Assembly (NCBI RefSeq): GCF_002119525.1
Contig: NZ_CP017916.1
Coordinates: 2,542,001 to 2,606,000, forward strand
DNA: 64,000 nt
Direction of reading: 5' to 3'
From: Vibrio syngnathi
GTDB taxonomy: Bacteria; Pseudomonadota; Gammaproteobacteria; Enterobacterales; Vibrionaceae
Both the position numbers and the translations under genes were made by a program. The notes under the pieces were generated by a model. The model was given only the letters and a program-made list of their open reading frames with translations, searched no databases and had not been told where the DNA came from. Shown in pieces: positions 1-64,000 of the stretch (the stretch's first letter is position 1; every line of letters begins with the position of its first letter).

Positions 1-214
1 AGGATTGGCTAAAGGGTCACTTTTGATTAAGTGAACGAGAAGGATTTTTAAAGTATCGACTTTATTGGAATGGTAAACAGTAAACAAAGTGCACTCACGC
101 TAATCTTGCCACAATATAAAGCCAGATTAGCATAAGTGCCGAGTTTGGATTAGGAATATAAGCTTATGAAATACTGAAAACTTAAGGTCCGTTTATCTTT
201 TGAACTATTGCTTC

Positions 215-1210
215 TTACAATCTACTGCCTACCGCGCTTAGAACACGGTGAGGTTTGTAATTCATGTAATAACGAATCGCCACATAACCCACTACAAACG
301 TTGCCACAATCAATTCTAGATACGCTAGGTTGAAGACTTGATCCACATAGTGAGTTTCCACACCAACGGTTTGCATCCAAGCCGCCAATTTGAATAACGC
401 CGTTGCACCAATCACGATTGGGAAGGTAAACGCCGCATAGCCAGGGCTGAATGGCAGACGAAGTAGTTTGAAAAACGCGATGTAGATAATAAACGTCATC
501 AACACTGCAATGCCAAAGAGTAACCCAATGATCACTGGCGAAGGATTTGCCGTCACCGTGAGGTAGCCAGCTAAAGATAGACTTGCTGGTGCCGCCATAA
601 TAGCAATGGTTGGTTTTGCTGCGTCAGGCACTTCATGAGAGAAGATCAAACGGTAAATCATGAGCGGTAGCATTATGGCATAAACCAATAAGCCAAAGAC
701 TAAAGTCGCGTGAGCAACGGGTTCTAAGATCGGATTACCGGAAAAAGAAACGTCTGCCACGATAATACCGATTGGTGGCACAAACCAACTTGGCACCATG
801 TGGTGAATCTCAAAGTTTTTAGCTCTGTGGTATAAGAAGCTCACCAAGAACACGACATGTAACGCTACCGAAGCGAGCCACACAGCTTCTTGTAAGAATT
901 GAGATATTGGAGCCAATGAAGCAGACACCACCATACACCCCATCGCGAATGTGGGTACAACACTACCCACAACAGGATGTGCAAGGTCTTCACGTAATAA
1001 GTGGCCGTGAATCAAAAATTTTACGGCTAAAACAAGAAGTAATACCGCCGCAATGCCAGCACTGATCCACTGCACCAAACCCGGTGTGTGCAAAATACCT
1101 TGTGCGACTAAAACACCATCCCAACACCAGCCTAAACTTGCAATTGCGAGTGCTAACCCTGCCATGGGAGTTGGAGCTCCTGTTAATCTATATTTAATAC
1201 GTTGAATCAT
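215..1210 (-). CDS. TDT/SLAC1-family transporter (TehA-like)
   Basis: Integral membrane protein of 331 residues with about ten hydrophobic segments along its length. The opening pattern (LTGAPTPMAGLALAIASLGW) and overall size fit the tellurite-resistance/dicarboxylate transporter (TDT) family, whose members move malate, sulfite, tellurite or other anions across the inner membrane. The substrate cannot be read from the sequence. It is transcribed away from the LysR gene at 1373, with 162 bp between the two starts, so it is the obvious candidate target of that regulator. The family call is secure; the role is inference. Confidence 0.8.
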   Translation of the reverse strand: MIQRIKYRLTGAPTPMAGLALAIASLGWCWDGVLVAQGILHTPGLVQWISAGIAAVLLLVLAVKFLIHGHLLREDLAHPVVGSVVPTFAMGCMVVSASLAPISQFLQEAVWLASVALHVVFLVSFLYHRAKNFEIHHMVPSWFVPPIGIIVADVSFSGNPILEPVAHATLVFGLLVYAIMLPLMIYRLIFSHEVPDAAKPTIAIMAAPASLSLAGYLTVTANPSPVIIGLLFGIAVLMTFIIYIAFFKLLRLPFSPGYAAFTFPIVIGATALFKLAAWMQTVGVETHYVDQVFNLAYLELIVATFVVGYVAIRYYMNYKPHRVLSAVGSRL

Positions 1211-1372
1211 GTCAGCCTCTCTTAAACCTAATTCACTAAACTTGTGAACTCATCAGCTTGTTGAAGCCATAATACGCTTGCGCTTCGTTAAACAATATCC
1301 AATTATATATAACAAGCGTTCATCAACACTGAACGAGACCTTTTCCACCAGCAGCGTAAAACTAGGAACCTG

Positions 1373-2269
1373 ATGGCTAATATTTCAATCAAACAACTCA
1401 AAGTGTTTGTCACCATCACCCAACATTCGACGCTTACCGCCGCATCGGAAGCACTGTTTTTATCTAAGGCTGCTGTCAGCATGGCACTAGGCGAAATGGA
1501 AAAACAACTGGGTCACTCTCTATTTGACCGGGTTAATAACCGATTAATTCTCAATCAAGAGGGACAAAAGCTTCTTCCTTTGGCGGATGAGATATTACAT
1601 CGTGCTGCTGGTATTGGTGTTTTGTTCCGAGACGACCAGCCTTTAAGTGGCAATTTAAAGGTTGGCGCGAGTGACACGATTGGTAATCAGGTCGCACCGT
1701 TTATTCTATCTGGCTTTCGCGAACTAACTCAGCATCAAGATCAGAGCTTATTCATTTCAAACAGTGCGCTGATCTGCCAAAAGTTGGTGGATTATGAACT
1801 GGATATCGCGCTAATTGAAGGAAAAACACTCCATCCGGAGTTGATCTCTAGCCAGTTCAGTAGCGATGAAATGTGTATTATTGTTAGTAATCAACACCCT
1901 CTCAATTCAAAAGAAAAAGTGATTTTAAGCGATTTAGAAGATAGTCATTGGATTTTACGTGAGTCTGGTTCAGGCACTCGCGAGTTTTTCCTGCGTGCCG
2001 TCGCACCACGCATCGAACATTGGTATGAATCCTTTGAGCTCAACACGACTGAGGCGATCATCAATTCTGTTTCTGCCAATCTTGGATTCGCGTGTTTATC
2101 ACGGCTGGCTGCGCAACGAGCAATTGACTCAGGCCGAGTGAAAGCACTCGATGTCCCACTCGACATGAAACGACGTTTCTGGATGCTGGTCCATAAAGAC
2201 AAATATCAAAGCCCGCTGCTGAAATCCTTCATGAGTTATTGTGAAGACTGGGCTACACATCAAGATTGA
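1373..2269 (+). CDS. LysR-family transcriptional regulator
   Basis: A 298-residue LysR-type regulator. Residues 1-65 form the winged helix-turn-helix (IKQLKVFVTITQHSTLTAAS, then LSKAAVSMALGEMEKQLG), and the remainder is the periplasmic-binding-like effector domain, including the usual RESGSGTREFF segment. The N-terminus resembles the YeiE/CysB-like subgroup, but I cannot assign an effector. The ATG at 1373 follows an AGGAA ribosome site. By the usual LysR logic it would control the divergent TDT transporter gene at 215-1210; no unambiguous T-N11-A operator was picked out in the intergenic region. Confidence 0.85.
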   Translation: MANISIKQLKVFVTITQHSTLTAASEALFLSKAAVSMALGEMEKQLGHSLFDRVNNRLILNQEGQKLLPLADEILHRAAGIGVLFRDDQPLSGNLKVGASDTIGNQVAPFILSGFRELTQHQDQSLFISNSALICQKLVDYELDIALIEGKTLHPELISSQFSSDEMCIIVSNQHPLNSKEKVILSDLEDSHWILRESGSGTREFFLRAVAPRIEHWYESFELNTTEAIINSVSANLGFACLSRLAAQRAIDSGRVKALDVPLDMKRRFWMLVHKDKYQSPLLKSFMSYCEDWATHQD

Positions 2270-2312
2270 GGCCGCATTGTTAGGGCTCCAACTGGACTTT
2301 TAACATCAGAAA

Positions 2313-2328
2313 CTGTATAAAAAGCCAG
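2313..2328 (+). promoter_or_regulatory. LexA (SOS) box upstream of yebG
   Basis: CTGT-N8-CCAG with an AT-rich spacer, one mismatch from the gammaproteobacterial consensus CTGT-N8-ACAG. It lies 29 bp before the yebG start codon. yebG is a LexA-repressed gene in Escherichia coli, so site and gene support each other. Confidence 0.75.
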
Positions 2329-2357
2329 TAAAATTTATCAAACTTAGAGGATTAACC

Positions 2358-2651
2358 ATGGCTGTTATCGTCAAGTACGTGGTCGAACGCAACGGAGAAG
2401 AGAAAATGACTTTTACCTCTAAAGCCGAAGCTGACGCATACGACAAAATGCTGGATATGGCTGATGAGCTTTTTGAACTATTAAGCAAAAGCGATTTAGT
2501 TGAAGATGAAGGCAAGCAAGAAGAGCTTGCAATGTACCTAGCGAAGAACAAAGAAGAAGTTCTTTACGCATTAGGTGCTAAGCGTAAACCAGCTCCGAAA
2601 AAAGAAAAGAAGCTTGAAGCTGTTGAAGACGCAGAAGAAGATGCCGCTTAA
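2358..2651 (+). CDS. yebG: YebG-family DNA-damage-inducible protein
   Basis: A small acidic-to-basic protein of 97 residues. The start MAVIVKYVVERNGEEKMTF, the helical middle and the charged lysine/glutamate-rich tail (residues 75-97) match YebG, an SOS-regulated protein of unknown biochemical role. The ATG at 2358 follows a TAGAGG ribosome site. It stands alone, with its own LexA box at 2313 and an intrinsic terminator at 2672. The low-complexity tail is typical of the family. Confidence 0.9.
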   Translation: MAVIVKYVVERNGEEKMTFTSKAEADAYDKMLDMADELFELLSKSDLVEDEGKQEELAMYLAKNKEEVLYALGAKRKPAPKKEKKLEAVEDAEEDAA

Positions 2652-2671
2652 TTAGCTGAAGTTTTCTAAAA

Positions 2672-2717
2672 AACGTCAATAATGTCTCTAATCAGAGTTC
2701 GTTATTGGCGTTTTTTT
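2672..2717 (+). terminator. Intrinsic terminator after yebG
   Basis: Inverted repeat AACGTCAATAA / TTATTGGCGTT (one G-T wobble) with an inner CTCT/AGAG stem, followed by seven T residues. Confidence 0.8.
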
Positions 2718-2774
2718 ATACTTATCGAAATATAATGAACTCTGTTGATAGTCGAAATCGCTCTAAACATTCGC

Positions 2775-2804
2775 TTGCACAAAAGTGTGATAAAGTTCTA
2801 ATCT
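2775..2804 (+). promoter_or_regulatory. Probable sigma-70 promoter of the nifU-like/GGGtGRT operon
   Basis: TTGCAC at 2775-2780 and TAATCT at 2799-2804 with an 18 bp spacer. Transcription would begin a few bases before the aptamer at 2812, which is the position expected if the riboswitch is the very 5' end of the mRNA. The -10 match is modest. Confidence 0.45.
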
Positions 2805-2811
2805 ATAGTCA

Positions 2812-2885
2812 TCAGGTGATGGGGTTCCACCTAAGCTTTTGCTTCAACCGCCCGTTCTTTTGAACAGTGCTAATGACTCCTACAG
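2812..2885 (+). promoter_or_regulatory. Fluoride riboswitch aptamer (crcB motif)
   Basis: The stretch carries the hallmarks of the crcB/fluoride aptamer. P1 is AGGTG (2814-2818) with CACCT (2828-2832). Its loop ATGGGGTTC contains GGGGT, which can form the pseudoknot with ACTCC at 2876-2880. P3 starts at CCGC (2848-2851) and is capped by GTTC-TTTT-GAAC. The conserved 3' block GCTAATGACTCCTAC lies at 2869-2883. An extra small hairpin AAGC-TTTT-GCTT sits between P1 and P3, as joining-region insertions do in some proteobacterial examples. Known examples switch on crcB or other fluoride-resistance genes; here the downstream genes are nifU-like and GGGtGRT. A covariance-model search would settle the class. 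Confidence 0.8.
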
Positions 2886-2889
2886 AATC

Positions 2890-3080
2890 GAAAACAGGTA
2901 ATACTGTTGGATGTATCGCTATTCCTCCATTTTGAAATGGACTTAGTCTATTAAGACCGAGCTCCATGACACCTTTGGATTATCGATACACAAGATCTGT
3001 AGTGAATTAGCCACACCTCTTCCAACACGTCCTGTTTTCTCAACGCCCTAGGTCTTCAATGACCCTAACAGTGAGAAAAC
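2890..3080 (+). promoter_or_regulatory. Structured leader and expression platform with alternative pairings
   Basis: This leader lies between the aptamer and the ATG at 3084. GAAAACAGG (2890-2898) is complementary to CCTGTTTTC (3031-3039). The second strand overlaps GTTTTCTCA (3034-3042), which is a perfect nine-base complement of TGAGAAAAC (3072-3080), the bases just before the start codon. The two pairings exclude each other, as expected for a translation switch. Between them is a closed module: TGTATCG (2912-2918) with CGATACA (2984-2990), containing hairpins TCCATT-TTGA-AATGGA (2926-2941) and GTCT-ATTA-AGAC (2946-2957). The pairings are directly visible; the switching role is inference. 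Confidence 0.65.
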
Positions 3081-3083
3081 ATT

Positions 3084-3776
3084 ATGCACTACTCTTCAGA
3101 AATTCAATCAATGTGCCCTATTCAAAGGGGTGATCTTCACACTTCAGCACCAATTCCAGTTGAAGGCGCTATGGTTAGTCCAAAAGACGTTATCGCTATT
3201 TCTGGCTTAAGCCATGGCGTCGGCACTTGTGCACCACAACAAGGTGCCGCAAAACTAACACTGAACGTAAAAAACGGCATCATCGAAGAGGCGCTAATCG
3301 AAACGATTGGTTGTTCAGGCATGACTCAATCAGCCGCGATGGCAGCCGAAATCCTCACCGGAAGAACCATTCTTGAAGCCCTAAATACTGACTTAGTGTG
3401 TGACGCTATTAACGTAGCAATGCGCGAGATCTTTCTGCAATTTGTTTATGGTCGAACTCAGTCTGCTTTCTCTGAAGGCGGTCTAGAAATTGGCGCCGCA
3501 TTAGAAGACTTAGGTCAAACACAGCGCAGCCAAGTGGGTACCAGTTACTCAACTGCTGCGAAAGGCGTTCGTTACCTAGAGCTTGCCGAAGGTTACGTGA
3601 CCAAGCTTGCACTTGATGACCACAGCGAAGTGATTGGCTACGAGTATCTCAACCTCGGCAAAATGATGAAGGCGATCAATCAAGGCGTGTCAGCCAATGA
3701 AGCTGCTGACCTTGCGACGGGTACTTATGGGCGCTTCGATGAAGCCGTTACCACTATTAACCCACGCCAACAGTAA
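3084..3776 (+). CDS. NifU/IscU-like iron-sulfur scaffold protein
   Basis: A 230-residue protein related to the NifU N-terminal (IscU) scaffold family, on which iron-sulfur clusters are assembled. Candidate ligands are Cys49 (GVGTCAP), Cys77 (ETIGCSGMTQSA) and Cys106, and the segment GCSGMTQSAAMAAEILTGRT resembles the IscU region around its second cysteine. It is longer than IscU (about 128 residues). A GGGtGRT-family gene follows 24 bp downstream, and the same gene pair occurs together in other bacteria. It stands apart from any isc or suf operon and its start is masked by the leader hairpin at 3034-3080. The family assignment is good; the client protein is unknown. Confidence 0.75.
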   Translation: MHYSSEIQSMCPIQRGDLHTSAPIPVEGAMVSPKDVIAISGLSHGVGTCAPQQGAAKLTLNVKNGIIEEALIETIGCSGMTQSAAMAAEILTGRTILEALNTDLVCDAINVAMREIFLQFVYGRTQSAFSEGGLEIGAALEDLGQTQRSQVGTSYSTAAKGVRYLELAEGYVTKLALDDHSEVIGYEYLNLGKMMKAINQGVSANEAADLATGTYGRFDEAVTTINPRQQ

Positions 3777-3800
3777 TTTTTGCCAATTTAGAGGAAAGAT

Positions 3801-4790
3801 ATGATGAACACTCAATTTAATGAATCAATAACTCGCGTATTGGCAGAAATGAACTTCGACTCTTTGGAGCAAGCGAACCAATACTGTCTATCACACAAAG
3901 TCGACCCAAAAGCGTTAGTGATGGATACCCAACCTATTGCTTTTGAAAGCGCTGCCGATGCTTATATCCTTGGCTCAGCACTGGCGTTATTTCGCAAAGC
4001 CACCAGCGCAGAACAAGCCGCTAATATTATTGGTGAAGGCCTCCAAGCATTTACCAAACCCGGCAGTGTCGCAGAGCAACGCCAAGTAGGTATTGGCCAC
4101 GGTGCACTAGCTGCGCGTCTTCTAAATGAAGAAAGCCACTGCTTTGCCTTCCTTGCAGGCCATGAATCTTTTGCTGCTGCAGAAGGTGCAATTAAAATTG
4201 CACTCAACGTCAACAAATCTCGTCACACCCCATTGAAGGTAATACTAAACGGTCTAGGTAAAGATGCGGCTTATCTTATCTCTCGCATCAACGGTTTCAC
4301 TTACGTGCGCACTCAATACGATTACCAAACAGGTGAACTTGTTGAAACAGAACGTCGCCGCTTCTCACAAGGCCCTCGCGGAGAGATCTTGTGTTACGGC
4401 GCTGATGATGTGCGTGAAGGCGTGGCAATCATGCACAGAGAAGAAGTGGATGTAAGTATTACGGGTAACTCAACTAACCCAACGCGCTTCCAACACCCTG
4501 TTGCAGGTATCTACAAAGCTGAACGTACTCGCCAAGGTTTGCCTTACTTCTCAGTTGCTTCAGGCGGCGGTACAGGTCGAACATTGCACCCAGATAACGT
4601 GGCAGCAGGCCCTGCGTCTTACGGCATGACAGATACTATGGGTAGAATGCACGCTGATGCTCAGTTCGCAGGTAGCTCTTCTGTTCCTGCTCACGTGGCA
4701 ATGATGGGCTTCATCGGTATGGGTAACAATCCAATGGTCGGTGCGACGGTTGCATTGGCTGTAGCAGTAAGCGAATCTCAAAACGCATAA
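3801..4790 (+). CDS. GGGtGRT-family protein
   Basis: A 329-residue cytoplasmic protein named for its signature GGGTGRT at residues 255-261, within SVASGGGTGRTLHPDNVA. The C-terminal third is rich in glycine and methionine (GMTDTMGRMHAD, MMGFIGMGNNPMVG). The family has no established activity that I know of. It is the second gene of the two-gene unit controlled by the fluoride-type leader; the ATG at 3801 follows a strong GAGGAAAG ribosome site. Pairing with a NifU-like scaffold suggests that it binds or uses an iron-sulfur cluster, but that is inference only. Confidence 0.8.
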   Translation: MMNTQFNESITRVLAEMNFDSLEQANQYCLSHKVDPKALVMDTQPIAFESAADAYILGSALALFRKATSAEQAANIIGEGLQAFTKPGSVAEQRQVGIGHGALAARLLNEESHCFAFLAGHESFAAAEGAIKIALNVNKSRHTPLKVILNGLGKDAAYLISRINGFTYVRTQYDYQTGELVETERRRFSQGPRGEILCYGADDVREGVAIMHREEVDVSITGNSTNPTRFQHPVAGIYKAERTRQGLPYFSVASGGGTGRTLHPDNVAAGPASYGMTDTMGRMHADAQFAGSSSVPAHVAMMGFIGMGNNPMVGATVALAVAVSESQNA

Positions 4791-4893
4791 CGACAACGTT
4801 GAGCGCCACGATCTATCCATAGAATAGAGTCAGTTAACTGAGAAACAAGCAATAACAGACGACCAAAACTCTACACCTATCACTAAAACCAAA

Positions 4894-4921
4894 CAGCCAG
4901 CCTTATGCTGGCTGTTTTTTA
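4894..4921 (+). terminator. Intrinsic terminator after the GGGtGRT gene
   Basis: Perfect stem CAGCCAGC / GCTGGCTG around a five-base loop, followed by seven T residues. Confidence 0.9.
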
Positions 4922-4990
4922 TTCACACTTGCTCTACTATCTATTTCTAATAATTATTTGTATTTAACTGCATCTTTTCAAAGGAATAAT

Positions 4991-5632
4991 ATGAAAGAGC
5001 TCATCATTCATACCATTACTGTGTTCATGGGCTTTTTTGCCATCATGAACCCAATCGCTAATACGCCAATTTTTCTTGGATTAACCGGTGACAATGACAG
5101 GGAAACAGTTAAATCTATCGCTTTCCGTTCAGTGTTTATCGCATTCATCATCGTCAGTACTTTTGCACTCTCTGGCAAACTTATCTTTGACCTATTTGGT
5201 ATCACACTTTACGCACTTCGAATCACAGGCGGCATTTTGGTCTTTTTGATTGGCTTTCACATGCTGCAAGGCGATTCAACACATGCCAAAGCAAAAGAGA
5301 AAGTGAACTCAGATGCCCAGCGAGACGCCGCACTAAGTATCGCCGTATCACCTTTGGCAATGCCGATACTGGCCGGCCCCGGCACCATAGCCACTGCAAT
5401 GAACTTTGCCAGTACCGAAGGTATCTACGAAACCATCATCACCATTGTAGCTTTCGGCCTACTGTGTACCTTAACCTATATCTTATTTGTATTCGGCGAG
5501 CGCTTTGTTAAAGCTGTCGGACCAAGCGCATTGAACGTGATAACCCGAATGATGGGATTGATACTCGCCGTTATCGGTATGCAGATGTTGATTGAAGGGA
5601 TTGAACAGGCTTATAAGGCGCTGTTTGTTTAG
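4991..5632 (+). CDS. MarC-family (UPF0056) inner-membrane protein
   Basis: A 213-residue protein with six likely membrane segments. The motifs MGFFAIMNPIANTPIFLGLT near the start and SPLAMPILAGPGTIATAM in the middle are diagnostic of the MarC/YchE/YhgN family of multipass proteins, whose transport role is unproven. An upstream in-frame ATG at 4958 would add eleven residues, but the ATG at 4991 has the better ribosome site (AAAGGAA, eight bases away) and gives the family's usual N-terminus. It is a single gene between two terminators. Confidence 0.85.
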   Translation: MKELIIHTITVFMGFFAIMNPIANTPIFLGLTGDNDRETVKSIAFRSVFIAFIIVSTFALSGKLIFDLFGITLYALRITGGILVFLIGFHMLQGDSTHAKAKEKVNSDAQRDAALSIAVSPLAMPILAGPGTIATAMNFASTEGIYETIITIVAFGLLCTLTYILFVFGERFVKAVGPSALNVITRMMGLILAVIGMQMLIEGIEQAYKALFV

Positions 5633-5760
5633 AGAAGACTATTAAAACGAGAGTATTGATTAAATTACGAGCCAATTTTTGTTGTTCTACAACATTTTCT
5701 CATTGCAGAAAACTATCTCCAGAAAGACAAGCAATATCATTTTACAGACTTTATCCCGAT

Positions 5761-5790
5761 GCGCCCTTTCATAACGAGGGCGCTCTCTTT
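5761..5790 (+). terminator. Hairpin after the marC-like gene (possible terminator)
   Basis: GCGCCCT / AGGGCGC stem with a nine-base loop followed by TCTCTTT. The T tract is interrupted, so this may be a weak terminator or an attenuator in the dapD leader. Confidence 0.4.
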
Positions 5791-5891
5791 ATGATGAACG
5801 CAATTAAATTAACTTTGCTAACGGCAGCGCTTGTTATTCGAGCCGTTGTTATGAAGTAGCAAAATCAAGACTCAACACATGGAGATTCAAC

Positions 5892-6923
5892 ATGGCTTAC
5901 TTTTCACTAGCCTTCGGTACGGCAACCAAAAACCGCGACAATAAAATCATTGAAGCGTTCTTCCCTAACCCACTTCTAAACCCAAGCGACGCTCTTGTTG
6001 CGGCTGTTGGTGAAGTTGCAGGTTACACTGAAGGCAACCAAGCTATCGAAATCTCTGCTGCACAAAGCGCAGAACTAGCGAAAGCATTCGCAGCAAACGA
6101 CGATGCAGCAAACGCATCTTTCGCAGAAAAAGCAGCAGCATCTGAGCAACCTCTTGTTCTTGTTGTTCTTGCGACTGACGAGAAACCAGCATCAGTTGCT
6201 GAAGGCTTCCTTAAGCTGCAACTGATCTCTAACCGCCTAGTTCAACCACACGGTACGGTACTAGACGGTATCTTCGGTCTACTGCACAACATCGCATGGA
6301 CTAACGAAGGCCCTATCGATCTTCCTGAGCTGGCTGAGCGTCAAATCGAAGCTCGCCTAGCGGGTCGCGCTCTGTCTGTAGATTGCGTAGACAAGTTCCC
6401 TAAAATGGTAGATTACGTGGTACCAACAGGTATTCGTATTGCTGACACTTCTCGTGTTCGTCTTGGCGCACACGTAGGCGAAGGCACAACAGTAATGCAC
6501 GAAGGTTTCATCAACTTCAATGCGGGTACTACTGGCGTAAGCATGGTTGAAGGTCGTATCTCTGCGGGTGTGGTTGTAGGTAACGGTTCTGATATCGGCG
6601 GCGGTGCTTCTATCATGGGTACGCTTTCTGGTGGCGGCACTATGGTTATCTCTATCGGCGAAAACTGTCTACTAGGCGCAAACGCGGGTCTTGGCTTCCC
6701 AATGGGCGATCGTTGTACGGTTGAGTCTGGTCTTTACGTGACTGCGGGTACTAAGGTTCGTATGCTAGATAAAGAAGGCAACGAAGTAGAAATCATTAAA
6801 GCTCGCGACCTAGCTGGCGTTTCTGATCTTCTGTTCCGTCGCAACTCGATCACTGGCCAAATTGAATGTCTAGCGAACAAGTCAGCGGTTGAACTGAACA
6901 GCGAGCTACACAGCAACAACTAA
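5892..6923 (+). CDS. dapD: Tetrahydrodipicolinate N-succinyltransferase
   Basis: DapD transfers succinyl from succinyl-CoA to tetrahydrodipicolinate in the lysine/meso-diaminopimelate pathway. At 343 residues this is the longer form found in Vibrio and relatives, with an N-terminal domain (about 1-170) followed by a left-handed beta-helix made of hexapeptide repeats (about 175-285; RLGAHVGEGTTVMHEGFINF and VVGNGSDIGGGASIMG are characteristic). The ATG at 5892 is preceded by GGAG seven bases upstream. It is transcribed alone and ends at the terminator at 6988. Codon use is strongly biased, consistent with high expression. Confidence 0.95.
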   Translation: MAYFSLAFGTATKNRDNKIIEAFFPNPLLNPSDALVAAVGEVAGYTEGNQAIEISAAQSAELAKAFAANDDAANASFAEKAAASEQPLVLVVLATDEKPASVAEGFLKLQLISNRLVQPHGTVLDGIFGLLHNIAWTNEGPIDLPELAERQIEARLAGRALSVDCVDKFPKMVDYVVPTGIRIADTSRVRLGAHVGEGTTVMHEGFINFNAGTTGVSMVEGRISAGVVVGNGSDIGGGASIMGTLSGGGTMVISIGENCLLGANAGLGFPMGDRCTVESGLYVTAGTKVRMLDKEGNEVEIIKARDLAGVSDLLFRRNSITGQIECLANKSAVELNSELHSNN

Positions 6924-6935
6924 TCTAAGCGCTAG

Positions 6936-6977
6936 ATGCTAAATGCTAAATGCTAAATGCTAAATGCTAAATGCTAG
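6936..6977. repeat. 7-bp tandem repeat (ATGCTAA) downstream of dapD
   Basis: Five perfect consecutive copies of ATGCTAA (6936-6970) and a sixth ending in G (6971-6977), between the dapD stop codon and its terminator. A period of seven is not codon-neutral, but the array is non-coding. Such arrays vary by slippage between strains. Confidence 0.95.
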
Positions 6978-6987
6978 AAAATACGAA

Positions 6988-7017
6988 GCCGTTGGGATTG
7001 AATCCAACGGCTTTTTT
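6988..7017 (+). terminator. Intrinsic terminator of dapD
   Basis: GCCGTTGG / CCAACGGC stem with an eight-base loop followed by six T residues. Confidence 0.9.
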
Positions 7018-7049
7018 GATCCTAGCTCTTGAAACATCAAATCTAATAA

Positions 7050-7079
7050 AAAAGCGCAGACCGAAAGGTCTGCGCTTTT
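7050..7079 (-). terminator. Terminator of purL (works on both strands)
   Basis: Perfect 13 bp stem AAAAGCGCAGACC / GGTCTGCGCTTTT with a GAAA loop. The A and T flanks allow it to end transcripts from either side. Confidence 0.9.
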
Positions 7080-7115
7080 ATTAGTTTTTAAAACTATTCG
7101 GTTTTGTGTACCAGA

Positions 7116-10100
7116 TTAACCCACATTCTTACGTGCATTTTGGAACATACGCATCCAAGCACCATTCTCGCCCCAACCTTCTGGAGACCAAGAGTTAGCA
7201 ACCGTACGGAATACACGCTCTGGGTGAGGCATCATGATAGTCACACGGCCATCCGTCGTTGTTAAACCAGTGATAGCGTTTGGCGAACCGTTCGGGTTAT
7301 TCGGGTATTGCTGCGTTTGGTTACCGTTGTTATCAACGTAACGTAGAGCAACCGTACCTGAATTTTCAATCGCGTTTAGGTGGTCGTTGTCACGCACTTC
7401 TACGCGGCCTTCACCGTGAGAAACTGCGATTGGCATACGAGAGCCTTCCATGCCGTTGAAGAATACAGAGTCTGACTTCTGAACTTCTACTAAGCTGAAA
7501 CGAGCTTCAAAACGCTCAGATTCGTTACGTACGAAACGTGGCCAGTACTCAGCGCCCGGAATCAGTTCACGTAGGTTAGACAGCATCTGACAACCGTTAC
7601 ACACACCGAGAGAGAAGGTATCTTCACGCTTGAAGAAGTTTTCAAACTGGTCACGAGTAGAGTCGTTAAACAGAACCGACTTAGCCCAACCTTCACCAGC
7701 GCCTAGTACGTCACCGTAAGAGAAGCCACCACAAGCCACAAGGCCGTTGTACTCTTCTAGTACCGCTTGACCCGTTAGGATGTCGCTCATGTGAATATCA
7801 GTTGCTTCGAAGCCTGCACGGTCAAATGCGGCTGCCATTTCAACGTGAGAGTTAACACCTTGCTCACGTAGAATTGCCATCTTAGGCTTAGCGCCCGTGT
7901 TGATGTAAGGAGCAGCAATGTCTTCATTTACGTCGAAGCTTAGTTTCACGTTCAGACCTGGGTCTGAGTTATCTTTCTTCGCTTCGTGCTCTTGGTCTGC
8001 ACAGATAGGGTTATCACGTAGACCTTGCATCTTGTGCGTCGTCTCAGCCCAGATAGTACGTAGTTCAGTACGGTTACGTTCAATCACTACAGACTCACCA
8101 GACTTAATCACTAGCTCATCAGATGCTTCAACAGAACCAATTACGTGTGAACACGCTTCTAGACCATTTGCTGCAAGAGTAGAAAGAACTGCGTCTAGGT
8201 CGTCGTTACGAACTTGGATTACCGCACCTAGCTCTTCGTTAAATAGTGCAGCTAGTGTGTCTTCACCTAAAGCTTCAATGTTTGCATTAACACCACAGTG
8301 ACCTGCGAACGCCATTTCAGCTAGCGTTACGAACAGACCGCCATCGCCTTTATCGTGGTAAGCGACAACTTGGTCGTTTGCTACAAGTGCTTGAACGCCT
8401 TCGTAGAAACCTTTTAGTTGCGCTGCATTGTCTACGTCTGCTGGCTTGTCACCAAGCTGCTTGTAAACCTGTGCAAGTGCTGTTGCACCCATGCGGTTTT
8501 TGCCATTACCTAGGTCGATAAGCACTAGTGAAGTGTCGCCTAGTCCTTCAAGGTTATCAGGGGTGCGAAGCTGAGGCGTAATTGTCTTACGAACATCTTC
8601 AACACGTGCAAATGCAGTGATAACAAGAGATAGCGGAGACGTTACTTCTTTCTGCTCGCCGTTCTCTTCCCACTTAGTCTTCATCGACATTGAGTCTTTA
8701 CCCACAGGGATAGTTAGACCCAGTGCCGGACATAGCTCTTCACCCACGGCTTTAACCGCTTCGTAAAGACCTGCATCTTCACCTGGGTGACCTGCTGGAG
8801 ACATCCAGTTAGCCGACAGTTTAATGTGTTTGATATCGCCGATGTTGGTCGCTGCAATGTTAGTGATCGCTTCACCAACCGCTAAACGAGCTGATGCGCC
8901 GAAGTCTAGTAGAGCAACTGGCGTACGCTCACCAAGAGACATCGCCTCACCATGGTAAGAGTCGTAGCTTGCTGCTGTTACTGCGCAGTTAGCAACTGGA
9001 ACCTGCCATGGGCCAACCATTTGGTCACGAGCTACAAGGCCTGTTACCGAGCGGTCACCGATAGTGATAAGGAATGTTTTCTCCGCCACTGTTGGTAGGC
9101 GAAGAATACGGTCAACCGCTTCGTTTAGTTCGATACCAGAACGGTCAATCGCTGGGTTGTTTGCTTTTAGCGTTTTCGCGTCACGGTGCATCTTAGGTGT
9201 TTTACCTAATAGGATGTCCATTGGCATATCGATTGGCGTGTTGTCGAAGTGAGAATCTTCTAGTTTAAGATCTCGTTCTTCAGTTGCTTTACCAACCACT
9301 GCGTAAGGTGCGCGTTCACGCTTACAAATCGCGTCGAATGTTGCCATGTCTTTATCAGCAACCGCCATAACGTAACGCTCTTGAGATTCGTTACACCAGA
9401 TCTCAAGTGGGCTCATGCCCGGCTCATCGTTTGGCACGTCACGTAGGTTAAAGATACCGCCACGCTCGCCGTCGTCTACTAGTTCAGGAAGTGCATTCGA
9501 GATGCCGCCCGCGCCCACATCGTGGATAAATGCGATTGGGTTCGCATCACCAAGCTGCCAACAACGGTCGATAACTTCCTGACAACGACGTTCCATCTCT
9601 GGGTTTTCACGTTGTACAGAAGCAAAATCTAAGTCTTCAGAAGAAGAACCAGAATCCATTGAAGATGCAGCACCGCCACCAAGGCCGATGTTCATTGCTG
9701 GACCGCCAAGAACGATCAGGCTTGCACCTACTGGGATCTCTTTCTTCTGAACGTGATCATCACGAATGTTACCAAGACCACCAGCTAGCATGATTGGTTT
9801 GTGGTAACCACGTACTTCTTCACCTGCGTGAGAGTTTACTTTCTCTTCGTAAGTACGGAAGTAACCTAGTAGGTTTGGACGACCAAATTCGTTGTTGAAT
9901 GCTGCGCCACCAAGAGGGCCTTCAAGCATGATATCCAAAGCAGTAACGATACGGCTCGGCTTACCAAAGTCAGTTTCCCAAGGTTGAACGAAGTTCGGAA
10001 TTTTCAGGTTAGATACAGAGAATGCAACAAGGCCTGCTTTTGGCTTACCGCCAATACCCGTTGCGCCTTCATCGCGGATTTCGCCGCCTGAACCTGTTGA

Positions 10101-11027
10101 TGCACCCGGCCATGGAGAGATTGCCGTTGGGTGGTTGTGCGTTTCAACTTTCATCAAGATGTGTGTTTTTTCTTGGTGGTAGTTGTACTGGCGAGTTTCT
10201 GGATCTGGGAAGAAACGACCCACTTCAGAACCTGTCATTACCGCTGCGTTATCTTTATAAGCAGACAGAACGTGCTCTGGTGTCGTTTCAAAGGTGTTCT
10301 TAATCATCTTGAACAATGATTTTTCTTGCTTAACGCCATCGATAGTCCAATCAGCGTTGAAGATCTTGTGACGACAGTGCTCTGAGTTCGCTTGTGCAAA
10401 CATCATTAGTTCGATGTCAGTCGGGTTACGACCTAGCTTTTCAGTGAAGCTTTCAAGAAGGTAATCAATCTCATCTTCTGCAAGTGCAAGACCTAGGGTA
10501 ACGTTTGCTTTTTCAAGCGCTTTACGTCCGCCAGTTAATAGGTCAACTTCCGCATAAGGAGCAGGCTCAGCAACGGTAAATAGTGCTGCTGCCGATTCGA
10601 AGTCAGTGAAAACCACTTCCATCATACGGTCGTGCAGAATTGCTTTCAGCTCAACAAGTTGAAGCTCAGAAAGTTCAGCAGAGGTTTCAATGTAGAAAGC
10701 AGTACCGCGCTCTAGACGTGACACTTTAGCCAGTCCGCAGTTGTGTGCGATATCTGTTGATTTTGATGACCAAGGCGAGATAGTGCCCGGGCGTGGCGTT
10801 GCAAGCAGCAGTAAACCTTCAGGTTCATGCTCTTCAATCGTTGGACCGTAAGTCAGTAGCTTTTCTAGCTTCTCAACTTCAGACTCATCTAGGTCTGCCG
10901 TTAGATCAGCAAAGTGGGCAAACTCAGCGTAAATACCTGTTACAGGTAAGCTTAATTCACGACAAAGCTCTAAAAGCTTGTTAACACGAAACTCAGATAG
11001 AGCTGGGGAGCCACGCAAAATTCTCAT
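7116..11027 (-). CDS. purL: Phosphoribosylformylglycinamidine synthase
   Basis: The large single-chain PurL of gammaproteobacteria (1303 residues; about 1295 in Escherichia coli). It makes FGAM from FGAR, glutamine and ATP, the fourth step of purine synthesis. Order of domains: N-terminal PurS-like region (1-150, beginning [19 protein letters not shown]), linker, two AIR-synthase-like ATP domains ([14 protein letters not shown] near 215, [11 protein letters not shown] near 295, [13 protein letters not shown] near 780), and a C-terminal glutaminase with nucleophile GVCNGCQM. The purine operator-like site at 11204 lies in its promoter region. It is monocistronic and ends at the stem at 7050. 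Confidence 0.97.
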
Positions 11028-11356
11028 GTGCTTACGTCTCTTATGCAGTTGATTAAGGTAGTATTGGAATAAATTCAGTGGGTTATAGGAACAACCTAAC
11101 TGTTTTCTTCGAAGCTATTCCCGAAGGTTGCCAAACCTATGCCGATTCCACCTCTTCAATGCGAGCGCATTATAAAGCATTTCTTTTTGTGACGTAACAC
11201 CAAAAGCAACCGTTTGCGTGATTTTTTTTATCTTTCTCTGTAAATGGTACTTTTGCTGCATTTATCAGCACTTTTACAACTGTTTAAATAAACCTGCTTT
11301 GCCAGCCTTGCGGGGTTTGGTATAAAGGGGCTTCCACTTTTCGAGATTTCATTTTG
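11028..11356. other. Divergent purL/mltF intergenic region
   Basis: This 329 bp non-coding stretch holds the promoters of purL (leftward) and mltF (rightward). The clearest element is the PurR-like box at 11204-11219. I see no ORF with a convincing ribosome site and no strong hairpin. Confidence 0.6.
11204..11219 (-). promoter_or_regulatory. PurR-like operator upstream of purL
   Basis: On the minus strand the site reads ACGCAAACGGTTGCTT, close to the PurR consensus ACGCAAACGTTTTCGT (perfect over the first nine bases). It is about 180 bp before purL, a known member of the PurR regulon in enterics. Confidence 0.6.
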
Positions 11357-12925
11357 ATGCCTAAATTTACGCTCATCTTTTCGTCTAAGTTCCTTCTGCT
11401 TGCCATTGCCCTAATTGGGTTGGCTGGATGCCAGATTGAGTCAGAACCTAAAAGTGTCCTTGAGCAGATACGAGAGCGAGGCGTTCTTCGCGTCGGCACC
11501 CTAAATAACCAACTCTCTTATTACATTGGTCCCGATGGCCCTGCTGGTTTGGATTACGAGTTAGCTCGTGAATTTGCGCAGGAGCTTGGTGTACAGCTTG
11601 AGATTAAACCCGCTTACCGTTTATCCGGCCTCTTTCCAGCCTTAAAGAAAGGCGAGATCGATCTTATCGCGACAGGGTTAACGCAAAACAATAACCTGAC
11701 ACGCGCTTATCGCGCCGCGCCCGCCTATTACTATGTAAGCCAGCAAGTGGTGTATAAAAAAGGCCAGTGGCGCCCAAGAAACCTTCAACAACTGATCAAG
11801 TTCGAGAATAAGCGTCAAGCTGATTTCGTAAAAGCACAAACTGAATCAGAAGAGCCGGCATCTACCGAAACATTGACGCCATCTTTGGTGGTAGTGAAGG
11901 ACTCACATTTTGAGCCAACGCTAAAACAGATCCAGAACAAGCACGATGACTTTATCTACGATGCAATAGGTAATGCTGACATCAATGACCTGCTAAAAGA
12001 AGTGTCGACTGGTGAACGCTTGTTTACGGTAGCAGACTCGATTGAGTTGTCACTCGCACAGCGTTTGTACCCAGACGTCGCTTTGGCATTTGAGCTGACA
12101 GAAGACCAACCTATCTCTTGGTATTTACAGAAGTCTGAAGATGAAAGCCTTTATGCATTACTGATTGAGTTCTTTGGTAACCTAAAACAGTCTGGTGAAC
12201 TGGCTTCACTGGAAGAAAAATACATCGGCCATATCGGCACTTTTGATTACGTTGATACTCGTGCATTTATCCGCGCATTGGATAGCAAGCTGCCAAAATG
12301 GTCGCCGCTATTTCAGAAATATTCTCAAGAATTTGACTGGCGCTTGATTGCCGCTTTAGCATACCAAGAGTCACACTGGAATCCTGTCGCACGCTCTCCA
12401 ACCGGTGTTCGAGGCATGATGATGTTGACGCTACCAACCGCGAAGAGCGTTGGTGTAACCAATCGTCTCGATCCGAAACAGTCGGTACAAGGCGGTGTTG
12501 AATATTTACGTCGTATCGTGAATCGAGTTCCAGACTCTATTACCCAACATGAAAAGATCTGGTTTGCTCTCGCCTCATATAACGTAGGTTATGGTCACAT
12601 GATGGATGCACGTCGCTTAACCAAAGCACAAGGCGGTGATCCTGATGCTTGGGGTGATGTGAAAGACAGGCTTCCTCTGCTAAGACAGAAGAAGTACTAC
12701 AGCAAAACTCGTTACGGGTATGCGCGTGGTGATGAAGCAAGGGATTACGTTGAGAACATTCGCCGTTATTATCAGAGCATTATTGGCCATGTAAATAAGC
12801 GTAATAAAGAGGAAGAAGCGAGCCTTGAAGATTTGGTAGTTATCCCACCTCTAGAGGTTTCAGATGCTGAATCAACAATCAGTGAGGCTGAATCCGCAGT
12901 GAACGACGCTGAGTCTTCCAAATAA
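11357..12925 (+). CDS. mltF: Membrane-bound lytic murein transglycosylase F
   Basis: MltF cleaves the glycan strands of peptidoglycan to give 1,6-anhydro ends, at the outer membrane. The 522-residue protein has a lipoprotein signal (lipobox LAGC, Cys25), an extracellular solute-binding-like domain (about 40-270, VLRVGTLNNQLSYYIGPDGP) and a C-terminal SLT domain with catalytic Glu in ALAYQESHWNPVARSPTGVR and the later ALASYNVGYGH motif. I take the ATG at 11357; the preceding TTG would add only one residue. The C-terminus carries three copies of a seven-residue acidic repeat (DAESTIS, EAESAVN, DAESS), encoded by a 21 bp tandem repeat. Confidence 0.95.
   Translation: MPKFTLIFSSKFLLLAIALIGLAGCQIESEPKSVLEQIRERGVLRVGTLNNQLSYYIGPDGPAGLDYELAREFAQELGVQLEIKPAYRLSGLFPALKKGEIDLIATGLTQNNNLTRAYRAAPAYYYVSQQVVYKKGQWRPRNLQQLIKFENKRQADFVKAQTESEEPASTETLTPSLVVVKDSHFEPTLKQIQNKHDDFIYDAIGNADINDLLKEVSTGERLFTVADSIELSLAQRLYPDVALAFELTEDQPISWYLQKSEDESLYALLIEFFGNLKQSGELASLEEKYIGHIGTFDYVDTRAFIRALDSKLPKWSPLFQKYSQEFDWRLIAALAYQESHWNPVARSPTGVRGMMMLTLPTAKSVGVTNRLDPKQSVQGGVEYLRRIVNRVPDSITQHEKIWFALASYNVGYGHMMDARRLTKAQGGDPDAWGDVKDRLPLLRQKKYYSKTRYGYARGDEARDYVENIRRYYQSIIGHVNKRNKEEEASLEDLVVIPPLEVSDAESTISEAESAVNDAESSK
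12863..12919 (+). repeat. 21-bp degenerate tandem repeat at the mltF 3' end
   Basis: Units begin at 12863, 12884 and 12905 (the last partial) and share GA-GCTGA-TC. They add an in-frame acidic tail to MltF. Confidence 0.85.
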
Positions 12926-12930
12926 AAGAA

Positions 12931-12965
12931 AAAGAGCAATGCCATTTAGCATTGCTCTTTTTTAT
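12931..12965 (+). terminator. Intrinsic terminator of mltF
   Basis: Perfect 12 bp stem AAAGAGCAATGC / GCATTGCTCTTT, followed by further T residues. Confidence 0.9.
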
Positions 12966-13217
12966 TACATCACGATAAATGACCAAAACAAACAAAACGC
13001 CTGCGATATCCAGTGTGTCATATTGCAGTAACAATCGAACTTTATAACGTCACACCATAAGCGACATAATGCTCAGTTGCATTTAGCTCTTAGCCATCAC
13101 GATAGTGGTTCAGAAAGCCAACGCTAAGTTCGTGGCAAAGCTTATAAACAAATAACCACTATAATTAAAACTGAAGTCATAATTACAAAGCCAGACGACA
13201 AATAGGAAATCGTTGAA

Positions 13218-13352
13218 ATGATGAAGAACAAACTGAAATCGAAACGCCTTGATAAGACCGTTGCTGCCAACCGTCGTAAGCGTATGCTTTCAAATAATAA
13301 GAAGAAAATCATTTGGCGCAACCGTGCTTTCATGCAGATACTTTCTGAGTAA
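13218..13352 (+). CDS. Small basic hypothetical protein (44 aa)
   Basis: A 45-codon ORF beginning MMKNKLKSKRLDKTVAANRR and ending RNRAFMQILSE. About one third of the residues are Lys or Arg; there is no cysteine, membrane segment or signal peptide. AGGA at 13203-13206 could serve as ribosome site, TATAAT at 13160-13165 as -10 box, and the strong hairpin at 13364 as terminator, so it looks like a complete small transcription unit between mltF and tadA. The composition resembles small ribosome- or nucleic-acid-associated proteins, but I recognise no family and assign no function. Confidence 0.55.
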   Translation: MMKNKLKSKRLDKTVAANRRKRMLSNNKKKIIWRNRAFMQILSE

Positions 13353-13363
13353 ATATACCGAGT

Positions 13364-13419
13364 AAGCTTTCTGCAGCACTCTTGCGATAGAGAGTGCCGA
13401 AAGCTTGCTGCTATTTTTT
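13364..13419 (+). terminator. Hairpin terminator after the small basic ORF
   Basis: AAGCTTTC (13364-13371) pairs with GAAAGCTT (13399-13406), and inside it GCACTCT pairs with AGAGTGC. A run of T lies at 13413-13419; it is also the antisense of the last lysine codons of tadA, so the two convergent genes share this DNA. Confidence 0.65.
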
Positions 13420-13995
13420 GTTACAGACCTTGTTCTTGTTGCTGACCTTATTCTTGTTACTTGCCTTATCGGATTCTAAACGCTGCTCTTCCAACAGACG
13501 GTCTTGCTTTCGCTTTTCTTTTATCTCTTTTCTACGACGCTTGAAAAAAGCTTGCAGTTGCTCACGGCACTCTTGTTCTAACAAACCATTTTCCACGTCT
13601 GCATAGTGGTATGAGGCTTGGCTTTCAAAGAGATTTAACACCGTACCTGCTGCACCCGCTTTTAAGTCAGGAGCCCCAAACACAATGCGCTTTACTCGGC
13701 TATGTAACAAAGCCCCTGCACACATTGGGCAAGGCTCGAGCGTTACGTATAAAGTGGTATCGAGTAGACGGTAGTTTTCCAGAGCTTGACCTGCTTTACG
13801 CAAGGTTTCGATTTCTGCATGTGCGGTTGCATCGTGGCAGCCAATCGAACGGTTCCAACCTTCAGAAATAATCTCCCCCTCTTTTACCAACACAGCACCA
13901 ACGGGAACCTCTCCCTCTTTCTCTGCTTGCTTAGCAACCTCGATGGCACGTCGCATGAAGATTTCATCTTGAGGGGTGAATTGATGGTCTGACAA
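13411..13995 (-). CDS. tadA: tRNA-specific adenosine deaminase
   Basis: TadA converts A34 to inosine in tRNA-Arg(ACG). The zinc/catalytic motifs HAE (59-61) and PCPMC (88-92) are intact within a standard deaminase fold. I chose the TTG at 13995, giving MSDHQFTPQDEIFMRRAIEV, because it has a GGAG ribosome site and the family's usual N-terminus; an ATG at 14049 would add 18 hydrophobic residues not seen in the family. The protein (194 residues) is longer than the Escherichia coli enzyme (167) because of a lysine/arginine-rich tail ending in a repeated SNKNKV motif. Confidence 0.92.
   Translation of the reverse strand: MSDHQFTPQDEIFMRRAIEVAKQAEKEGEVPVGAVLVKEGEIISEGWNRSIGCHDATAHAEIETLRKAGQALENYRLLDTTLYVTLEPCPMCAGALLHSRVKRIVFGAPDLKAGAAGTVLNLFESQASYHYADVENGLLEQECREQLQAFFKRRRKEIKEKRKQDRLLEEQRLESDKASNKNKVSNKNKVCNKK
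13414..13461 (-). repeat. 18-bp tandem repeat at the tadA 3' end
   Basis: Two near-identical 18 bp units (13444-13461 and 13426-13443), each encoding SNKNKV, followed by a partial unit (13414-13425) encoding CNKK just before the stop codon. Confidence 0.85.
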
Positions 13996-14125
13996 AGGGA
14001 ACTCCAGAAAACAAAGGATAAGAACAAAAAAAGGTATGCGGGGAAGCATACCTAATCTTCGTGATAATGAACAATAAAGAGATAAGAGACAATGAACAAT
14101 AGCCGCTTACTGATTAGGCGGTTCG

Positions 14126-15415
14126 CTAGTTATTGGGGCCTTCTATGTCATCGACTATTTGCGTCGCTTTGATACTCACAATGCGATTGTTCTCAACAGA
14201 GATAACTTCAAACTGCCACTGCTGGTATTGAACAATTTCACCTGCATCAGGTAAGCGCCCTATTAACCAAGTCACTAGGCCATTCAATGTTTGGAAGCTC
14301 TCACTTTCCCCCTCAAAATCCGACAGCTCTAAGCGGTTTTTCAGTTCACTGATAGGAATCAATCCATCCACCAGCAATCCATCTTCCACTTGCTCTGTCC
14401 AAAGGTCTTTCGGGTTATTTGATAGTTCGCCCGCAATCGCCTCTAGGATATCGTAATGAGTAACAAGGCCTTGAACATCGCCATATTCATCAACAATGAA
14501 TGCCATCTCTGTACCCGACTCTTTAAAATAACCAAGCAAACGTAAAGCCTTCATCGATTCAGGAACATAGATCGGAGAGCGAGATAGCCCCATGAACACT
14601 TGAATATTTAAATTGCCCGCCTGATTCAATAAGGCTTTGGCTGACACCGTACCGACCACTTTATTGAGGTGATCTTGGCACAATGGAAACACACTATGCT
14701 TTGAACTACGCAGCTTTTTTAATATCTGCTCAACCGGTTGGCTAATATCCAGAAAGTCGACGTCTCGACGTGGCGTCATCAACGAGCTCACCAGACGGTC
14801 ATCAAGCTGTAAGATATTGCGAATCATCTCTTGCTCGCCACGTTCAATCACACCAGATTCCGAGCCTTCTTTCACGAGTGCATGAATATCATCTTCAGTC
14901 ACACTGTCTTCTTCGCCACCACGTCCCATTAACTTGAGAATACCTTCCGTAGAAGCCGACAACGCAAACACAAACGGCGTCGCAATTTTAGATAACCAGA
15001 AGATAGGCAGCGCGACTAGCACAGCAATGTTTTCAGCTTGAGATTGAGCAAAACGTTTTGGCACTAGCTCACCTACAACAATCGCGAAGTAAGTAATACC
15101 CACAACGACTACCGTGGTAGACAATACATTCGCTTGTGTTGGATCGAATCCCCACAGCTCAAGTTGAACCGCGAGTGGAGCTGATAACGTAGCTTCACCG
15201 ACAATACCGCTGAGTAGGCCGATTACCGTAATACCGATTTGAATAGTTGAAAGGAAGCGAGTTGGATTTTCTTTGAGTTCAAGTGCAATCTGAGCGGAGC
15301 GATGTTTTTCGGCTAAGCGTTTCAGCCGACTATTTTTTGCTGCTACCAGTGCAATCTCTGACATGGCAAACAGACCATTTAAAACAATTAACCCTACTAA
15401 AAGCAGAATCTTCAT
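14126..15415 (-). CDS. CNNM/CorC-like membrane protein with CBS pair
   Basis: A 429-residue protein of the HlyC/CorC (UPF0053) family. The N-terminal DUF21 region has four membrane segments (LVGLIVLNGLFAMSEIALVA at the start, GELVPKRFAQSQAENIA in the middle). A pair of CBS domains follows (about 215-330; SLMTPRRDVDFLDI, FIVDEYGDVQGLVT) and then the C-terminal CorC_HlyC domain. Relatives take part in magnesium or cobalt efflux. The ATG at 15415 gives the normal N-terminus; reading further upstream would translate the 16 bp tandem repeat at 15488, which I reject. Confidence 0.9.
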   Translation of the reverse strand: MKILLLVGLIVLNGLFAMSEIALVAAKNSRLKRLAEKHRSAQIALELKENPTRFLSTIQIGITVIGLLSGIVGEATLSAPLAVQLELWGFDPTQANVLSTTVVVVGITYFAIVVGELVPKRFAQSQAENIAVLVALPIFWLSKIATPFVFALSASTEGILKLMGRGGEEDSVTEDDIHALVKEGSESGVIERGEQEMIRNILQLDDRLVSSLMTPRRDVDFLDISQPVEQILKKLRSSKHSVFPLCQDHLNKVVGTVSAKALLNQAGNLNIQVFMGLSRSPIYVPESMKALRLLGYFKESGTEMAFIVDEYGDVQGLVTHYDILEAIAGELSNNPKDLWTEQVEDGLLVDGLIPISELKNRLELSDFEGESESFQTLNGLVTWLIGRLPDAGEIVQYQQWQFEVISVENNRIVSIKATQIVDDIEGPNN

Positions 15416-15487
15416 GTGGATTGGATTTCCTAATTTTACCGGCCAACAATTAGCCGTGATCCGGAGTATAAGCTGAGTGCGTTTATT

Positions 15488-15566
15488 GTGAATATAAAAA
15501 ACTTTGAATATAAAAAGCTTTGGATATAGAAAGTTTTGGATATAGAAATCTTGGATATAAAAAAAC
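15488..15566. repeat. 16-bp degenerate tandem repeat (five units)
   Basis: Units starting at 15488, 15504, 15520, 15536 and 15551 share TTGGATATA-AAA (first two with GAATATA). The array lies between the CorC-like gene's start and the AbgT gene's terminator. Confidence 0.9.
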
Positions 15567-15579
15567 GGAAAAAGATGGC

Positions 15580-15610
15580 GAAAAAAAAGCCCGCACATTT
15601 CGGTGCGGGC
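15580..15610 (-). terminator. Terminator of the AbgT-family gene
   Basis: Stem GCCCGCAC / GTGCGGGC; on the minus strand it is followed by eight or nine T residues. Confidence 0.9.
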
Positions 15611-15653
15611 TTCGATGATTTTATCTTACTAACTTTTGCTTCTATTACTTATC

Positions 15654-17216
15654 TTACATTGTGTAAGTGTAAGGAGCTTGAATACCTAGCGGGATACCAA
15701 GAGCCCAGTAACCTAGCAAGAAGATAGACCAACCGATTAGCATAGCAATCGAGAATGGCATCATTAGAGAAGCTAGAGTACCAATACCTGTCGACTTAAC
15801 GTAGCGTTGACAGTAAACAACAACCAGTGGGAAGAACACCATCAGTGGAGAGATGATGTTAGACACTGAATCGCCTACACGGTAAGCCGCTTGAGATAGC
15901 TCAGGAGAGATACCCACAACCATTAACATAGGAACTAAGATAGGACCAATCAGTGCCCACTTAGCTGAAGCAGAACCTACAAGAAGGTTAACTGCAGCCG
16001 TTAATAGAATCATACCAACAACCGTTGCTTCACCTGGAAGGTCCATCGCTTTCAAGCCTTCAGCACCGTAAAGTGCCAGCATCGTACCAATGTTTGATTG
16101 AGCGAATGCAGATAGGAACTGAGCACAAAAGAACGACATTACAATGTATGCGCCCATCGTTGCCATTGTCTCAGACATCGCTTTGATAACATCGTTACTA
16201 TTCTTGAATGTACCCGCTACACGGCCGTAGACGATACCCGGAATAATAAACAGGATGAAGATCAGAGGAACGATAGACTTCATTACTGGTGCTGAGAACG
16301 CCGTTAGTTCGCCTTCTGGTGAACGAAGTGCTGAGTTTTCAGGCATTAGAGCCGCGATAAGCAGACCAATACCTGCAACCATTGCCCAACCAGCGAATTT
16401 GAATGCTTTAGATTCAATCGCTGTGAACGTACCTAGATCAGGTGCTTGTTCAGCATCTTCATCTACTGGAGTTTTGGCAAGACGAGGTTCAATGATCTTC
16501 TCTGTCACGTACCAACCGATACCAACGATTAGAACTGAAGATAGACCAGTAAAGAAGATGTTCGCTAGAGGGTTAACCACGTATGCAGGGTCAAGAACGT
16601 TTGCCGCTGTTTGAGTGAAACCTGCTAATAGCGGATCAATACCTGAAGGAATGAAGTTCGCTGAGAAACCACCTGATACACCAGCAAACGCTGCTGCAAT
16701 ACCCGCTAGAGGGTGACGACCCGCAGCGTGGAAGATGATACCGCCAAGAGGGATTACTAGAACGTAACCTGCATCAGCTGCTGTGTGAGACACGATAGCA
16801 ACCAAGATTAACATTGGCGTTAGTAGCTTAGCTGGCGTGAAGTTAAGCATCTTCTTAAGGCCAGTCGTAATGAAGCCTGAAGAGTCAGCAACGCCAACAC
16901 CTAGCATAGCAACAAGTACGATGCCTAGAGGGGCGAAGCCTGTGAACGTGGTAACCATATTCGCGAGGAAGCTAGCAAGCGCTTCACCAGTGAGTAGGTT
17001 GTTAACTTCTAGAGCAGCACCCGTTTGAGGGTTGATTAGGTCGAATGAAAGGTTCGACAAAAGTGCAGATGCTACCCATACAATAACTAGAGCCCAGAAG
17101 AACAGGATCGCTGGATCTGGAATTTTGTTGCCGGCGCGTTCAATGAAGTTTAGAAAGCGGTCCATACCACTGATCTTCTCAGTCGATGGTGCTTTTTTTA
17201 CGGCTTGGTTACTCAT
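15654..17216 (-). CDS. AbgT-family transporter
   Basis: A 520-residue inner-membrane protein with about a dozen hydrophobic segments. MDRFLNFIERAGNKIPDPAI at the start and GSASAKWALIGPILVPMLM near the end are typical of the AbgT family. Members import p-aminobenzoyl-glutamate or export sulfonamides/p-aminobenzoate. No abgA/abgB hydrolase genes are adjacent, so the substrate is open. It starts at an ATG with GGAG upstream and ends at the stem at 15589. It is a single gene. Confidence 0.9.
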   Translation of the reverse strand: MSNQAVKKAPSTEKISGMDRFLNFIERAGNKIPDPAILFFWALVIVWVASALLSNLSFDLINPQTGAALEVNNLLTGEALASFLANMVTTFTGFAPLGIVLVAMLGVGVADSSGFITTGLKKMLNFTPAKLLTPMLILVAIVSHTAADAGYVLVIPLGGIIFHAAGRHPLAGIAAAFAGVSGGFSANFIPSGIDPLLAGFTQTAANVLDPAYVVNPLANIFFTGLSSVLIVGIGWYVTEKIIEPRLAKTPVDEDAEQAPDLGTFTAIESKAFKFAGWAMVAGIGLLIAALMPENSALRSPEGELTAFSAPVMKSIVPLIFILFIIPGIVYGRVAGTFKNSNDVIKAMSETMATMGAYIVMSFFCAQFLSAFAQSNIGTMLALYGAEGLKAMDLPGEATVVGMILLTAAVNLLVGSASAKWALIGPILVPMLMVVGISPELSQAAYRVGDSVSNIISPLMVFFPLVVVYCQRYVKSTGIGTLASLMMPFSIAMLIGWSIFLLGYWALGIPLGIQAPYTYTM

Positions 17217-17513
17217 TGTAACTCCATATGTGATGTTGTTTGTTTAGGCCTAATATAAGTTTTGACCATGGCCTATTGGTGCAGCACATATTCTATTAAA
17301 GTCGCTGTTAAAAAGCACAAGGTTCCACATCATTTTCCATAAATGGAGACATATTTTGCAAAAATACTGTACAACAGCAACAATATAAAAACACAAAAAA
17401 CACCATTCCATATACAGAGTTTTAACTGGCACGTAAACAATGTCCGAGGAGTGACAAACTATCAGAAGGGAGAAGCGTAGGGCTTGGCATGCAGTAAACG
17501 TTTGCTTAATAGA

Positions 17514-17963
17514 TCAATCAAACTCACTGTATTTGGAGAGCATAGTTTCGAGGTAAATGCTTTGTGCACGGTTCATGCGATCTTGCCATGCAACAGTCAC
17601 CGTAATGTTTTTCAAAGCATGAGACAAGGCACCACTGGCATTTGTCACTTCACAGGTCATCGTATACCCAGAGCCTGACAAACCAGATAAAGGATCCGAA
17701 CTTGTCGCATTGCGACAGTGGTCCGCCTGATTGAGATCCGTAAAAAGGATTAATCCTACAGATCCCCCCACATCCGACACACGAGTTCGATAATACTCCA
17801 TCTGCCTTTCAGCAAAGTGAAGCGCTTCTACACTGTGCAGCGCGTAATCCGACTTTTGCTCTGCATAGACCTGCAGTTTAACCAGCCCTAGCGAAGCAAT
17901 ACCGATCAATAGGAAAGAGATCAGGACCTCTATCAAGCTAAAACCTGAATTTTTATAAGTCAT
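17514..17963 (-). CDS. pilV: Type IV minor pilin, PilV-like
   Basis: A 149-residue prepilin-like protein. The leader MTYKNSG is followed by FSLIEVLISFLLIGIASLGL, a classical class III N-terminus with Gly-1 and Glu5. A Cys pair in the C-terminal part (HCRNATS, MTCEV) may form a disulfide. It is last in a four-gene operon (20379 to 17514); its start overlaps the end of the PilX-like gene by 11 bp, implying translational coupling. In Vibrio cholerae the equivalent cluster lies next to dnaK-dnaJ and minor pilins of this type help assemble the competence/chitin-regulated pilus. Confidence 0.8.
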   Translation of the reverse strand: MTYKNSGFSLIEVLISFLLIGIASLGLVKLQVYAEQKSDYALHSVEALHFAERQMEYYRTRVSDVGGSVGLILFTDLNQADHCRNATSSDPLSGLSGSGYTMTCEVTNASGALSHALKNITVTVAWQDRMNRAQSIYLETMLSKYSEFD

Positions 17964-19263
17964 TCCATGATCCCTTTTTCCATTTGGCTTTCAAAGGAAC
18001 ACCATGGGGGTTGTATTCCCCTGTGTAATCTAAGTTTATCGAACCTTGAATTGTCGATAGCCCGCCAACTGAATCAAAGAACATTCCTCCCTTGGGGAAA
18101 AAAGAAGCAAATCCAATATAAACCGAATTGCTCTGCACTAAGCCGGCGATAGGTATCGTATTTGGAACTTTGGTCCATAAGCCGCTCAACAGATCCGTAT
18201 CAACATCAGGAGAGGCTGGCTCATCGTATATGCTCATATCATTTAGGTGATAAAAGGATCCATCAAACACACTTGCATTACCGTTCGCAACGATGCCATC
18301 TTGAATCACCAGTGAACGTGGCGTAATAACTCCGGGGATAGGTTCTACCACATTAATTGGTGGGTGATAAACCACGCAATCACCTATCACCCATACCTTA
18401 TCTTTACCACTAGCAAAGGCATTATTAATCGCTTGGCTACACTTATTTCCTTGATACTTTCCATTGACCAAATCAGTATGTTTGGGGGGAGATACCGTCC
18501 TGTCAATAAGGTCTATCACATGATAATCACCCTTAATCTGGTCAATATTCTCTGGCGTTTTAGGTACCCCAAAGTAATTAGAGAAAGTATCGATGGCTGG
18601 GTCAAACTTGAAATCTGATTGAAAAGCATTTGAAGGCAATGACCCAACGGAATCAATAGTTGCATTGCGGTTAATATCGGTTGTCGGTTGGCAAGACTCA
18701 AAGGTAGGGAAAGGAGGGAGACCGCCCGTAGGTGTGATTGTCTTTAAACGCCCGCCGCCTTGGTTTTTATAGATCACACTATCTAAGAACCGAACAGACA
18801 CACATTCGTTAATACCACCGACCGCTGTAAGACTAATATCAGGGGTGATATCGATATTGTGATCAGAAATAAACTCCAAACTCGAATTGGTTTGCATCGC
18901 CCCTAGCCCCGACGAATTGTTAAAGCTTATCTCTTTGCTCAAAGATAAAGAGTGTGCACCCGACACCAGTATATTCGGCGTTAGGTTATCTGAGTTCAAT
19001 GTAAGGACTTTCGACTGCTGACAGTGATTCATTAAATCATTGGGAATAGCCGTGAGATCATTTTCAGCTATATAGGTAAAACCACACTCCAATCCAGCCT
19101 CGGCGTTCCAATGAGCTTTACGGGCTTGAACTTCATTTTGCGCGACCTTAATTTGATGAAAAACACTGCGATAGGTACCCAAAGTAACAATTAAAGCACT
19201 CAACACTAAAACAGATGTGATTAACAACGTAGCCACTCCAGATTGCTGCTTTACCGAGGTCAT
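17953..19263 (-). CDS. pilX: PilX-like pilus assembly protein
   Basis: A 436-residue protein whose N-terminus (MTSVKQQSGVATLLITSVLV) resembles PilX: a short leader, then a hydrophobic helix lacking the usual Phe but with a nearby acidic residue only after the helix. The rest is rich in beta-forming and Asn/Ser residues. It is about twice the length of Pseudomonas PilX. The ATG at 19263 shares ATGA with the pilW stop codon and has an AAGGA site; the TTG at 19269 is less likely. The family call rests on the N-terminus and operon position. Confidence 0.65.
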   Translation of the reverse strand: MTSVKQQSGVATLLITSVLVLSALIVTLGTYRSVFHQIKVAQNEVQARKAHWNAEAGLECGFTYIAENDLTAIPNDLMNHCQQSKVLTLNSDNLTPNILVSGAHSLSLSKEISFNNSSGLGAMQTNSSLEFISDHNIDITPDISLTAVGGINECVSVRFLDSVIYKNQGGGRLKTITPTGGLPPFPTFESCQPTTDINRNATIDSVGSLPSNAFQSDFKFDPAIDTFSNYFGVPKTPENIDQIKGDYHVIDLIDRTVSPPKHTDLVNGKYQGNKCSQAINNAFASGKDKVWVIGDCVVYHPPINVVEPIPGVITPRSLVIQDGIVANGNASVFDGSFYHLNDMSIYDEPASPDVDTDLLSGLWTKVPNTIPIAGLVQSNSVYIGFASFFPKGGMFFDSVGGLSTIQGSINLDYTGEYNPHGVPLKAKWKKGSWNDL

Positions 19264-19892
19264 TGCCAATTCCTTTGCTTAATGGTTATAGCGACGCCTT
19301 TAGAGATCCCTGCACTCGGAATTGAAGCAACAATATTCAGATCAGTGAGCGTAGTGCTCACCCCATTTTTGCTCAACACTTGCGAGGATATTGATAAATC
19401 GTCGACGGAGATAATGCTATCGTCAAAAAGTGAGTAGCATGAGGTAACTTGATCATGAGCTAAAATGTTCCTTGGAGTAAGAACGCCCTTTTCACAAATT
19501 TTCAATCGAGTCCCCTCCTTTTTATACACGATATTCCTGTAGTTTTTTCCGTCAGTTGATCCCTCTTTGAAATAGACGAACCCCACCTCAACACCACCGC
19601 TAACATTAATAGTGTTAGCGGCACCTAACAGCTTCAGGGATTCACCATTTGAACCATCGTAGCCTGCTCGTTGAATATCTTCTTTCATTACCTGCATGGT
19701 GCTCGTAAGGTTTTGCAACAGCAATAATTCAATACCTTTATCTTTGGCTATTCTGTGTCCCGTAATAAATACGCTGCCGATAATAGCAATCGCGAATACA
19801 CCAATAACGGAGGCGACCATCAGTTCAATGAGTGATGCGCCCTTTTGCTTTCGCAAGCTTCTGCTGCCAGGCTTAGCAAGCATAGTAGCCAT
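19260..19892 (-). CDS. pilW: PilW-like minor pilin
   Basis: A 210-residue prepilin with an unusually long leader: MATMLAKPGSRSLRKQKG, then ASLIELMVASVIGVFAIAII, with Gly-1 and Glu5 conserved. Downstream of the helix it matches PilW-type minor pilins in length and position (MQVMKEDIQRAGYDG is typical). It overlaps the fimT-like gene upstream by 20 bp and the pilX start by an ATGA. The acting location is the inner membrane and pilus-tip complex of the type IV pilus. Confidence 0.75.
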   Translation of the reverse strand: MATMLAKPGSRSLRKQKGASLIELMVASVIGVFAIAIIGSVFITGHRIAKDKGIELLLLQNLTSTMQVMKEDIQRAGYDGSNGESLKLLGAANTINVSGGVEVGFVYFKEGSTDGKNYRNIVYKKEGTRLKICEKGVLTPRNILAHDQVTSCYSLFDDSIISVDDLSISSQVLSKNGVSTTLTDLNIVASIPSAGISKGVAITIKQRNWQ

Positions 19893-20379
19893 ACTGAGCG
19901 CCTGATTCGCCGCACACTTTAATTCGCCCCGGAGGGCTGGATAGTTTAATCAAAAGCCGGTCGGTTGAAGCTCTTTTTGGAGCCAGGTAAATCGTACCTC
20001 TCGCCGGCCTTCCTCTTACACTTTCAAAGCTGATTTTTGAGCCTGTATAGTTATGAGAAAACGATAAATCTCGAAACGGTTCTCCCGACAACATCAGCAA
20101 TGTATCACCAGACAGATCTTCCGTAGGCTTCAACCATACTGTCCACTCCCCCGTAGATTGCTCTTCATTTTTAGCCGTCGAGAAATGTACCCAGAGTTTT
20201 TGATTTCTTTTCACAGACTCAGACTTTGCCTGTACTAAGAAACCATTCAACTCCCCAGCAACGCGCTGTATCTTGACTGTTTGGGTGACTGAACTAAAAC
20301 TCGGAGCAGCCGTCGCTACCAATATCGACAGTATCGACACCGTTATTAACAGCTCTAATAAAGTAAACCCGCGAGTCAT
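19873..20379 (-). CDS. fimT: GspH/FimT-family pseudopilin
   Basis: A 168-residue prepilin: leader MTRG followed by FTLLELLITVSILSILVATA. The C-terminal half fits the GspH/FimT domain and ends in a Cys-containing tail (VCGESGAQYGYYAC) that can form a disulfide. It is first in the minor-pilin operon, divergent from the pilE-like gene at 20479 with 99 bp between them. FimT proteins have been shown in other species to bind DNA during natural transformation; that role here is by analogy. Confidence 0.8.
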   Translation of the reverse strand: MTRGFTLLELLITVSILSILVATAAPSFSSVTQTVKIQRVAGELNGFLVQAKSESVKRNQKLWVHFSTAKNEEQSTGEWTVWLKPTEDLSGDTLLMLSGEPFRDLSFSHNYTGSKISFESVRGRPARGTIYLAPKRASTDRLLIKLSSPPGRIKVCGESGAQYGYYAC

Positions 20380-20478
20380 TTCCCAAATTCCTATGTAATC
20401 AGGTGCGTAAGCATATTTAATCTTGCACCGATGCTACCACCCGAGAAAAATGGACAGGGTTATGAAAGGAAACTACTC

Positions 20479-20913
20479 GTGAAGATTCGAATAAAAAGAT
20501 GTAACAACAACAATTTAAGTATGAAAGGAATGACACTGATCGAATTATTGATCGCTGTTGCCATTGTAGGAGTACTCAGTGCAATAGCTTATCCAAGCTA
20601 CACAAGCCATGTTTTAAAATCGCATCGGATGACAGCGATAGGAGATATGGCAAAAATTCAACTTGAACTTGAGAGTGCTTACGCCGGAAATTATGCCACG
20701 GCTGCTGGAAACATAGTTTCTGGAGGGACGTGCTCGTTTTGCGATACCGATACAAGCAGGTACACACTAACAATTTCGGCTAGCAGTACCTCATACTCCA
20801 TTCAAGCAGAGCCACACGCACCACAGACAAATGATGACTGCTTAGGCTCACCGACTGATATTCTGGAGTTACATCACTCAGGTGTTTCAGAGCCTCAAGC
20901 GTGTTGGAAGTAA
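20479..20913 (+). CDS. pilE: PilE-like type IV pilin
   Basis: A 144-residue prepilin with mature N-terminus MTLIELLIAVAIVGVLSAIA after Gly-1, and C-terminal cysteines (SGGTCSFCD, DDCLG, ACWK). Three starts are possible: ATG 20431, GTG 20479, ATG 20521. I chose GTG 20479 because AAAGGA lies eight bases upstream; it gives a 17-residue leader. The ATG at 20521 would give the three-residue leader MKG but has no ribosome site. It is transcribed divergently from fimT and ends at the terminator at 20991. Confidence 0.75.
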   Translation: MKIRIKRCNNNNLSMKGMTLIELLIAVAIVGVLSAIAYPSYTSHVLKSHRMTAIGDMAKIQLELESAYAGNYATAAGNIVSGGTCSFCDTDTSRYTLTISASSTSYSIQAEPHAPQTNDDCLGSPTDILELHHSGVSEPQACWK

Positions 20914-20990
20914 TGTAGAAATCAGGAGCCCCGTAAAATCTGAAGCCAAAGGTTTAACATCACTTTGAAAACACTATCTTCAGACACAAA

Positions 20991-21020
20991 AAAACCTGCT
21001 ACATGAGCAGGTTTTATTTT
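20991..21020. terminator. Bidirectional terminator between pilE and dnaJ
   Basis: Perfect ten-base stem AAAACCTGCT / AGCAGGTTTT with loop ACATG; A and T flanks serve both convergent genes. Confidence 0.9.
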
Positions 21021-21055
21021 TATTAGTAACTTAAGCTACCAAATCACTGAACTGA

Positions 21056-22204
21056 TTACTTAGTTAGGTCATCAAAGAAGTTTTTCACGCCGCTGAAGAA
21101 ACCTTCAGATTTTGGCTTATGCTTGCTTGCAGCTTCACCACAACATGTTTCTTCAAATTCACGTAGTAGTTCTTTTTGACGAGAGCTTAGCTTAACCGGA
21201 GTTTCAACCACTAGTTTAACGATTAGGTCACCCACACCGCCGCCACGAACGCCTTTCACGCCTTTGCCACGCATACGGAACATACGGCCCGTTTGTGTTT
21301 CTTCTGGCACTTTAAGGTTTACACGGCCATCGAGTGTTGGAACTTCAACTTCACCACCTAAAGCAGCCATAGAGAAGCTTACTGGCACTTCGCAGTAAAG
21401 GTTGTTGCCGTCACGCTCAAAGATATTGTGCTCTTTTACGTGAACTTGTACGTACAAGTCGCCAGCTGGAGCGCCGTGCTCTCCTGCTTCGCCTTCGCCA
21501 GATAGACGAATGCGATCACCAGTATCAACACCTGCAGGGATCTTAACGTTAAGCGTTTTCGTCTTCTGTTTGCGACCTTGACCATGACATGAGTTACATG
21601 GGTCTTTGATGATCTTGCCTTTACCATTACAAGTAGGACAAGTCTGTTGAACCGCAAAGAAACCTTGGCGCATTTGTACTTGGCCGTGGCCATGACAAGT
21701 GCCACACGTTTGTGCAGAAGAACCCGCTTTCGCGCCGCTACCATCACAAATATCACACTCAACAAGTGTTGGTACTTCGATTTCTTTAGAAACACCACGA
21801 ACCGCTTCTTCTAGAGAAAGCTCCATGTTGTAACGTAAATCTGAACCACGTTGTGCACGCGCTTGACCACCACCACGACGACCGCCGCCGAAGATATCGC
21901 CAAATACGTCACCGAAAATATCGCCGAAATCACCTTGACCACCGCCGCCGAAACCGCCGCCGCCGCCCATACCGCCTTGTTCAAAAGCGGCATGACCGTA
22001 TTGGTCATAAGCTGCTTTCTTTTGTGGATCGGTCAGGATCTCGTACGCTACTTTTACTTCTTTAAACTTCTCTGGCGCAGTATCGTCACCTTGGTTACGA
22101 TCCGGGTGAAACTTCATCGCTAAGCGTTTGTACGCTTTTTTAATATCGCGCTCTGATGCATCGCGGCTTACGCCTAATACTTCGTAAAAATCACGTTTTG
22201 ACAT
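21056..22204 (-). CDS. dnaJ: Chaperone protein DnaJ (Hsp40)
   Basis: DnaJ delivers unfolded clients to DnaK and stimulates its ATPase. The 382-residue protein has the J domain with HPD at 33-35, a Gly/Phe-rich linker (about 75-115, [20 protein letters not shown]), four CxxCxGxG zinc motifs ([40 protein letters not shown]) and the C-terminal substrate-binding domain. It lies 287 bp downstream of dnaK on the same strand, probably partly co-transcribed through the palindromic spacer. Confidence 0.97.
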
Positions 22205-22339
22205 GTTCTAGGTCACCAAAATAATTGCTACTACCGAATGATCACTTCAGTAGTCTGTGTATCAATCTAGATAAAAGTTCTGTCGGCTGAAATACCGAAT
22301 AAAGCTATTATCTAGATAGACAAGTCTAAATACAAATTT

Positions 22340-22369
22340 ACGGGCGTGAGAGTTACCTCTGACGCCCGT
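22340..22369 (-). terminator. Hairpin in the dnaK-dnaJ spacer
   Basis: ACGGGCGT / ACGCCCGT with an inner AGAG/CTCT pairing. On the minus strand only a weak T-rich tail follows, so it may attenuate rather than end transcription between dnaK and dnaJ. Confidence 0.45.
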
Positions 22370-22406
22370 ATTAATAAGTCTTTGAGACAATGAATTTCTA
22401 AGCAGA

Positions 22407-22478
22407 TAGCTTGAGTTCTAGGAGGAAGCGCGGAGCCTACGCTAGTAGGTGAGCACTTCCGACAACGAAATCAGGCTA
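22407..22478. repeat. Imperfect palindromic element in the dnaK-dnaJ spacer
   Basis: Stepwise pairing around a GCTA loop: CCTAC (22436) with GTAGG (22445), GGAAG (22424) with CTTCC (22456), TTC with GAA, and TAGCTTGA (22407) with TCAGGCTA (22471). The total is about 72 bp, ending 14 bp from the dnaK stop codon. It looks like a dispersed extragenic palindrome; other copies would be needed to confirm this. Confidence 0.6.
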
Positions 22479-22491
22479 CTCTGCGACGAAA

Positions 22492-24405
22492 TTATTTTTT
22501 ATCGTCTTTAACTTCTTCAAACTCTGCGTCTACCACATCGTCGTCTTGCTTAGGTTGTTCACCAGCGTCAGCACCAGCTTGTTCAGCTTGAGCTTTCTGT
22601 TGAGCAATTTCCATTAGCTTTTGAGCTGCTTGCATAAGTTCTTGAACTTTAGCGTCGATAGCTTCTTTGTCGTCACCAGACTTAACTGATTCTAGAGCTT
22701 CGATAGCTGCTTCGATTTTAGCTTTCTCGTCTGCAGGTAGAGCTTCACCAGCTTCTTCTACTTGCTTCTTAGTGCCGTGAATCATTTGGTCAGCTTGGTT
22801 ACGTGCAGTTACTAGCTCTTCGAACTTCTTGTCAGCTTCTTTGTTAGCTTCAGCTTCTTGAACCATTGCTTCGATCTCTTCCTCAGACAAACCGCCTGAT
22901 GCTTGGATAGTGATCTTCTGCTCTTTACCTGTCGCTTTATCTTTAGCAGATACGTTCAGGATACCATCAGCATCTAGGTCGAATGTTACTTCAACTTGTG
23001 GCATGCCACGTGGTGCTGGTTGGATACCTTCTAGGTTGAACTGACCAAGAGACTTGTTGTAAGTCGCTTGCTTACGCTCACCTTGAAGAACGTGGATAGT
23101 TACTGCGCTTTGGTTGTCTTCAGCTGTAGAGAACACTTGATCCGCTTTAGTAGGGATAGTTGTGTTTTTCTCGATAAGCTTAGTCATTACGCCGCCCATC
23201 GTTTCGATACCGAAAGATAGAGGAGTAACGTCTAGAAGAAGAACGTCTTTAACTTCACCAGCTAGTACACCACCTTGAACAGCAGCACCCATTGCAACAG
23301 CTTCGTCAGGGTTCACGTCTTTACGTGGCTCTTTACCGAAGAATTCAGTTACTTTAGCTTGAACCATAGGCATACGAGTCTGACCACCAACTAGGATAAC
23401 GTCAGTGATTTCGCCTACAGATAGGTCAGCATCTGCTAGAGCTACTTTTAGTGGCTCTAGAGAACGTTGAACTAAGTCTTCAACTAGAGACTCAAGCTTC
23501 GCACGAGTCACTTTGATGTTCATGTGCTTAGGACCAGTTGCATCAGCAGTAACGTAAGGTAGGTTTACGTCAGTTTGAGTAGTAGAAGAAAGCTCGATTT
23601 TTGCTTTTTCTGCTGCTTCTTTAACACGCTGCATTGCTAGTGGATCAGATTTAAGGTTGATACCTTGCTCTTTCTTGAACTCATCTACTAGGTAGTTGAT
23701 CATGCGGTTATCGAAATCTTCACCACCAAGGTGAGTATCACCGTTAGTTGAAAGAACTTCGAAAGTCTTCTCGCCTTCTACTTCATCGATTTCGATGATA
23801 GAGATATCGAATGTACCACCACCAAGGTCGTATACAGCGATAGTGCGATCACCACCTTGCTTGTCTAGGCCGTAAGCCAGAGCAGCAGCAGTAGGTTCGT
23901 TGATAATACGTTTAACATCTAGACCAGCGATACGACCAGCATCTTTCGTTGCTTGACGTTGAGCATCGTTGAAGTAAGCAGGAACAGTTACAACTGCACC
24001 AGTTACTTCTTCACCTAGGAAGTCTTCAGCTGTTTTCTTCATTTTCTTAAGAACTTCAGCAGATACTTGAGGAGCAGCCATTTTTTGGCCTTGCGCTTCA
24101 ACCCATGCATCACCGTTGTCAGCCTTAACAATGTTGAAAGGCATGATTTCGATATCGCGTTGAACTTCTTCATCTTCAAAACGACGACCGATTAGACGCT
24201 TAATAGCGAACAGTGTGTTTTGAGGGTTAGTAACAGCTTGACGTTTTGCAGGTTGACCAACTAGCGTCTCGCCTTCAGTGTATGCGATTACCGATGCTGT
24301 TGTGCGTTCGCCTTCAGCATTCTCTAGTACGCGTGGTTTGTCGCCGTCAAGAACAGCAACACAAGAGTTAGTAGTACCTAAATCAATACCAATGATTTTA
24401 CCCAT
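22492..24405 (-). CDS. dnaK: Chaperone protein DnaK (Hsp70)
   Basis: Hsp70 chaperone of 637 residues. The ATPase domain opens [20 protein letters not shown] and contains [16 protein letters not shown] and [14 protein letters not shown]; the substrate-binding domain follows the [18 protein letters not shown] linker; the acidic tail ends [16 protein letters not shown], typical of proteobacterial DnaK. It is the first gene of the dnaKJ unit, with a sigma-32 promoter at 24533-24560. Codon use is strongly biased as expected for a very abundant protein. The IS4 element begins 306 bp upstream and leaves the promoter intact. Confidence 0.98.
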
Positions 24406-24532
24406 CAGGCCATCTCCGAATATATATTATTTAGTTTTTTGCTATACCCACATATGTGGGGGTGGTAATCAGGGAATCAACCCTAATACACAAAATTAAA
24501 GTGCAAATGTAATTTGCTTTCGTATGCACCAT

Positions 24533-24560
24533 AGATAAGGGCTGCAAACTGGTTTTCAAG
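24533..24560 (-). promoter_or_regulatory. Sigma-32 heat-shock promoter of dnaK
   Basis: On the minus strand: CTTGAAA (-35, 24554-24560) and CCCTTATCT (-10, 24533-24541), a close match to the sigma-32 consensus, 128 bp before dnaK. Confidence 0.75.
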
Positions 24561-24710
24561 GGAAAAAGTAAAAAAAAATCTGATTTTTTCCCTATCTTTC
24601 TGCTTAAGAAGAAAAAGTAGCTCATCCCTTACGGTTTAAGGCGCCAAAGTTGACACATTCATGCGTTCACCTTCAGCAATAAAATAGTCGCCCTATTCTA
24701 TTTCACATAA

Positions 24711-26174
24711 AAAAAGACCTTCACTAGGAATAATGCCGATCGTTTAAGAAGACTTGAACGATCTTGCAGTTAGCAGATAATCCCCATCAACAACGTTGAT
24801 GGGGATTTTTTATGCTTGAACAAGAATTAGCAATGGCACACGAGACCATTGAAGATGCCGACAATTATGAATCTGTCGTCGACGCCATTCAGATTGAGTG
24901 GATAGAACAAGCTCTTCTTGAAACCAATAAAGCGAGCATAAGACGACGCCGACTTCCCGCTCAGCAAGCTGTCTGGTTAGTTATTTGGATGGGGCTGCAA
25001 CGCAACATGTCTATCAAAGAGGTATGCAGTTCATTAGACATTGCACTTCAGCCTAAACCTGAAGATAGCTGGTCTCGTGTTGCACCCAGTGTCCTAACTG
25101 ATTCACGCCGACGTCTAGATGAGAGTCCGTTAGCGGCTCTGTTTCACACAACGGTAAAGGCTTGGAACGGAGATATCCTTCAACAAGACAAAGACTTAGA
25201 ACTTAATGTTCTTGCTGTCGATGGAACAACATTTCGGTGCCAAGATTCCCCAGAGAACGCTGAAGAATTTGGGTTCATCTCCAAAAAATTGAAACCTTAC
25301 CCTCAACTTCGTTTAGTCGCTTTGATGTCAACAGAAACTCGAATGATTATGGGGGCGGCTTTTGATGGTTGTCATGTCGGTGAAACGACCTTAGCTAAGC
25401 GCCTATTCAATGACATCCCCGCACACTCATTGACCTTATTTGATCGTTGTTATTTCTCGGCAGACCTTTTACTGTCCTGGCAAGAGAGTGCTGAAAATGC
25501 CCACTGGTTAATGCCTGCAAAACGTAAACTACGCTATGAAGTGTTGGAGAAATATGCGGAGAACGACATGCTTATCTCAATGCCTATCTCTCCTCAAGCT
25601 CAACGGCAGAATCCGAATCTACCCGCACGTTGGGAAGCCAGATTAGTCCTATATCAAGAGCCAAAAGGTGAGATAAAAGGTTTTATTACTTCACTTACAG
25701 ACCCTAGCAAATACTCGCTAGAAAGCCTGCTGCGTATTTATTGGCAACGCTGGGAGATTGAAGAGGGTTATGGTGAAATTAAACAGACTCAACTTCAAAG
25801 TCACGTCACTTTACGAAGTCGTTTTTCTGCCGGTGTGAAGCAAGAGCTTTGGGGCGTATTACTTGCCTATAACTTAGTGCGATTAGAGATGGTTAAGATA
25901 GCTTCAGAAGCCGGGGTTCGAGCGACTAGGGTCAGTTTTACCGCCGCAATTAACCTTATTGATGCGCAATTACGTTGGTTAGCTTTAAGTCCAGACGGAA
26001 CTTTACCTGTAAAACTGAAAAGGATGAGAGAAAGTTTGAGTCACTTCATTCTTCCAGATAAAAGAAAGGACCGAACGTTTCCACGTTCAGTCCTCTTTGT
26101 CCCAGCCAAATATCCGTTCAGATTCAAGCAGTAATGCTTATCCGAACGGCATTATTCACTAGGAAGGTCTTTTT
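24711..26174 (+). mobile_element. Complete IS4-family insertion sequence
   Basis: The element is about 1.46 kb with one transposase gene. Its imperfect terminal inverted repeats both begin AAAAAGACCTTC and share AATAATGCCG further in (about 30 of 38 positions match). No exact target duplication is visible; the flanks show only a seven-base near match, CACATAA (24704-24710) and CAAATAA (26175-26181). It is inserted between the dnaK promoter region and the 3' end of the alginate lyase gene, apparently without breaking an ORF. Confidence 0.85.
24812..26134 (+). CDS. IS4-family transposase
   Basis: A 440-residue DDE transposase, apparently intact. An N-terminal helical domain is followed by the catalytic core: Asp137 (VLAVDGTTF), Asp211 (LTLFDRCYFSAD) and Glu317 in the IS4 signature Y-x2-R-x3-E-x6-K (Tyr310, Arg313, Glu317, Lys324). 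The full-length frame and both terminal repeats suggest a recent or still active copy. The ATG at 24812 lies about 100 bp inside the left end. It has no functional link with the neighbouring genes. Confidence 0.95.
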   Translation: MLEQELAMAHETIEDADNYESVVDAIQIEWIEQALLETNKASIRRRRLPAQQAVWLVIWMGLQRNMSIKEVCSSLDIALQPKPEDSWSRVAPSVLTDSRRRLDESPLAALFHTTVKAWNGDILQQDKDLELNVLAVDGTTFRCQDSPENAEEFGFISKKLKPYPQLRLVALMSTETRMIMGAAFDGCHVGETTLAKRLFNDIPAHSLTLFDRCYFSADLLLSWQESAENAHWLMPAKRKLRYEVLEKYAENDMLISMPISPQAQRQNPNLPARWEARLVLYQEPKGEIKGFITSLTDPSKYSLESLLRIYWQRWEIEEGYGEIKQTQLQSHVTLRSRFSAGVKQELWGVLLAYNLVRLEMVKIASEAGVRATRVSFTAAINLIDAQLRWLALSPDGTLPVKLKRMRESLSHFILPDKRKDRTFPRSVLFVPAKYPFRFKQ

Positions 26175-26212
26175 CAAATAACGCTTGTTCAGTTAGTTAT
26201 GAATTCGCAATA

Positions 26213-27250
26213 TTATTGATTGAGAATTAACTGGTAGAAGCTCGCTTGTGTGTAGTCACCCGCTTCCATACCACGCCACTCACATGCCGAACTCGACTTC
26301 TTAGTGTTACATTGATTGTATGCACCCGCTTTGAAGTACATCCAATCTTGACCATAGCCAAGATCAACGTCGTGTCCTTGATATTTACCTTTCGCCAGAT
26401 CAACATCATATGTCTTCACAATTGGATCCGACGAGTTTGGATTCTTAGTAAACGTCAAGTGCATGATGTTATCTTTAATATTTACATCATATGAAAAAAC
26501 CTCACCTAACTTAATGCCATCGCTAGGGTCAGAACTGCCCTTTTTCAAATTGTATTGACCAAATACATCATGGCGAATGTCTTTACGAAGTTTCTTTCCA
26601 TTTTCATCTTTCGCGTTTTTCAATTCTTTCGGCGGGTTGAGCTCGTAGTTCCATGTTAATGAACCATGCTCATGCTCTGGTAGTTTACGGTAAACAATTT
26701 TAAGAGGTTCATTGTCCGAGCCGTGAATTTGCCCGATGACGACTGAAAATGCGCCTGTTTTATTGTAGTTACCACTGGTACTCACCTGGTCGACAGAAAG
26801 CGTCGCCGTCATTTGGCCGCCAATAGAGCCAAACTCTTCTGCATTCTTATGGCTCGAAATAGCAAAGTTGTTACTCGGAGCTGAGTAACTATCCGCTAGC
26901 ATTGCTCTTAGCTCACTACGAGTGTTCTTACTGTTTGGTGTCGTTGGTGCCGTATTCGGAGCCACAAATACCATCGCCCCAGATTCGGCATCAGTGTAGA
27001 ACCATTTAGGGTGAACGTAAGGCGTGTCTACATTCGATAGTTCCTTCTTGCCTATCTCTAGCGTTTTGCCTTTTCTAGATCCTTCGGTCGTTAACTCAGG
27101 TAAGTTAATTTTCCATTTAGATAAATCAAAGTTTTGTGCAGGCGCTTTTGCAGGGTCAAGATTGAACTGTTGACCAATATCGTGATTAGAAGCAAGAACG
27201 GGAGCGGCTAAAAGGCTGGCAGTCAGTAGGCTAAGGTAAGACAGCTTCAT
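26213..27250 (-). CDS. Secreted alginate lyase, PL7 family
   Basis: A 345-residue polysaccharide lyase that cleaves alginate by beta-elimination, outside the cell. A signal peptide (MKLSYLSLLTASLLAAPVLA) is followed by a single PL7 (alginate_lyase2) jelly-roll domain. The three family motifs are present: RSELR (111-115), QIH (174-176, the I type linked to polyG or polyMG preference) and YFKAGAYNQ (305-313). There is no separate carbohydrate-binding module. Two cysteines near the C-terminus may pair. No other alginate genes are adjacent; a palindromic site lies upstream at 27299. Confidence 0.93.
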   Translation of the reverse strand: MKLSYLSLLTASLLAAPVLASNHDIGQQFNLDPAKAPAQNFDLSKWKINLPELTTEGSRKGKTLEIGKKELSNVDTPYVHPKWFYTDAESGAMVFVAPNTAPTTPNSKNTRSELRAMLADSYSAPSNNFAISSHKNAEEFGSIGGQMTATLSVDQVSTSGNYNKTGAFSVVIGQIHGSDNEPLKIVYRKLPEHEHGSLTWNYELNPPKELKNAKDENGKKLRKDIRHDVFGQYNLKKGSSDPSDGIKLGEVFSYDVNIKDNIMHLTFTKNPNSSDPIVKTYDVDLAKGKYQGHDVDLGYGQDWMYFKAGAYNQCNTKKSSSACEWRGMEAGDYTQASFYQLILNQ

Positions 27251-27298
27251 TATTGGGTTTCCTTTATGTCGTCATAATGTAGGTTGCCAGAACAATAA

Positions 27299-27315
27299 AA
27301 TAATATTGTATTATT
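27299..27315. promoter_or_regulatory. Possible operator upstream of the alginate lyase gene
   Basis: Perfect palindrome AATAATA-TTG-TATTATT, 49 bp before the start codon. AT-rich palindromes of this size are typical of GntR-type operators, but the regulator is unknown and the base composition makes chance possible. Confidence 0.35.
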
Positions 27316-27449
27316 ATATGTGATCTATATTAAAGATTGAAAACTGATGGCTAATTCGGCACGAGTAAAAAGAAAAAATGAGACTTAGTACCAACCAACG
27401 ATTTTTAGACCAAGTAATCAGATAACTCAAAGCACTTCTCAGCAGAAAC

Positions 27450-27480
27450 AAAAAAGCCCCGCTCTCATTGAGCGGGGCTT
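27450..27480 (-). terminator. Terminator of the dicarboxylate symporter gene
   Basis: Stem AAGCCCCGCT / AGCGGGGCTT; on the minus strand it runs into TTTTTTG. Confidence 0.9.
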
Positions 27481-27505
27481 CTAATTATCGAATCTTAATT
27501 AGGTA

Positions 27506-28780
27506 TTAAGCTTCTGCTTTCTGTAGTTCAGTTTCTTCGTTCTTTTCAACGCCGATTGCGCCTTCAGACTTAGCAACGATAGTGTTAACCGCAGTATCAC
27601 CAACAACGTTAGAAGAAGTACAGAACATGTCACAGATACGGTCAACAGCAGCAACAATCGCTAGACCTTCTGGTGGCAAACCTAGTTGGTGTAATAGAAC
27701 ACCGACCATAACAACACCGCCACCAGGAACACCACCAGCACCGATAGACAGTAGCAAGATAGTTAGACCTAGAGTAAAGATGTCAGCAGTATTGATTGGC
27801 TGACCGAATGCGTTTGCTACGAACATTGTCGCTAGTGCGATGTAGATAGAGACACCTGACATGTTCATTGTAGCGCCTAGCGGTACACCGAAGCCTGCCA
27901 CAGATCTTGATACACCAAGCTTTTCAGTTAGAGTGCGCATTGTTACTGGGATAGTCGCGTTCGAACTTGCCGTCGATAGTGAGAAAAGGATTTGCTCACG
28001 AGTTGCACGTAGGAATTGCTTAGGCGTAATACCTGTCGCGATACCAACCATCATTGGGTAGAAGAAGAAAATCCAGAACACTAGCATCGCAACAACAAGC
28101 GCTACGTAGCCCGCTACAGACATAAGTGTCTCAGCGTTCAGTGTCGCACCTAGTTGAATCATCAGAGCGAATACACCAAATGGCGCCAAGCTCATTACTA
28201 GGCCGATAAGCTTCATCATAATTTCGTTAGCCATCTTGAACGTTTTGATCGCTGGACCGCCACGTGAATCAAGCGCTTGAATAGCAAGACCAGTCAAAAT
28301 CGCCATGAAGATGATCTGTAACATGTCACCGCTTGCAAACGCCTGAACTGGGTTGCTAGGAACGATGTTCACAACAAGAGAGAAGATATCTGGAGTTTCA
28401 GTTGTTGTTAGTTGAACTGTCTCAGAGATAGTTCCAGCTAAATCTGCGCCAGCACCCGGTTGGAAAATAAGGCCAACAGTTAGGGCTGCAGAAATCGCGA
28501 TGATGGTGTTGATAATGTAAAGAGCAAAAGTTTTACCACCTAGGCGACCGAAAGAACGGATGTCTTTCAATTCAACAATTCCGCAAACGATAGATACGTA
28601 TACCAGTGGAACAACCAATAGTTTGATCAAAGAGACAAACATACCACCGACACCTTCTGCTAGACCTAGCAGGTAAGTATCAAATACTGCAATACCGTTG
28701 AATAGGTACTGAATAGCAGTACCAATAAGTAGGCCGGCAAACAAGCCTACAAAAATCTTACTTGAGAGCGATTTGTCCAT
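27506..28780 (-). CDS. Dicarboxylate/amino acid:cation symporter (DAACS)
   Basis: A 424-residue inner-membrane transporter of the glutamate/dicarboxylate family. Core motifs: the serine-rich re-entrant loop (SLSTASSNATIPVTM), GATMNMSGVSIYIALA in TM7, and AAVDRICDMFCTSSNVVGDT in TM8. The aspartate in VDRICDM and the following region bind substrate amino group and carboxylate in this family. Sodium- or proton-coupled uptake of glutamate, aspartate or C4-dicarboxylates is expected; the exact substrate is not readable. It is a single gene. Confidence 0.92.
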   Translation of the reverse strand: MDKSLSSKIFVGLFAGLLIGTAIQYLFNGIAVFDTYLLGLAEGVGGMFVSLIKLLVVPLVYVSIVCGIVELKDIRSFGRLGGKTFALYIINTIIAISAALTVGLIFQPGAGADLAGTISETVQLTTTETPDIFSLVVNIVPSNPVQAFASGDMLQIIFMAILTGLAIQALDSRGGPAIKTFKMANEIMMKLIGLVMSLAPFGVFALMIQLGATLNAETLMSVAGYVALVVAMLVFWIFFFYPMMVGIATGITPKQFLRATREQILFSLSTASSNATIPVTMRTLTEKLGVSRSVAGFGVPLGATMNMSGVSIYIALATMFVANAFGQPINTADIFTLGLTILLLSIGAGGVPGGGVVMVGVLLHQLGLPPEGLAIVAAVDRICDMFCTSSNVVGDTAVNTIVAKSEGAIGVEKNEETELQKAEA

Positions 28781-29168
28781 CGTTCTTCTCCAGTTTGTTG
28801 TGTTTGAAATTTGTACTTTTATAGTTATATATGCGAGTCAAATCGCTATATCGCAGTGGATTTTACATACAAAGATAACAATTAAAAGCATTTATTTACA
28901 AAAACATTACAAGTGTGACATCAAAACATTTCTTCATTAACAACCAGTTTCATAATATAAAACTCTAAATCATTGTTCTGGGTAATATAAAAAGAACAAC
29001 ATTCTTAATGCGGTTTTGATGACTATTTACGTGGGTTCTCAAGTTATAGGCACAAAAAAAGAGAGGCATATGCCTCTCTTTTCATTTTACGTAAACCAGT
29101 GATTTATTTTGTCGCCGCGACTTACTCAGTCAATGCGCGACTCAATCACTTGGCAGCGCAACACGTCA
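28781..29168. other. Intergenic region between symporter and grpE
   Basis: This 388 bp AT-rich stretch holds the promoter region of the symporter gene (leftward) and the grpE terminator at 29057. I see no supported ORF and no other defined element. Confidence 0.5.
29057..29082 (-). terminator. Terminator of grpE
   Basis: Perfect palindrome AAAAGAGAGGCAT/ATGCCTCTCTTTT, with an extended T run on the minus strand. Confidence 0.85.
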
Positions 29169-29750
29169 TTACTTAGCAACCATAACCATCGCAGGGCGAA
29201 CCACACGACCGTTTAACTCGTAACCTTTTTGCATTACGAACATAACCGTGTTTGATTCGTGATCTGGACTTTCTTGGATAGACATCGCTTGGTGGAATTC
29301 AGGATTGAACACTTCACCTTCAGGGTTGATCTCTTTAAGACCAAACTTAGCAACTGTGTCTACGAACGTTTTGTGCGTTAGCTCAACACCTTCAAACAGT
29401 GGCTTAACCACTTCGTTTTCAGCATCTGCCGCTTGCATTGCACGCTCTAGGTTGTCGATGACAGGAAGTAGACCTTCAGCAAACTTGTTCAAAGCGAATT
29501 TACGCGCCTTATCAATTTCTTGCTCGCTACGGCGACGCATGTTTTCAACTTCAGCTTTTGCGCGAAGAACAGAATCTTGCTGCTCTTTCACTTTAGATTC
29601 GCTAGAAAGTAGTGCAGCTTCTAGTTGAGCGATTTTTGCTTCTTGCTCATCAACAGACTCTTCATTTAGCTCAGCTTCTTCAACTTTCTCAGCTTCAGCA
29701 ATGATTTGATCTAGCTCTTCTTCCGTTACTTTGTTTTCTTCGTTGCTCAT
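29169..29750 (-). CDS. grpE: Nucleotide exchange factor GrpE
   Basis: GrpE releases ADP from DnaK. The 193-residue protein has an acidic N-terminus, a long coiled-coil helix (about 35-90, [20 protein letters not shown]) and the C-terminal beta domain with [18 protein letters not shown] and NPEFHQAM. The ATG at 29750 ([16 protein letters not shown]) has a GGAGAG ribosome site; the longer frame to 29834 would add 28 residues with no homology to the family. It is driven by the sigma-32 promoter at 29844 and is separated by 4.8 kb from its partners dnaK and dnaJ. Confidence 0.96.
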
Positions 29751-29843
29751 GATCTCTCCAGAATTCGTTTTCAATGCAAGTGACAGGTGTGTTTGCACCC
29801 CAAATTGATATAAAACACTCGCATAGACGTTCAACTTGCCTTT

Positions 29844-29872
29844 ATTATGGGGATGAAGAATTTTGATTCAAG
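29844..29872 (-). promoter_or_regulatory. Sigma-32 heat-shock promoter of grpE
   Basis: On the minus strand: CTTGAA (29867-29872), a 14 bp spacer, and CCCCATAAT (29844-29852). This is a near-perfect sigma-32 consensus, about 95 bp before grpE. Confidence 0.9.
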
Positions 29873-29893
29873 CCTAATTCGTTTGGAAACGTT

Positions 29894-30778
29894 ATGAAAA
29901 AGCCATTTGAAGTCATCGCCATTATTGGTAAACCTCGAGATCAGCAAGCAATTCAGACTCATAGAGAGCTCTATCAGTGGTTAAGTACTGAGGGTTATCA
30001 AGTGTTTGTGGATGACAGACTCGCTACAATTTTAGACGATATCCCACAAGAACATTTTTCTAGCCTAATTGAATTAGGTAAACGCGCCGATCTCGCCATT
30101 GTGGTGGGTGGTGACGGAAATATGCTCGGTGCCGCTAGAATCTTGTCACGTTTCGATATTTCAGTGATTGGCGTAAACCGAGGTAACCTAGGTTTCCTTA
30201 CCGATCTTAATCCTGAAAACTTCCAGAGTGCGCTTACTGATGTACTCAAGGGTGAATTCATGGAAGAAGAGCGCTTCTTACTTGAAACTGAAATTCATCG
30301 TCATGGCCAAATAAAAAGCCACAACGCCGCACTCAACGAAGCAGTACTTCACCCCGGTCAAGTCGCACATATGATCGAGTTCGAAGTGTATATCGATGAC
30401 AGCTTCGCCTTCTCACAGCGTTCTGATGGCTTGATCGTCTCAACACCGACAGGTTCAACCGCCTATTCGCTTTCTGGTGGTGGCCCTATCCTGTCATCAA
30501 GCTTAAATGCAATTTCATTAGTACCGATGTTCCCGCACACCCTTTCAAGCCGCCCACTGGTAGTGGATGGAAAACGTCGTATCAAGCTGATCGTATCGCC
30601 TGATAACCGCGGAACTCAGGAAGTCAGTTGCGATGGTCAAATCTCACTACCGGTTTCCCCTGGCGATGAGATCCACATTTACCAAAGCCCGAATGTGCTC
30701 AAGCTGATCCACCCTAAAGACTACAATTACTACCATGTTCTACGTAACAAACTAGGCTGGTCGAGTAAGCTGTTCTAA
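29894..30778 (+). CDS. nadK: NAD kinase
   Basis: NadK phosphorylates NAD to NADP. The 294-residue protein has the conserved GGDGN (72-76, [14 protein letters not shown]) and the second motif [18 protein letters not shown]. Length and sequence match gammaproteobacterial NadK. It is divergent from grpE, with 143 bp between starts, and ends at the terminator at 30812. The gene order grpE-nadK-recN is conserved in the group. Confidence 0.96.
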
Positions 30779-30811
30779 AAGAAAAGCGACTTTAGTAATA
30801 ACCAAAATTTG

Positions 30812-30842
30812 AAAGGCTGACGACATTCGTCAGCCTTTTTTA
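30812..30842 (+). terminator. Intrinsic terminator of nadK
   Basis: AAAGGCTGACGA / TCGTCAGCCTTT stem with a short loop, followed by T residues. Confidence 0.9.
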
Positions 30843-30891
30843 TTGCCAGTAAAAAGCCCGTCAGCTCTAGCTTCTCTTCAATTCCTTATAC

Positions 30892-30930
30892 CGTCATTCC
30901 CAAGAGGGAGGAACGACTGAGTTGGGAATC
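30892..30930. repeat. Dispersed palindromic repeat (CGTCATTCC family), copy 1
   Basis: CGTCATTCCCAA and TTGGGAATC arms surround GAGGGAGGAACGACTGAG. A closely related sequence occurs in reverse orientation at 46812, so it is a repeated extragenic element. It lies between nadK's terminator and the recN promoter. Confidence 0.65.
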
Positions 30931-31005
30931 TATAGCGGTTTCAGTGATCTACGGACGCGCTCAATTCTGAGATCGGTCACAAAAAATTTTCACCTGTCGA
31001 CTTTA

Positions 31006-31021
31006 CTGTATAAAGAAACAG
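31006..31021 (+). promoter_or_regulatory. LexA box 1 of recN
   Basis: CTGTATAAAGAAACAG, an exact CTGT-N8-ACAG match inside an extended TACTGT...ACAGTA. Confidence 0.92.
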
Positions 31022-31027
31022 TATATA

Positions 31028-31043
31028 CTGAGCTTATATACAG
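31028..31043 (+). promoter_or_regulatory. LexA box 2 of recN
   Basis: CTGAGCTTATATACAG, one mismatch from the SOS consensus, 22 bp after box 1. Confidence 0.8.
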
Positions 31044-31045
31044 TA

Positions 31046-31061
31046 TTGTTCAGTTATACAG
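31046..31061 (+). promoter_or_regulatory. LexA box 3 of recN
   Basis: TTGTTCAGTTATACAG, one mismatch from the SOS consensus, ending ten bases before the start codon. Confidence 0.6.
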
Positions 31062-31071
31062 GTAAATAAAA

Positions 31072-32736
31072 ATGCTGGCTCATCTAAGTGTTAATAATTT
31101 CGCTATTGTTAAGTCTTTACAGCTAGAACTCTCTAAAGGCATGACAACAATCACCGGAGAAACGGGTGCGGGTAAATCTATCGCTATCGACGCTTTAAGC
31201 TTGTGTCTTGGTGGAAGATCTGATGCAGGAATGGTTCGACAAGGTGAAGAAAAAACCGAAGTCAGTGCCGCTTTTTTACTTGAGAACAATCTGCATGCTA
31301 CCCGCTGGTTAGAAGACAATGAACTGCTTGATGGCGGTGAATGCATCCTACGCAGAACTATCTCTAAAGAAGGTCGTTCTCGCGCATTCATCAACGGCAG
31401 CCCTGTCCCTCTTTCACAATTAAAGTCTCTAGGCCAACTGCTGATCAACATTCATGGTCAACACGCGCACCATCAATTGATGAAAAGCGACTACCAAATG
31501 GCCATGCTTGATCAATACGCAGGTCACTTGAACCTATTGAAATCGACACGTAATGCTTACCAAGCCTGGCGACAAGCCGATAACCACTTAAAAGAGTTAC
31601 GTGAAAATAGCCAGCAAAACCAAGCTCAGAAACAACTTCTTGAATACCAAATCAAAGAGTTAAATGAGCTGTCTATTGGGGAGGAAGAATATGAAGACCT
31701 CGAACAAGAGCATAAGCGCCTCTCCAATAGCGGAGAACTGGCCACAACCTGCCAACAAGCTATCGAGCTTATTTATGAAGGCGAAGAAGTTAATGCGCTT
31801 GGTATTCTGCAATCGGCCAATAACTCCTTAATTCAGTTAGCTGAGCTAGACGAAAGATTGGCTGAGTTACCGAGCTTACTGTCTGAAGCCATTATTCAGA
31901 TTGAAGAGACCAATAACGAGTTAAGAACATACCTAGATGGTATTGATGTCGATCCCGGTCGTATGGCTTACGTTGAAGAGCGTTTTTCAAAAGTGATGTC
32001 GATGTCTCGTAAACACCACGTGTTGCCAGAAGAGCTTTATAAGCACCATCAAGACTTGCTACAACAAGTTGAAGCGCTGGATTGCTCAGATGAAAAGTTG
32101 GAAGAATTAGCAAACGAGGTAGAAAACCAATACCAGTCGTTCGTGGCTAAATCAGAGAAGCTTCATAAATCTCGAACTCGTTACGCAAAAGAGCTTAACA
32201 AGCTGATCACGCAAAGCATGCACGAACTGAGTATGGAAAAAGCACAGTTTGCCATTGAAGTGAACAACACCAACACACACCCTTCTCCACTGGGTATGGA
32301 TAACGTGACCTTCATTGTTTCGACCAACCCTGGCCAACCAATGCAGCCCATTGCTAAAGTGGCCTCTGGTGGTGAGTTATCACGAATATCACTAGCGATT
32401 CAGGTGATCACAGCGCAAAAAGTGGATACACCAAGCCTGATTTTCGATGAAGTCGATGTGGGTATCAGTGGACCAACCGCTGCAGTTGTCGGAAAAATGC
32501 TTCGAAAACTGGGCGAATCTACGCAAGTGATGTGTGTGACGCATTTGCCTCAAGTTGCCGGTTGCGGTCACCAACAGCTGTTTGTTGCGAAGAACACGAA
32601 ATCAGGTAAAACCGAGACTCAAATGCACACGCTTGATGAACAACAACGCGTTTCAGAGCTTGCTCGACTGCTTGGTGGCAGCCAAATAACCGAGTCGACA
32701 CTGGCCAACGCAAAAGAGTTATTAATCGCAGCTTAG
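31072..32736 (+). CDS. recN: DNA repair protein RecN
   Basis: RecN is an SMC-like ATPase acting in double-strand break repair. The 554-residue protein has the Walker A GETGAGKS (29-36), a central coiled coil (about 150-375) and the C-terminal half of the ATPase with ABC signature [14 protein letters not shown] and Walker [13 protein letters not shown]. It is preceded by three LexA boxes, matching its place among the most strongly SOS-induced genes. Two hairpins follow before bamE. Confidence 0.96.
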
Positions 32737-32778
32737 GTTACATATTCGGCAACTTTCTGATAATTTACCGAAAATTCT

Positions 32779-32862
32779 TGGCAATTTTGCAACTTAATTC
32801 AAAATTGCCAGTCATAACAAGCTCAAAGCGCAAGGAGCTTTTTACTTCTTGCTGGAGCTTGT
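32779..32862 (+). terminator. Two stacked hairpins between recN and bamE
   Basis: Hairpin 1: TGGCAATTTTG (32779-32789) with CAAAATTGCCA (32800-32810), a perfect 11 bp stem. Hairpin 2: ACAAGCTC (32817-32824) with GAGCTTGT (32855-32862), with an inner GCAAG/CTTGC. Neither has a long T tract, so termination is uncertain. Confidence 0.45.
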
Positions 32863-32903
32863 TTATTATCAGGCAGTATTTTAGCGAAGAAAGATCTCAG
32901 ACT

Positions 32904-33263
32904 ATGCGAATTAAAAAGTGGTTAGTTGCAGTCCCACTAGCACTAACAATGTTGACCGGTTGCTCTCTACTAGAGAAGTTGGTTTATCGAATTGACATCA
33001 ATCAGGGTAACTATGTTGAGCAAGAAGCTGTTGACCAGCTCAAGTTTGGCATGACAAAAACACAAGTTCGTTACGTTATGGGTTCACCTATGCTTATCGA
33101 AAACGGCTATCCAGATACTTGGTACTACATTTACCACCATCAAAAAGGCCATGAAGACCCTATTCAGAAAAACCTTGTCGTGAACTTTGATGCCACTGGC
33201 ACTCTAGTCACGATCAATGGTGATTTTGAAGCCAGTGATGAGTTCTTCGAAAGCCTTCGCTAG
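32904..33263 (+). CDS. bamE: Outer membrane assembly lipoprotein BamE
   Basis: BamE (SmpA) is a small lipoprotein of the BAM complex that inserts beta-barrel proteins. The 119-residue protein has lipobox LTGC with acylated Cys20, then the SmpA/OmlA fold ([32 protein letters not shown]). The ATG at 32904 gives a normal lipoprotein signal; upstream in-frame starts would add a non-signal extension. The same window encodes another BAM lipoprotein, BamB, at 58539. A 16-17 bp tandem repeat follows immediately after the stop codon. Confidence 0.95.
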
Positions 33264-33345
33264 TTTTCAATCAACAAAGCTTTCCAGTCAACAAAGATCT
33301 CAGCCAATAAAGCTATCTGTCGACAAAACTATCAGTCGACAAAGT
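33264..33345. repeat. 16-17-bp degenerate tandem repeat downstream of bamE
   Basis: Five units start at 33264, 33281, 33298, 33314 and 33330, each built on CAGTC-ACAAAG. The array starts on the base after the stop codon and ends just before the terminator. Confidence 0.9.
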
Positions 33346-33354
33346 ATGAATCGC

Positions 33355-33381
33355 AAAAGCCTGCTCACGAGCAGGCTTTTT
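33355..33381 (+). terminator. Intrinsic terminator of bamE
   Basis: AAAAGCCTGCT / AGCAGGCTTTT stem with loop CACG and a T tail. Confidence 0.9.
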
Positions 33382-33423
33382 AATATCCGCTAACAAATTA
33401 AGTGCGTTGTCTAACCAACAGGC

Positions 33424-33451
33424 ACAAAAAAGCTCGCCAACATAGCGAGCT
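33424..33451 (-). terminator. Terminator of the ratA-rnfH unit
   Basis: AGCTCGC / GCGAGCT stem followed on the minus strand by six T residues. Confidence 0.85.
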
Positions 33452-33477
33452 ATCTTCTTAGTCGAACTTGTTTAGCA

Positions 33478-33786
33478 TTACGATTTAGCTGCTGCTTTTG
33501 CTTGTTCAGCACGCTTACGGCGAATCTCTTTTGGATCGGCCAATAGTGCTCGGTAGATTTCGATACGATCTTTATCGCGAACCGTCGCATCTAGCTTAAC
33601 GTTGCGGCTGAATACGCCGACCTTGTTTTTCGCTAAGTCGATTTCTGGATACAGTTCCAAAACACCAGACTGCGCAATGATCTCTTCAACGGTCGCGTGC
33701 TTGTTTACTACTAAAGTAAACACACGCTGTTCATGCGGAAGTGCAAACACAACCTCTACGTGGATCATATCCGATTCAATAGTCAT
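33478..33786 (-). CDS. RnfH-family protein
   Basis: A 102-residue ubiquitin-fold protein of the RnfH family (UPF0125, PF03658), of unknown biochemical role. The stretch [20 protein letters not shown] and the [30 protein letters not shown] block are typical (here the last part reads [14 protein letters not shown]). The tail is Arg/Lys/Ala-rich. It starts three bases after the ratA stop codon, so the two are co-transcribed, as in Escherichia coli. An internal Met seven residues in could be the real start. Confidence 0.88.
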
Positions 33787-33789
33787 GGC

Positions 33790-34218
33790 TTAGTAGACCT
33801 GTTTCGCGCGTTGAGTAAAAGCACTGACCATATTACTCGTCAGCTCATTGAAAACCTTACCAAATGCCATTTCAATCATTCGGCTAGAGAATTCAAACTC
33901 TAACTTAAGCTCAACCTTACACGCTTGCTCATCGAGCGGAGTAAAATACCAACCGCCCTGTAGCTTTTTAAACGGGCCGTCCACCAGCTCCATCAAGATC
34001 TCAGCGCCATCCGCTAAGCGGTTCGATGTGGTAAATGTTTTGCTGATACCTGCTTTAGAGACATCAACCGAAGCTACCATAGTTGAATCTGAAGATTCGA
34101 TCACACGTGAACCAGAACACCCTGGCAAAAACTCGTGATAACGAGCAACATCATTGACCAAGCTGAACATCTGGTCGGCACTAAACGACACTAATGCTGA
34201 ACGAGTAACCTTTGGCAT
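33790..34218 (-). CDS. ratA: RatA, START-like coenzyme Q-binding protein
   Basis: A 142-residue protein of the polyketide cyclase/START-like family (COQ10-like). MPKVTRSALVSFSADQMFSL and VNDVARYHEFLPGCSGSRVI are typical. In Escherichia coli the homologue was described as a toxin blocking ribosome subunit joining, while structural relatives bind ubiquinone and support respiration; the sequence does not decide between them. It is the first gene of the ratA-rnfH unit and diverges from smpB by about 120 bp. Confidence 0.9.
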   Translation of the reverse strand: MPKVTRSALVSFSADQMFSLVNDVARYHEFLPGCSGSRVIESSDSTMVASVDVSKAGISKTFTTSNRLADGAEILMELVDGPFKKLQGGWYFTPLDEQACKVELKLEFEFSSRMIEMAFGKVFNELTSNMVSAFTQRAKQVY

Positions 34219-34337
34219 ATAGACTCCTGTTAAAGACAGCGTTACATTAACACAAACTGCAATTTTAATTGTATTGGGCCAGAGCGCAAATAAAAAGGAT
34301 TCCCCAACTAGGGTGCAATCCGTATAATGAGGCCATT

Positions 34338-34823
34338 ATGGCAAAGAATAAATCAAAATCAAAAGCTGGTAGCAATACCATTGCGCTTAATAAGAAAGCT
34401 CGCCACGAATATTTCATCGATGATGAGATAGAAGCGGGGCTTGAGCTACAAGGCTGGGAAGTAAAATCCCTACGTGAAGGCAAAACCAATATCGCAGAAA
34501 GCTACGTCTACATCCGAGACGGCGAAGCATTCATCAGTGGTATGACGATCACTCCGCTAACTCAAGCGAGTACTCATATCGTGGCGAACCCAACACGCAT
34601 CCGTAAACTACTAATGTCGAGAAAAGAACTCGATAACCTTATCGGTCGTATTAACCGTGAAGGCATGACACTTGTCGCAACCGCACTTTACTGGTCTCGC
34701 TCTTGGGCGAAGATTAAAGTTGGTGTAGCGAAAGGTAAAAAGCTGCACGATAAACGTACTGATATGAAAGAAAAAGACTGGGCGAGAGATAAAGCACGAA
34801 TTATGAAGAGTAATTTGCGTTAA
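34338..34823 (+). CDS. smpB: SsrA-binding protein SmpB
   Basis: SmpB binds tmRNA and brings it to stalled ribosomes for trans-translation. The 161-residue protein shows the OB-fold core ([39 protein letters not shown]) and the basic C-terminal tail ([20 protein letters not shown]) that enters the mRNA channel. The ATG at 34338 gives the canonical N-terminus [11 protein letters not shown]; a longer frame from 34269 is not supported. Its RNA partner, ssrA, starts 67 bp downstream. Confidence 0.97.
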
Positions 34824-34889
34824 TTTTAAGCACTTAAACGCACAGTGCTAGACAGGCAATGCTTTTCTGGTACTATGCAAATAACACTT

Positions 34890-35256
34890 GGGGCTGATTT
34901 AGGATTCGACAGGAATTTTGAAGTCTGAGGTGCATGCCGTGGGGCGGTTGGCCACGTTAAAAGCCGCAAAAAAATAGTCGCAAACGACGAAAACTACGCA
35001 CTAGCAGCTTAATAACCTGCTCAGAGCTCTCTTACCCTAGCTTCCGCTCGTAAGACGGGGACCAATAAGAGATCAAACCCAAACTAGCTAGCGCGGATTC
35101 TCCCACCTGAGAGGAAAAGCGCGAATAACAATTCAGGTTAGCCTTTAACTAGCGTGTCGGTTCGCAGGTTGCTGGTGAAATTAAAGATCGACTAAGCATG
35201 TAGTACCAATGATGAATGATTTTTGGACGCGGGTTCAACTCCCGCCAGCTCCACCA
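34890..35256 (+). ncRNA. ssrA: Transfer-messenger RNA (tmRNA)
   Basis: The 5' end GGGGCTGATTTAGGATTCGA and the 3' end GGTTCAACTCCCGCCAGCTCCACCA pair to form the tRNA-Ala-like domain, with encoded CCA. The resume codon is at 34980 and the tag reads ANDENYALAA, followed by two stop codons (35010-35015). The pseudoknot region lies between. It is preceded by smpB. The 3' end, a common integration site in vibrios, is followed directly by its terminator with no integrase. Confidence 0.97.
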
Positions 35257-35265
35257 AACGTTTGG

Positions 35266-35299
35266 AAAGGGCCAACTCGAAAGAGTTGGCCCTTTTTTT
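35266..35299 (+). terminator. Intrinsic terminator of ssrA
   Basis: Perfect 13 bp stem AAAGGGCCAACTC / GAGTTGGCCCTTT with loop GAAA and a T tail. Confidence 0.95.
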
Positions 35300-35390
35300 A
35301 TCTTTATTTTACTTGCCACAATATGACAAATCACATTGCTAACAATGAGTTACCATTAGCACACCAACAATAAAACCAGACACTCAATAA

Positions 35391-35422
35391 AAAACCACAC
35401 ATCCCAATACTGAAATGTGTGG
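35391..35422 (-). terminator. Terminator of the retropepsin-repeat gene
   Basis: CCACACAT / ATGTGTGG stem; on the minus strand six T residues follow. Confidence 0.85.
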
Positions 35423-35465
35423 CTGTTTAGAACTGTTCTGATACGAACTTAGATAAGTTTAGGTG

Positions 35466-37346
35466 TTACTCCATATCACCCAGTACATAATCTTCATCGC
35501 TACTCACTACCGCGCCGTGCTTTAAGAAGTTCTTACCTAGAATCATGCTGTATTCAAAGCGTGAGCGATCTTGAAGGTTTACTCTCACCTCTTTCTCTAA
35601 GTCTCCGAGCTTAACCTTCATTTCGACCACTGGGCGAATGTTCACCTTCTCGCCTTTCTTAGCTTTAATGCGCATTACATCAATCACTGGCTTAGTGAAA
35701 TCTTGCTTATCGCCTTGGTTGTTTTGATAGGTGAAACTCACCATGTCTTGGCCATCTTTCTTAAATCGTTTGATGTTGACTGCGTTCATTGAGCTCACAT
35801 CCGCGCCAGTATCCAACTTGGCTGGGAACTTCATGCCGTTGACTTCAACCACTTCGATGTGTCCTACTTTAAACAGTGGTTCAGCTTTCAACAGATAGTC
35901 AGAGCGAGTGTTTATGTACACACCGTCTTTTGCCATCTTCTTACCTAAAATAAAGTACGCTTCTTTCTCATTCGTATTGAGCACATCGATAGCAAACTCT
36001 TGTTGGCGAACTTTACCAGAGACCGCAAAATCACCACTCACTACCGGACGAGTATCATCACCGACTTTAAGCTTCTTAATAATTGGCTTGGTCACCTTCT
36101 GCTTCTCACCATTTACATCCGTAAGATAAAATACAACGAATGCATCTTTGCCTTTACCTGTCATTTCAAAACTGTCGACCTTCAACAAAGGCGTGTTGAC
36201 CGTGAAAGAGGCAACGGCCTTGAGTGGGAAGTCATCAAGGGTGATGTCCTCTTCTGGAGAAATAACCAAAGGTTCACTCTTTTTAGCGACATCACTAAAA
36301 CTTTCTGAGCCTTTAGAAAGAATATTTTCTGCATTGGTATCAATCATGAAGAGTTCACTGGCGGTACTGGTACCAAATCTCAACTGCGACTCACTACTCG
36401 AGCGCTCACGTAGGTACACCAGAACATCTTTAGTCGTGTTCTCATCGAGTTGAACTGGCACATACACTAAAGGTCTCTTCTTACCGCCCACACTCAACAT
36501 ACGAACTAATGGCAGCGTCATTTCTTTTTGCTTGCCGTCGTTGTCGACCATATCAAACGTGACTTCGCTGTTTTTCTTGTCTACATCAATATTTTTTGAA
36601 TGCAAAATGCTGTAACGATTCTTTAAAGAGAAGGTCGCATTCATCGCCATTCCCGAGATAGACACTACCTCTTTTCGACCTACTACTGTCGCATTTTCCT
36701 GCTCTTGCAAGTAGTCATAGCCCGCAAACACTAAAGCGTTATCAGCAAGAAAAGTTTTGCCAATCAGCACTGGTGCTGAAAAATGGCTTCTGTCGGTAAG
36801 GTTAACGTCTGTTTTTAATTCTTGATCCGCAATGGTGAGTGACATTTTTACGGTAGGACGAAGTAAAGGCGTGCTGCTGGTACGGCTGCGTATTATGCTG
36901 ACTCGCTCTAAAGGTGCTTCGATTAATACCATACCTCCCGTGCGTGGGTTTTGAACCTTAAAAGAGACCACAGCTTCATATTTCGCAAAGGTGCTGCCAT
37001 CCCAATCATCGTAATCAACATCAGAATTGTTCAGCAGATCTTCGGTTAACGCCGCCATCAACTCTTTGTCTTTAAGATTTTTGTAGTCGGCATTTGAGCT
37101 TTTCACGTGAATGTCTTCTGCATGCATAGAGGTGGTTTCTGCACCAGTATCGATTTTACCAATGAAAGGAATATCTTTTAGCCCTTGAACATTAGATAGG
37201 TACACGTTCTCAGTGCGACCTAATACCGACTTACCATCGAGTTCGTAAGTGGGATTTTGAGTGGTGGGTGAAGTGTCAGTAGCCAAAGTGTATTGTGAAA
37301 AAAGTAACGTACTTAGAAGAGTTAGAGCCAAAGGTATCTTTTTCAT
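35466..37346 (-). CDS. Secreted protein with four retropepsin-like (RimB/PF05618-type) repeats
   Basis: A 626-residue exported protein (signal MKKIPLALTLLSTLLFSQYTLA). Four related domains can be traced. Repeat 1 (about 40-215) has the aspartic-protease motif GKIDTGAETTSMHA (Asp66) and ends NLTDRSHFSAPVLIGKTFL. Repeat 4 (about 490-626) has AKLDTGADVSSMNA (Asp512) and ends NLQDRSRFEYSMILGKNFL. Repeats 2 (222-335) and 3 (373-487) keep the fold-like segments but have lost the DTG. The family was first called ATP-dependent zinc protease and is now seen as retropepsin-like. I take the ATG at 37346; a start at 37424 would hide the signal peptide. The substrate is unknown. Confidence 0.75.
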   Translation of the reverse strand: MKKIPLALTLLSTLLFSQYTLATDTSPTTQNPTYELDGKSVLGRTENVYLSNVQGLKDIPFIGKIDTGAETTSMHAEDIHVKSSNADYKNLKDKELMAALTEDLLNNSDVDYDDWDGSTFAKYEAVVSFKVQNPRTGGMVLIEAPLERVSIIRSRTSSTPLLRPTVKMSLTIADQELKTDVNLTDRSHFSAPVLIGKTFLADNALVFAGYDYLQEQENATVVGRKEVVSISGMAMNATFSLKNRYSILHSKNIDVDKKNSEVTFDMVDNDGKQKEMTLPLVRMLSVGGKKRPLVYVPVQLDENTTKDVLVYLRERSSSESQLRFGTSTASELFMIDTNAENILSKGSESFSDVAKKSEPLVISPEEDITLDDFPLKAVASFTVNTPLLKVDSFEMTGKGKDAFVVFYLTDVNGEKQKVTKPIIKKLKVGDDTRPVVSGDFAVSGKVRQQEFAIDVLNTNEKEAYFILGKKMAKDGVYINTRSDYLLKAEPLFKVGHIEVVEVNGMKFPAKLDTGADVSSMNAVNIKRFKKDGQDMVSFTYQNNQGDKQDFTKPVIDVMRIKAKKGEKVNIRPVVEMKVKLGDLEKEVRVNLQDRSRFEYSMILGKNFLKHGAVVSSDEDYVLGDME

Positions 37347-37650
37347 TAGTTGGTCCGTTGTGATCAGTTCACTAATAATACTGGCGTTTTGGTGAAAAGT
37401 TCCCTTACCAGCACTGGTTCTCACATAACGTTAACGCTATGTGTATTTCAATGACAAACCGATGACTTTGCAGAGTAAAACCTTATCGATTATTGACTAA
37501 TGGATACCCAATAACCTTTTCAATGCTCAGTGTTCTATTGAAGAAATGAATACAAAAAAGCCAACGACGAGCGCTGACCTTAGCTATTCAAAACACACCT
37601 GAAGCGAGTTTAACTTGCTAAAACACAAACGGTTCTAGATAAACATAGCA

Positions 37651-38478
37651 CTAAAAAGTCCCGACTGTTTTCTTTGCACAGATAGCTCGAGCTTTTTCTG
37701 CATCCTCACCTTTATTTTTTGAATAACTATTATTCTTATTAAAACATTGGCGATAAGATTCGATGTAACGCTCAAATAGCACTTTAGCTTCAGATTGCGG
37801 TTTAGAAAGCAGTTGGTTAACGAATTTTTTTGAGCCGACCTCAAAATGCTGAGTATCGATTGGGCTGTTCCAATCCCCTCCCCAGATCATAAATCCGTGA
37901 TGGGCAAACAGCTCAACCACATCTTCTGCCATGCCACTGCGTTCAATTTCATCACGCGCGCGAAAACGAGTACGATTCACATAGCGAGTCGCAGATTGTG
38001 AAGGCTTTACCGTGATTCGTCCGTTGCTATCGAACTCTAAGAAAGGGTTTTGAACTGGGTTGATGTCGATTGCCACACCATAGGCATGTTTCGACCAACC
38101 TCCCCCGCCTGTAATAGGACGAGCATTAAACGCGCTGCTGTTGTTCGCATCCATAGAGGCGTTATCGTCACCTCTGAATTCACGCATTAGGCGAGCGGAA
38201 TGAAGAGGGAAATTGCGCTGTTTAAGCTCTGAAAAGATTTGTTCAACAGCAGGCGCAATAACATCAAGCACAATCATATTGCCCTGTTGCATTTCCCCTT
38301 TGAAATTAATGAAATCGAAATCCACCTTAGATAGTCGCTCACAACCAACAGGCGCACCACTACTCAAAACATTGTTCTTTTTCATCATGTCGCATTGCCA
38401 TTGAGATATAGGGGCAACTTGGGCATAACTCGCAACACTGAGCACAGTGGCCAGCCAGCCGACAATAAAACGTTTCAT
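37651..38478 (-). CDS. Secreted M15-family peptidoglycan peptidase
   Basis: A 275-residue exported protein (signal about 1-19) with a D-alanyl-D-alanine carboxypeptidase/L-Ala-D-Glu endopeptidase domain of family M15. Zinc ligands are His131 and Asp138 in SKHAYGVAIDIN and His211 in DTQHFEV, with the usual Trp-rich GFMIWGGDWN before it. It would trim peptide stems of peptidoglycan in the periplasm. The C-terminal 60 residues are charged and have two cysteines. It is a single gene, 300 bp from the retropepsin-repeat gene on the same strand; a functional link is not established. Confidence 0.85.
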   Translation of the reverse strand: MKRFIVGWLATVLSVASYAQVAPISQWQCDMMKKNNVLSSGAPVGCERLSKVDFDFINFKGEMQQGNMIVLDVIAPAVEQIFSELKQRNFPLHSARLMREFRGDDNASMDANNSSAFNARPITGGGGWSKHAYGVAIDINPVQNPFLEFDSNGRITVKPSQSATRYVNRTRFRARDEIERSGMAEDVVELFAHHGFMIWGGDWNSPIDTQHFEVGSKKFVNQLLSKPQSEAKVLFERYIESYRQCFNKNNSYSKNKGEDAEKARAICAKKTVGTF

Positions 38479-38560
38479 ATCAAAGACTCAAAAATAGTAA
38501 GAGTGAAAAGTAGCAGAAGTTGGAAAATAGCATATTAAGCCAAGTTGAGCGCTCGATTTG

Positions 38561-39289
38561 TTAGCGTGTTTTATTCCAATAGACAATCTCTCGAACTCGT
38601 CCGTTCTGGTCGACATCCGCTTCTCCATCAACATTAGAAGGCTCAGGTAAGGTCGATAATTGCGGAGCGCAATAGGCAATCAACATCAGCACGAAAGCAT
38701 CGTAAATATCATCTATCGCGACGTCTTTTCGCTTGGTATTTGAAATGGCCAACGACAAGCCGTCACACCATTGAGGGGCAAGTTGCTGAATAATAGAAAG
38801 TCGTTCCTCTTTGCCTTCTTGTGTTCGTTTGGAAAACGTCAGCGGTTCGTCTTTCAATGCTGCAAACACCACCTCAGGATGTGATTCCCTGATAGAAAGA
38901 TTGGGATGAGTTTCAATGAGCTCATCAAGCTCGCGGATCTTGGGCACAATTCCCCAGGTCTGCTTAGCAAACTTCTTATCAAGCTTCCCCACATTGGCAT
39001 TACACGCCGTAATGTAATCGGTTTGGTAAACCGCCTCACGACACGGAACAGGAAAAACGGAAGAGCCACGCTTACTGGTAAGAAAACGTCTTGCCGCTTT
39101 ATCGCATAATCTATCCGGAGTCTGTGAATCGCTAAAACCAATCGGCATATCTATTAACGTCGTCGAACCTGCAAATTCATCAACCAACTCATCGAGGGTG
39201 TTTACCACTTTAAACGTAGGTATCTTATTGCCAGAGACAATCCAAGCGATCCAACCGGCCTTACAGCCATCAATTCCGATGTATTTCAT
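38561..39289 (-). CDS. DUF429-family protein
   Basis: A 242-residue protein that opens MKYIGIDGCKAGWIAWIVSG, followed by IDMPIGFSDS and RRFLTSKRGSSVFPVPCREA, all characteristic of DUF429. The fold resembles RNase H-like enzymes (acidic residues Asp7 and Asp97 region), suggesting nuclease or phosphotransfer activity, but no function is established. It lies on the same strand between an M15 peptidase and a YeeE/YedE transporter, without obvious coupling. Confidence 0.85.
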   Translation of the reverse strand: MKYIGIDGCKAGWIAWIVSGNKIPTFKVVNTLDELVDEFAGSTTLIDMPIGFSDSQTPDRLCDKAARRFLTSKRGSSVFPVPCREAVYQTDYITACNANVGKLDKKFAKQTWGIVPKIRELDELIETHPNLSIRESHPEVVFAALKDEPLTFSKRTQEGKEERLSIIQQLAPQWCDGLSLAISNTKRKDVAIDDIYDAFVLMLIAYCAPQLSTLPEPSNVDGEADVDQNGRVREIVYWNKTR

Positions 39290-39335
39290 TGTGTTCTCAA
39301 ATTACGTGCCCATGTAATTTACGTACTGTCGCTAA

Positions 39336-40238
39336 CTATCGGCTTTGAATCAACTTAACTCCGGTATATATACCCACAATGATACTCAACACAGAAAAAA
39401 CACCCGCCAACGACAGCACTGGCATCGCCACTAACAGCTGAGTATCGTTCCCGCCACCAGCCATTACGGCTCCAAAGCCCATAAGTACACCAGCAACTAA
39501 GTGTTTGCCCAATCGACGTATAGAGCTCAACCTCAAAGAAAACGACCCAGTAAATAACGCGGCGCTAACCATTCCAACTAACAGTGAGATCATCAATATA
39601 AAACGCTCGCTGCTTGGCCAATCTTCAGATCTTCCGTGCCAAAGTGAAGTCCCCATAGATTTCAACAACCCACTTGGCGTCCAGTGTGGCTCATACAAGA
39701 AAACAAAGCCTGCCATTAACCCAATCCCCAACATTGAGAACCATAACTTGCGATTTACCGCATTCATGAAGTAGCAACTCACCACAATTGTGAGCGAGAT
39801 ACTTCCAAGAAATATGTATCTGGAAAAGTCAGACAGTACTAACCTAGATCCTTTCAACTCCGAAGGCAAAACTGGAGCAAACACCAACCAAGCAACGAAC
39901 CACCCTAATATGGTCGCCAGCATAACCAGTTCACCACGAGCTAAGCGGCTTACGGTAGATACCCCGCAACCACTATTAATTGCCGCTCCAATACCAAACA
40001 GAAAACCACCAAACAGGGAAAACAGGCTCGGCCAAAACGCAGAAGATAACGCTCGTCCTTCCACTGCCGATCCTAATGCCATAAACACCCAAGCCAATGA
40101 GCCACTAAACACAATCGCGACAATCAGCATTGGTGACCCGCTTGTCGCCTCTTTAACGCCCCGAACCATACAAAGGCCGGTAGTTTGGGCGAGATATCCG
40201 ACCAGAAAGATGCAGAGCAAAACGAGAATAAACAACAT
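39336..40238 (-). CDS. YeeE/YedE-family (sulfur transport) membrane protein
   Basis: A 300-residue membrane protein with about eight hydrophobic segments. The two cysteine-bearing signatures of the family are present: TTGLCMVRGVKEATSG near the start and GAAINSGCGVSTVSRLARGE near residue 90. YeeE is a thiosulfate uptake channel in which such cysteines relay the substrate; transport of thiosulfate or a related sulfur species is therefore likely. No tusA-like partner gene is next to it. Its start is about 150 bp from the divergent unknown gene at 40387. Confidence 0.85.
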   Translation of the reverse strand: MLFILVLLCIFLVGYLAQTTGLCMVRGVKEATSGSPMLIVAIVFSGSLAWVFMALGSAVEGRALSSAFWPSLFSLFGGFLFGIGAAINSGCGVSTVSRLARGELVMLATILGWFVAWLVFAPVLPSELKGSRLVLSDFSRYIFLGSISLTIVVSCYFMNAVNRKLWFSMLGIGLMAGFVFLYEPHWTPSGLLKSMGTSLWHGRSEDWPSSERFILMISLLVGMVSAALFTGSFSLRLSSIRRLGKHLVAGVLMGFGAVMAGGGNDTQLLVAMPVLSLAGVFSVLSIIVGIYTGVKLIQSR

Positions 40239-40386
40239 ACACAGCCTCCGAATTGCGTTGATTTTATTATTGTCGTTGGTTAAATATAGTCAGAGCATCC
40301 AATAACAACGTGCAAGGACAAGTCTGAACAGGGATAATTGTTTTGATAATTAAACCAAGCTCAAGCACCCAGCCGATAAAAGACTA

Positions 40387-41325
40387 ATGACCACATACTC
40401 ACACATAGATACCCCGTTCAACCTGCGCCACACCTGTTGGTTTTGTGGTGAACCTTCCAATGATGTTGTTGAATTCCCTAAGACTGCACAAGCTATTGCC
40501 AAGATAGACTATTCACCGATTGCACTGCCAGCTTGTAAGGAGTGCGCGAGTGTTAGGTATGCAAAAGATCTAACTTCGATTTGGGCTGTGCGCGATCAGA
40601 TAAAACACGCACTCATCGATAAATACGCAAAGCACTTAGGTATTGGTGAGAACTGGACGGAGCAAGAGCTTATTGATTCTGATTTCTCGGGCTCGACGCT
40701 CGGCGGGTTTGGGCGTAGTGCTTGGAAGATGTATCAAATAGCCAAACAACGAGTCGATTATAAAGGCTGGCCTTTGTCGGTTGATGACATCCCACTTGAG
40801 GTATACGACGAAACCAGTGGCTTTGAGTTTGACGGTACTCGTTACGCATCAATCAATTCATGTATCGACTATTTCACCAAGGCTGCGGGCGTAGACAAAG
40901 AACTGCTATCGCAACTTGTCGATATCGTTTCAACAGACCGTTTTAGCTACGCGCTTCGAATCGCGAAGCTGAACAAGAATGTCTCTAATACCAAACGCTC
41001 AGAGATCATCGAAGAGGTGTTACAGCAAGAGTCTGAGCAAGAAGAGATACAGCTTGAGCAAGCCAATTCACTGTTCAACCCAAATGTCGAAGAGGTCAGC
41101 ATTTCAGGTTCGACGGCTCCAGTGTTCGCAATTCAATGGGCAATGATGAATAACGTTAAAGATTTAGCTCACCTTTGCGCGCTCGAAGATGATTATTTTG
41201 ACTATTTCGAGCATCTTGGTGGCCCAGCAGCTTTCATGTCTTATAACGGCCTACAGCTCTACTTAGAGTCACGACAAGACCTGGAATGGGTAGAAAAATT
41301 GGACCCAAATAAACAATATTGGTGA
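40387..41325 (+). CDS. Hypothetical protein with N-terminal zinc ribbon
   Basis: A 312-residue cytoplasmic protein that I do not recognise. Cys17-x2-Cys20 (TCWFCGEPS) and Cys50-x2-Cys53 (ACKECAS) likely bind one zinc. The middle (about 95-125) has GSTLGGFGRSAWKMYQIAK, and a second half of mixed helices includes a Glu/Gln-rich stretch (EEVLQQESEQEEIQLEQ near 215-235). No membrane segment or signal. The zinc-ribbon start recalls HNH-associated proteins, but no HNH motif follows. It is transcribed alone. Confidence 0.7.
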   Translation: MTTYSHIDTPFNLRHTCWFCGEPSNDVVEFPKTAQAIAKIDYSPIALPACKECASVRYAKDLTSIWAVRDQIKHALIDKYAKHLGIGENWTEQELIDSDFSGSTLGGFGRSAWKMYQIAKQRVDYKGWPLSVDDIPLEVYDETSGFEFDGTRYASINSCIDYFTKAAGVDKELLSQLVDIVSTDRFSYALRIAKLNKNVSNTKRSEIIEEVLQQESEQEEIQLEQANSLFNPNVEEVSISGSTAPVFAIQWAMMNNVKDLAHLCALEDDYFDYFEHLGGPAAFMSYNGLQLYLESRQDLEWVEKLDPNKQYW

Positions 41326-41522
41326 TCATTAACCATTACTGGTGAACACGTGTAAGCTCGATAACCGTATCAAACACCCATTGTTAGTCCTTGTTTTATA
41401 TAAAGATCTAAAAATCACACCCTACAACAGTTAATTGTTGCAATTCGGTTAAATAGAGTGAAAACTTCAAGCATCTAAAACTATTTAATCACTGCAATCT
41501 TGCGGTGAGTAAGGAGTGAATT

Positions 41523-42290
41523 GTGCTTGCTGTTCTTCGTATTATTTTGGCTACGGTGTTTATTATTTTCACCACTCTATGTGCTTTTGTTTACTGCTTG
41601 TTTAGCCCCAAGAACCCTAAGCATGTGTACGTTTTCTGCCGTTGGTTCAATCAACTACAAAAGATCGTCGGTGTAAAACTGGTGCAGCGCGGCCTAGAGA
41701 ATGCGCCGACGTCAGAAAAAAGCGTCTATATCTCTAACCACCAAAGCATATTAGACTTTGTGACTGACCCTGGGATGCTAAGGCCTCGTACAGTTTCTTT
41801 AGGCAAGCGCGATTTGTTGTATGTGCCTTTCTTTGGGCTGCTGTATTGGATCACCGGTAACATCATGATTAACCGCGAAGATAAGTCCAAAGCACGAGAT
41901 ACCATCAAGCAAGTGGCGGAAGCAATTAATCAGAGAGATCTGTCTGTTTGGGTTTATCCTGAAGGAACGCGCAGTAAAGGGCGTGGACTACTACCATTCA
42001 AAACGGGCGCTTTCCGAATTGCGATTGAAGCCGGCGTGCCTATCACCCCGATGTGTACCAGCACCACACACAATAAGATTGACCTCAACCGAGTTAATAA
42101 TGGCATTGTGATCACCGAAATGCTTGAGCCTATCGATGTGTCTGGATACAAGCTCAACAATGCGAGAGAGCTGGCCAATCACTGTCACGCAATCATGGCA
42201 GAAAAAATAGCAGAGCTTGATGCCGAAGTAGCTCGTTTAGAGGCGCAACAAAATCCAGAACTGGATTCAGACGGTTCTTCCGCGCGCTAA
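41523..42290 (+). CDS. plsC: 1-acyl-sn-glycerol-3-phosphate acyltransferase
   Basis: PlsC adds the second acyl chain to form phosphatidic acid at the inner membrane. The 255-residue protein has an N-terminal membrane helix, the catalytic NHQSILD (72-78; H-x4-D), and VYPEGTRSKG (EGTR at 147-150). The start is GTG, with AAGGAG well placed upstream. The Glu/Ala-rich C-terminus extends slightly beyond the Escherichia coli protein. It is the probable sole copy in this window, followed by an unrelated beta-CASP gene 177 bp later. Confidence 0.93.
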   Translation: MLAVLRIILATVFIIFTTLCAFVYCLFSPKNPKHVYVFCRWFNQLQKIVGVKLVQRGLENAPTSEKSVYISNHQSILDFVTDPGMLRPRTVSLGKRDLLYVPFFGLLYWITGNIMINREDKSKARDTIKQVAEAINQRDLSVWVYPEGTRSKGRGLLPFKTGAFRIAIEAGVPITPMCTSTTHNKIDLNRVNNGIVITEMLEPIDVSGYKLNNARELANHCHAIMAEKIAELDAEVARLEAQQNPELDSDGSSAR

Positions 42291-42467
42291 CAAGGTAGTT
42301 ACAGAAGGAACAAGAACTAACTCGCAACGAACCCACAGAGTCATTGCTCAGTTACTTAAAAAGGCACTCAACGATCGCAACTCTCATTGTTCTTGTTTTA
42401 CTTGCTGGTGCTTATCCGCAAAATAAAAACAGGCGTTAATGGCTTTATAGAGCAATGGGAGTAAACG

Positions 42468-43853
42468 ATGGAAGTGATTCACCATGGCGGCAAACATACC
42501 GTTACAGGATCTTGTCACGAATTAAGAGATTCAGGCCAAGCGGTGCTCATCGATTGTGGCCTTTTTCAAGGTAAAGAGTCCCAAGGTTTAGATCTTCAAG
42601 GTAAAAAGCTTCAAGGTGAAGATGCACGCCCTCTTGATATTGAATTTGAAACGTCCCACCTTAACGCTCTGCTGCTGACCCACACTCACATTGATCATAT
42701 CGGACGATTACCTTGGTTACTCGCCTGTGGCTTTAACCAACCAATTTATTGTACTCAGGCGACAGCTGAACTCGCCCCTTTAATGATTGAAGACGGCTTA
42801 AAACTGCAAGGGCTCAGTCATAAACAATCCAAACTCATCCTTAAAAAAATTCATTCGTTGATTGCTCCTAAGCCTTATGGGGAATGGTTTCCAATTGTCT
42901 CTAAACAGCAAAACGACGGAAAGGATCATCATAGGCCAAATACTCTGTATGCTCGCTTTCAACCTGCAGGGCATATCTTAGGTTCGGCCTATATAGAGAT
43001 TAAGTTACCCAACCAAGAGGTAGTGGTCTTTTCAGGCGACTTGGGCCCTAGTAACACGCCACTGCTGCCGGATCCTAAACCACCACAACAAGCCGACTAT
43101 CTGTTTATTGAGTCGACTTACGGCACTAGCACGCACGACGATATTGCTTCACGCTCTGAACGCCTCAAAGCAATCATTGATCGTTCGTTACTTGATGGCG
43201 GCGTTATTCTAATTCCGGCTTTTAGCATCGGTCGAACACAGGAACTGCTATTTGATATCGAACAGCTGATCTTTGAGCATCAACTCAGCAGCGATATTCC
43301 TATCATCCTCGATTCGCCTATGGCAGAAAAGGTGACGCGATCCTACCGACGCTTTAAAGAGTTATGGGGGCAAGAAGCAAAGCAACGTCTTGAACTGAAA
43401 CGTCACCCACTCGCTTTCGAACAATGCATTACGGTTGATGGGCATAGAATGCACAAGAAAATCGTTAATCGCCTTAAGTCGACAGGTGAACCCGCAATTG
43501 TGGTCGCAGCTTCTGGAATGTGTCAGGGCGGCAGGATAATGAACTACTTATCCGCTTTGCTTCCCGATAAACGGACGGATGTGATTTTAGCGGGCTATCA
43601 AGCACACGGAACGCTCGGGCGCGAGTTGCAACAAGGTAAAACACAGGTTTTCATTGATAACAAAGACGTTGAGGTTAATGCTCAAATTCATGGTATGTCT
43701 GGCTACTCGGCTCATGCCGATAAAGAGGATCTCAACCGATTTATAGCAGGAATTTCAGTTCCACCAAGAGAAGTGCATTTGATTCACGGCGAGCCAAATA
43801 CTCAGTCGGAGTTCGCTCAAGAATTACAGGCGCGAGGGTTCGTGGTTGTTTGA
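42468..43853 (+). CDS. MBL-fold beta-CASP RNA-processing exonuclease-like protein
   Basis: A 461-residue protein of the metallo-beta-lactamase/beta-CASP superfamily (YSH1/CPSF-73-like). Motif 2 is HTHIDH (72-77), the phosphate-contacting AGHILGSAYIEI and FSGDLG follow, then the beta-CASP domain (about 215-390, FSIGRTQELLFDIEQL; ASGMCQGGRIMNYL), and motif C near YSAHADKEDL. Bacterial relatives act as RNases, but most are uncharacterised. The zinc ligands appear complete. The gene stands alone. Confidence 0.88.
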   Translation: MEVIHHGGKHTVTGSCHELRDSGQAVLIDCGLFQGKESQGLDLQGKKLQGEDARPLDIEFETSHLNALLLTHTHIDHIGRLPWLLACGFNQPIYCTQATAELAPLMIEDGLKLQGLSHKQSKLILKKIHSLIAPKPYGEWFPIVSKQQNDGKDHHRPNTLYARFQPAGHILGSAYIEIKLPNQEVVVFSGDLGPSNTPLLPDPKPPQQADYLFIESTYGTSTHDDIASRSERLKAIIDRSLLDGGVILIPAFSIGRTQELLFDIEQLIFEHQLSSDIPIILDSPMAEKVTRSYRRFKELWGQEAKQRLELKRHPLAFEQCITVDGHRMHKKIVNRLKSTGEPAIVVAASGMCQGGRIMNYLSALLPDKRTDVILAGYQAHGTLGRELQQGKTQVFIDNKDVEVNAQIHGMSGYSAHADKEDLNRFIAGISVPPREVHLIHGEPNTQSEFAQELQARGFVVV

Positions 43854-44311
43854 AACAGGCATCAAATTAGCAGCTTTCACTAGGTAAATATTAAAGCCTT
43901 GATTATCGAACCTTCAAAAAAAAACCGCCTCTTAGACCTATTTGTTCACACAATGCAGGTTATATGTTCCAACTCCCTCTATCCCACCACGCCTCTATCA
44001 GCCGTTTATGCTAAGCGGCTTTGGTCACTGCTTTTTTTCAATTTCGCTTCCTATGCGCACCTCAAATCTTCCGTTTTGTATTAATCACTATTTATTCATT
44101 TTGCAAAACACTACAAATAAAAACCAGTTGCATAACGAGTTAAATGGAACGATTATCGAATTAGCACTAAGCATTAACAAACACCCTCTATAACTTGCTT
44201 TATGTCACAGTAATCCTAATGCGCAGTTAAATAATTTAACACTCGGGTTACAAGTGAAGTATTGTGTTGTTCGAAAAACAATCATAAGCAAAACTAACAG
44301 GGAAAATACTC
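43854..44311. other. Intergenic region before the alanine symporter gene
   Basis: This 458 bp stretch has no supported ORF. A weak hairpin AGCCG/CGGCT at 44000-44020 followed by a T run at 44032-44038 may end the beta-CASP gene transcript. The remaining AT-rich part should hold the promoter of the symporter gene; I could not pick one with confidence. Confidence 0.4.
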
Positions 44312-45859
44312 ATGCAGTCATTCGTTGATTTTTTGAATGGAATAATCTGGAGCCCAGTACTTATCTACCTATGTTTAGGTGCAGGTTTGTTCTACTCCAT
44401 CATGACTCGATTTGTTCAAATCCGTCACTTCTTTGAAATGTGGCGCTTGCTACTTTCGGGTAAAAGCTCATCAAAAGGCATCTCGTCTTTCCAAGCTCTT
44501 GCCGTTTCGCTATCTGGCCGTGTAGGTACAGGTAACATTGCTGGTGTTGCTGCCGCTATCGGTTTCGGTGGTCCGGGTGCAGTATTCTGGATGTGGGTTG
44601 TGGCCTTCTTTGGCGCCGCGACTGCTTACGCAGAATCTACGCTAGCGCAAATCTATAAAGAAGAAGATGAAGGCCAGTTCCGTGGTGGTCCGGCTTACTA
44701 CATTGAAAAAGCGATGGGCCAGAAGTGGTACGCATGGATCTTCGCTATCTCAACTATTTTTGCATGTGGTATTTTGCTTCCAGGTGTTCAGTCAAACAGT
44801 ATAGGTAATGCTGTAGAAGCTGCGTTTGGCTCAGGTGATATGATTGAAACAGCTATCGGTACATTCAGTTTCGCTAAAATTTTCACTGGTACTGTTGTTG
44901 CTATCATCCTTGCTTTCATCATCTTTGGTGGTGTTAAACGTATCGCGAACTTCACACAAATTGTCGTTCCATTCATGGCGTTGGCTTACATCATCATCGC
45001 ATTCGTTATCATCCTACTAAACATCAGCCAAGTTCCTGTTGTTTTCGGAATGATTCTGGGGGATGCATTCACTCCTATGGCAGGCTTTGGTGCTGCAATC
45101 GGTTGGGGTGTTAAACGTGGTGTTTACTCAAACGAAGCAGGTCAAGGTACTGGTCCTCACGCGGCAGCTGCGGCAAGTGTTGATCACCCAGCTCAGCAAG
45201 GTTTGGTTCAAGCGTTCTCTATCTACATTGATACTCTTCTAGTATGTTCTGCTACAGCGTTCATGATCATCATCACTGGTGCTTACAACGTTCACGGCGG
45301 CGCTGAAGGTGTATTCCTTGTTCAGAACCTAGCAGCAAACATCGGTGCGAATGGTCCTGTATTTACACAGCTTGCTATTGAAAGTGCACTGCCAGGCATT
45401 GGTAAGCCGTTCATCGCATTTGCTCTGTTCTTCTTCGCATTTACAACTATTCTTGCTTACTACTACATCGCAGAAACGAATATTGCTTACCTACGTCGTA
45501 CCATCAAGATCCCTGGCATGATGTTCGTACTTAAGCTTGTTCTTATTAGTGCCGTTTTCTATGGCACAGTTAAAACAGCAAACCTTGCATGGGCAATGGG
45601 TGATGTGGGTGTTGGCTTGATGGCATGGTTAAACATCGTTGGTATTCTGATCATCTTCTTCATGTCTAAGCCTGCGCTTAAAGCTCTTGCAGACTACGAA
45701 GAACAGCAGAAACAAGGTGTGACTGAGTACACATTCAACCCTGTAAAACTAGGCATTAAAGGTGCAACTTACTGGGAAGAGAAGTACAAGCGTAAAACAG
45801 GCAAGTCTCCTGAAGCAGAAGCTGCAGACACTAAACCTGTAGAGCAACCTTCAGCTTAA
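44312..45859 (+). CDS. Alanine/glycine:cation symporter (AGCS family)
   Basis: A 515-residue inner-membrane transporter. Family signatures are strong: FQALAVSLSGRVGTGNIAGVAAAIGFGGPGAVFWMW near residues 62-98 (split here: AVSLSGRVGTGNIAGVAAAI), WGVKRGVYSNEAGQGTGPHA near 270, and a C-terminal cytoplasmic tail ending in acidic/alanine-rich residues. It imports alanine or glycine with sodium. It is monocistronic and ends at the terminator at 45911. Confidence 0.93.
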   Translation: MQSFVDFLNGIIWSPVLIYLCLGAGLFYSIMTRFVQIRHFFEMWRLLLSGKSSSKGISSFQALAVSLSGRVGTGNIAGVAAAIGFGGPGAVFWMWVVAFFGAATAYAESTLAQIYKEEDEGQFRGGPAYYIEKAMGQKWYAWIFAISTIFACGILLPGVQSNSIGNAVEAAFGSGDMIETAIGTFSFAKIFTGTVVAIILAFIIFGGVKRIANFTQIVVPFMALAYIIIAFVIILLNISQVPVVFGMILGDAFTPMAGFGAAIGWGVKRGVYSNEAGQGTGPHAAAAASVDHPAQQGLVQAFSIYIDTLLVCSATAFMIIITGAYNVHGGAEGVFLVQNLAANIGANGPVFTQLAIESALPGIGKPFIAFALFFFAFTTILAYYYIAETNIAYLRRTIKIPGMMFVLKLVLISAVFYGTVKTANLAWAMGDVGVGLMAWLNIVGILIIFFMSKPALKALADYEEQQKQGVTEYTFNPVKLGIKGATYWEEKYKRKTGKSPEAEAADTKPVEQPSA

Positions 45860-45910
45860 GCTTGCCTTAGCAAATAGATCGCTTTAACTCGCGCTATTAA
45901 TAACGCATAA

Positions 45911-45943
45911 AAAAGGGGTTAGCCATTTCGGCTAACCCCTTTT
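45911..45943. terminator. Bidirectional terminator between agcS-type gene and satP
   Basis: Perfect 13 bp stem AAAAGGGGTTAGC / GCTAACCCCTTTT; both sides can act as T tracts. Confidence 0.9.
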
Positions 45944-45966
45944 GTTTTGTTCATAAAAATCGCAGT

Positions 45967-46020
45967 TTATAACGAGCTCATTACTTATAACGAACTCACG
46001 GCTTATAACAAACTAACTGT
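45967..46020. repeat. 18-bp degenerate tandem repeat (three units)
   Basis: Units TTATAACGAGCTCATTAC, TTATAACGAACTCACGGC and TTATAACAAACTAACTGT follow each other without gaps, between the terminator at 45911 and the satP stop codon. Confidence 0.9.
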
Positions 46021-46035
46021 TCCCAAGCTAGAGCG

Positions 46036-46629
46036 TTAAGCAGCAATCTCTTGAGCCGTCATTTGAGGCGCTTTTTTCTCACCGATTGGCAGTACTGTGC
46101 GGCCATATTCGTTGTTGATTACTTGTGCCATTGCAAAGTAGATAGCTGACGCACCACAGAAGATACCTTCAAAACCAGCGATAGTACCGATCAGTTCGCT
46201 GCCAGTGAAATCACGAGCGGCTAGTAGGAAGAACAAAATAGTAAGTGAACCGAATACTACTTGTTTCGCTACTGGGTAGCATAGAGAACCGATGAACATG
46301 AAGCCTGTAAAGATGCCCCATAGTAGTAGGTACCAACCCATGAATGCAGCAGGGCTTGCAGGTAGGCCCATGTAAGGCATCACGATTAAACCAACCAAAG
46401 ACAACCAGAATAGGCCGTAAGAAGTAAACGCAGTTGTGCCGAACGTGTCACCACGTTTGAAACACATTGTGCCCACGATAACTTGGCTCAAACCACCGTA
46501 AAAAATACCCATCGCAAGAATCATAGAATCGATTGGGAAGAAACCTGCGTTGTGGATATTAAGAAGAATAGTGGTCATACCGAAACCCATTAAGCCTAGT
46601 GGCGCTGGGTTAGCTAGTTTGGTCGACAT
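46036..46629 (-). CDS. satP: Acetate/succinate transporter (SatP/YaaH family)
   Basis: A 197-residue membrane protein of the GPR1/FUN34/YaaH family with six transmembrane segments. The [20 protein letters not shown] motif at the N-terminus is diagnostic. SatP is an acetate/succinate-proton symporter. It is convergent with the alanine symporter gene and monocistronic. An acetate importer fits a marine bacterium that overflows and reuses acetate. Confidence 0.93.
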
Positions 46630-46811
46630 TGCGAATTTACCTTATTAAAGTGGTTGATTAAAAAAAAACGATAAAAATTATCAGAAAATTTTAATCTATA
46701 AACCGTACAACTAGGTAATCCAGTTATCGAAAACTAAGATTGTACAAATGATCTTATGGAAAATCAGTTTCATAACGAACCTATTCAATTCACCGAAACT
46801 ATCAATAAACA

Positions 46812-46851
46812 GATTCCCTATCGCGTTCGTTCCTCACTGTAGGGAATGACG
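46812..46851. repeat. Dispersed palindromic repeat (CGTCATTCC family), copy 2
   Basis: Reverse-oriented relative of the 30892 copy: the complement reads CGTCATTCCCTA, then GTGAGGAACGAACGCG, then ATAGGGAATC. Confidence 0.65.
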
Positions 46852-47004
46852 AAGTTTACGTAGATACGAGATGCGGAACACGAAGAGCGTGTTGAGATTG
46901 AAGTAAGTGAGATGTGAGGTATCAAATGAAGAACAATAAATAGATAGATAACGAGCGAGCTTTTCGTTACTCGTTTACTCGCATCCCGTATTTGTTCATT
47001 GAAT

Positions 47005-47040
47005 CGTCATTCCAAAACTGAAGGGCGAGATATCTGGAAC
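47005..47040. repeat. CGTCATTCC-family repeat, degenerate copy 3
   Basis: CGTCATTCCAAAACTGAAGG begins like the other copies; the second arm has decayed to TATCTGGAAC. Confidence 0.5.
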
Positions 47041-47148
47041 CTATTCCGACATTATTCAGCACCATCTGACCTCAGGTGGCCCCAACTACGCTCGCACTTC
47101 GCTGTAGCAAACCGCAGATGAGGGGAAAGAATACCAAGAATAACAAAG

Positions 47149-47173
47149 AAGCCGAGGCTGTTGCGCTCGGCTT
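47149..47173 (-). terminator. Terminator of the GH19 chitinase gene
   Basis: AAGCCGAG / CTCGGCTT stem; on the minus strand a short T-rich tail follows (CTTTGTTATT). Confidence 0.7.
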
Positions 47174-47195
47174 GTTAAGCAAAGAGTCAATCTAG

Positions 47196-48896
47196 TTACT
47201 TACAGCTAATTTCATCCCAAAACCAATTCGATTGAACTGGGCTTTCCCATATACCGGGGCCATTTTTTGCAATGAAACACTTGCCATTATGTGTCACCTT
47301 GTCGCCATTGCTCACTTGGCTAACACCCGCTTGCCATGTGATAAATACTGCTGGATCAGGCTCAGTCACAGGTGGTTCAACCGGTATTGGGTCTACCGGA
47401 GCAGGATCAACTGGCGTAGGTTCGACTGGTGCTGGATTAGTCACTACAGGTGGTGTTGGCTCACCCGCCACTAATTTCCAAGGACCACCATTGGCAGGAT
47501 CATCGCCTTGAGTCCACCATTTGGCTTGGTAAGTCGTGCCGTTGTGAGTGACTTGGTCGCCAGCGTTGTAAACTTTACTCGCATTCCAACCATTACCACC
47601 GGGGTTAGTACCTGGGTCGACCGGTTCAAGCTTATCGACCACTTTCACTTCAGGCCAGCTCGCATGTGATCCATAAAAATTGGTCACACACTTCTCGTAA
47701 TCTCCGGCCACCAATGCGGAATAAGCAGTTTGGAAACCAACCAACTCACATTCAAATGAGTAGCCTTCTGGGCGGTCTGCGTAGTATTTCCAGTTTCCAT
47801 CCCAGTTGGTGTACAACACATCCGTTGCACCATTGAGGTTCAGGCTTCCATAAGGGGTTTGCTGCCAACATGTATTGGCTTCATCCGCTTCTACAGGAAT
47901 TTGATAGTGCGCCGCTAGCCCTTCCCAGTAACGAATACGGTTAACGGGTTGGCCTTTATCTTTGTTCTGCTCACCACATTCAATACCACCATTTATCACA
48001 TTGATCGTGGTACCAAACCCATAACCAATGCCCGCATCCAATTCGCGTTGAGATGGCGTCCAAGTGCGGTCGATAACGTGCAGCATGGCAGGTTTAGGAG
48101 CTTGAGGCGTAAGGAAGAACCAGATAGCAGAAGCCAAGTTCAACCAAGAATCAGCAACCAAGCCCGGATTATTCAATAGAACCGTCGCATCACCATCAAA
48201 CATCACTTCCGAGAACGCGCCGTAGTTAAAATGGTAAGAAAGCTGTTTAGCACCACGTCCGAAGTAACCCTGCCCAGCCGCACAAGGCCAGCGTGCATTT
48301 TGCCAGTCGTTCTGGCCGCATCCCGTGGTGTAACCTTCTTGACCTTCTGACCAGCCCATTTCACGAACATGTACTAAAGCTTGTTGCCACTCTTCTAATG
48401 CTAATGGATTATCCCAAGTATTATCTTTTGCTATATGTCCGCCAGTTTCTTGAGCGAAATGAGCAAAGGCAGTGATGATGGATTTTTTACAGATGGCGTC
48501 GGAATCACGACCATCGGTGTACTCTCCACAAAAGGCTGGGAATTTACCAATCGCACGTAAGAAACGGGTGTATGTGTATTCTGGCGCCGCCATCTGAGTG
48601 AGGAAGTCCCATTCAGATTGAGGGAATACACGCTCCACTCGTTTCACGTTTTCAGGGTTCGAGGCTAAACCCGGCTCAATCGCTTCAACAATACTATTGG
48701 GACGAGTTTGTAATGCTTGTGACCAGATCGCATACATAGGATCGGATGTTTTCGCTTGTTCAGCAGCTTGTAATGCCGACTTTTCAACAAGGTAGCCATT
48801 CGGGTTTTGCGGATCAGGTTGAATGTTCAAAGACGCGTAACTGTGTGCTGCTAACGTGCAGCCAACTAATGTCGCCAAATATTTGATTTTTAACAT
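47196..48896 (-). CDS. Secreted GH19-family chitinase with two chitin-binding modules
   Basis: A 566-residue exported enzyme (signal MLKIKYLATLVGCTLAAHSYA). The GH19 catalytic domain spans about 60-400; the catalytic Glu lies in ITAFAHFAQETGGH, with YFGRGAKQLSYHFNYG and NVINGGIECG typical of the family. A first CBM5/12 module (about 440-485, YNAGDQVTHNGTTYQAKWWT) is followed by a Pro-Val-Glu/Asp linker of PVDPAPVDPIPV type and a second, shortened module (about 522-566, GDKVTHNGKCFIAKNGPGIW). It would cut chitin outside the cell. The gene is monocistronic. Confidence 0.93.
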   Translation of the reverse strand: MLKIKYLATLVGCTLAAHSYASLNIQPDPQNPNGYLVEKSALQAAEQAKTSDPMYAIWSQALQTRPNSIVEAIEPGLASNPENVKRVERVFPQSEWDFLTQMAAPEYTYTRFLRAIGKFPAFCGEYTDGRDSDAICKKSIITAFAHFAQETGGHIAKDNTWDNPLALEEWQQALVHVREMGWSEGQEGYTTGCGQNDWQNARWPCAAGQGYFGRGAKQLSYHFNYGAFSEVMFDGDATVLLNNPGLVADSWLNLASAIWFFLTPQAPKPAMLHVIDRTWTPSQRELDAGIGYGFGTTINVINGGIECGEQNKDKGQPVNRIRYWEGLAAHYQIPVEADEANTCWQQTPYGSLNLNGATDVLYTNWDGNWKYYADRPEGYSFECELVGFQTAYSALVAGDYEKCVTNFYGSHASWPEVKVVDKLEPVDPGTNPGGNGWNASKVYNAGDQVTHNGTTYQAKWWTQGDDPANGGPWKLVAGEPTPPVVTNPAPVEPTPVDPAPVDPIPVEPPVTEPDPAVFITWQAGVSQVSNGDKVTHNGKCFIAKNGPGIWESPVQSNWFWDEISCK

Positions 48897-49106
48897 GATG
48901 GATTCTCTTATCTGTCCTTAATAAGTCCATCAAAGAGTATGTGGCGCATGGGAAATGAGCCAGTCGTTACCATGTGAATTTATAAAAAGTGCGAGTGACA
49001 CTTTTATGTATCGCTCAACACAACAAAGTGTCTCATTGTTTCTTGAGGCAATATCTAGTTTCTAACCGGTTTAGTTTATCGCTATCAGTTATTCTTCCTC
49101 TGGTTC

Positions 49107-49137
49107 AAAAAAAAGCCTCGAACAAAGTTCGAGGCTT
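49107..49137 (-). terminator. Terminator of guaA
   Basis: Perfect 11 bp stem AAGCCTCGAAC / GTTCGAGGCTT with loop AAA and a T tail on the minus strand. Confidence 0.92.
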
Positions 49138-49189
49138 AAGGGCTTAATCAAATAGTAGCTTAATCAACGCAGGTTAAATCTCTAAGAGA

Positions 49190-50743
49190 TTATTCCCACT
49201 CGATAGTTGCTGGTGGCTTACCAGAAATATCGTAAACAACACGTGAAATGCCGTTAACTTCGTTGATAATACGGTTAGATACCTTACCTAGGAAGTCGTA
49301 TGGTAGGTGTGCCCAGTGAGCAGTCATGAAGTCGATAGTTTCTACAGCACGTAGAGATACAACCCAATCGTACTTACGGCCATCGCCCATTACGCCAACT
49401 GAACGTACAGGTAGGAATACCGTGAATGCTTGAGATACTTTGTGGTAAAGGTCAGCAGCGTGAAGCTCTTCAATGAAGATAGCATCAGCACGACGCAGTA
49501 AGTCACAGTACTCTTTCTTCACTTCACCAAGTACACGAACACCTAGACCTGGACCCGGGAATGGGTGGCGGTAAAGCATGTTGTATGGAAGACCAAGCTC
49601 TAGACCGATCTTACGTACTTCATCTTTGAATAACTCACGTAGAGGCTCAACAAGGCCCATTTCCATATCATCAGGAAGGCCACCAACGTTGTGGTGAGAT
49701 TTGATTACGTGTGCTTTACCTGTCTTAGATGCAGCAGACTCGATTACGTCTGGGTAGATAGTACCCTGAGCAAGCCATTTAGCATTCTTCAGTTTCTTAG
49801 ACTCTTCATCGAAGATATCTACGAATACGTGACCGATGATCTTACGTTTAGCTTCTGGTTCAGCTTCGCCTTCCAGAGCGTCAAGGAAACGATCTTCAGC
49901 ATCAACTTTAATGATGTTTAGGCCGAATTGATCACCAAACATCTCCATAACCTGCTCGCCTTCGTTTAAACGAAGAAGACCGTTATCAACAAATACACAT
50001 GTTAGTTTGTCGCCGATAGCACGGTGAGCAAGCATTGCTACTACTGATGAATCAACACCACCAGAAAGACCAAGGATAACTTCATCGTCACCTACTTGCT
50101 CTTTAATTCGTGCAACTGCATCTTCAATGATAGATGCTGAAGTCCACAGACCTTCACAACCACACGCGTTAAGAACGAAGTTCTCAAGCATTTTCAGGCC
50201 GTTTTTAGTGTGCGTTACTTCTGGGTGGAATTGAACACCGTAGTATTTCTTATCTTCGTTTGCCATTGCTGCGTATGGGCAAGTGTCTGTCTCTGCGATT
50301 TTTGTGAAATCAGCAGGGATTTCAACCACTTTATCACCGTGGCTCATCCAAACATCTTGAGTCGTTTCAAGGTCAGCGAAAAGTGCAGATTCACCCGTTA
50401 CTTGTACCGCTGCGTAGCCGAACTCACGCTCAGTAGACGTAGCTACTTTACCGCCAAGTTGCTCAGCCATAGTTTGCATGCCGTAGCAGATACCGAAGAC
50501 AGGAACACCTGAATCAAATACGTACTGAGGTGCACGTGGAGAATTCTCTTCCGTTACACTTTCAGGGCCACCAGATAGGATAATGCCGTCTGGATTGAAT
50601 TCACGAATATCCGCTTCTTCTACGTCCCAGCTCCAAAGTTCACAGTAAACACCGATCTCACGAATACGACGAGCTACTAGCTGTGTGTATTGAGAACCGA
50701 AGTCCAGAATTAGAATACGTTGGTCATGAATATTTTTAGTCAT
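49190..50743 (-). CDS. guaA: GMP synthase (glutamine-hydrolysing)
   Basis: GuaA converts XMP to GMP using glutamine and ATP. The 517-residue protein has the N-terminal class I glutaminase (nucleophile Cys86 in [17 protein letters not shown]), the ATP-pyrophosphatase P-loop [15 protein letters not shown], and the C-terminal dimerisation domain ending [17 protein letters not shown]. It lies downstream of guaB on the same strand, but the gap is 374 bp instead of the usual few dozen and contains an inverted-repeat element and a PurR-like box, so guaA may have its own control. Confidence 0.97.
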
Positions 50744-50817
50744 TGTAAGCAGTCTTATTGGCTATGTGATAAAACGGAGGCGAGTTTACTCACCTCTGAT
50801 TAACTCTTCAAGAAATA

Positions 50818-50833
50818 AAGCAAACGTTTTCGT
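50818..50833. promoter_or_regulatory. PurR-like operator upstream of guaA
   Basis: AAGCAAACGTTTTCGT matches the consensus ACGCAAACGTTTTCGT at 15 of 16 positions. It is 75 bp before the guaA start, inside the guaB-guaA spacer. Confidence 0.8.
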
Positions 50834-50896
50834 TGATTATCTGTAAGGCGATGTTTTGTGAGAATCACTCTCTAAACAAAACAGGCGGTAGATATA

Positions 50897-51067
50897 ATAC
50901 CAATCACAGTAAGTGTTCAGTAGTAGCGCTGGAAAAAAGCTTGAGAACAAGGCAGCTCTATCCGACAAAGAGTTCTGATAAGTAGTTATTCTACAATCAA
51001 AAATTCTAACGAAGTTATCGAGGTTTTTAACAAGCTAGGATGACCAGTTATTTACTACGATTGGTAT
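50897..51067. repeat. 171-bp inverted-repeat element (MITE-like) between guaB and guaA
   Basis: The ends are perfect inverses over nine bases: ATACCAATC (50897-50905) and GATTGGTAT (51059-51067). Pairing continues imperfectly inward (CAGTAAGT against TTTACTAC). There is no ORF. Size, TA-rich ends and position are those of a miniature inverted-repeat element; further copies in the genome would prove it. Confidence 0.6.
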
Positions 51068-51117
51068 AACAATGTGCCGATTAAATCAGCACATTATTCA
51101 AACGTTTGGACGTATTA

Positions 51118-52581
51118 TTAACCTAAACGGTAGTTAGGTGCTTCTTTCGTGATTTGAACATCGTGTACGTGAGATTCTTTCATGCCCGCACCAGAGATAC
51201 GAACAAACTCAGCTTTAGTACGCATGTCTTCAACAGTTGCAGAACCTGTTAGGCCCATGCTTGAGCGTAGACCGCCCATCTGTTGGTGAACGATCTCTTT
51301 TAGACGACCTTTGTATGCGATACGACCTTCAATACCTTCTGGAACAAGCTTGTCTGCAGCGTTGTCAGATTGGAAGTAACGGTCAGAAGAACCTTGAGAC
51401 ATAGCCCCAAGAGAACCCATACCACGGTAAGACTTGTAAGAACGACCGTTGTAAAGGATAACTTCACCCGGTGCTTCTTCAGTACCCGCGAACATTGAAC
51501 CAACCATCACACAAGATGCGCCAGCAACGATAGCTTTACAGATATCGCCAGAGAAGCGGATGCCGCCATCTGCGATGACTGGAATACCGTATTCGTTTGC
51601 TACTTCAGCTGCGTCTGCAATTGCTGTTACTTGAGGAACACCAACACCAGTAACTATACGAGTTGTACAGATTGAACCCGGGCCGATACCTACTTTAACC
51701 GCACTAACACCCGCTTCAATAAGAGCACGAGCGCCAGAGCCAGTTGCTACGTTACCACCGATGATTTGTAGATCAGGGTATGCTGCGCGTGTGTCGCGGA
51801 TACGGTTAAGTACGCCTTCAGAGTGACCGTGTGAAGAGTCGATAAGTAGAACGTCTACGCCAGCTTCAACTAGAGCAGCAACGCGCTCTTCGTTACCTGC
51901 ACCAGCACCAACAGCAGCACCTACGCGTAGGCTGCCGCGCTCATCTTTACAAGCGTTTGGTTTACGTTCTGCTTTATGGAAATCTTTCGCAGTGATCATT
52001 CCAGTTAGTTGGAAGTCATCATTTACAACAAGAACTTTTTCAACACGCGCTTCATGCATTTTCTCTTGAACTTCTTCACGAGTTGCACCTTCTTTAACAG
52101 AAGCAAGGCGAGCTTTAGGCGTCATTACTACGTCAACTTTCTTAGAAAGGTCAGTAACAAAGCGAACGTCACGGCCAGTAATAATACCAACAAGTTCGTT
52201 TGTTTCAGTAACAACAGGGAAACCGGCGAAGCCGTGTTTTTGAGTAAGAGCTACAACATCAGCGATTGTCGCGTCAGGGTTTACAGTAACAGGGTGAGAA
52301 ACCACACCTGCTTCGTAAATTTTAACCTGGCGAACCATTTCAGCTTGCTGTTCAATAGACATGTTCTTATGAATGAAGCCTATTCCGCCTTCTTGTGCCA
52401 GTGCAATCGCTAGGCGAGCTTCTGTCACAGTATCCATCGATGCAGAGATCATTGGGATGTTTAGGGAAATATTCTTCGTCAGCTGAGTGCGAAGATCAGC
52501 TGTATTAGGGAGAACGGTGGAGTGTGCTGGCACTAGCAGTACGTCGTCGAATGTCAGCGCTTCTTTGGCAATTCTTAGCAT
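51118..52581 (-). CDS. guaB: Inosine-5'-monophosphate dehydrogenase
   Basis: GuaB oxidises IMP to XMP, the committed step to GMP. The 487-residue protein has the TIM-barrel catalytic domain interrupted by a CBS pair (about 95-205, [20 protein letters not shown]). The active-site loop [19 protein letters not shown] contains the catalytic Cys. The flap follows [11 protein letters not shown]. The ATG at 52581 gives the standard [16 protein letters not shown]; the TTG two codons earlier is less likely. It is divergent from xseA. Confidence 0.97.
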
Positions 52582-52852
52582 TTGCAATATCTCACAATAA
52601 TAGGAGTAAAAAGAAACAATCCAATCTCATCGTTTCGCCTAATGAGGGCAGCCAATTAAGGAAAATCAAACTGCATTTGGATTAGATATTGCGGACGGAT
52701 TATACGGCCAACGAAATCGCTTGGCTACACATTTTTATACTTTTAATTTGCATTTACCCCCTTGCTATGTATTATATTGCCGCTATCTTCCATACTCACG
52801 CCCAGTGAGATTCCAAGAGAAAGACCTTCCTTCAAGGATAGATAGCGCTTCT

Positions 52853-54199
52853 ATGACCAATCCAAACATCTTTACTGTTTCTCGCCTCAATTCAGAGGTT
52901 CGTCTCCTATTAGAAAACGAAATGGGAATAGTCTGGCTCGTTGGTGAAATCTCAAATTTCTCTGCACCTGTCTCTGGTCACTGGTACCTCACGCTTAAAG
53001 ACTCTCGCGCTCAAGTTAAGTGCGCTATGTTTCGTGGCAATAACCGCCGTGTAACGTTTAAGCCTCAGAACGGTAATCAAGTTCTAGTCAAAGCTCGTCT
53101 TTCTCTTTATGAGCCACGTGGTGACTATCAACTGATCATCGAAAGCATGCAGCCAGAAGGTGACGGTAAGCTTCAGCAAGAGTTTGAAAAACTGAAGATG
53201 AATTTGGCAGCGGAAGGCTTATTTGCTCAGTCCAGTAAACAAATACTTCCAGAACATCCTAAGTGCGTTGGCGTTATCACCTCTAAAACAGGCGCAGCCC
53301 TCTTCGATATTCTCGATGTACTGAAAAGACGCGATCCTTCATTGCCAGTTGTGGTTTACCCAACCATGGTTCAGGGCGAAGACGCGGCGATTCAGATTGC
53401 TCAAGCAATTGGGCGTGCCAATGAACGCAATGAGTGTGATGTATTGATCGTTGGCCGTGGTGGCGGTTCGTTGGAAGATCTATGGTGCTTCAATAACGAG
53501 ATTGTAGCTCGCACCATTGCAGCAAGCCAGATCCCGATTATCAGTGCCGTTGGGCATGAAATCGATGTCACTATCGCGGATTTCGTCGCAGATATGCGTG
53601 CTCCAACGCCATCAGCAGCCGCTGAATTAGTTAGCCGTGACAACAGTCATAAAGAGCAAGCTTATGCGTCTAAACGTGCTCGTTTAGTGAGTGCGATTCG
53701 TCATGTGTTAATCAAACAAGCGCAATCAACTCAAACGTTGAAATACCGCTTAGAGAAACAACACCCGAGCTACCAACTGCAAAAGCAGAGTCAGCAGCTT
53801 GATGACTTAGACATGCGTTTGCGTCGTGGTATGACTCAATACCTAAAGCAGCATGCGCAGCGTGTTGAACGTAAGCAGCACCAACTTCAGCTGAACTCGC
53901 CAGTGAAACGCCTTGGTGAACAGAAACTGCATCTACAACGTTCAGAGCAAAAGCTATTGGATGCAATGGATAAAACACTACTAACTACTCGCCACCAACT
54001 AGCCATGGCTGCCGAGAAGTTAGAAACAGTAAGTCCATTAGCAACCCTAAAACGTGGCTACAGTATTACCCATTCAGCATCGAGCAAGACCGTGTCATCG
54101 ATTAACGACGTCGAAGTAGGCGAAGTGATCACCACTCAAGTTGAAGACGGTGTGATTGAGTCGCAAGTGACAACAAGAGTCGCCAAGAGCGAGCTCTAG
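52853..54199 (+). CDS. xseA: Exodeoxyribonuclease VII large subunit
   Basis: XseA with XseB degrades single-stranded DNA to short oligonucleotides. The 448-residue protein has the N-terminal OB fold (FTVSRLNSEVRLLLENEMGI, GEISNFSAPVSGHWYLTLKD), the catalytic domain with VGRGGGSLEDLWCFNNE and SAVGHEIDVTIADFVADMRA, and a long C-terminal coiled coil rich in Gln and His. The ATG at 52853 gives the usual N-terminus MTNPNIFTVSRL; a longer frame from 52721 is not supported. guaB-xseA divergence is conserved in enterics and vibrios. Confidence 0.95.
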   Translation: MTNPNIFTVSRLNSEVRLLLENEMGIVWLVGEISNFSAPVSGHWYLTLKDSRAQVKCAMFRGNNRRVTFKPQNGNQVLVKARLSLYEPRGDYQLIIESMQPEGDGKLQQEFEKLKMNLAAEGLFAQSSKQILPEHPKCVGVITSKTGAALFDILDVLKRRDPSLPVVVYPTMVQGEDAAIQIAQAIGRANERNECDVLIVGRGGGSLEDLWCFNNEIVARTIAASQIPIISAVGHEIDVTIADFVADMRAPTPSAAAELVSRDNSHKEQAYASKRARLVSAIRHVLIKQAQSTQTLKYRLEKQHPSYQLQKQSQQLDDLDMRLRRGMTQYLKQHAQRVERKQHQLQLNSPVKRLGEQKLHLQRSEQKLLDAMDKTLLTTRHQLAMAAEKLETVSPLATLKRGYSITHSASSKTVSSINDVEVGEVITTQVEDGVIESQVTTRVAKSEL

Positions 54200-54288
54200 G
54201 TTCATTAGATACAAAAAAGACCCAACACTTTGGTATTGAGTCTCTGGTATAACATCACCGATTGTCGTTCAAACCAAATAATTTAAGG

Positions 54289-54516
54289 CTATTCCGCTGG
54301 TTGGAATTCGAACTTTACTCTCGATTTAGATTTAAGCTCATTACACTCACCATTACAAAAATAGCTCGCTGCACCACAGGCTTGAAGCTTCTCAAGTTGG
54401 CTGCTGCACTCAGGACAAAACCCAACCTTAGTAAAGTGTGCCTGACAACTTTCACAGTGATACTTTCCATCCCAACCTAGCTCTGATTGGCACTTAGGGC
54501 AGATATTTTCACTCAT
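54289..54516 (-). CDS. yfgJ: Zinc-ribbon protein, YfgJ family
   Basis: A 75-residue protein made of CxxC knuckles: CPKCQSELGW, CESCQAHF, CPECSSQL and CGAASYFCNGEC, enough for two or more zinc sites. This is the YfgJ family of unknown function. The ATG at 54516 is the better start: AGGAA lies at correct spacing, whereas it would abut the ATG at 54522. In Escherichia coli yfgJ lies in the same neighbourhood (xseA, der, bamB). It is convergent with xseA. Confidence 0.85.
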   Translation of the reverse strand: MSENICPKCQSELGWDGKYHCESCQAHFTKVGFCPECSSQLEKLQACGAASYFCNGECNELKSKSRVKFEFQPAE

Positions 54517-54558
54517 TAGCATTTCCTAAATCACTACTTTTTTTACAATCTACTACTG

Positions 54559-55554
54559 CTAAGACTTAGCTTGCTTGATTTGGTACATGTTCTTATCAGC
54601 TTGTGCGATCAAGCCTTCCAATGACTCAGGATCTTTATCATAAGAAAGTCCAACGCTGACAGAAAACTGAGTGCCATCGATATAGAGCGCTTGTTCCAAG
54701 GTTCTTTCTAAGCTTCGATAAAAGTTCAGCACACTTTCTTGATCATCAAAGCAAGAGAACACGACAAACTCATCGCCCCCATAGCGCCCTATCTTGGCAC
54801 AGGCAGTCGTTGCCTCATCAAGCACTTTTGCAACGGCTAACAACACATCATCACCAAAGCTGTGGCCAAACGTATCGTTTATTGACTTAAATTTATCGAC
54901 ATCAACAAACAGGCATGCCATCACTTTTTCAGTAAAACAGCGGTTAGTTAACACCTGCTCGGCTTCTCTCAGCAATGCTCGGCGATTCAAACTGTGTGTT
55001 AGGGAATCCCGATTGGCAAAAAAGTTGAGTTGATTCTCTAACTCATACTTCTCAAGCGCGACTGAATACAGAGAAGCCAATAACTCTAAGAGCTCAAGTT
55101 CAAACTCATGAGGTTCAGAGATGTACTGACTGTAAATTGCGAAGGTACCTAATACGTGACCATGTGAAGAGATGATTGGCACTGACCAACATGCATGAAG
55201 ATTGGCCTGATTGGTTAAGGCTAAGAAAGGAGTCCAATTCGGGTGTGCATTAATATTGGAGACCATGACAGCTTTCTTAAGTGCCGCCGCTTCGCCACAA
55301 GAACCAATTCCGGCACCAACTCCCACCCCTTCTATCTGCTGGTTATAAAAATCAGGCAAGTTTGGAGCATATTCTAAATGTAATGTATTCGATTCGGGGT
55401 TTAGCAATAAGATAGAGGCCATCCTTTGACCAAAAATCTGCTCGGTGAGTTGAATGATCTTGCGATTTAATTCTTTGCGATCCAACCCAAGGGCAAGCTT
55501 TCGAAGCAAACTGTTTACTGCTCGGTGACCTTCTAATAAAAATTGTTGTTTCAT
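54559..55554 (-). CDS. GAF-GGDEF diguanylate cyclase
   Basis: A 331-residue soluble signalling protein. An N-terminal GAF domain (about 15-170, GIGSCGEAAALKKAVMVSNI) is followed by a GGDEF domain with intact active site GRYGGDEFVVF (GGDEF at 259-263) and FVDVDKFKSINDTFGHSFGD, so it should make cyclic di-GMP. The product-inhibition RxxD site five residues before the motif is absent. There is no membrane segment. The GAF ligand is unknown. It is transcribed alone, 36 bp from yfgJ on the same strand. Confidence 0.9.
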   Translation of the reverse strand: MKQQFLLEGHRAVNSLLRKLALGLDRKELNRKIIQLTEQIFGQRMASILLLNPESNTLHLEYAPNLPDFYNQQIEGVGVGAGIGSCGEAAALKKAVMVSNINAHPNWTPFLALTNQANLHACWSVPIISSHGHVLGTFAIYSQYISEPHEFELELLELLASLYSVALEKYELENQLNFFANRDSLTHSLNRRALLREAEQVLTNRCFTEKVMACLFVDVDKFKSINDTFGHSFGDDVLLAVAKVLDEATTACAKIGRYGGDEFVVFSCFDDQESVLNFYRSLERTLEQALYIDGTQFSVSVGLSYDKDPESLEGLIAQADKNMYQIKQAKS

Positions 55555-55844
55555 TCACTAAAGCTTTCAATTATATGGTGGGAACAGCTTGTTCTTATGC
55601 AAGCCTCTATACTGGTCAATATTAACACACTAAATTGTCACAACACACCACCGAAGATCATAGGTTGATCTTTTGCTTTATCTACTTTGATCAGCGATCT
55701 ACCCCAAAAAGAATATTTATATCACCACACACCGAAAGCATAAGTTACATATGCTGCATTTCAATTTTTAGTAATATATAAAACTAAATATAAAATAAAA
55801 ATACAGATAAGCTAGAACAATCTATTTCTGATCTTTAATTGAGA

Positions 55845-56765
55845 TCATCGAGATACACACGTCTGCATTTCGATATGTTGATCATCTAATTGGGTTAACT
55901 TAACCGATAATGCCTTAAGTTCTGACGTATTATTGATGTGAGTACCACCACACGGAATAGAAACTAAAGTCTCGTCATCTAGCTGCCATTCCCAGTAGCG
56001 AGACTCTGTTAACGCCTCACCTTCCAGTCTCATCGCGACTGACGTCGACTCTGCAAGCCAGGCCGCAATCATCTGGTTGATGTCGGCTTCAATACCTTCA
56101 AGGTTTGCTAGCATGTCTGCAACGTTCAAGCCGCGTTTCTTCAAGGTTTTACCCAAGCGGTACTTGTCTGTACATAGATCAGGAGTAACGAAGCTAGTGA
56201 CTTGAGCGTAGCTATTGAAGTCATAGCTGCCAAGTGGATCTTTTCTGTCTGCATCTTTACGCCAGTAACTCTCAGCCAATACTTTATTCAAGGCTAAGAA
56301 AGCAATATGTCCGGCACTATGACCGCGGCTCAAACTGGCTTGGTGCTCTTTATCAACCGACAACTCGACTTCATCGCCAATGTTAATCATAGAAGCTGAT
56401 GCAGGTAGTTGGTGAACAACCACAAACGCCCACCCTTCCGTATCACGCTTAACAGGAATATCTGCTGCGATATAAAGTTTACCAGTGGATTGTTCTATTG
56501 CACCAACAAGGCAATCTTCAACAATATACTGTTCACCATTTACGCTGACAAAACCTCGGTCTGCAGGGTGATCGGGCCAAATATGGCTCACTGGGTGGAA
56601 AGGTGTCACGTCGGTGATCAGGTAAGTTTTGCTGTCGTCACTTTCAACGTACACCGCTTTTGCATTGAGCAGCCAAGTTTGATGACAAAATTGAGTGATG
56701 GTTGGTGTGATGACTATTGTTGGTTTCATGGATGTCGCAGGTGTATTCAAATCGCTAATGGCCAT
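55845..56765 (-). CDS. AlaX-like alanyl-tRNA editing protein
   Basis: A 306-residue stand-alone protein related to the editing domain of alanyl-tRNA synthetase, which removes Ser or Gly wrongly attached to tRNA-Ala. The zinc motifs are present: HSAGH (149-153) and CGGTH (272-276). The N-terminal half (VYVESDDSKTYLITDVTPFH) resembles the beta-barrel of the longer AlaX class. The alaS gene is not in the window. Another Met at residue 13 (56729) could be the start. Function is by family; its tRNA specificity is not readable. Confidence 0.82.
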   Translation of the reverse strand: MAISDLNTPATSMKPTIVITPTITQFCHQTWLLNAKAVYVESDDSKTYLITDVTPFHPVSHIWPDHPADRGFVSVNGEQYIVEDCLVGAIEQSTGKLYIAADIPVKRDTEGWAFVVVHQLPASASMINIGDEVELSVDKEHQASLSRGHSAGHIAFLALNKVLAESYWRKDADRKDPLGSYDFNSYAQVTSFVTPDLCTDKYRLGKTLKKRGLNVADMLANLEGIEADINQMIAAWLAESTSVAMRLEGEALTESRYWEWQLDDETLVSIPCGGTHINNTSELKALSVKLTQLDDQHIEMQTCVSR

Positions 56766-56851
56766 ATCATTCTTCTTTTGGAATCTAGTCTGATTCGTTA
56801 AGCCATAGCGATACGAAAAGGTGCAGTTATGGCTTAACGTGAATTTTGCTT

Positions 56852-56880
56852 AAAAAAATACCCGAGACAGGCTCGGGTAT
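56852..56880 (-). terminator. Terminator of der
   Basis: TACCCGAG / CTCGGGTA stem with loop ACAG; seven T residues follow on the minus strand. Confidence 0.9.
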
Positions 56881-56898
56881 CAAATCTATTGGAAAGGT

Positions 56899-58380
56899 TT
56901 ACTTACGACCTTTAACCATGCTCATCATACGCTTACGTTTACGTTCTTGAGAAATTGTCAGCTTGGTTGTCTTAGCTTCAAATGGGTTCTCGCTGTTCTG
57001 GAATTGAATGCGAATAGGTGTACCCATAATTTCTAGTGAACGACGGTAGTAGTTCATCAAGAATCGTTTGTATGAATCTGGCAAGTTACGTACTTGGTTA
57101 CCGTGGATAACGATAATCGGTGGGTTGTAGCCACCAGCGTGCGCGTATTTCAATTTAACACGACGGCCACGAACCATAGGTGGTTGGTGATCATCAGTCG
57201 CCATTTTCATGATACGAGTAAGTACAGAAGTACCAACACGAGTCGTTGCTGACTTATAAGCTTCTTGAACAGACTCAAACAAGTGACCAACACCTGTACC
57301 GTGAAGTGCAGAGATAAAGTGAATACGTGCGAAATCAACAAAACCTAAACGACGGTCTAGTTCTTTCTTAACACGATCTTTAACGTCGTTATCTAGGCCA
57401 TCCCACTTGTTTACTGCAATAACAATTGAACGACCAGCATTCAACGCAAAGCCTAACAAGCTTAGATCTTGATCTGAGATGTTCTCGCGAGCATCGATAA
57501 GCAGTAATACAACGTTAGCATCTTCAATCGCTTTCAGTGTTTTAACCACTGAGAACTTCTCAACTGTTTCGTTGATATTTTTACGACGACGAACACCAGC
57601 AGTATCAATCAGAACATACTCACGCTCATCACGCTGCATCGGAATGTAGATAGAGTCACGAGTGGTACCTGGCATATCGTAAACAACAACACGCTCTTCA
57701 CCAAGAATACGGTTAGTTAGTGTTGATTTACCTACGTTAGGACGACCAATGATCGCTAGCTTAATTGGTTGATCTTGAAGGCGCTTGAATTCTTCTTCCG
57801 CTTCTTCTTCAGTGAAATCAACTTGCTCTTCTTCTTCGTCTTCAAATTCAGTTAAATCGCTTACTTCGCCACTCTCAGCTTTTAACGCTTCTGCGAATGG
57901 GTTAAGTGCAAGGTCAATCAGTGCAGTTACACCACGACCGTGCGCTGCAGCGATTTGGTACATGTCTTCTACGCCTAGTTGCCAGAAATCAGCACTTGCA
58001 GCATCAGGGTCGATACCATCAACCTTGTTTACGACTAGCATTGAAGGTTTTTCTAGTTGACGAAGGTGCTTAGCAATCGCCACGTCTGAAGGTGTTAGAC
58101 CCGCACGGCCATCTACCATAAATAGAACGACATCAGCTTCATCAATCGCCGCTAGCGACTGTTCAGCCATTTTTGTTTCAACACCTTCTTCGGTACCGTC
58201 GATACCACCAGTGTCGATAACAATAAAGTCATGCTCGCTAAAATGAGCATGACCGTATTTACGGTCACGCGTTAAGCCAGGGAAATCCGCAACCAATGCA
58301 TCACGAGTTCGAGTCAATCGGTTAAATAACGTAGATTTACCTACGTTCGGACGCCCTACTAGAGCAACAACAGGTACCAT
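56899..58380 (-). CDS. der: Ribosome-associated GTPase Der (EngA)
   Basis: Der has two tandem GTPase domains and is essential for 50S subunit maturation. The 493-residue protein shows G1 motifs GRPNVGKST in both domains (from residue 9 and near 215), DxxG in each ([24 protein letters not shown]), NKxD motifs ([18 protein letters not shown]), and the KH-like C-terminal domain. An acidic Glu-rich linker ([19 protein letters not shown]) separates the GTPase domains. The leader contains a nested hairpin at 58412-58457. Confidence 0.96.
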
Positions 58381-58411
58381 AACAACCTCTACAATTTCTT
58401 CTCTAAATGTA

Positions 58412-58457
58412 GTTATAGGTAAGCACTTGATCGCAAGTTTAAACTCTTACCTATAAC
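58412..58457 (-). promoter_or_regulatory. Nested hairpin in the der leader
   Basis: GTTATAGGTAAG (58412-58423) and CTTACCTATAAC (58446-58457) are perfect 12-base complements, and within them ACTTG-ATCG-CAAGT forms a second perfect stem. It lies 32 bp before der and after the bamB terminator. It has no T tract; a regulatory or stability role is possible. Confidence 0.55.
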
Positions 58458-58483
58458 CACACGGTTTATTAATTTATAACAAC

Positions 58484-58518
58484 AAAACGGCTCCTAGCTG
58501 TTACCAACCAGGAGCCGA
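58484..58518 (-). terminator. Terminator of the bamB-containing operon
   Basis: CGGCTCCT / AGGAGCCG stem with a T-rich tail (TTTTGTTGTT) on the minus strand. Confidence 0.85.
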
Positions 58519-58538
58519 CTGTGAATTATATCACGCTT

Positions 58539-59699
58539 TTATTGGCTAATCGTTAGTTTCTTTACATCGCCATTGCGAGTCGTCACTAAGTAGCCTTCAG
58601 GCATTTCAATTGGCGCAACCGCAAAGCCGCTATCATCGACCAACTGTTGAGCTACAAACTCACCTGATGAACGATCTAACCAATGCAGGTAACCTTCCGT
58701 ATCACCAACAACTACATAACCATTAATAATAGCAGGTGCCGTCAGTAAGCGGTTTTCTAACAATGGAGTGCTCCAAAGTTCAGTACCACTACGCGCATCA
58801 ACCGCAACCACATGGTCTTTGTCAGTCACAGCGAATAAACGGCTGCCATCACTTGCTAAATCAATCGCTGACGAGTAATTACGTTTCCAAACTGGCTTAC
58901 CAGAACGAAGATCGATAGCGATTAGCTGACCATTGATACCGACGGTATACAGGGTTCCGCCAAGAACAACCGGTGATGCATCAACATCAACCAAACGATC
59001 AATTTCCGTTGCGCCTTTTGGTGTACCTACTGGTTGTTGCCAAATAAGCTGACCACGATCAACGATAGCTGCAGCTAAACGACCATTCGCCGTACCCCAG
59101 AATACTCCACCAGAAACAGCTACAGGTGAGCTATCGCCACGAAGTGTTAGGCTTGGTACTTCAGTACTGATGGTCCATTTTTGCTCACCACTTTCTTGAT
59201 CTAACGCGGTCAGCATGCCGCGACTGGTATGAACAATAACCATGTTGCTTTCAGTTGCTGGGGATGCAAGCACCTCACCATTCACTGAGACACGCCACAG
59301 CTCTTCACCAGTTGATTCGTCCATCGCGATCACTTCGCCATTTTCAGAACCAACAAATACCTTACCGTAAGCTGCCGTTAAGCCACCCGATAAACGAGCC
59401 AGTACTTCTTTCTCAAGATCGACTTTCCAAAGCTCTTTACCTGTTTCAGGATCAAGCGCCTTAACCATACCTTCACGACTCGCAACAAATACTTTGTCGT
59501 AAGCCAATTCTGGCGTTAGTTTTGAAAAGTAGTGACCAACACCATCACCAACCGACGTAGACCATTCCTGACTAGGAGTGAATTCGCTGTTTACTGTTGG
59601 TACTGGCGCCATGATGACGGTGTCTTCTTCACTTGCACAGCCCGCTAGCAGGCCAAGAGCAATCGCACACAACGCCGCTTTTGGAAACATCTTCTTCAT
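58539..59699 (-). CDS. bamB: Outer membrane assembly lipoprotein BamB
   Basis: BamB (YfgL) is the beta-propeller lipoprotein of the BAM complex. The 386-residue protein has a lipobox LAGC (acylated Cys21) and eight PQQ-like blades, each seen as repeats of the type GKVFVGSENGEVIAMDESTG and ELWRVSV. It follows yfgM with a 10 bp gap, implying co-transcription, and ends at the terminator at 58484. Together with bamE (32904) the window encodes two of the BAM accessory lipoproteins. Confidence 0.96.
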   Translation of the reverse strand: MKKMFPKAALCAIALGLLAGCASEEDTVIMAPVPTVNSEFTPSQEWSTSVGDGVGHYFSKLTPELAYDKVFVASREGMVKALDPETGKELWKVDLEKEVLARLSGGLTAAYGKVFVGSENGEVIAMDESTGEELWRVSVNGEVLASPATESNMVIVHTSRGMLTALDQESGEQKWTISTEVPSLTLRGDSSPVAVSGGVFWGTANGRLAAAIVDRGQLIWQQPVGTPKGATEIDRLVDVDASPVVLGGTLYTVGINGQLIAIDLRSGKPVWKRNYSSAIDLASDGSRLFAVTDKDHVVAVDARSGTELWSTPLLENRLLTAPAIINGYVVVGDTEGYLHWLDRSSGEFVAQQLVDDSGFAVAPIEMPEGYLVTTRNGDVKKLTISQ

Positions 59700-59709
59700 T
59701 CAAAGCGCC

Positions 59710-60324
59710 TTATTTAGCTAGGTCGTCAAGTTTGATTTGAAGCGTTTGGCTCGCATCAGCTGCTTGTTGTGCTTCAGAGTAAGCACTGTAAGCCGCATCT
59801 GTGTCGCCTTTACGAAGTGAGATATCACCTCGCAGTTCAGCAACACGACCTTTCCAAGATTCGTCAGTCATCGCTTCAAGATCAATCAATGCAGCGTCAA
59901 ATTCACCCTGCTCTGCTTTGATACGTGCTGCACGGTAAGTAAGTAGTGGCGTAAGTGCCGCATCCTTAGTTGCCGATTGTGCCCACTCAAGCTGTTCAAG
60001 TGCTGCTGCAAGCTCACCCGCTTGAACTTGCACTTTTGCTAATTGCATAGCAGCAAGTACTGAGTATTCAGCGTCTTTGTTAGCGTCGATAAAAGCTTGA
60101 ATATCAGATTGAGCATCAACGCCTTTATCATCTAGCGCTGAAATTGCAGAGGTGTAGCTTTCTGAAGCGGCTTCACGCGCTTCAACGACTGAATCTTGGT
60201 AATAGCGCCAACCAAATAGACCACCTAAACCAATAACCGCACCGAAGATTACGGCTTTACCGTTCTCTTTCCACCAATCTTTAATGGCTTCAACTTGTTG
60301 CTCTTCGCTATCGTAAAGTTCCAC
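59710..60324 (-). CDS. yfgM: YfgM, ancillary SecYEG translocon subunit
   Basis: A 204-residue protein with one N-terminal membrane anchor (AVIFGAVIGLGGLFGWRYYQ) and a periplasmic TPR-like domain. YfgM works with PpiD at the SecYEG translocon and passes clients to periplasmic chaperones. The opening MELYDSEEQQVEAIKDWWKE is highly typical. Gene order hisS-yfgM-bamB is conserved with Escherichia coli. Confidence 0.95.
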   Translation of the reverse strand: MELYDSEEQQVEAIKDWWKENGKAVIFGAVIGLGGLFGWRYYQDSVVEAREAASESYTSAISALDDKGVDAQSDIQAFIDANKDAEYSVLAAMQLAKVQVQAGELAAALEQLEWAQSATKDAALTPLLTYRAARIKAEQGEFDAALIDLEAMTDESWKGRVAELRGDISLRKGDTDAAYSAYSEAQQAADASQTLQIKLDDLAK

Positions 60325-60400
60325 TTCCTGTCCTCTTTAATTCTTTAAACGCCAGCATAGTGCTGACGTTGATATTCATGATGAGCGTTTGCTCAATGGC

Positions 60401-61669
60401 TTAGATTAACGCCGCAACTTTTTCTGCAACTTCCGTTTGAGACACGGTTTGTTGCTCGCCGCCAACCAAATCTTTTAGCACAACTGTATTGTCAGCAACT
60501 TCGTTCTCACCAAGTACTAACGCCACAACAGCACCTACTTTGTCAGCACGTTTGAATTGCTTCTTAAAGTTACCACCACCGAAGTGGTTCATAACACGTA
60601 CGCCTTCAACGTTATCGCGTAATTGATTCGCTAACTGCATGCCCGCGATCATAGTACCTTCGCCAGCAGCAACCATGTATACGTCAACACTACGGCGAAC
60701 TTCTGTAAGCTCTAGCGTTTCCATCATAAGGACTAGACGTTCTAGACCCATAGCGAAGCCAACAGCATTCGTTGCTTTGCCGCCTAGTTGTTCAACAAGA
60801 CCATCGTAACGGCCACCGCCACATACTGTACCTTGAGCACCAAGGCTGTCAGTGATCCACTCAAATACGGTGCGGTTGTAATAATCTAGACCGCGCACTA
60901 GACGCTCGTTAACTTGGTATTCGATACCAACAGCGTCAAGAAGTTCACACAAACCAGCAAAATGTTGCTTCGATTCTTCACCCAAATATTCAGATAGTCG
61001 AGGTGCGTCACCTAAGATAGCTTGAACATCCGGGTTCTTAGTATCCAGAACACGTAGAGGGTTAGTGTGCATGCGACGTTTGCAGTCTTCATCTAGCACA
61101 TCAATGTGTTGCTCAAGGAAAGCCACTAACGCAGTACGGTAGCTTACGCGATCTTCTTGAGAACCGATTGAGTTCAATTCAAGACGAACGTGTTTATCGA
61201 TACCTAGCTCACGCCATAGACGTGCTGTCATCATAATAAGTTCTGCGTCAACGTCTGGACCGTCTAGGCCAAATACTTCCACACCACATTGGTGGAATTG
61301 ACGGTAACGACCTTTTTGAGGACGCTCGTGACGGAACATTGGGCCCATGTACCATAGACGCTGTTCATCACGGTTAATAAGGCTGTTTTGAATACATGAA
61401 CGTACACAACCTGCAGTGCCTTCTGGACGCAGCGTTAGGCTGTCACCATTACGGTCATCAAAGGTGTACATCTCTTTAGAAACAACGTCTGTCTCTTCAC
61501 CAACCGCACGGCTAAATAGGTTCGTCTCTTCAACGATAGGCATACGTACTTCGTTGTAACCGTATGCGCTCACCACACTTTTAACTGCGCTTTCTACTTT
61601 CTGCCACAGTGGTGATTGAGTTGGAAGGCAGTCGTTCATGCCTCGAATTGCTTGGATATTTTTAGCCAC
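60401..61669 (-). CDS. hisS: Histidyl-tRNA synthetase
   Basis: HisS charges tRNA-His. The 422-residue class II enzyme starts [20 protein letters not shown] and has motif 2 ([16 protein letters not shown]), the histidine signature [15 protein letters not shown], motif 3 ([14 protein letters not shown]) and the C-terminal anticodon-binding domain. I chose the GTG at 61669 because it gives the standard N-terminus; an upstream GTG at 61693 would add eight residues. It lies 70 bp after ispG on the same strand. Confidence 0.96.
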
Positions 61670-61739
61670 AGTATTTATTCCGTAATTTCTCACGACCAGG
61701 TATCAGTGCGAATAGACAATCACACCCCATCGCGTTGTA

Positions 61740-62861
61740 TTAATCTTCTAAGTTTTCTACATCAATGCGATTTGCTTTATCAAGCACTGACGCTTTTGCG
61801 CGAATCTTAGCTTCAAGTTTGTCGACAAGGTCATCGTTGTCAAAACGCTCTTTCTGACGCTTACCGTCTTCATAGAAGGCACTCTTACGTGCACTACCCG
61901 CAAGGCCTAAGTGAGACACTTCAGCTTCACCTGGGCCGTTAACGACACAACCGATGATAGAGACATCCATTGGAGTCACTATGTCTTCTAAGCGTTCTTC
62001 AAGGGCGTTAACGGTGTTGATAACATCGAATTCTTGGCGAGAACAGCTCGGACACGCAATGAAGTTAATGCCACGCGAGCGAATGCGCAAAGATTTAAGA
62101 ATATCAAAGCCAACTTTGATCTCTTCAACAGGATCCGCCGCTAGCGAGATACGCAGCGTATCGCCGATACCTTCAGAAAGCAGCATGCCCAAACCTACCG
62201 CTGATTTCACAGAGCCAGCACGTGCACCACCCGCTTCGGTAATGCCAAGGTGAAGAGGTTGATCAATCTGCTTAGCAAGCAAACGGTAAGAACCGACAGC
62301 TAGGAATACATCAGAAGCCTTAACGCTGACTTTGAATTGATCAAAGTTCAGACGATCTAAGATATCTACGTGGCGCATTGCAGATTCAACAAGCGCTTCT
62401 GCTGTAGGTTCTGTGTATTTCTCTTGGATCTCTTTCTCAAGAGAGCCGCCGTTAACACCAATACGAATCGGAATATTCATATCACGTGCACAATCAACAA
62501 CTGAGCGGATACGGCTTTCGTTACCGATGTTTCCTGGGTTGATACGCAGACAGTCAACGCCGTACTCTGCCACTTTAAGGGCAATACGGTAGTCGAAGTG
62601 AATATCAGCAACCAAAGGAACAGAGACCTGCTGCTTAATTAGCTTAAAGGCTTCAGCGGCCTCCATAGTCGGTACAGATACGCGAACGATATCTGCCCCC
62701 ACTTTTTCCAAAGCTCGAATTTGAGCGACGGTCGCGGCGACATCTGTTGTTCTTGTGTTGGTCATGGATTGCACAGCAATTGGTGCACCATCACCGATCG
62801 GCACATCACCCACATAAATACGGGTTGATTTGCGACGAATAATAGGAGATTCGTGTTGCAT
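61740..62861 (-). CDS. ispG: (E)-4-hydroxy-3-methylbut-2-enyl-diphosphate synthase
   Basis: IspG (GcpE) makes HMBPP from MEcPP in the methylerythritol phosphate pathway, using a [4Fe-4S] cluster. The 373-residue protein starts [20 protein letters not shown] and the cluster cysteines lie in [13 protein letters not shown] and [10 protein letters not shown]. It starts seven bases after the rodZ stop codon, so the two share a transcript, as in most gammaproteobacteria. Confidence 0.97.
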
Positions 62862-62868
62862 ATTAACT

Positions 62869-63804
62869 CTAAGGTAAGGTTATTCTAGCTACTTTGCCTG
62901 AAGTATACCCAGAAAGGTCGACAGGTTCACTTGCAAATGTCATCGATACGCCTTCAGGCGCACCCAGAATCACTTTATATGGTGCAGTTCCAGAAAGATT
63001 TAATGTCTGGCCTGCTTTTTTAATGCCAGTAGATAACGTTTTGCCCGAAGCATCTTTCACTTGGATCCAGCAATCAGCAGAGAACTGCATCACTAGCTCG
63101 TTAACCACAGCTTCAGGCGCTACAGTCTCTGATTCCGCAGTAACCGAAGCAACGTCTGCTGCTTCTGGTGTTTCTTCAAGGACTTCAACAGGGTCAAGAG
63201 TTACTGAATCTTCAGCTGAACTCACTTCAGTAAGCTCATCAGAATTTTCAGTAACAGGAGATGTTTCTGTGTTTTGTTCTGCTTCAATCACTTCGAGTGA
63301 AGTCAGATCAGGATCAAGTGATTCTTCTACAGCGAGCTCTTCTGAGCTTTCAGTATTCGCTAAAGATTGAGATAGGGTGTCTTGTTGTTGGTTCTGCCAC
63401 CACCACAGTGATGAGATACCCGCAATTACCGCAAAAATGCTCCAAGTAAGGATCATAATACGGCTATTGTGCTTCTCTGTTTTTGTCTTACGAGAAAAGC
63501 TCAGCATTTCTTGCTCTTGGTGTTGAGCATCACCGGCATGATGCAGCGCACTCAATACGACCTTTTCGTCAAGATTGACGTATTTCGCGTATGAGCGAAT
63601 GTAACCGCGCATAAACGTAGCCACTTGATCTGATTCGAATTGGTTTTCTTCAATTTGTTGGATCAGCGTAACGCGCAGCTTCAAACGATCAGAAATCTGC
63701 TTTTGTGTTAAACCAAGAGATTCTCGTTTGTTTTTAAGGAGCGTTCCCGCTTCAATTACCGGAGCGACAGTTTCATTCGTTTGTGTTTCGTGTTCTGTGT
63801 TCAT
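62869..63804 (-). CDS. rodZ: Cytoskeleton protein RodZ
   Basis: RodZ anchors MreB to the inner membrane for rod shape. The 311-residue protein has a cytoplasmic helix-turn-helix domain (about 20-85, [20 protein letters not shown]), one transmembrane helix (about 116-135, [20 protein letters not shown]), an acidic Glu/Ser/Thr-rich periplasmic stretch (about 140-225) and the C-terminal DUF4115 beta domain ([20 protein letters not shown]). It is the first complete gene of the rodZ-ispG-hisS cluster; an upstream gene probably lies just outside the window. Confidence 0.95.
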
Positions 63805-63961
63805 AGAGAGTGAACTTCTAAAGTATTATCGCAGGTTGATGAGAGCATTTTTATTGTCGTTTAAGCTCAATCTAACAACCCACTTTATGTGGAATTTTTC
63901 CTGTTATCTAAATCATCAACCCTTAAAGACGAACATCACCCATTGATTATGGATGACCTTC

Positions 63962-64000
63962 TCAGGAAGCTAGTTTATCAAGTAGCCAACCTAAATAGAC
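63962..64000 (-). CDS. Possible 3' end of an upstream gene (partial)
   Basis: The last 39 bp can be read on the minus strand as VYLGWLLDKLAS and a TGA stop. In Vibrio and relatives pilF (pilW-type pilotin gene) usually precedes rodZ, so this could be its end. The fragment is too short to identify. Confidence 0.25.
   Translation of the reverse strand, partial: VYLGWLLDKLAS

Follow-up and report, generated by a model that had tools for sequence, protein, structure and literature searches.

A fluoride-class aptamer and three conserved helices as a probable relay to the translation start of a NifU-like/GGGtGRT gene pair in vibrios

Introduction

Fluoride riboswitches have been studied chiefly through their terminators, and CLC-type channels and enolase are gene kinds expected of the class. 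Translational purine and TPP riboswitches set a sequestor against an anti-sequestor over the Shine-Dalgarno sequence. In the transcriptional crcB riboswitch of Bacillus cereus, a downstream strand invades the 3' pseudoknot strand of the fluoride aptamer, the invading helix is the terminator, and the invasion is gated by an A40-U48 linchpin (excerpt of PMC11077080). A recent study of covariation in whole fluoride riboswitches took terminating ones as its basis; it names those of Pseudomonas syringae and Burkholderia pseudomallei as translational controls, and in its assays these acted without intrinsic termination (excerpt of PMC13273304). Genes of the crcB motif include mutS, transporters of K+ or Cl-, and formate hydrogen lyase (excerpt of PMC2864571), and the portion seen of a fluoride-resistance review leaves NifU and Fe-S unmentioned (PMC11139923). 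Among the matches listed in our literature search, none joins a fluoride riboswitch with NifU or GGGtGRT; the 2012 fluoride riboswitch paper may already list the pair.

The window analyzed here is a stretch of 64,000 nucleotides from Vibrio syngnathi. We consider it probable that three conserved helices in its leader at 2806-3083 relay fluoride binding to the start codon, fluoride likely turning on translation of a NifU-like protein and a GGGtGRT protein. As in the purine and TPP switches, rival helices would decide access to the start site; unlike in those, an extra helix, which crosses the anti-sequestor, stands between the aptamer and the competition. The relay is possibly shared with the P. 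syringae and B. pseudomallei platforms, which have the same aptamer class and targets that presumably differ from NifU-like/GGGtGRT. The aptamer class and the invasion of its 3' pseudoknot strand by a downstream strand are as in B. cereus (excerpt of PMC11077080), whereas the invading helix here, Pa, comes with no terminator and its effect would be relayed through two further strands, S1 and S2, to the start. Within the known fluoride riboswitch class, the leader combines a conserved relay-type translation platform with an unusual target.

Results and Discussion

The Aptamer and Its Target Genes

The features of the locus, all on the forward strand, are as follows ("cells" are base-pair positions counted over the 106 leaders described below; "free" and "locked" are the two predicted folds).

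2806..2889, +: fluoride (crcB) riboswitch aptamer, RF01734 (48.7 bits; paired letters checked)
2878..2889, +: Pa 5' strand, comprising the last three pseudoknot bases, a U at the presumed place of linchpin U48, and ACAGAAUC (737/742 cells; free fold)
2890..2898, +: S1 (GAAAACAGG), partner of S2 (953/954 cells; 3 double compensatory changes, none in slid controls)
2893..2908, +: Pb, local hairpin AACAG/CUGUU, which keeps S1 in the Pa state (helix of at least 5 bp in 89/106 leaders; free fold)
2905..2911, +: UGUUGGA, which lengthens S1:S2 through UCCAACA at 3021-3027 (whole or in part in at least 58/106 leaders; locked fold)
2912..2990, +: Pc, variable hairpin with closing pairs UGUAUCG/CGAUACA (predicted for the window leader whether free or locked)
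2994..3005, +: Pa 3' strand, GAUCUGUAG-U-GA (complements the invariant aptamer CUAC in 106/106 leaders)
3021..3027, +: UCCAACA, pairing with 2905-2911 (locked fold; letters; relatives' leaders)
3031..3042, +: S2, the strand common to both competing helices, of which CCUGUUUUC pairs with S1 and UGUUUUCUCA with S3 (conservation, covariation, letters)
3072..3081, +: S3, over the ribosome-binding region before ATG 3084 (847/848 cells; 1 double change, 0 when slid)
3084..3776, +: NifU-like protein, 230 aa (PF01592, 22.2 bits, cut-off 22)
3801..4790, +: GGGtGRT protein, 329 aa (PF14057, 559.8 bits, cut-off 27)

A sequence-only reading had placed a fluoride-type aptamer at 2812-2885. The Rfam Fluoride covariance model (RF01734) matches 2806-2889 significantly (48.7 bits, cut-off 34, E 1.8e-10), so that the assignment stood and the extent grew slightly at both ends. 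The match covers the whole model (positions 1-64) and is the only one across the 4.89-Mb genome, whose crcB gene lies at another locus and has no aptamer. P1 (2814-2818/2828-2832) and the pseudoknot (2821-2825/2876-2880) are complementary by letter, with a single G-U within the pseudoknot, and the model alignment, which marks two non-standard pairs, likewise contains the P1, P3 and loop:3'-strand pseudoknot that had been recognized by eye. By model score, the leader aptamer is a member of the fluoride riboswitch class, and it is predicted to bind fluoride. An extra short hairpin (AAGC/GCUU, 2830-2840) lies between P1 and P3 as an insertion relative to the Rfam model. The aptamer is located in a 5' leader, with ATG 3084 lying 195 bases past the model match, and it has the same placement in 98 leaders of the window's genus. 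A scan of the leader for other RNA families gave four further matches, all far under their cut-offs; elsewhere in the window a tmRNA gene is found at 34890-35256 (256.7 bits).

The target, which the earlier reading had left unnamed, is the NifU-like/GGGtGRT pair, an unusual one for a fluoride aptamer. The NifU_N domain of the NifU-like protein scores just at its cut-off and far under the NCBIfam equivalog cut-offs; C49, C77 and C106 are invariant in 30 relatives, and the best PDB relative is NifU 4eb5 (E 2.4e-4). For GGGtGRT, no PDB relative was found by sequence, and the structure model (mean pLDDT 82) has no PDB fold match at E≤0.001, the listed TM-scores being at most about 0.26 (query length). 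We therefore propose no function for GGGtGRT from its fold. The riboswitch target also offers a way into the study of GGGtGRT, whose solved relatives were sought by sequence and by fold and not found. In Bacteroides thetaiotaomicron, the pair is down 11- to 12.8-fold in an iron-deficiency table (excerpt of PMC10434189), and in Clostridium pasteurianum the two proteins appear in a proteome table of iron effects (excerpt of PMC5395762).

Two Competing Helices at the Start Site

We assembled 113 leaders and excluded seven without the usual letters (L074, L109, L112, L113, L115, L148 and L211). The remaining 106, most of them from one genus, comprise 93 of the 98 of the window's genus, which have the S1/S2/S3 letters, four from g219, seven from Aliivibrio and two from Shewanella. 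They represent 102 distinct sequences (L156 and L178 have the same leader and look like one genome taken twice). No leader came from L034 or L124, and no aptamer was found by pattern in L141, L142 or L149. The tree, built from the NifU-like genes, has 105 leaves, the gene of L029 being too short.

The sequence-only reading had described a strand directly after the aptamer as the complement of a downstream strand, which overlaps the complement of a strand next to the start codon. Letters and coordinates agree with this: GAAAACAGG (2890-2898) is the complement of CCTGTTTTC (3031-3039), and GTTTTCTCA (3034-3042) that of TGAGAAAAC (3072-3080), close to ATG 3084. The second helix reaches beyond the limits first given, to TGTTTTCTCA (3033-3042) with TGAGAAAACA (3072-3081). 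Over the 106 leaders, S1:S2 (9 bp) is paired in 953 of 954 cells and S2:S3 (8 bp) in 847 of 848, and neither helix is lost in any leader of this form; the sole mismatch of both is one shared S2 change in L072. When the four repeated sequences are removed, the counts are 917/918 for S1:S2, 815/816 for S2:S3 and 710/714 for Pa. The last S1:S2 position varies among GC, TA, CG and AT. On the tree, both competing helices covary as the reading had proposed to test, with three double compensatory changes in S1:S2 and one in S2:S3, and Pa adds four; all 18 slid controls of the three helices give none, and 46-72% of cells are paired in the slid S1:S2 and S2:S3 controls. The double changes are few because much of the helix core is invariant.

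For 10 dissimilar leaders (less than 80% alike), pairing was compared with that of 400 dinucleotide shuffles. In eight of them the pairing of S1 with the downstream region exceeds that of the shuffles at p≤0.01, and the other two give p values of 0.050 and 0.085. The S3 region alone reaches p≤0.05 in just 2 of the 10, the window included, and is no better than shuffles in the other 8. The support for S2:S3 is evolutionary, namely 847 of 848 cells paired against 46-72% in the slid controls. It is evident from conservation, covariation and folding that alternative helices covering or freeing the ribosome-binding region are present. It is quite improbable that another function, such as a protein or small-RNA site, preserves the GAAAAC repeats of S1 and S3 and that their complementarity to S2 is secondary; the core letters hardly vary, as such a site might have it, but changes at the core edges are matched by partner changes, and leaders before CLC-type genes have overlapping S2 strands in other letters (6 of 10).

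Helix Pa as a Probable Link from the Aptamer to the Switch

A third helix, Pa, is formed by the aptamer's own 3' pseudoknot strand (2878-2889) with a downstream strand (2994-3005). Both helices of the two-helix switch model that had been drawn for this leader are real and conserved, but the model is incomplete, Pa having been missed; the observation behind it is confirmed and its interpretation supported. The seven core pairs of Pa are paired in 737 of 742 cells, and its four double compensatory events fall to none when the strand is slid, with 24-54% of slid cells paired. Against shuffles, Pa reaches p≤0.05 in all 10 dissimilar leaders; the partner strand was chosen as the best duplex, which favors pairing, and the shuffle test was done identically. 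A Pa-type duplex of -11.6 kcal/mol or better is found in 98/98 leaders of the window's genus, and the CUAC match of the Pa strand lies 30 to 72 bases upstream of the S2 end. In L025 the best Pa duplex is not the usual one, and the usual duplex is present too.

In the window, three bases of the five-base pseudoknot strand fall within Pa, as does the U after them, which we take to be at the place of linchpin U48, so that Pa and the closed aptamer would be mutually exclusive. Because the strands of Pa flank S1 and leave S2 outside, Pa and S1:S2 cross. From this crossing order and Pb we infer that Pa and S1:S2 are mutually exclusive as well; since the loops are long, a pseudoknot with both helices is possible.

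No intrinsic terminator was found to overlap the aptamer. An intrinsic-terminator riboswitch as in B. cereus is scarcely credible for this locus: the aptamer strand that Pa targets is also the one attacked by the terminator in B. cereus (excerpt of PMC11077080), yet a scan found no terminator-like site in 2640-3200, and a T-run of at least six downstream of the aptamer is present in just 3 of the 106 leaders. We also observed that the spacer at 3005-3050 is C-rich and G-poor (of its 46 bases, 18 are C and 4 are G) and could be a Rho loading site; the mean spacer composition over the 106 leaders is 0.35 C and 0.10 G. Rho may therefore add to the control. That it does so as a transcriptional layer, in which a loading site between Pa and S2 would become accessible in the closed state and untranslated messages would be shortened, is unlikely. 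Such coupling is known in other riboswitches (by a title cited in the excerpt of PMC13273304), but the proposal has composition as its whole basis, and the layer would supplement a translation switch, not replace it.

Folding and the Direction of the Switch

The aptamer match, the three conserved and covarying helices, and the folding calculations obtained here lead us to propose a relay in which fluoride binding, the direction of the switch and any effect on translation are inferred steps. Without fluoride, the 3' strand of the aptamer would be captured by Pa; S1 would then be held in Pb inside the Pa domain, and S2, being free, would pair with S3 and close the start site. With fluoride, the locked pseudoknot would withhold the aptamer strand from Pa, S1 and UGUUGGA would pair with UCCAACA and S2 as one long helix, and S3 would be freed.

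In the folding calculations, the holo state was mimicked by a constraint that locks the aptamer strand ACUCCU, fluoride, magnesium and cotranscriptional folding being outside the model. With ACUCCU free, the predicted structure of the window leader contains Pa, Pb, Pc and S2:S3, and its start site is 2% open. Locking changes the probability of Pa from 0.88 to 0.02, of S1:S2 from 0.03 to 0.53 and of S2:S3 from 0.96 to 0.54, and the opening of the ribosome site from 0.02 to 0.31; the locked leader shifts toward the long helix of S1 and UGUUGGA with UCCAACA and S2. The ribosome site is opened by more than 0.1 in 65 of the 106 leaders and closed in 3. Among the 10 dissimilar leaders, locking opens the site in five (L001, L011, L043, L057 and L064); in L002 and L040 it is open without locking, in L020 and L059 it barely changes, and in L158 it stays closed. 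Locking of control hexamers moves the site up in 19 and down in 15 of 150 cases, and locking of the real strand up in 10 and down in 2 of 25 leaders.

Taken with Pa and with the rewired genus described below, the predicted folds suggest that fluoride would be the ON signal. An OFF switch, in which fluoride closes the start, seems very doubtful: locking does close the site in L007 and L026, but the leaders that open outnumber those that close by 65 to 3 of 106, and the genus g225 pairs the presumably fluoride-locked strand with its Shine-Dalgarno region.

A Rewired Genus and Diverged Leaders

In all six leaders of g225 (L259, L260, L261, L262, L263 and L266), which come from the order-wide sample, UCCUAUUA at the end of the aptamer pairs with UAAUAGGA just before the start, giving a direct helix of 8 bp between the aptamer and the Shine-Dalgarno region; none of the 106 leaders has a direct helix of this kind of more than 6. 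Pa is weak in these leaders (-4.0 to -5.1 kcal/mol), and locking changes the opening from 0.23 to 0.39-0.63. If fluoride locks the aptamer strand of g225, the gene would open. A simpler switch, in which the aptamer acts directly on the choice between S1:S2 and S2:S3 and Pa is a by-product or spacer helix, would fit the direct adjoining of S1 to the aptamer, and g225 keeps S1:S2 (9/9 pairs) and S2:S3 (8-9/9) although its Pa is weak. We nevertheless regard this simpler arrangement as unlikely, in that Pa covaries independently (four double changes), its 3' strand complements the invariant aptamer CUAC in 106/106 leaders, and g225, having lost Pa, gained the direct aptamer:Shine-Dalgarno helix. 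The relay through Pa is thus preferred.

Among 33 diverged leaders, a clear response to locking is confined to L139 and L140, and the diverged leaders are therefore not counted as members of the relay; Pa-like helices are visible in several of their printed folds. L257 and L264 (Alteromonadales-like or Shewanella-like) keep Pa in the free fold, with locking changing the opening from 0.15 to 0.23 and from 0.23 to 0.24, respectively. Five diverged leaders of the window's genus have other letters, their best candidate helices being of 7-12 and 6-8 pairs, and the best S3 helix of L115 is without S2. L127, which belongs elsewhere in the phylum, has a NifU-like/GGGtGRT pair preceded, as judged by eye, by a sequence resembling the aptamer and a hairpin resembling Pa; no S1, S2 or S3 was seen there.

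Distribution of the Aptamer and the Gene Pair

Among 227 genomes of the window's genus, an aptamer match is present in 121 (114 over the cut-off) and GGGtGRT in 100. Ninety-eight of these 100 have a leader with the aptamer before the NifU-like start, and the remaining two also have an aptamer match, the NifU-like start of L034 being unmatched and L124 being a remnant with a weak aptamer score. By eye, L036, L037, L060, L100 and L111 keep a NifU-type leader while the NifU-like frame is lost or shortened, and in L060 a CLC-type gene comes next after that leader. In a phylum-wide sample, GGGtGRT matches are found in 11 of 398 genomes, 8 of them from the window's genus. Among named genomes, at least 585 loci contain GGGtGRT, and we kept the best 80. 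Each of these best 80 has a NifU-like gene upstream and on the same strand, and 6 of them have an aptamer over the cut-off, in Vibrio fluminensis, Aliivibrio sifiae, two Shewanella, Photobacterium aquae and Motilimonas pumila. In L203, L229 and L254 the sequence ends inside the NifU-like gene, so that these three of the 80 could show no aptamer. With 80 pairs and 6 aptamers, the pair is thus widespread, and the fluoride link was found here in gammaproteobacteria only. With natural variants across about a hundred species, the conserved multi-step translation platform offers a ready system for studying how a ligand signal passes between competing helices and how the wiring evolves.

Other Fluoride Aptamers of Vibrios

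Vibrio aptamer loci without a NifU-like gene precede CLC-type channels (L032, L033 and L060 were tested and gave Voltage_CLC) or enolase (L114). These aptamers are of the same family as that of the window, from which their letters differ. An S2-like strand is present, in other letters, in 6 of 10 CLC-type leaders; its pairings with an early strand and with the start region overlap. Only two of the 10 change by more than 0.1 in the opening of the start site upon locking, one up and one down; for L033 and L052 the start used in this analysis lies one base too late.

We tentatively propose, as a broader reading that is plausible but far from assured, a relay riboswitch in which the aptamer would drive three exclusive helices (Pa, S1:S2 and S2:S3) without touching the start site, which was rewired at least once to a direct aptamer:Shine-Dalgarno lock, and whose like logic may recur in other letters before CLC-type genes; fluoride control of the NifU-like/GGGtGRT pair in marine gammaproteobacteria would then form an iron-sulfur-related branch of the fluoride response.

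As separate observations, strands like GGATAGAT/ATCTATCC with a three-strand logic are seen in the CLC-type leaders L032, L033, L038, L039, L042, L045, L052 and L055, and in L114 the fluoride aptamer lies about 0.5 kb upstream of the enolase gene.
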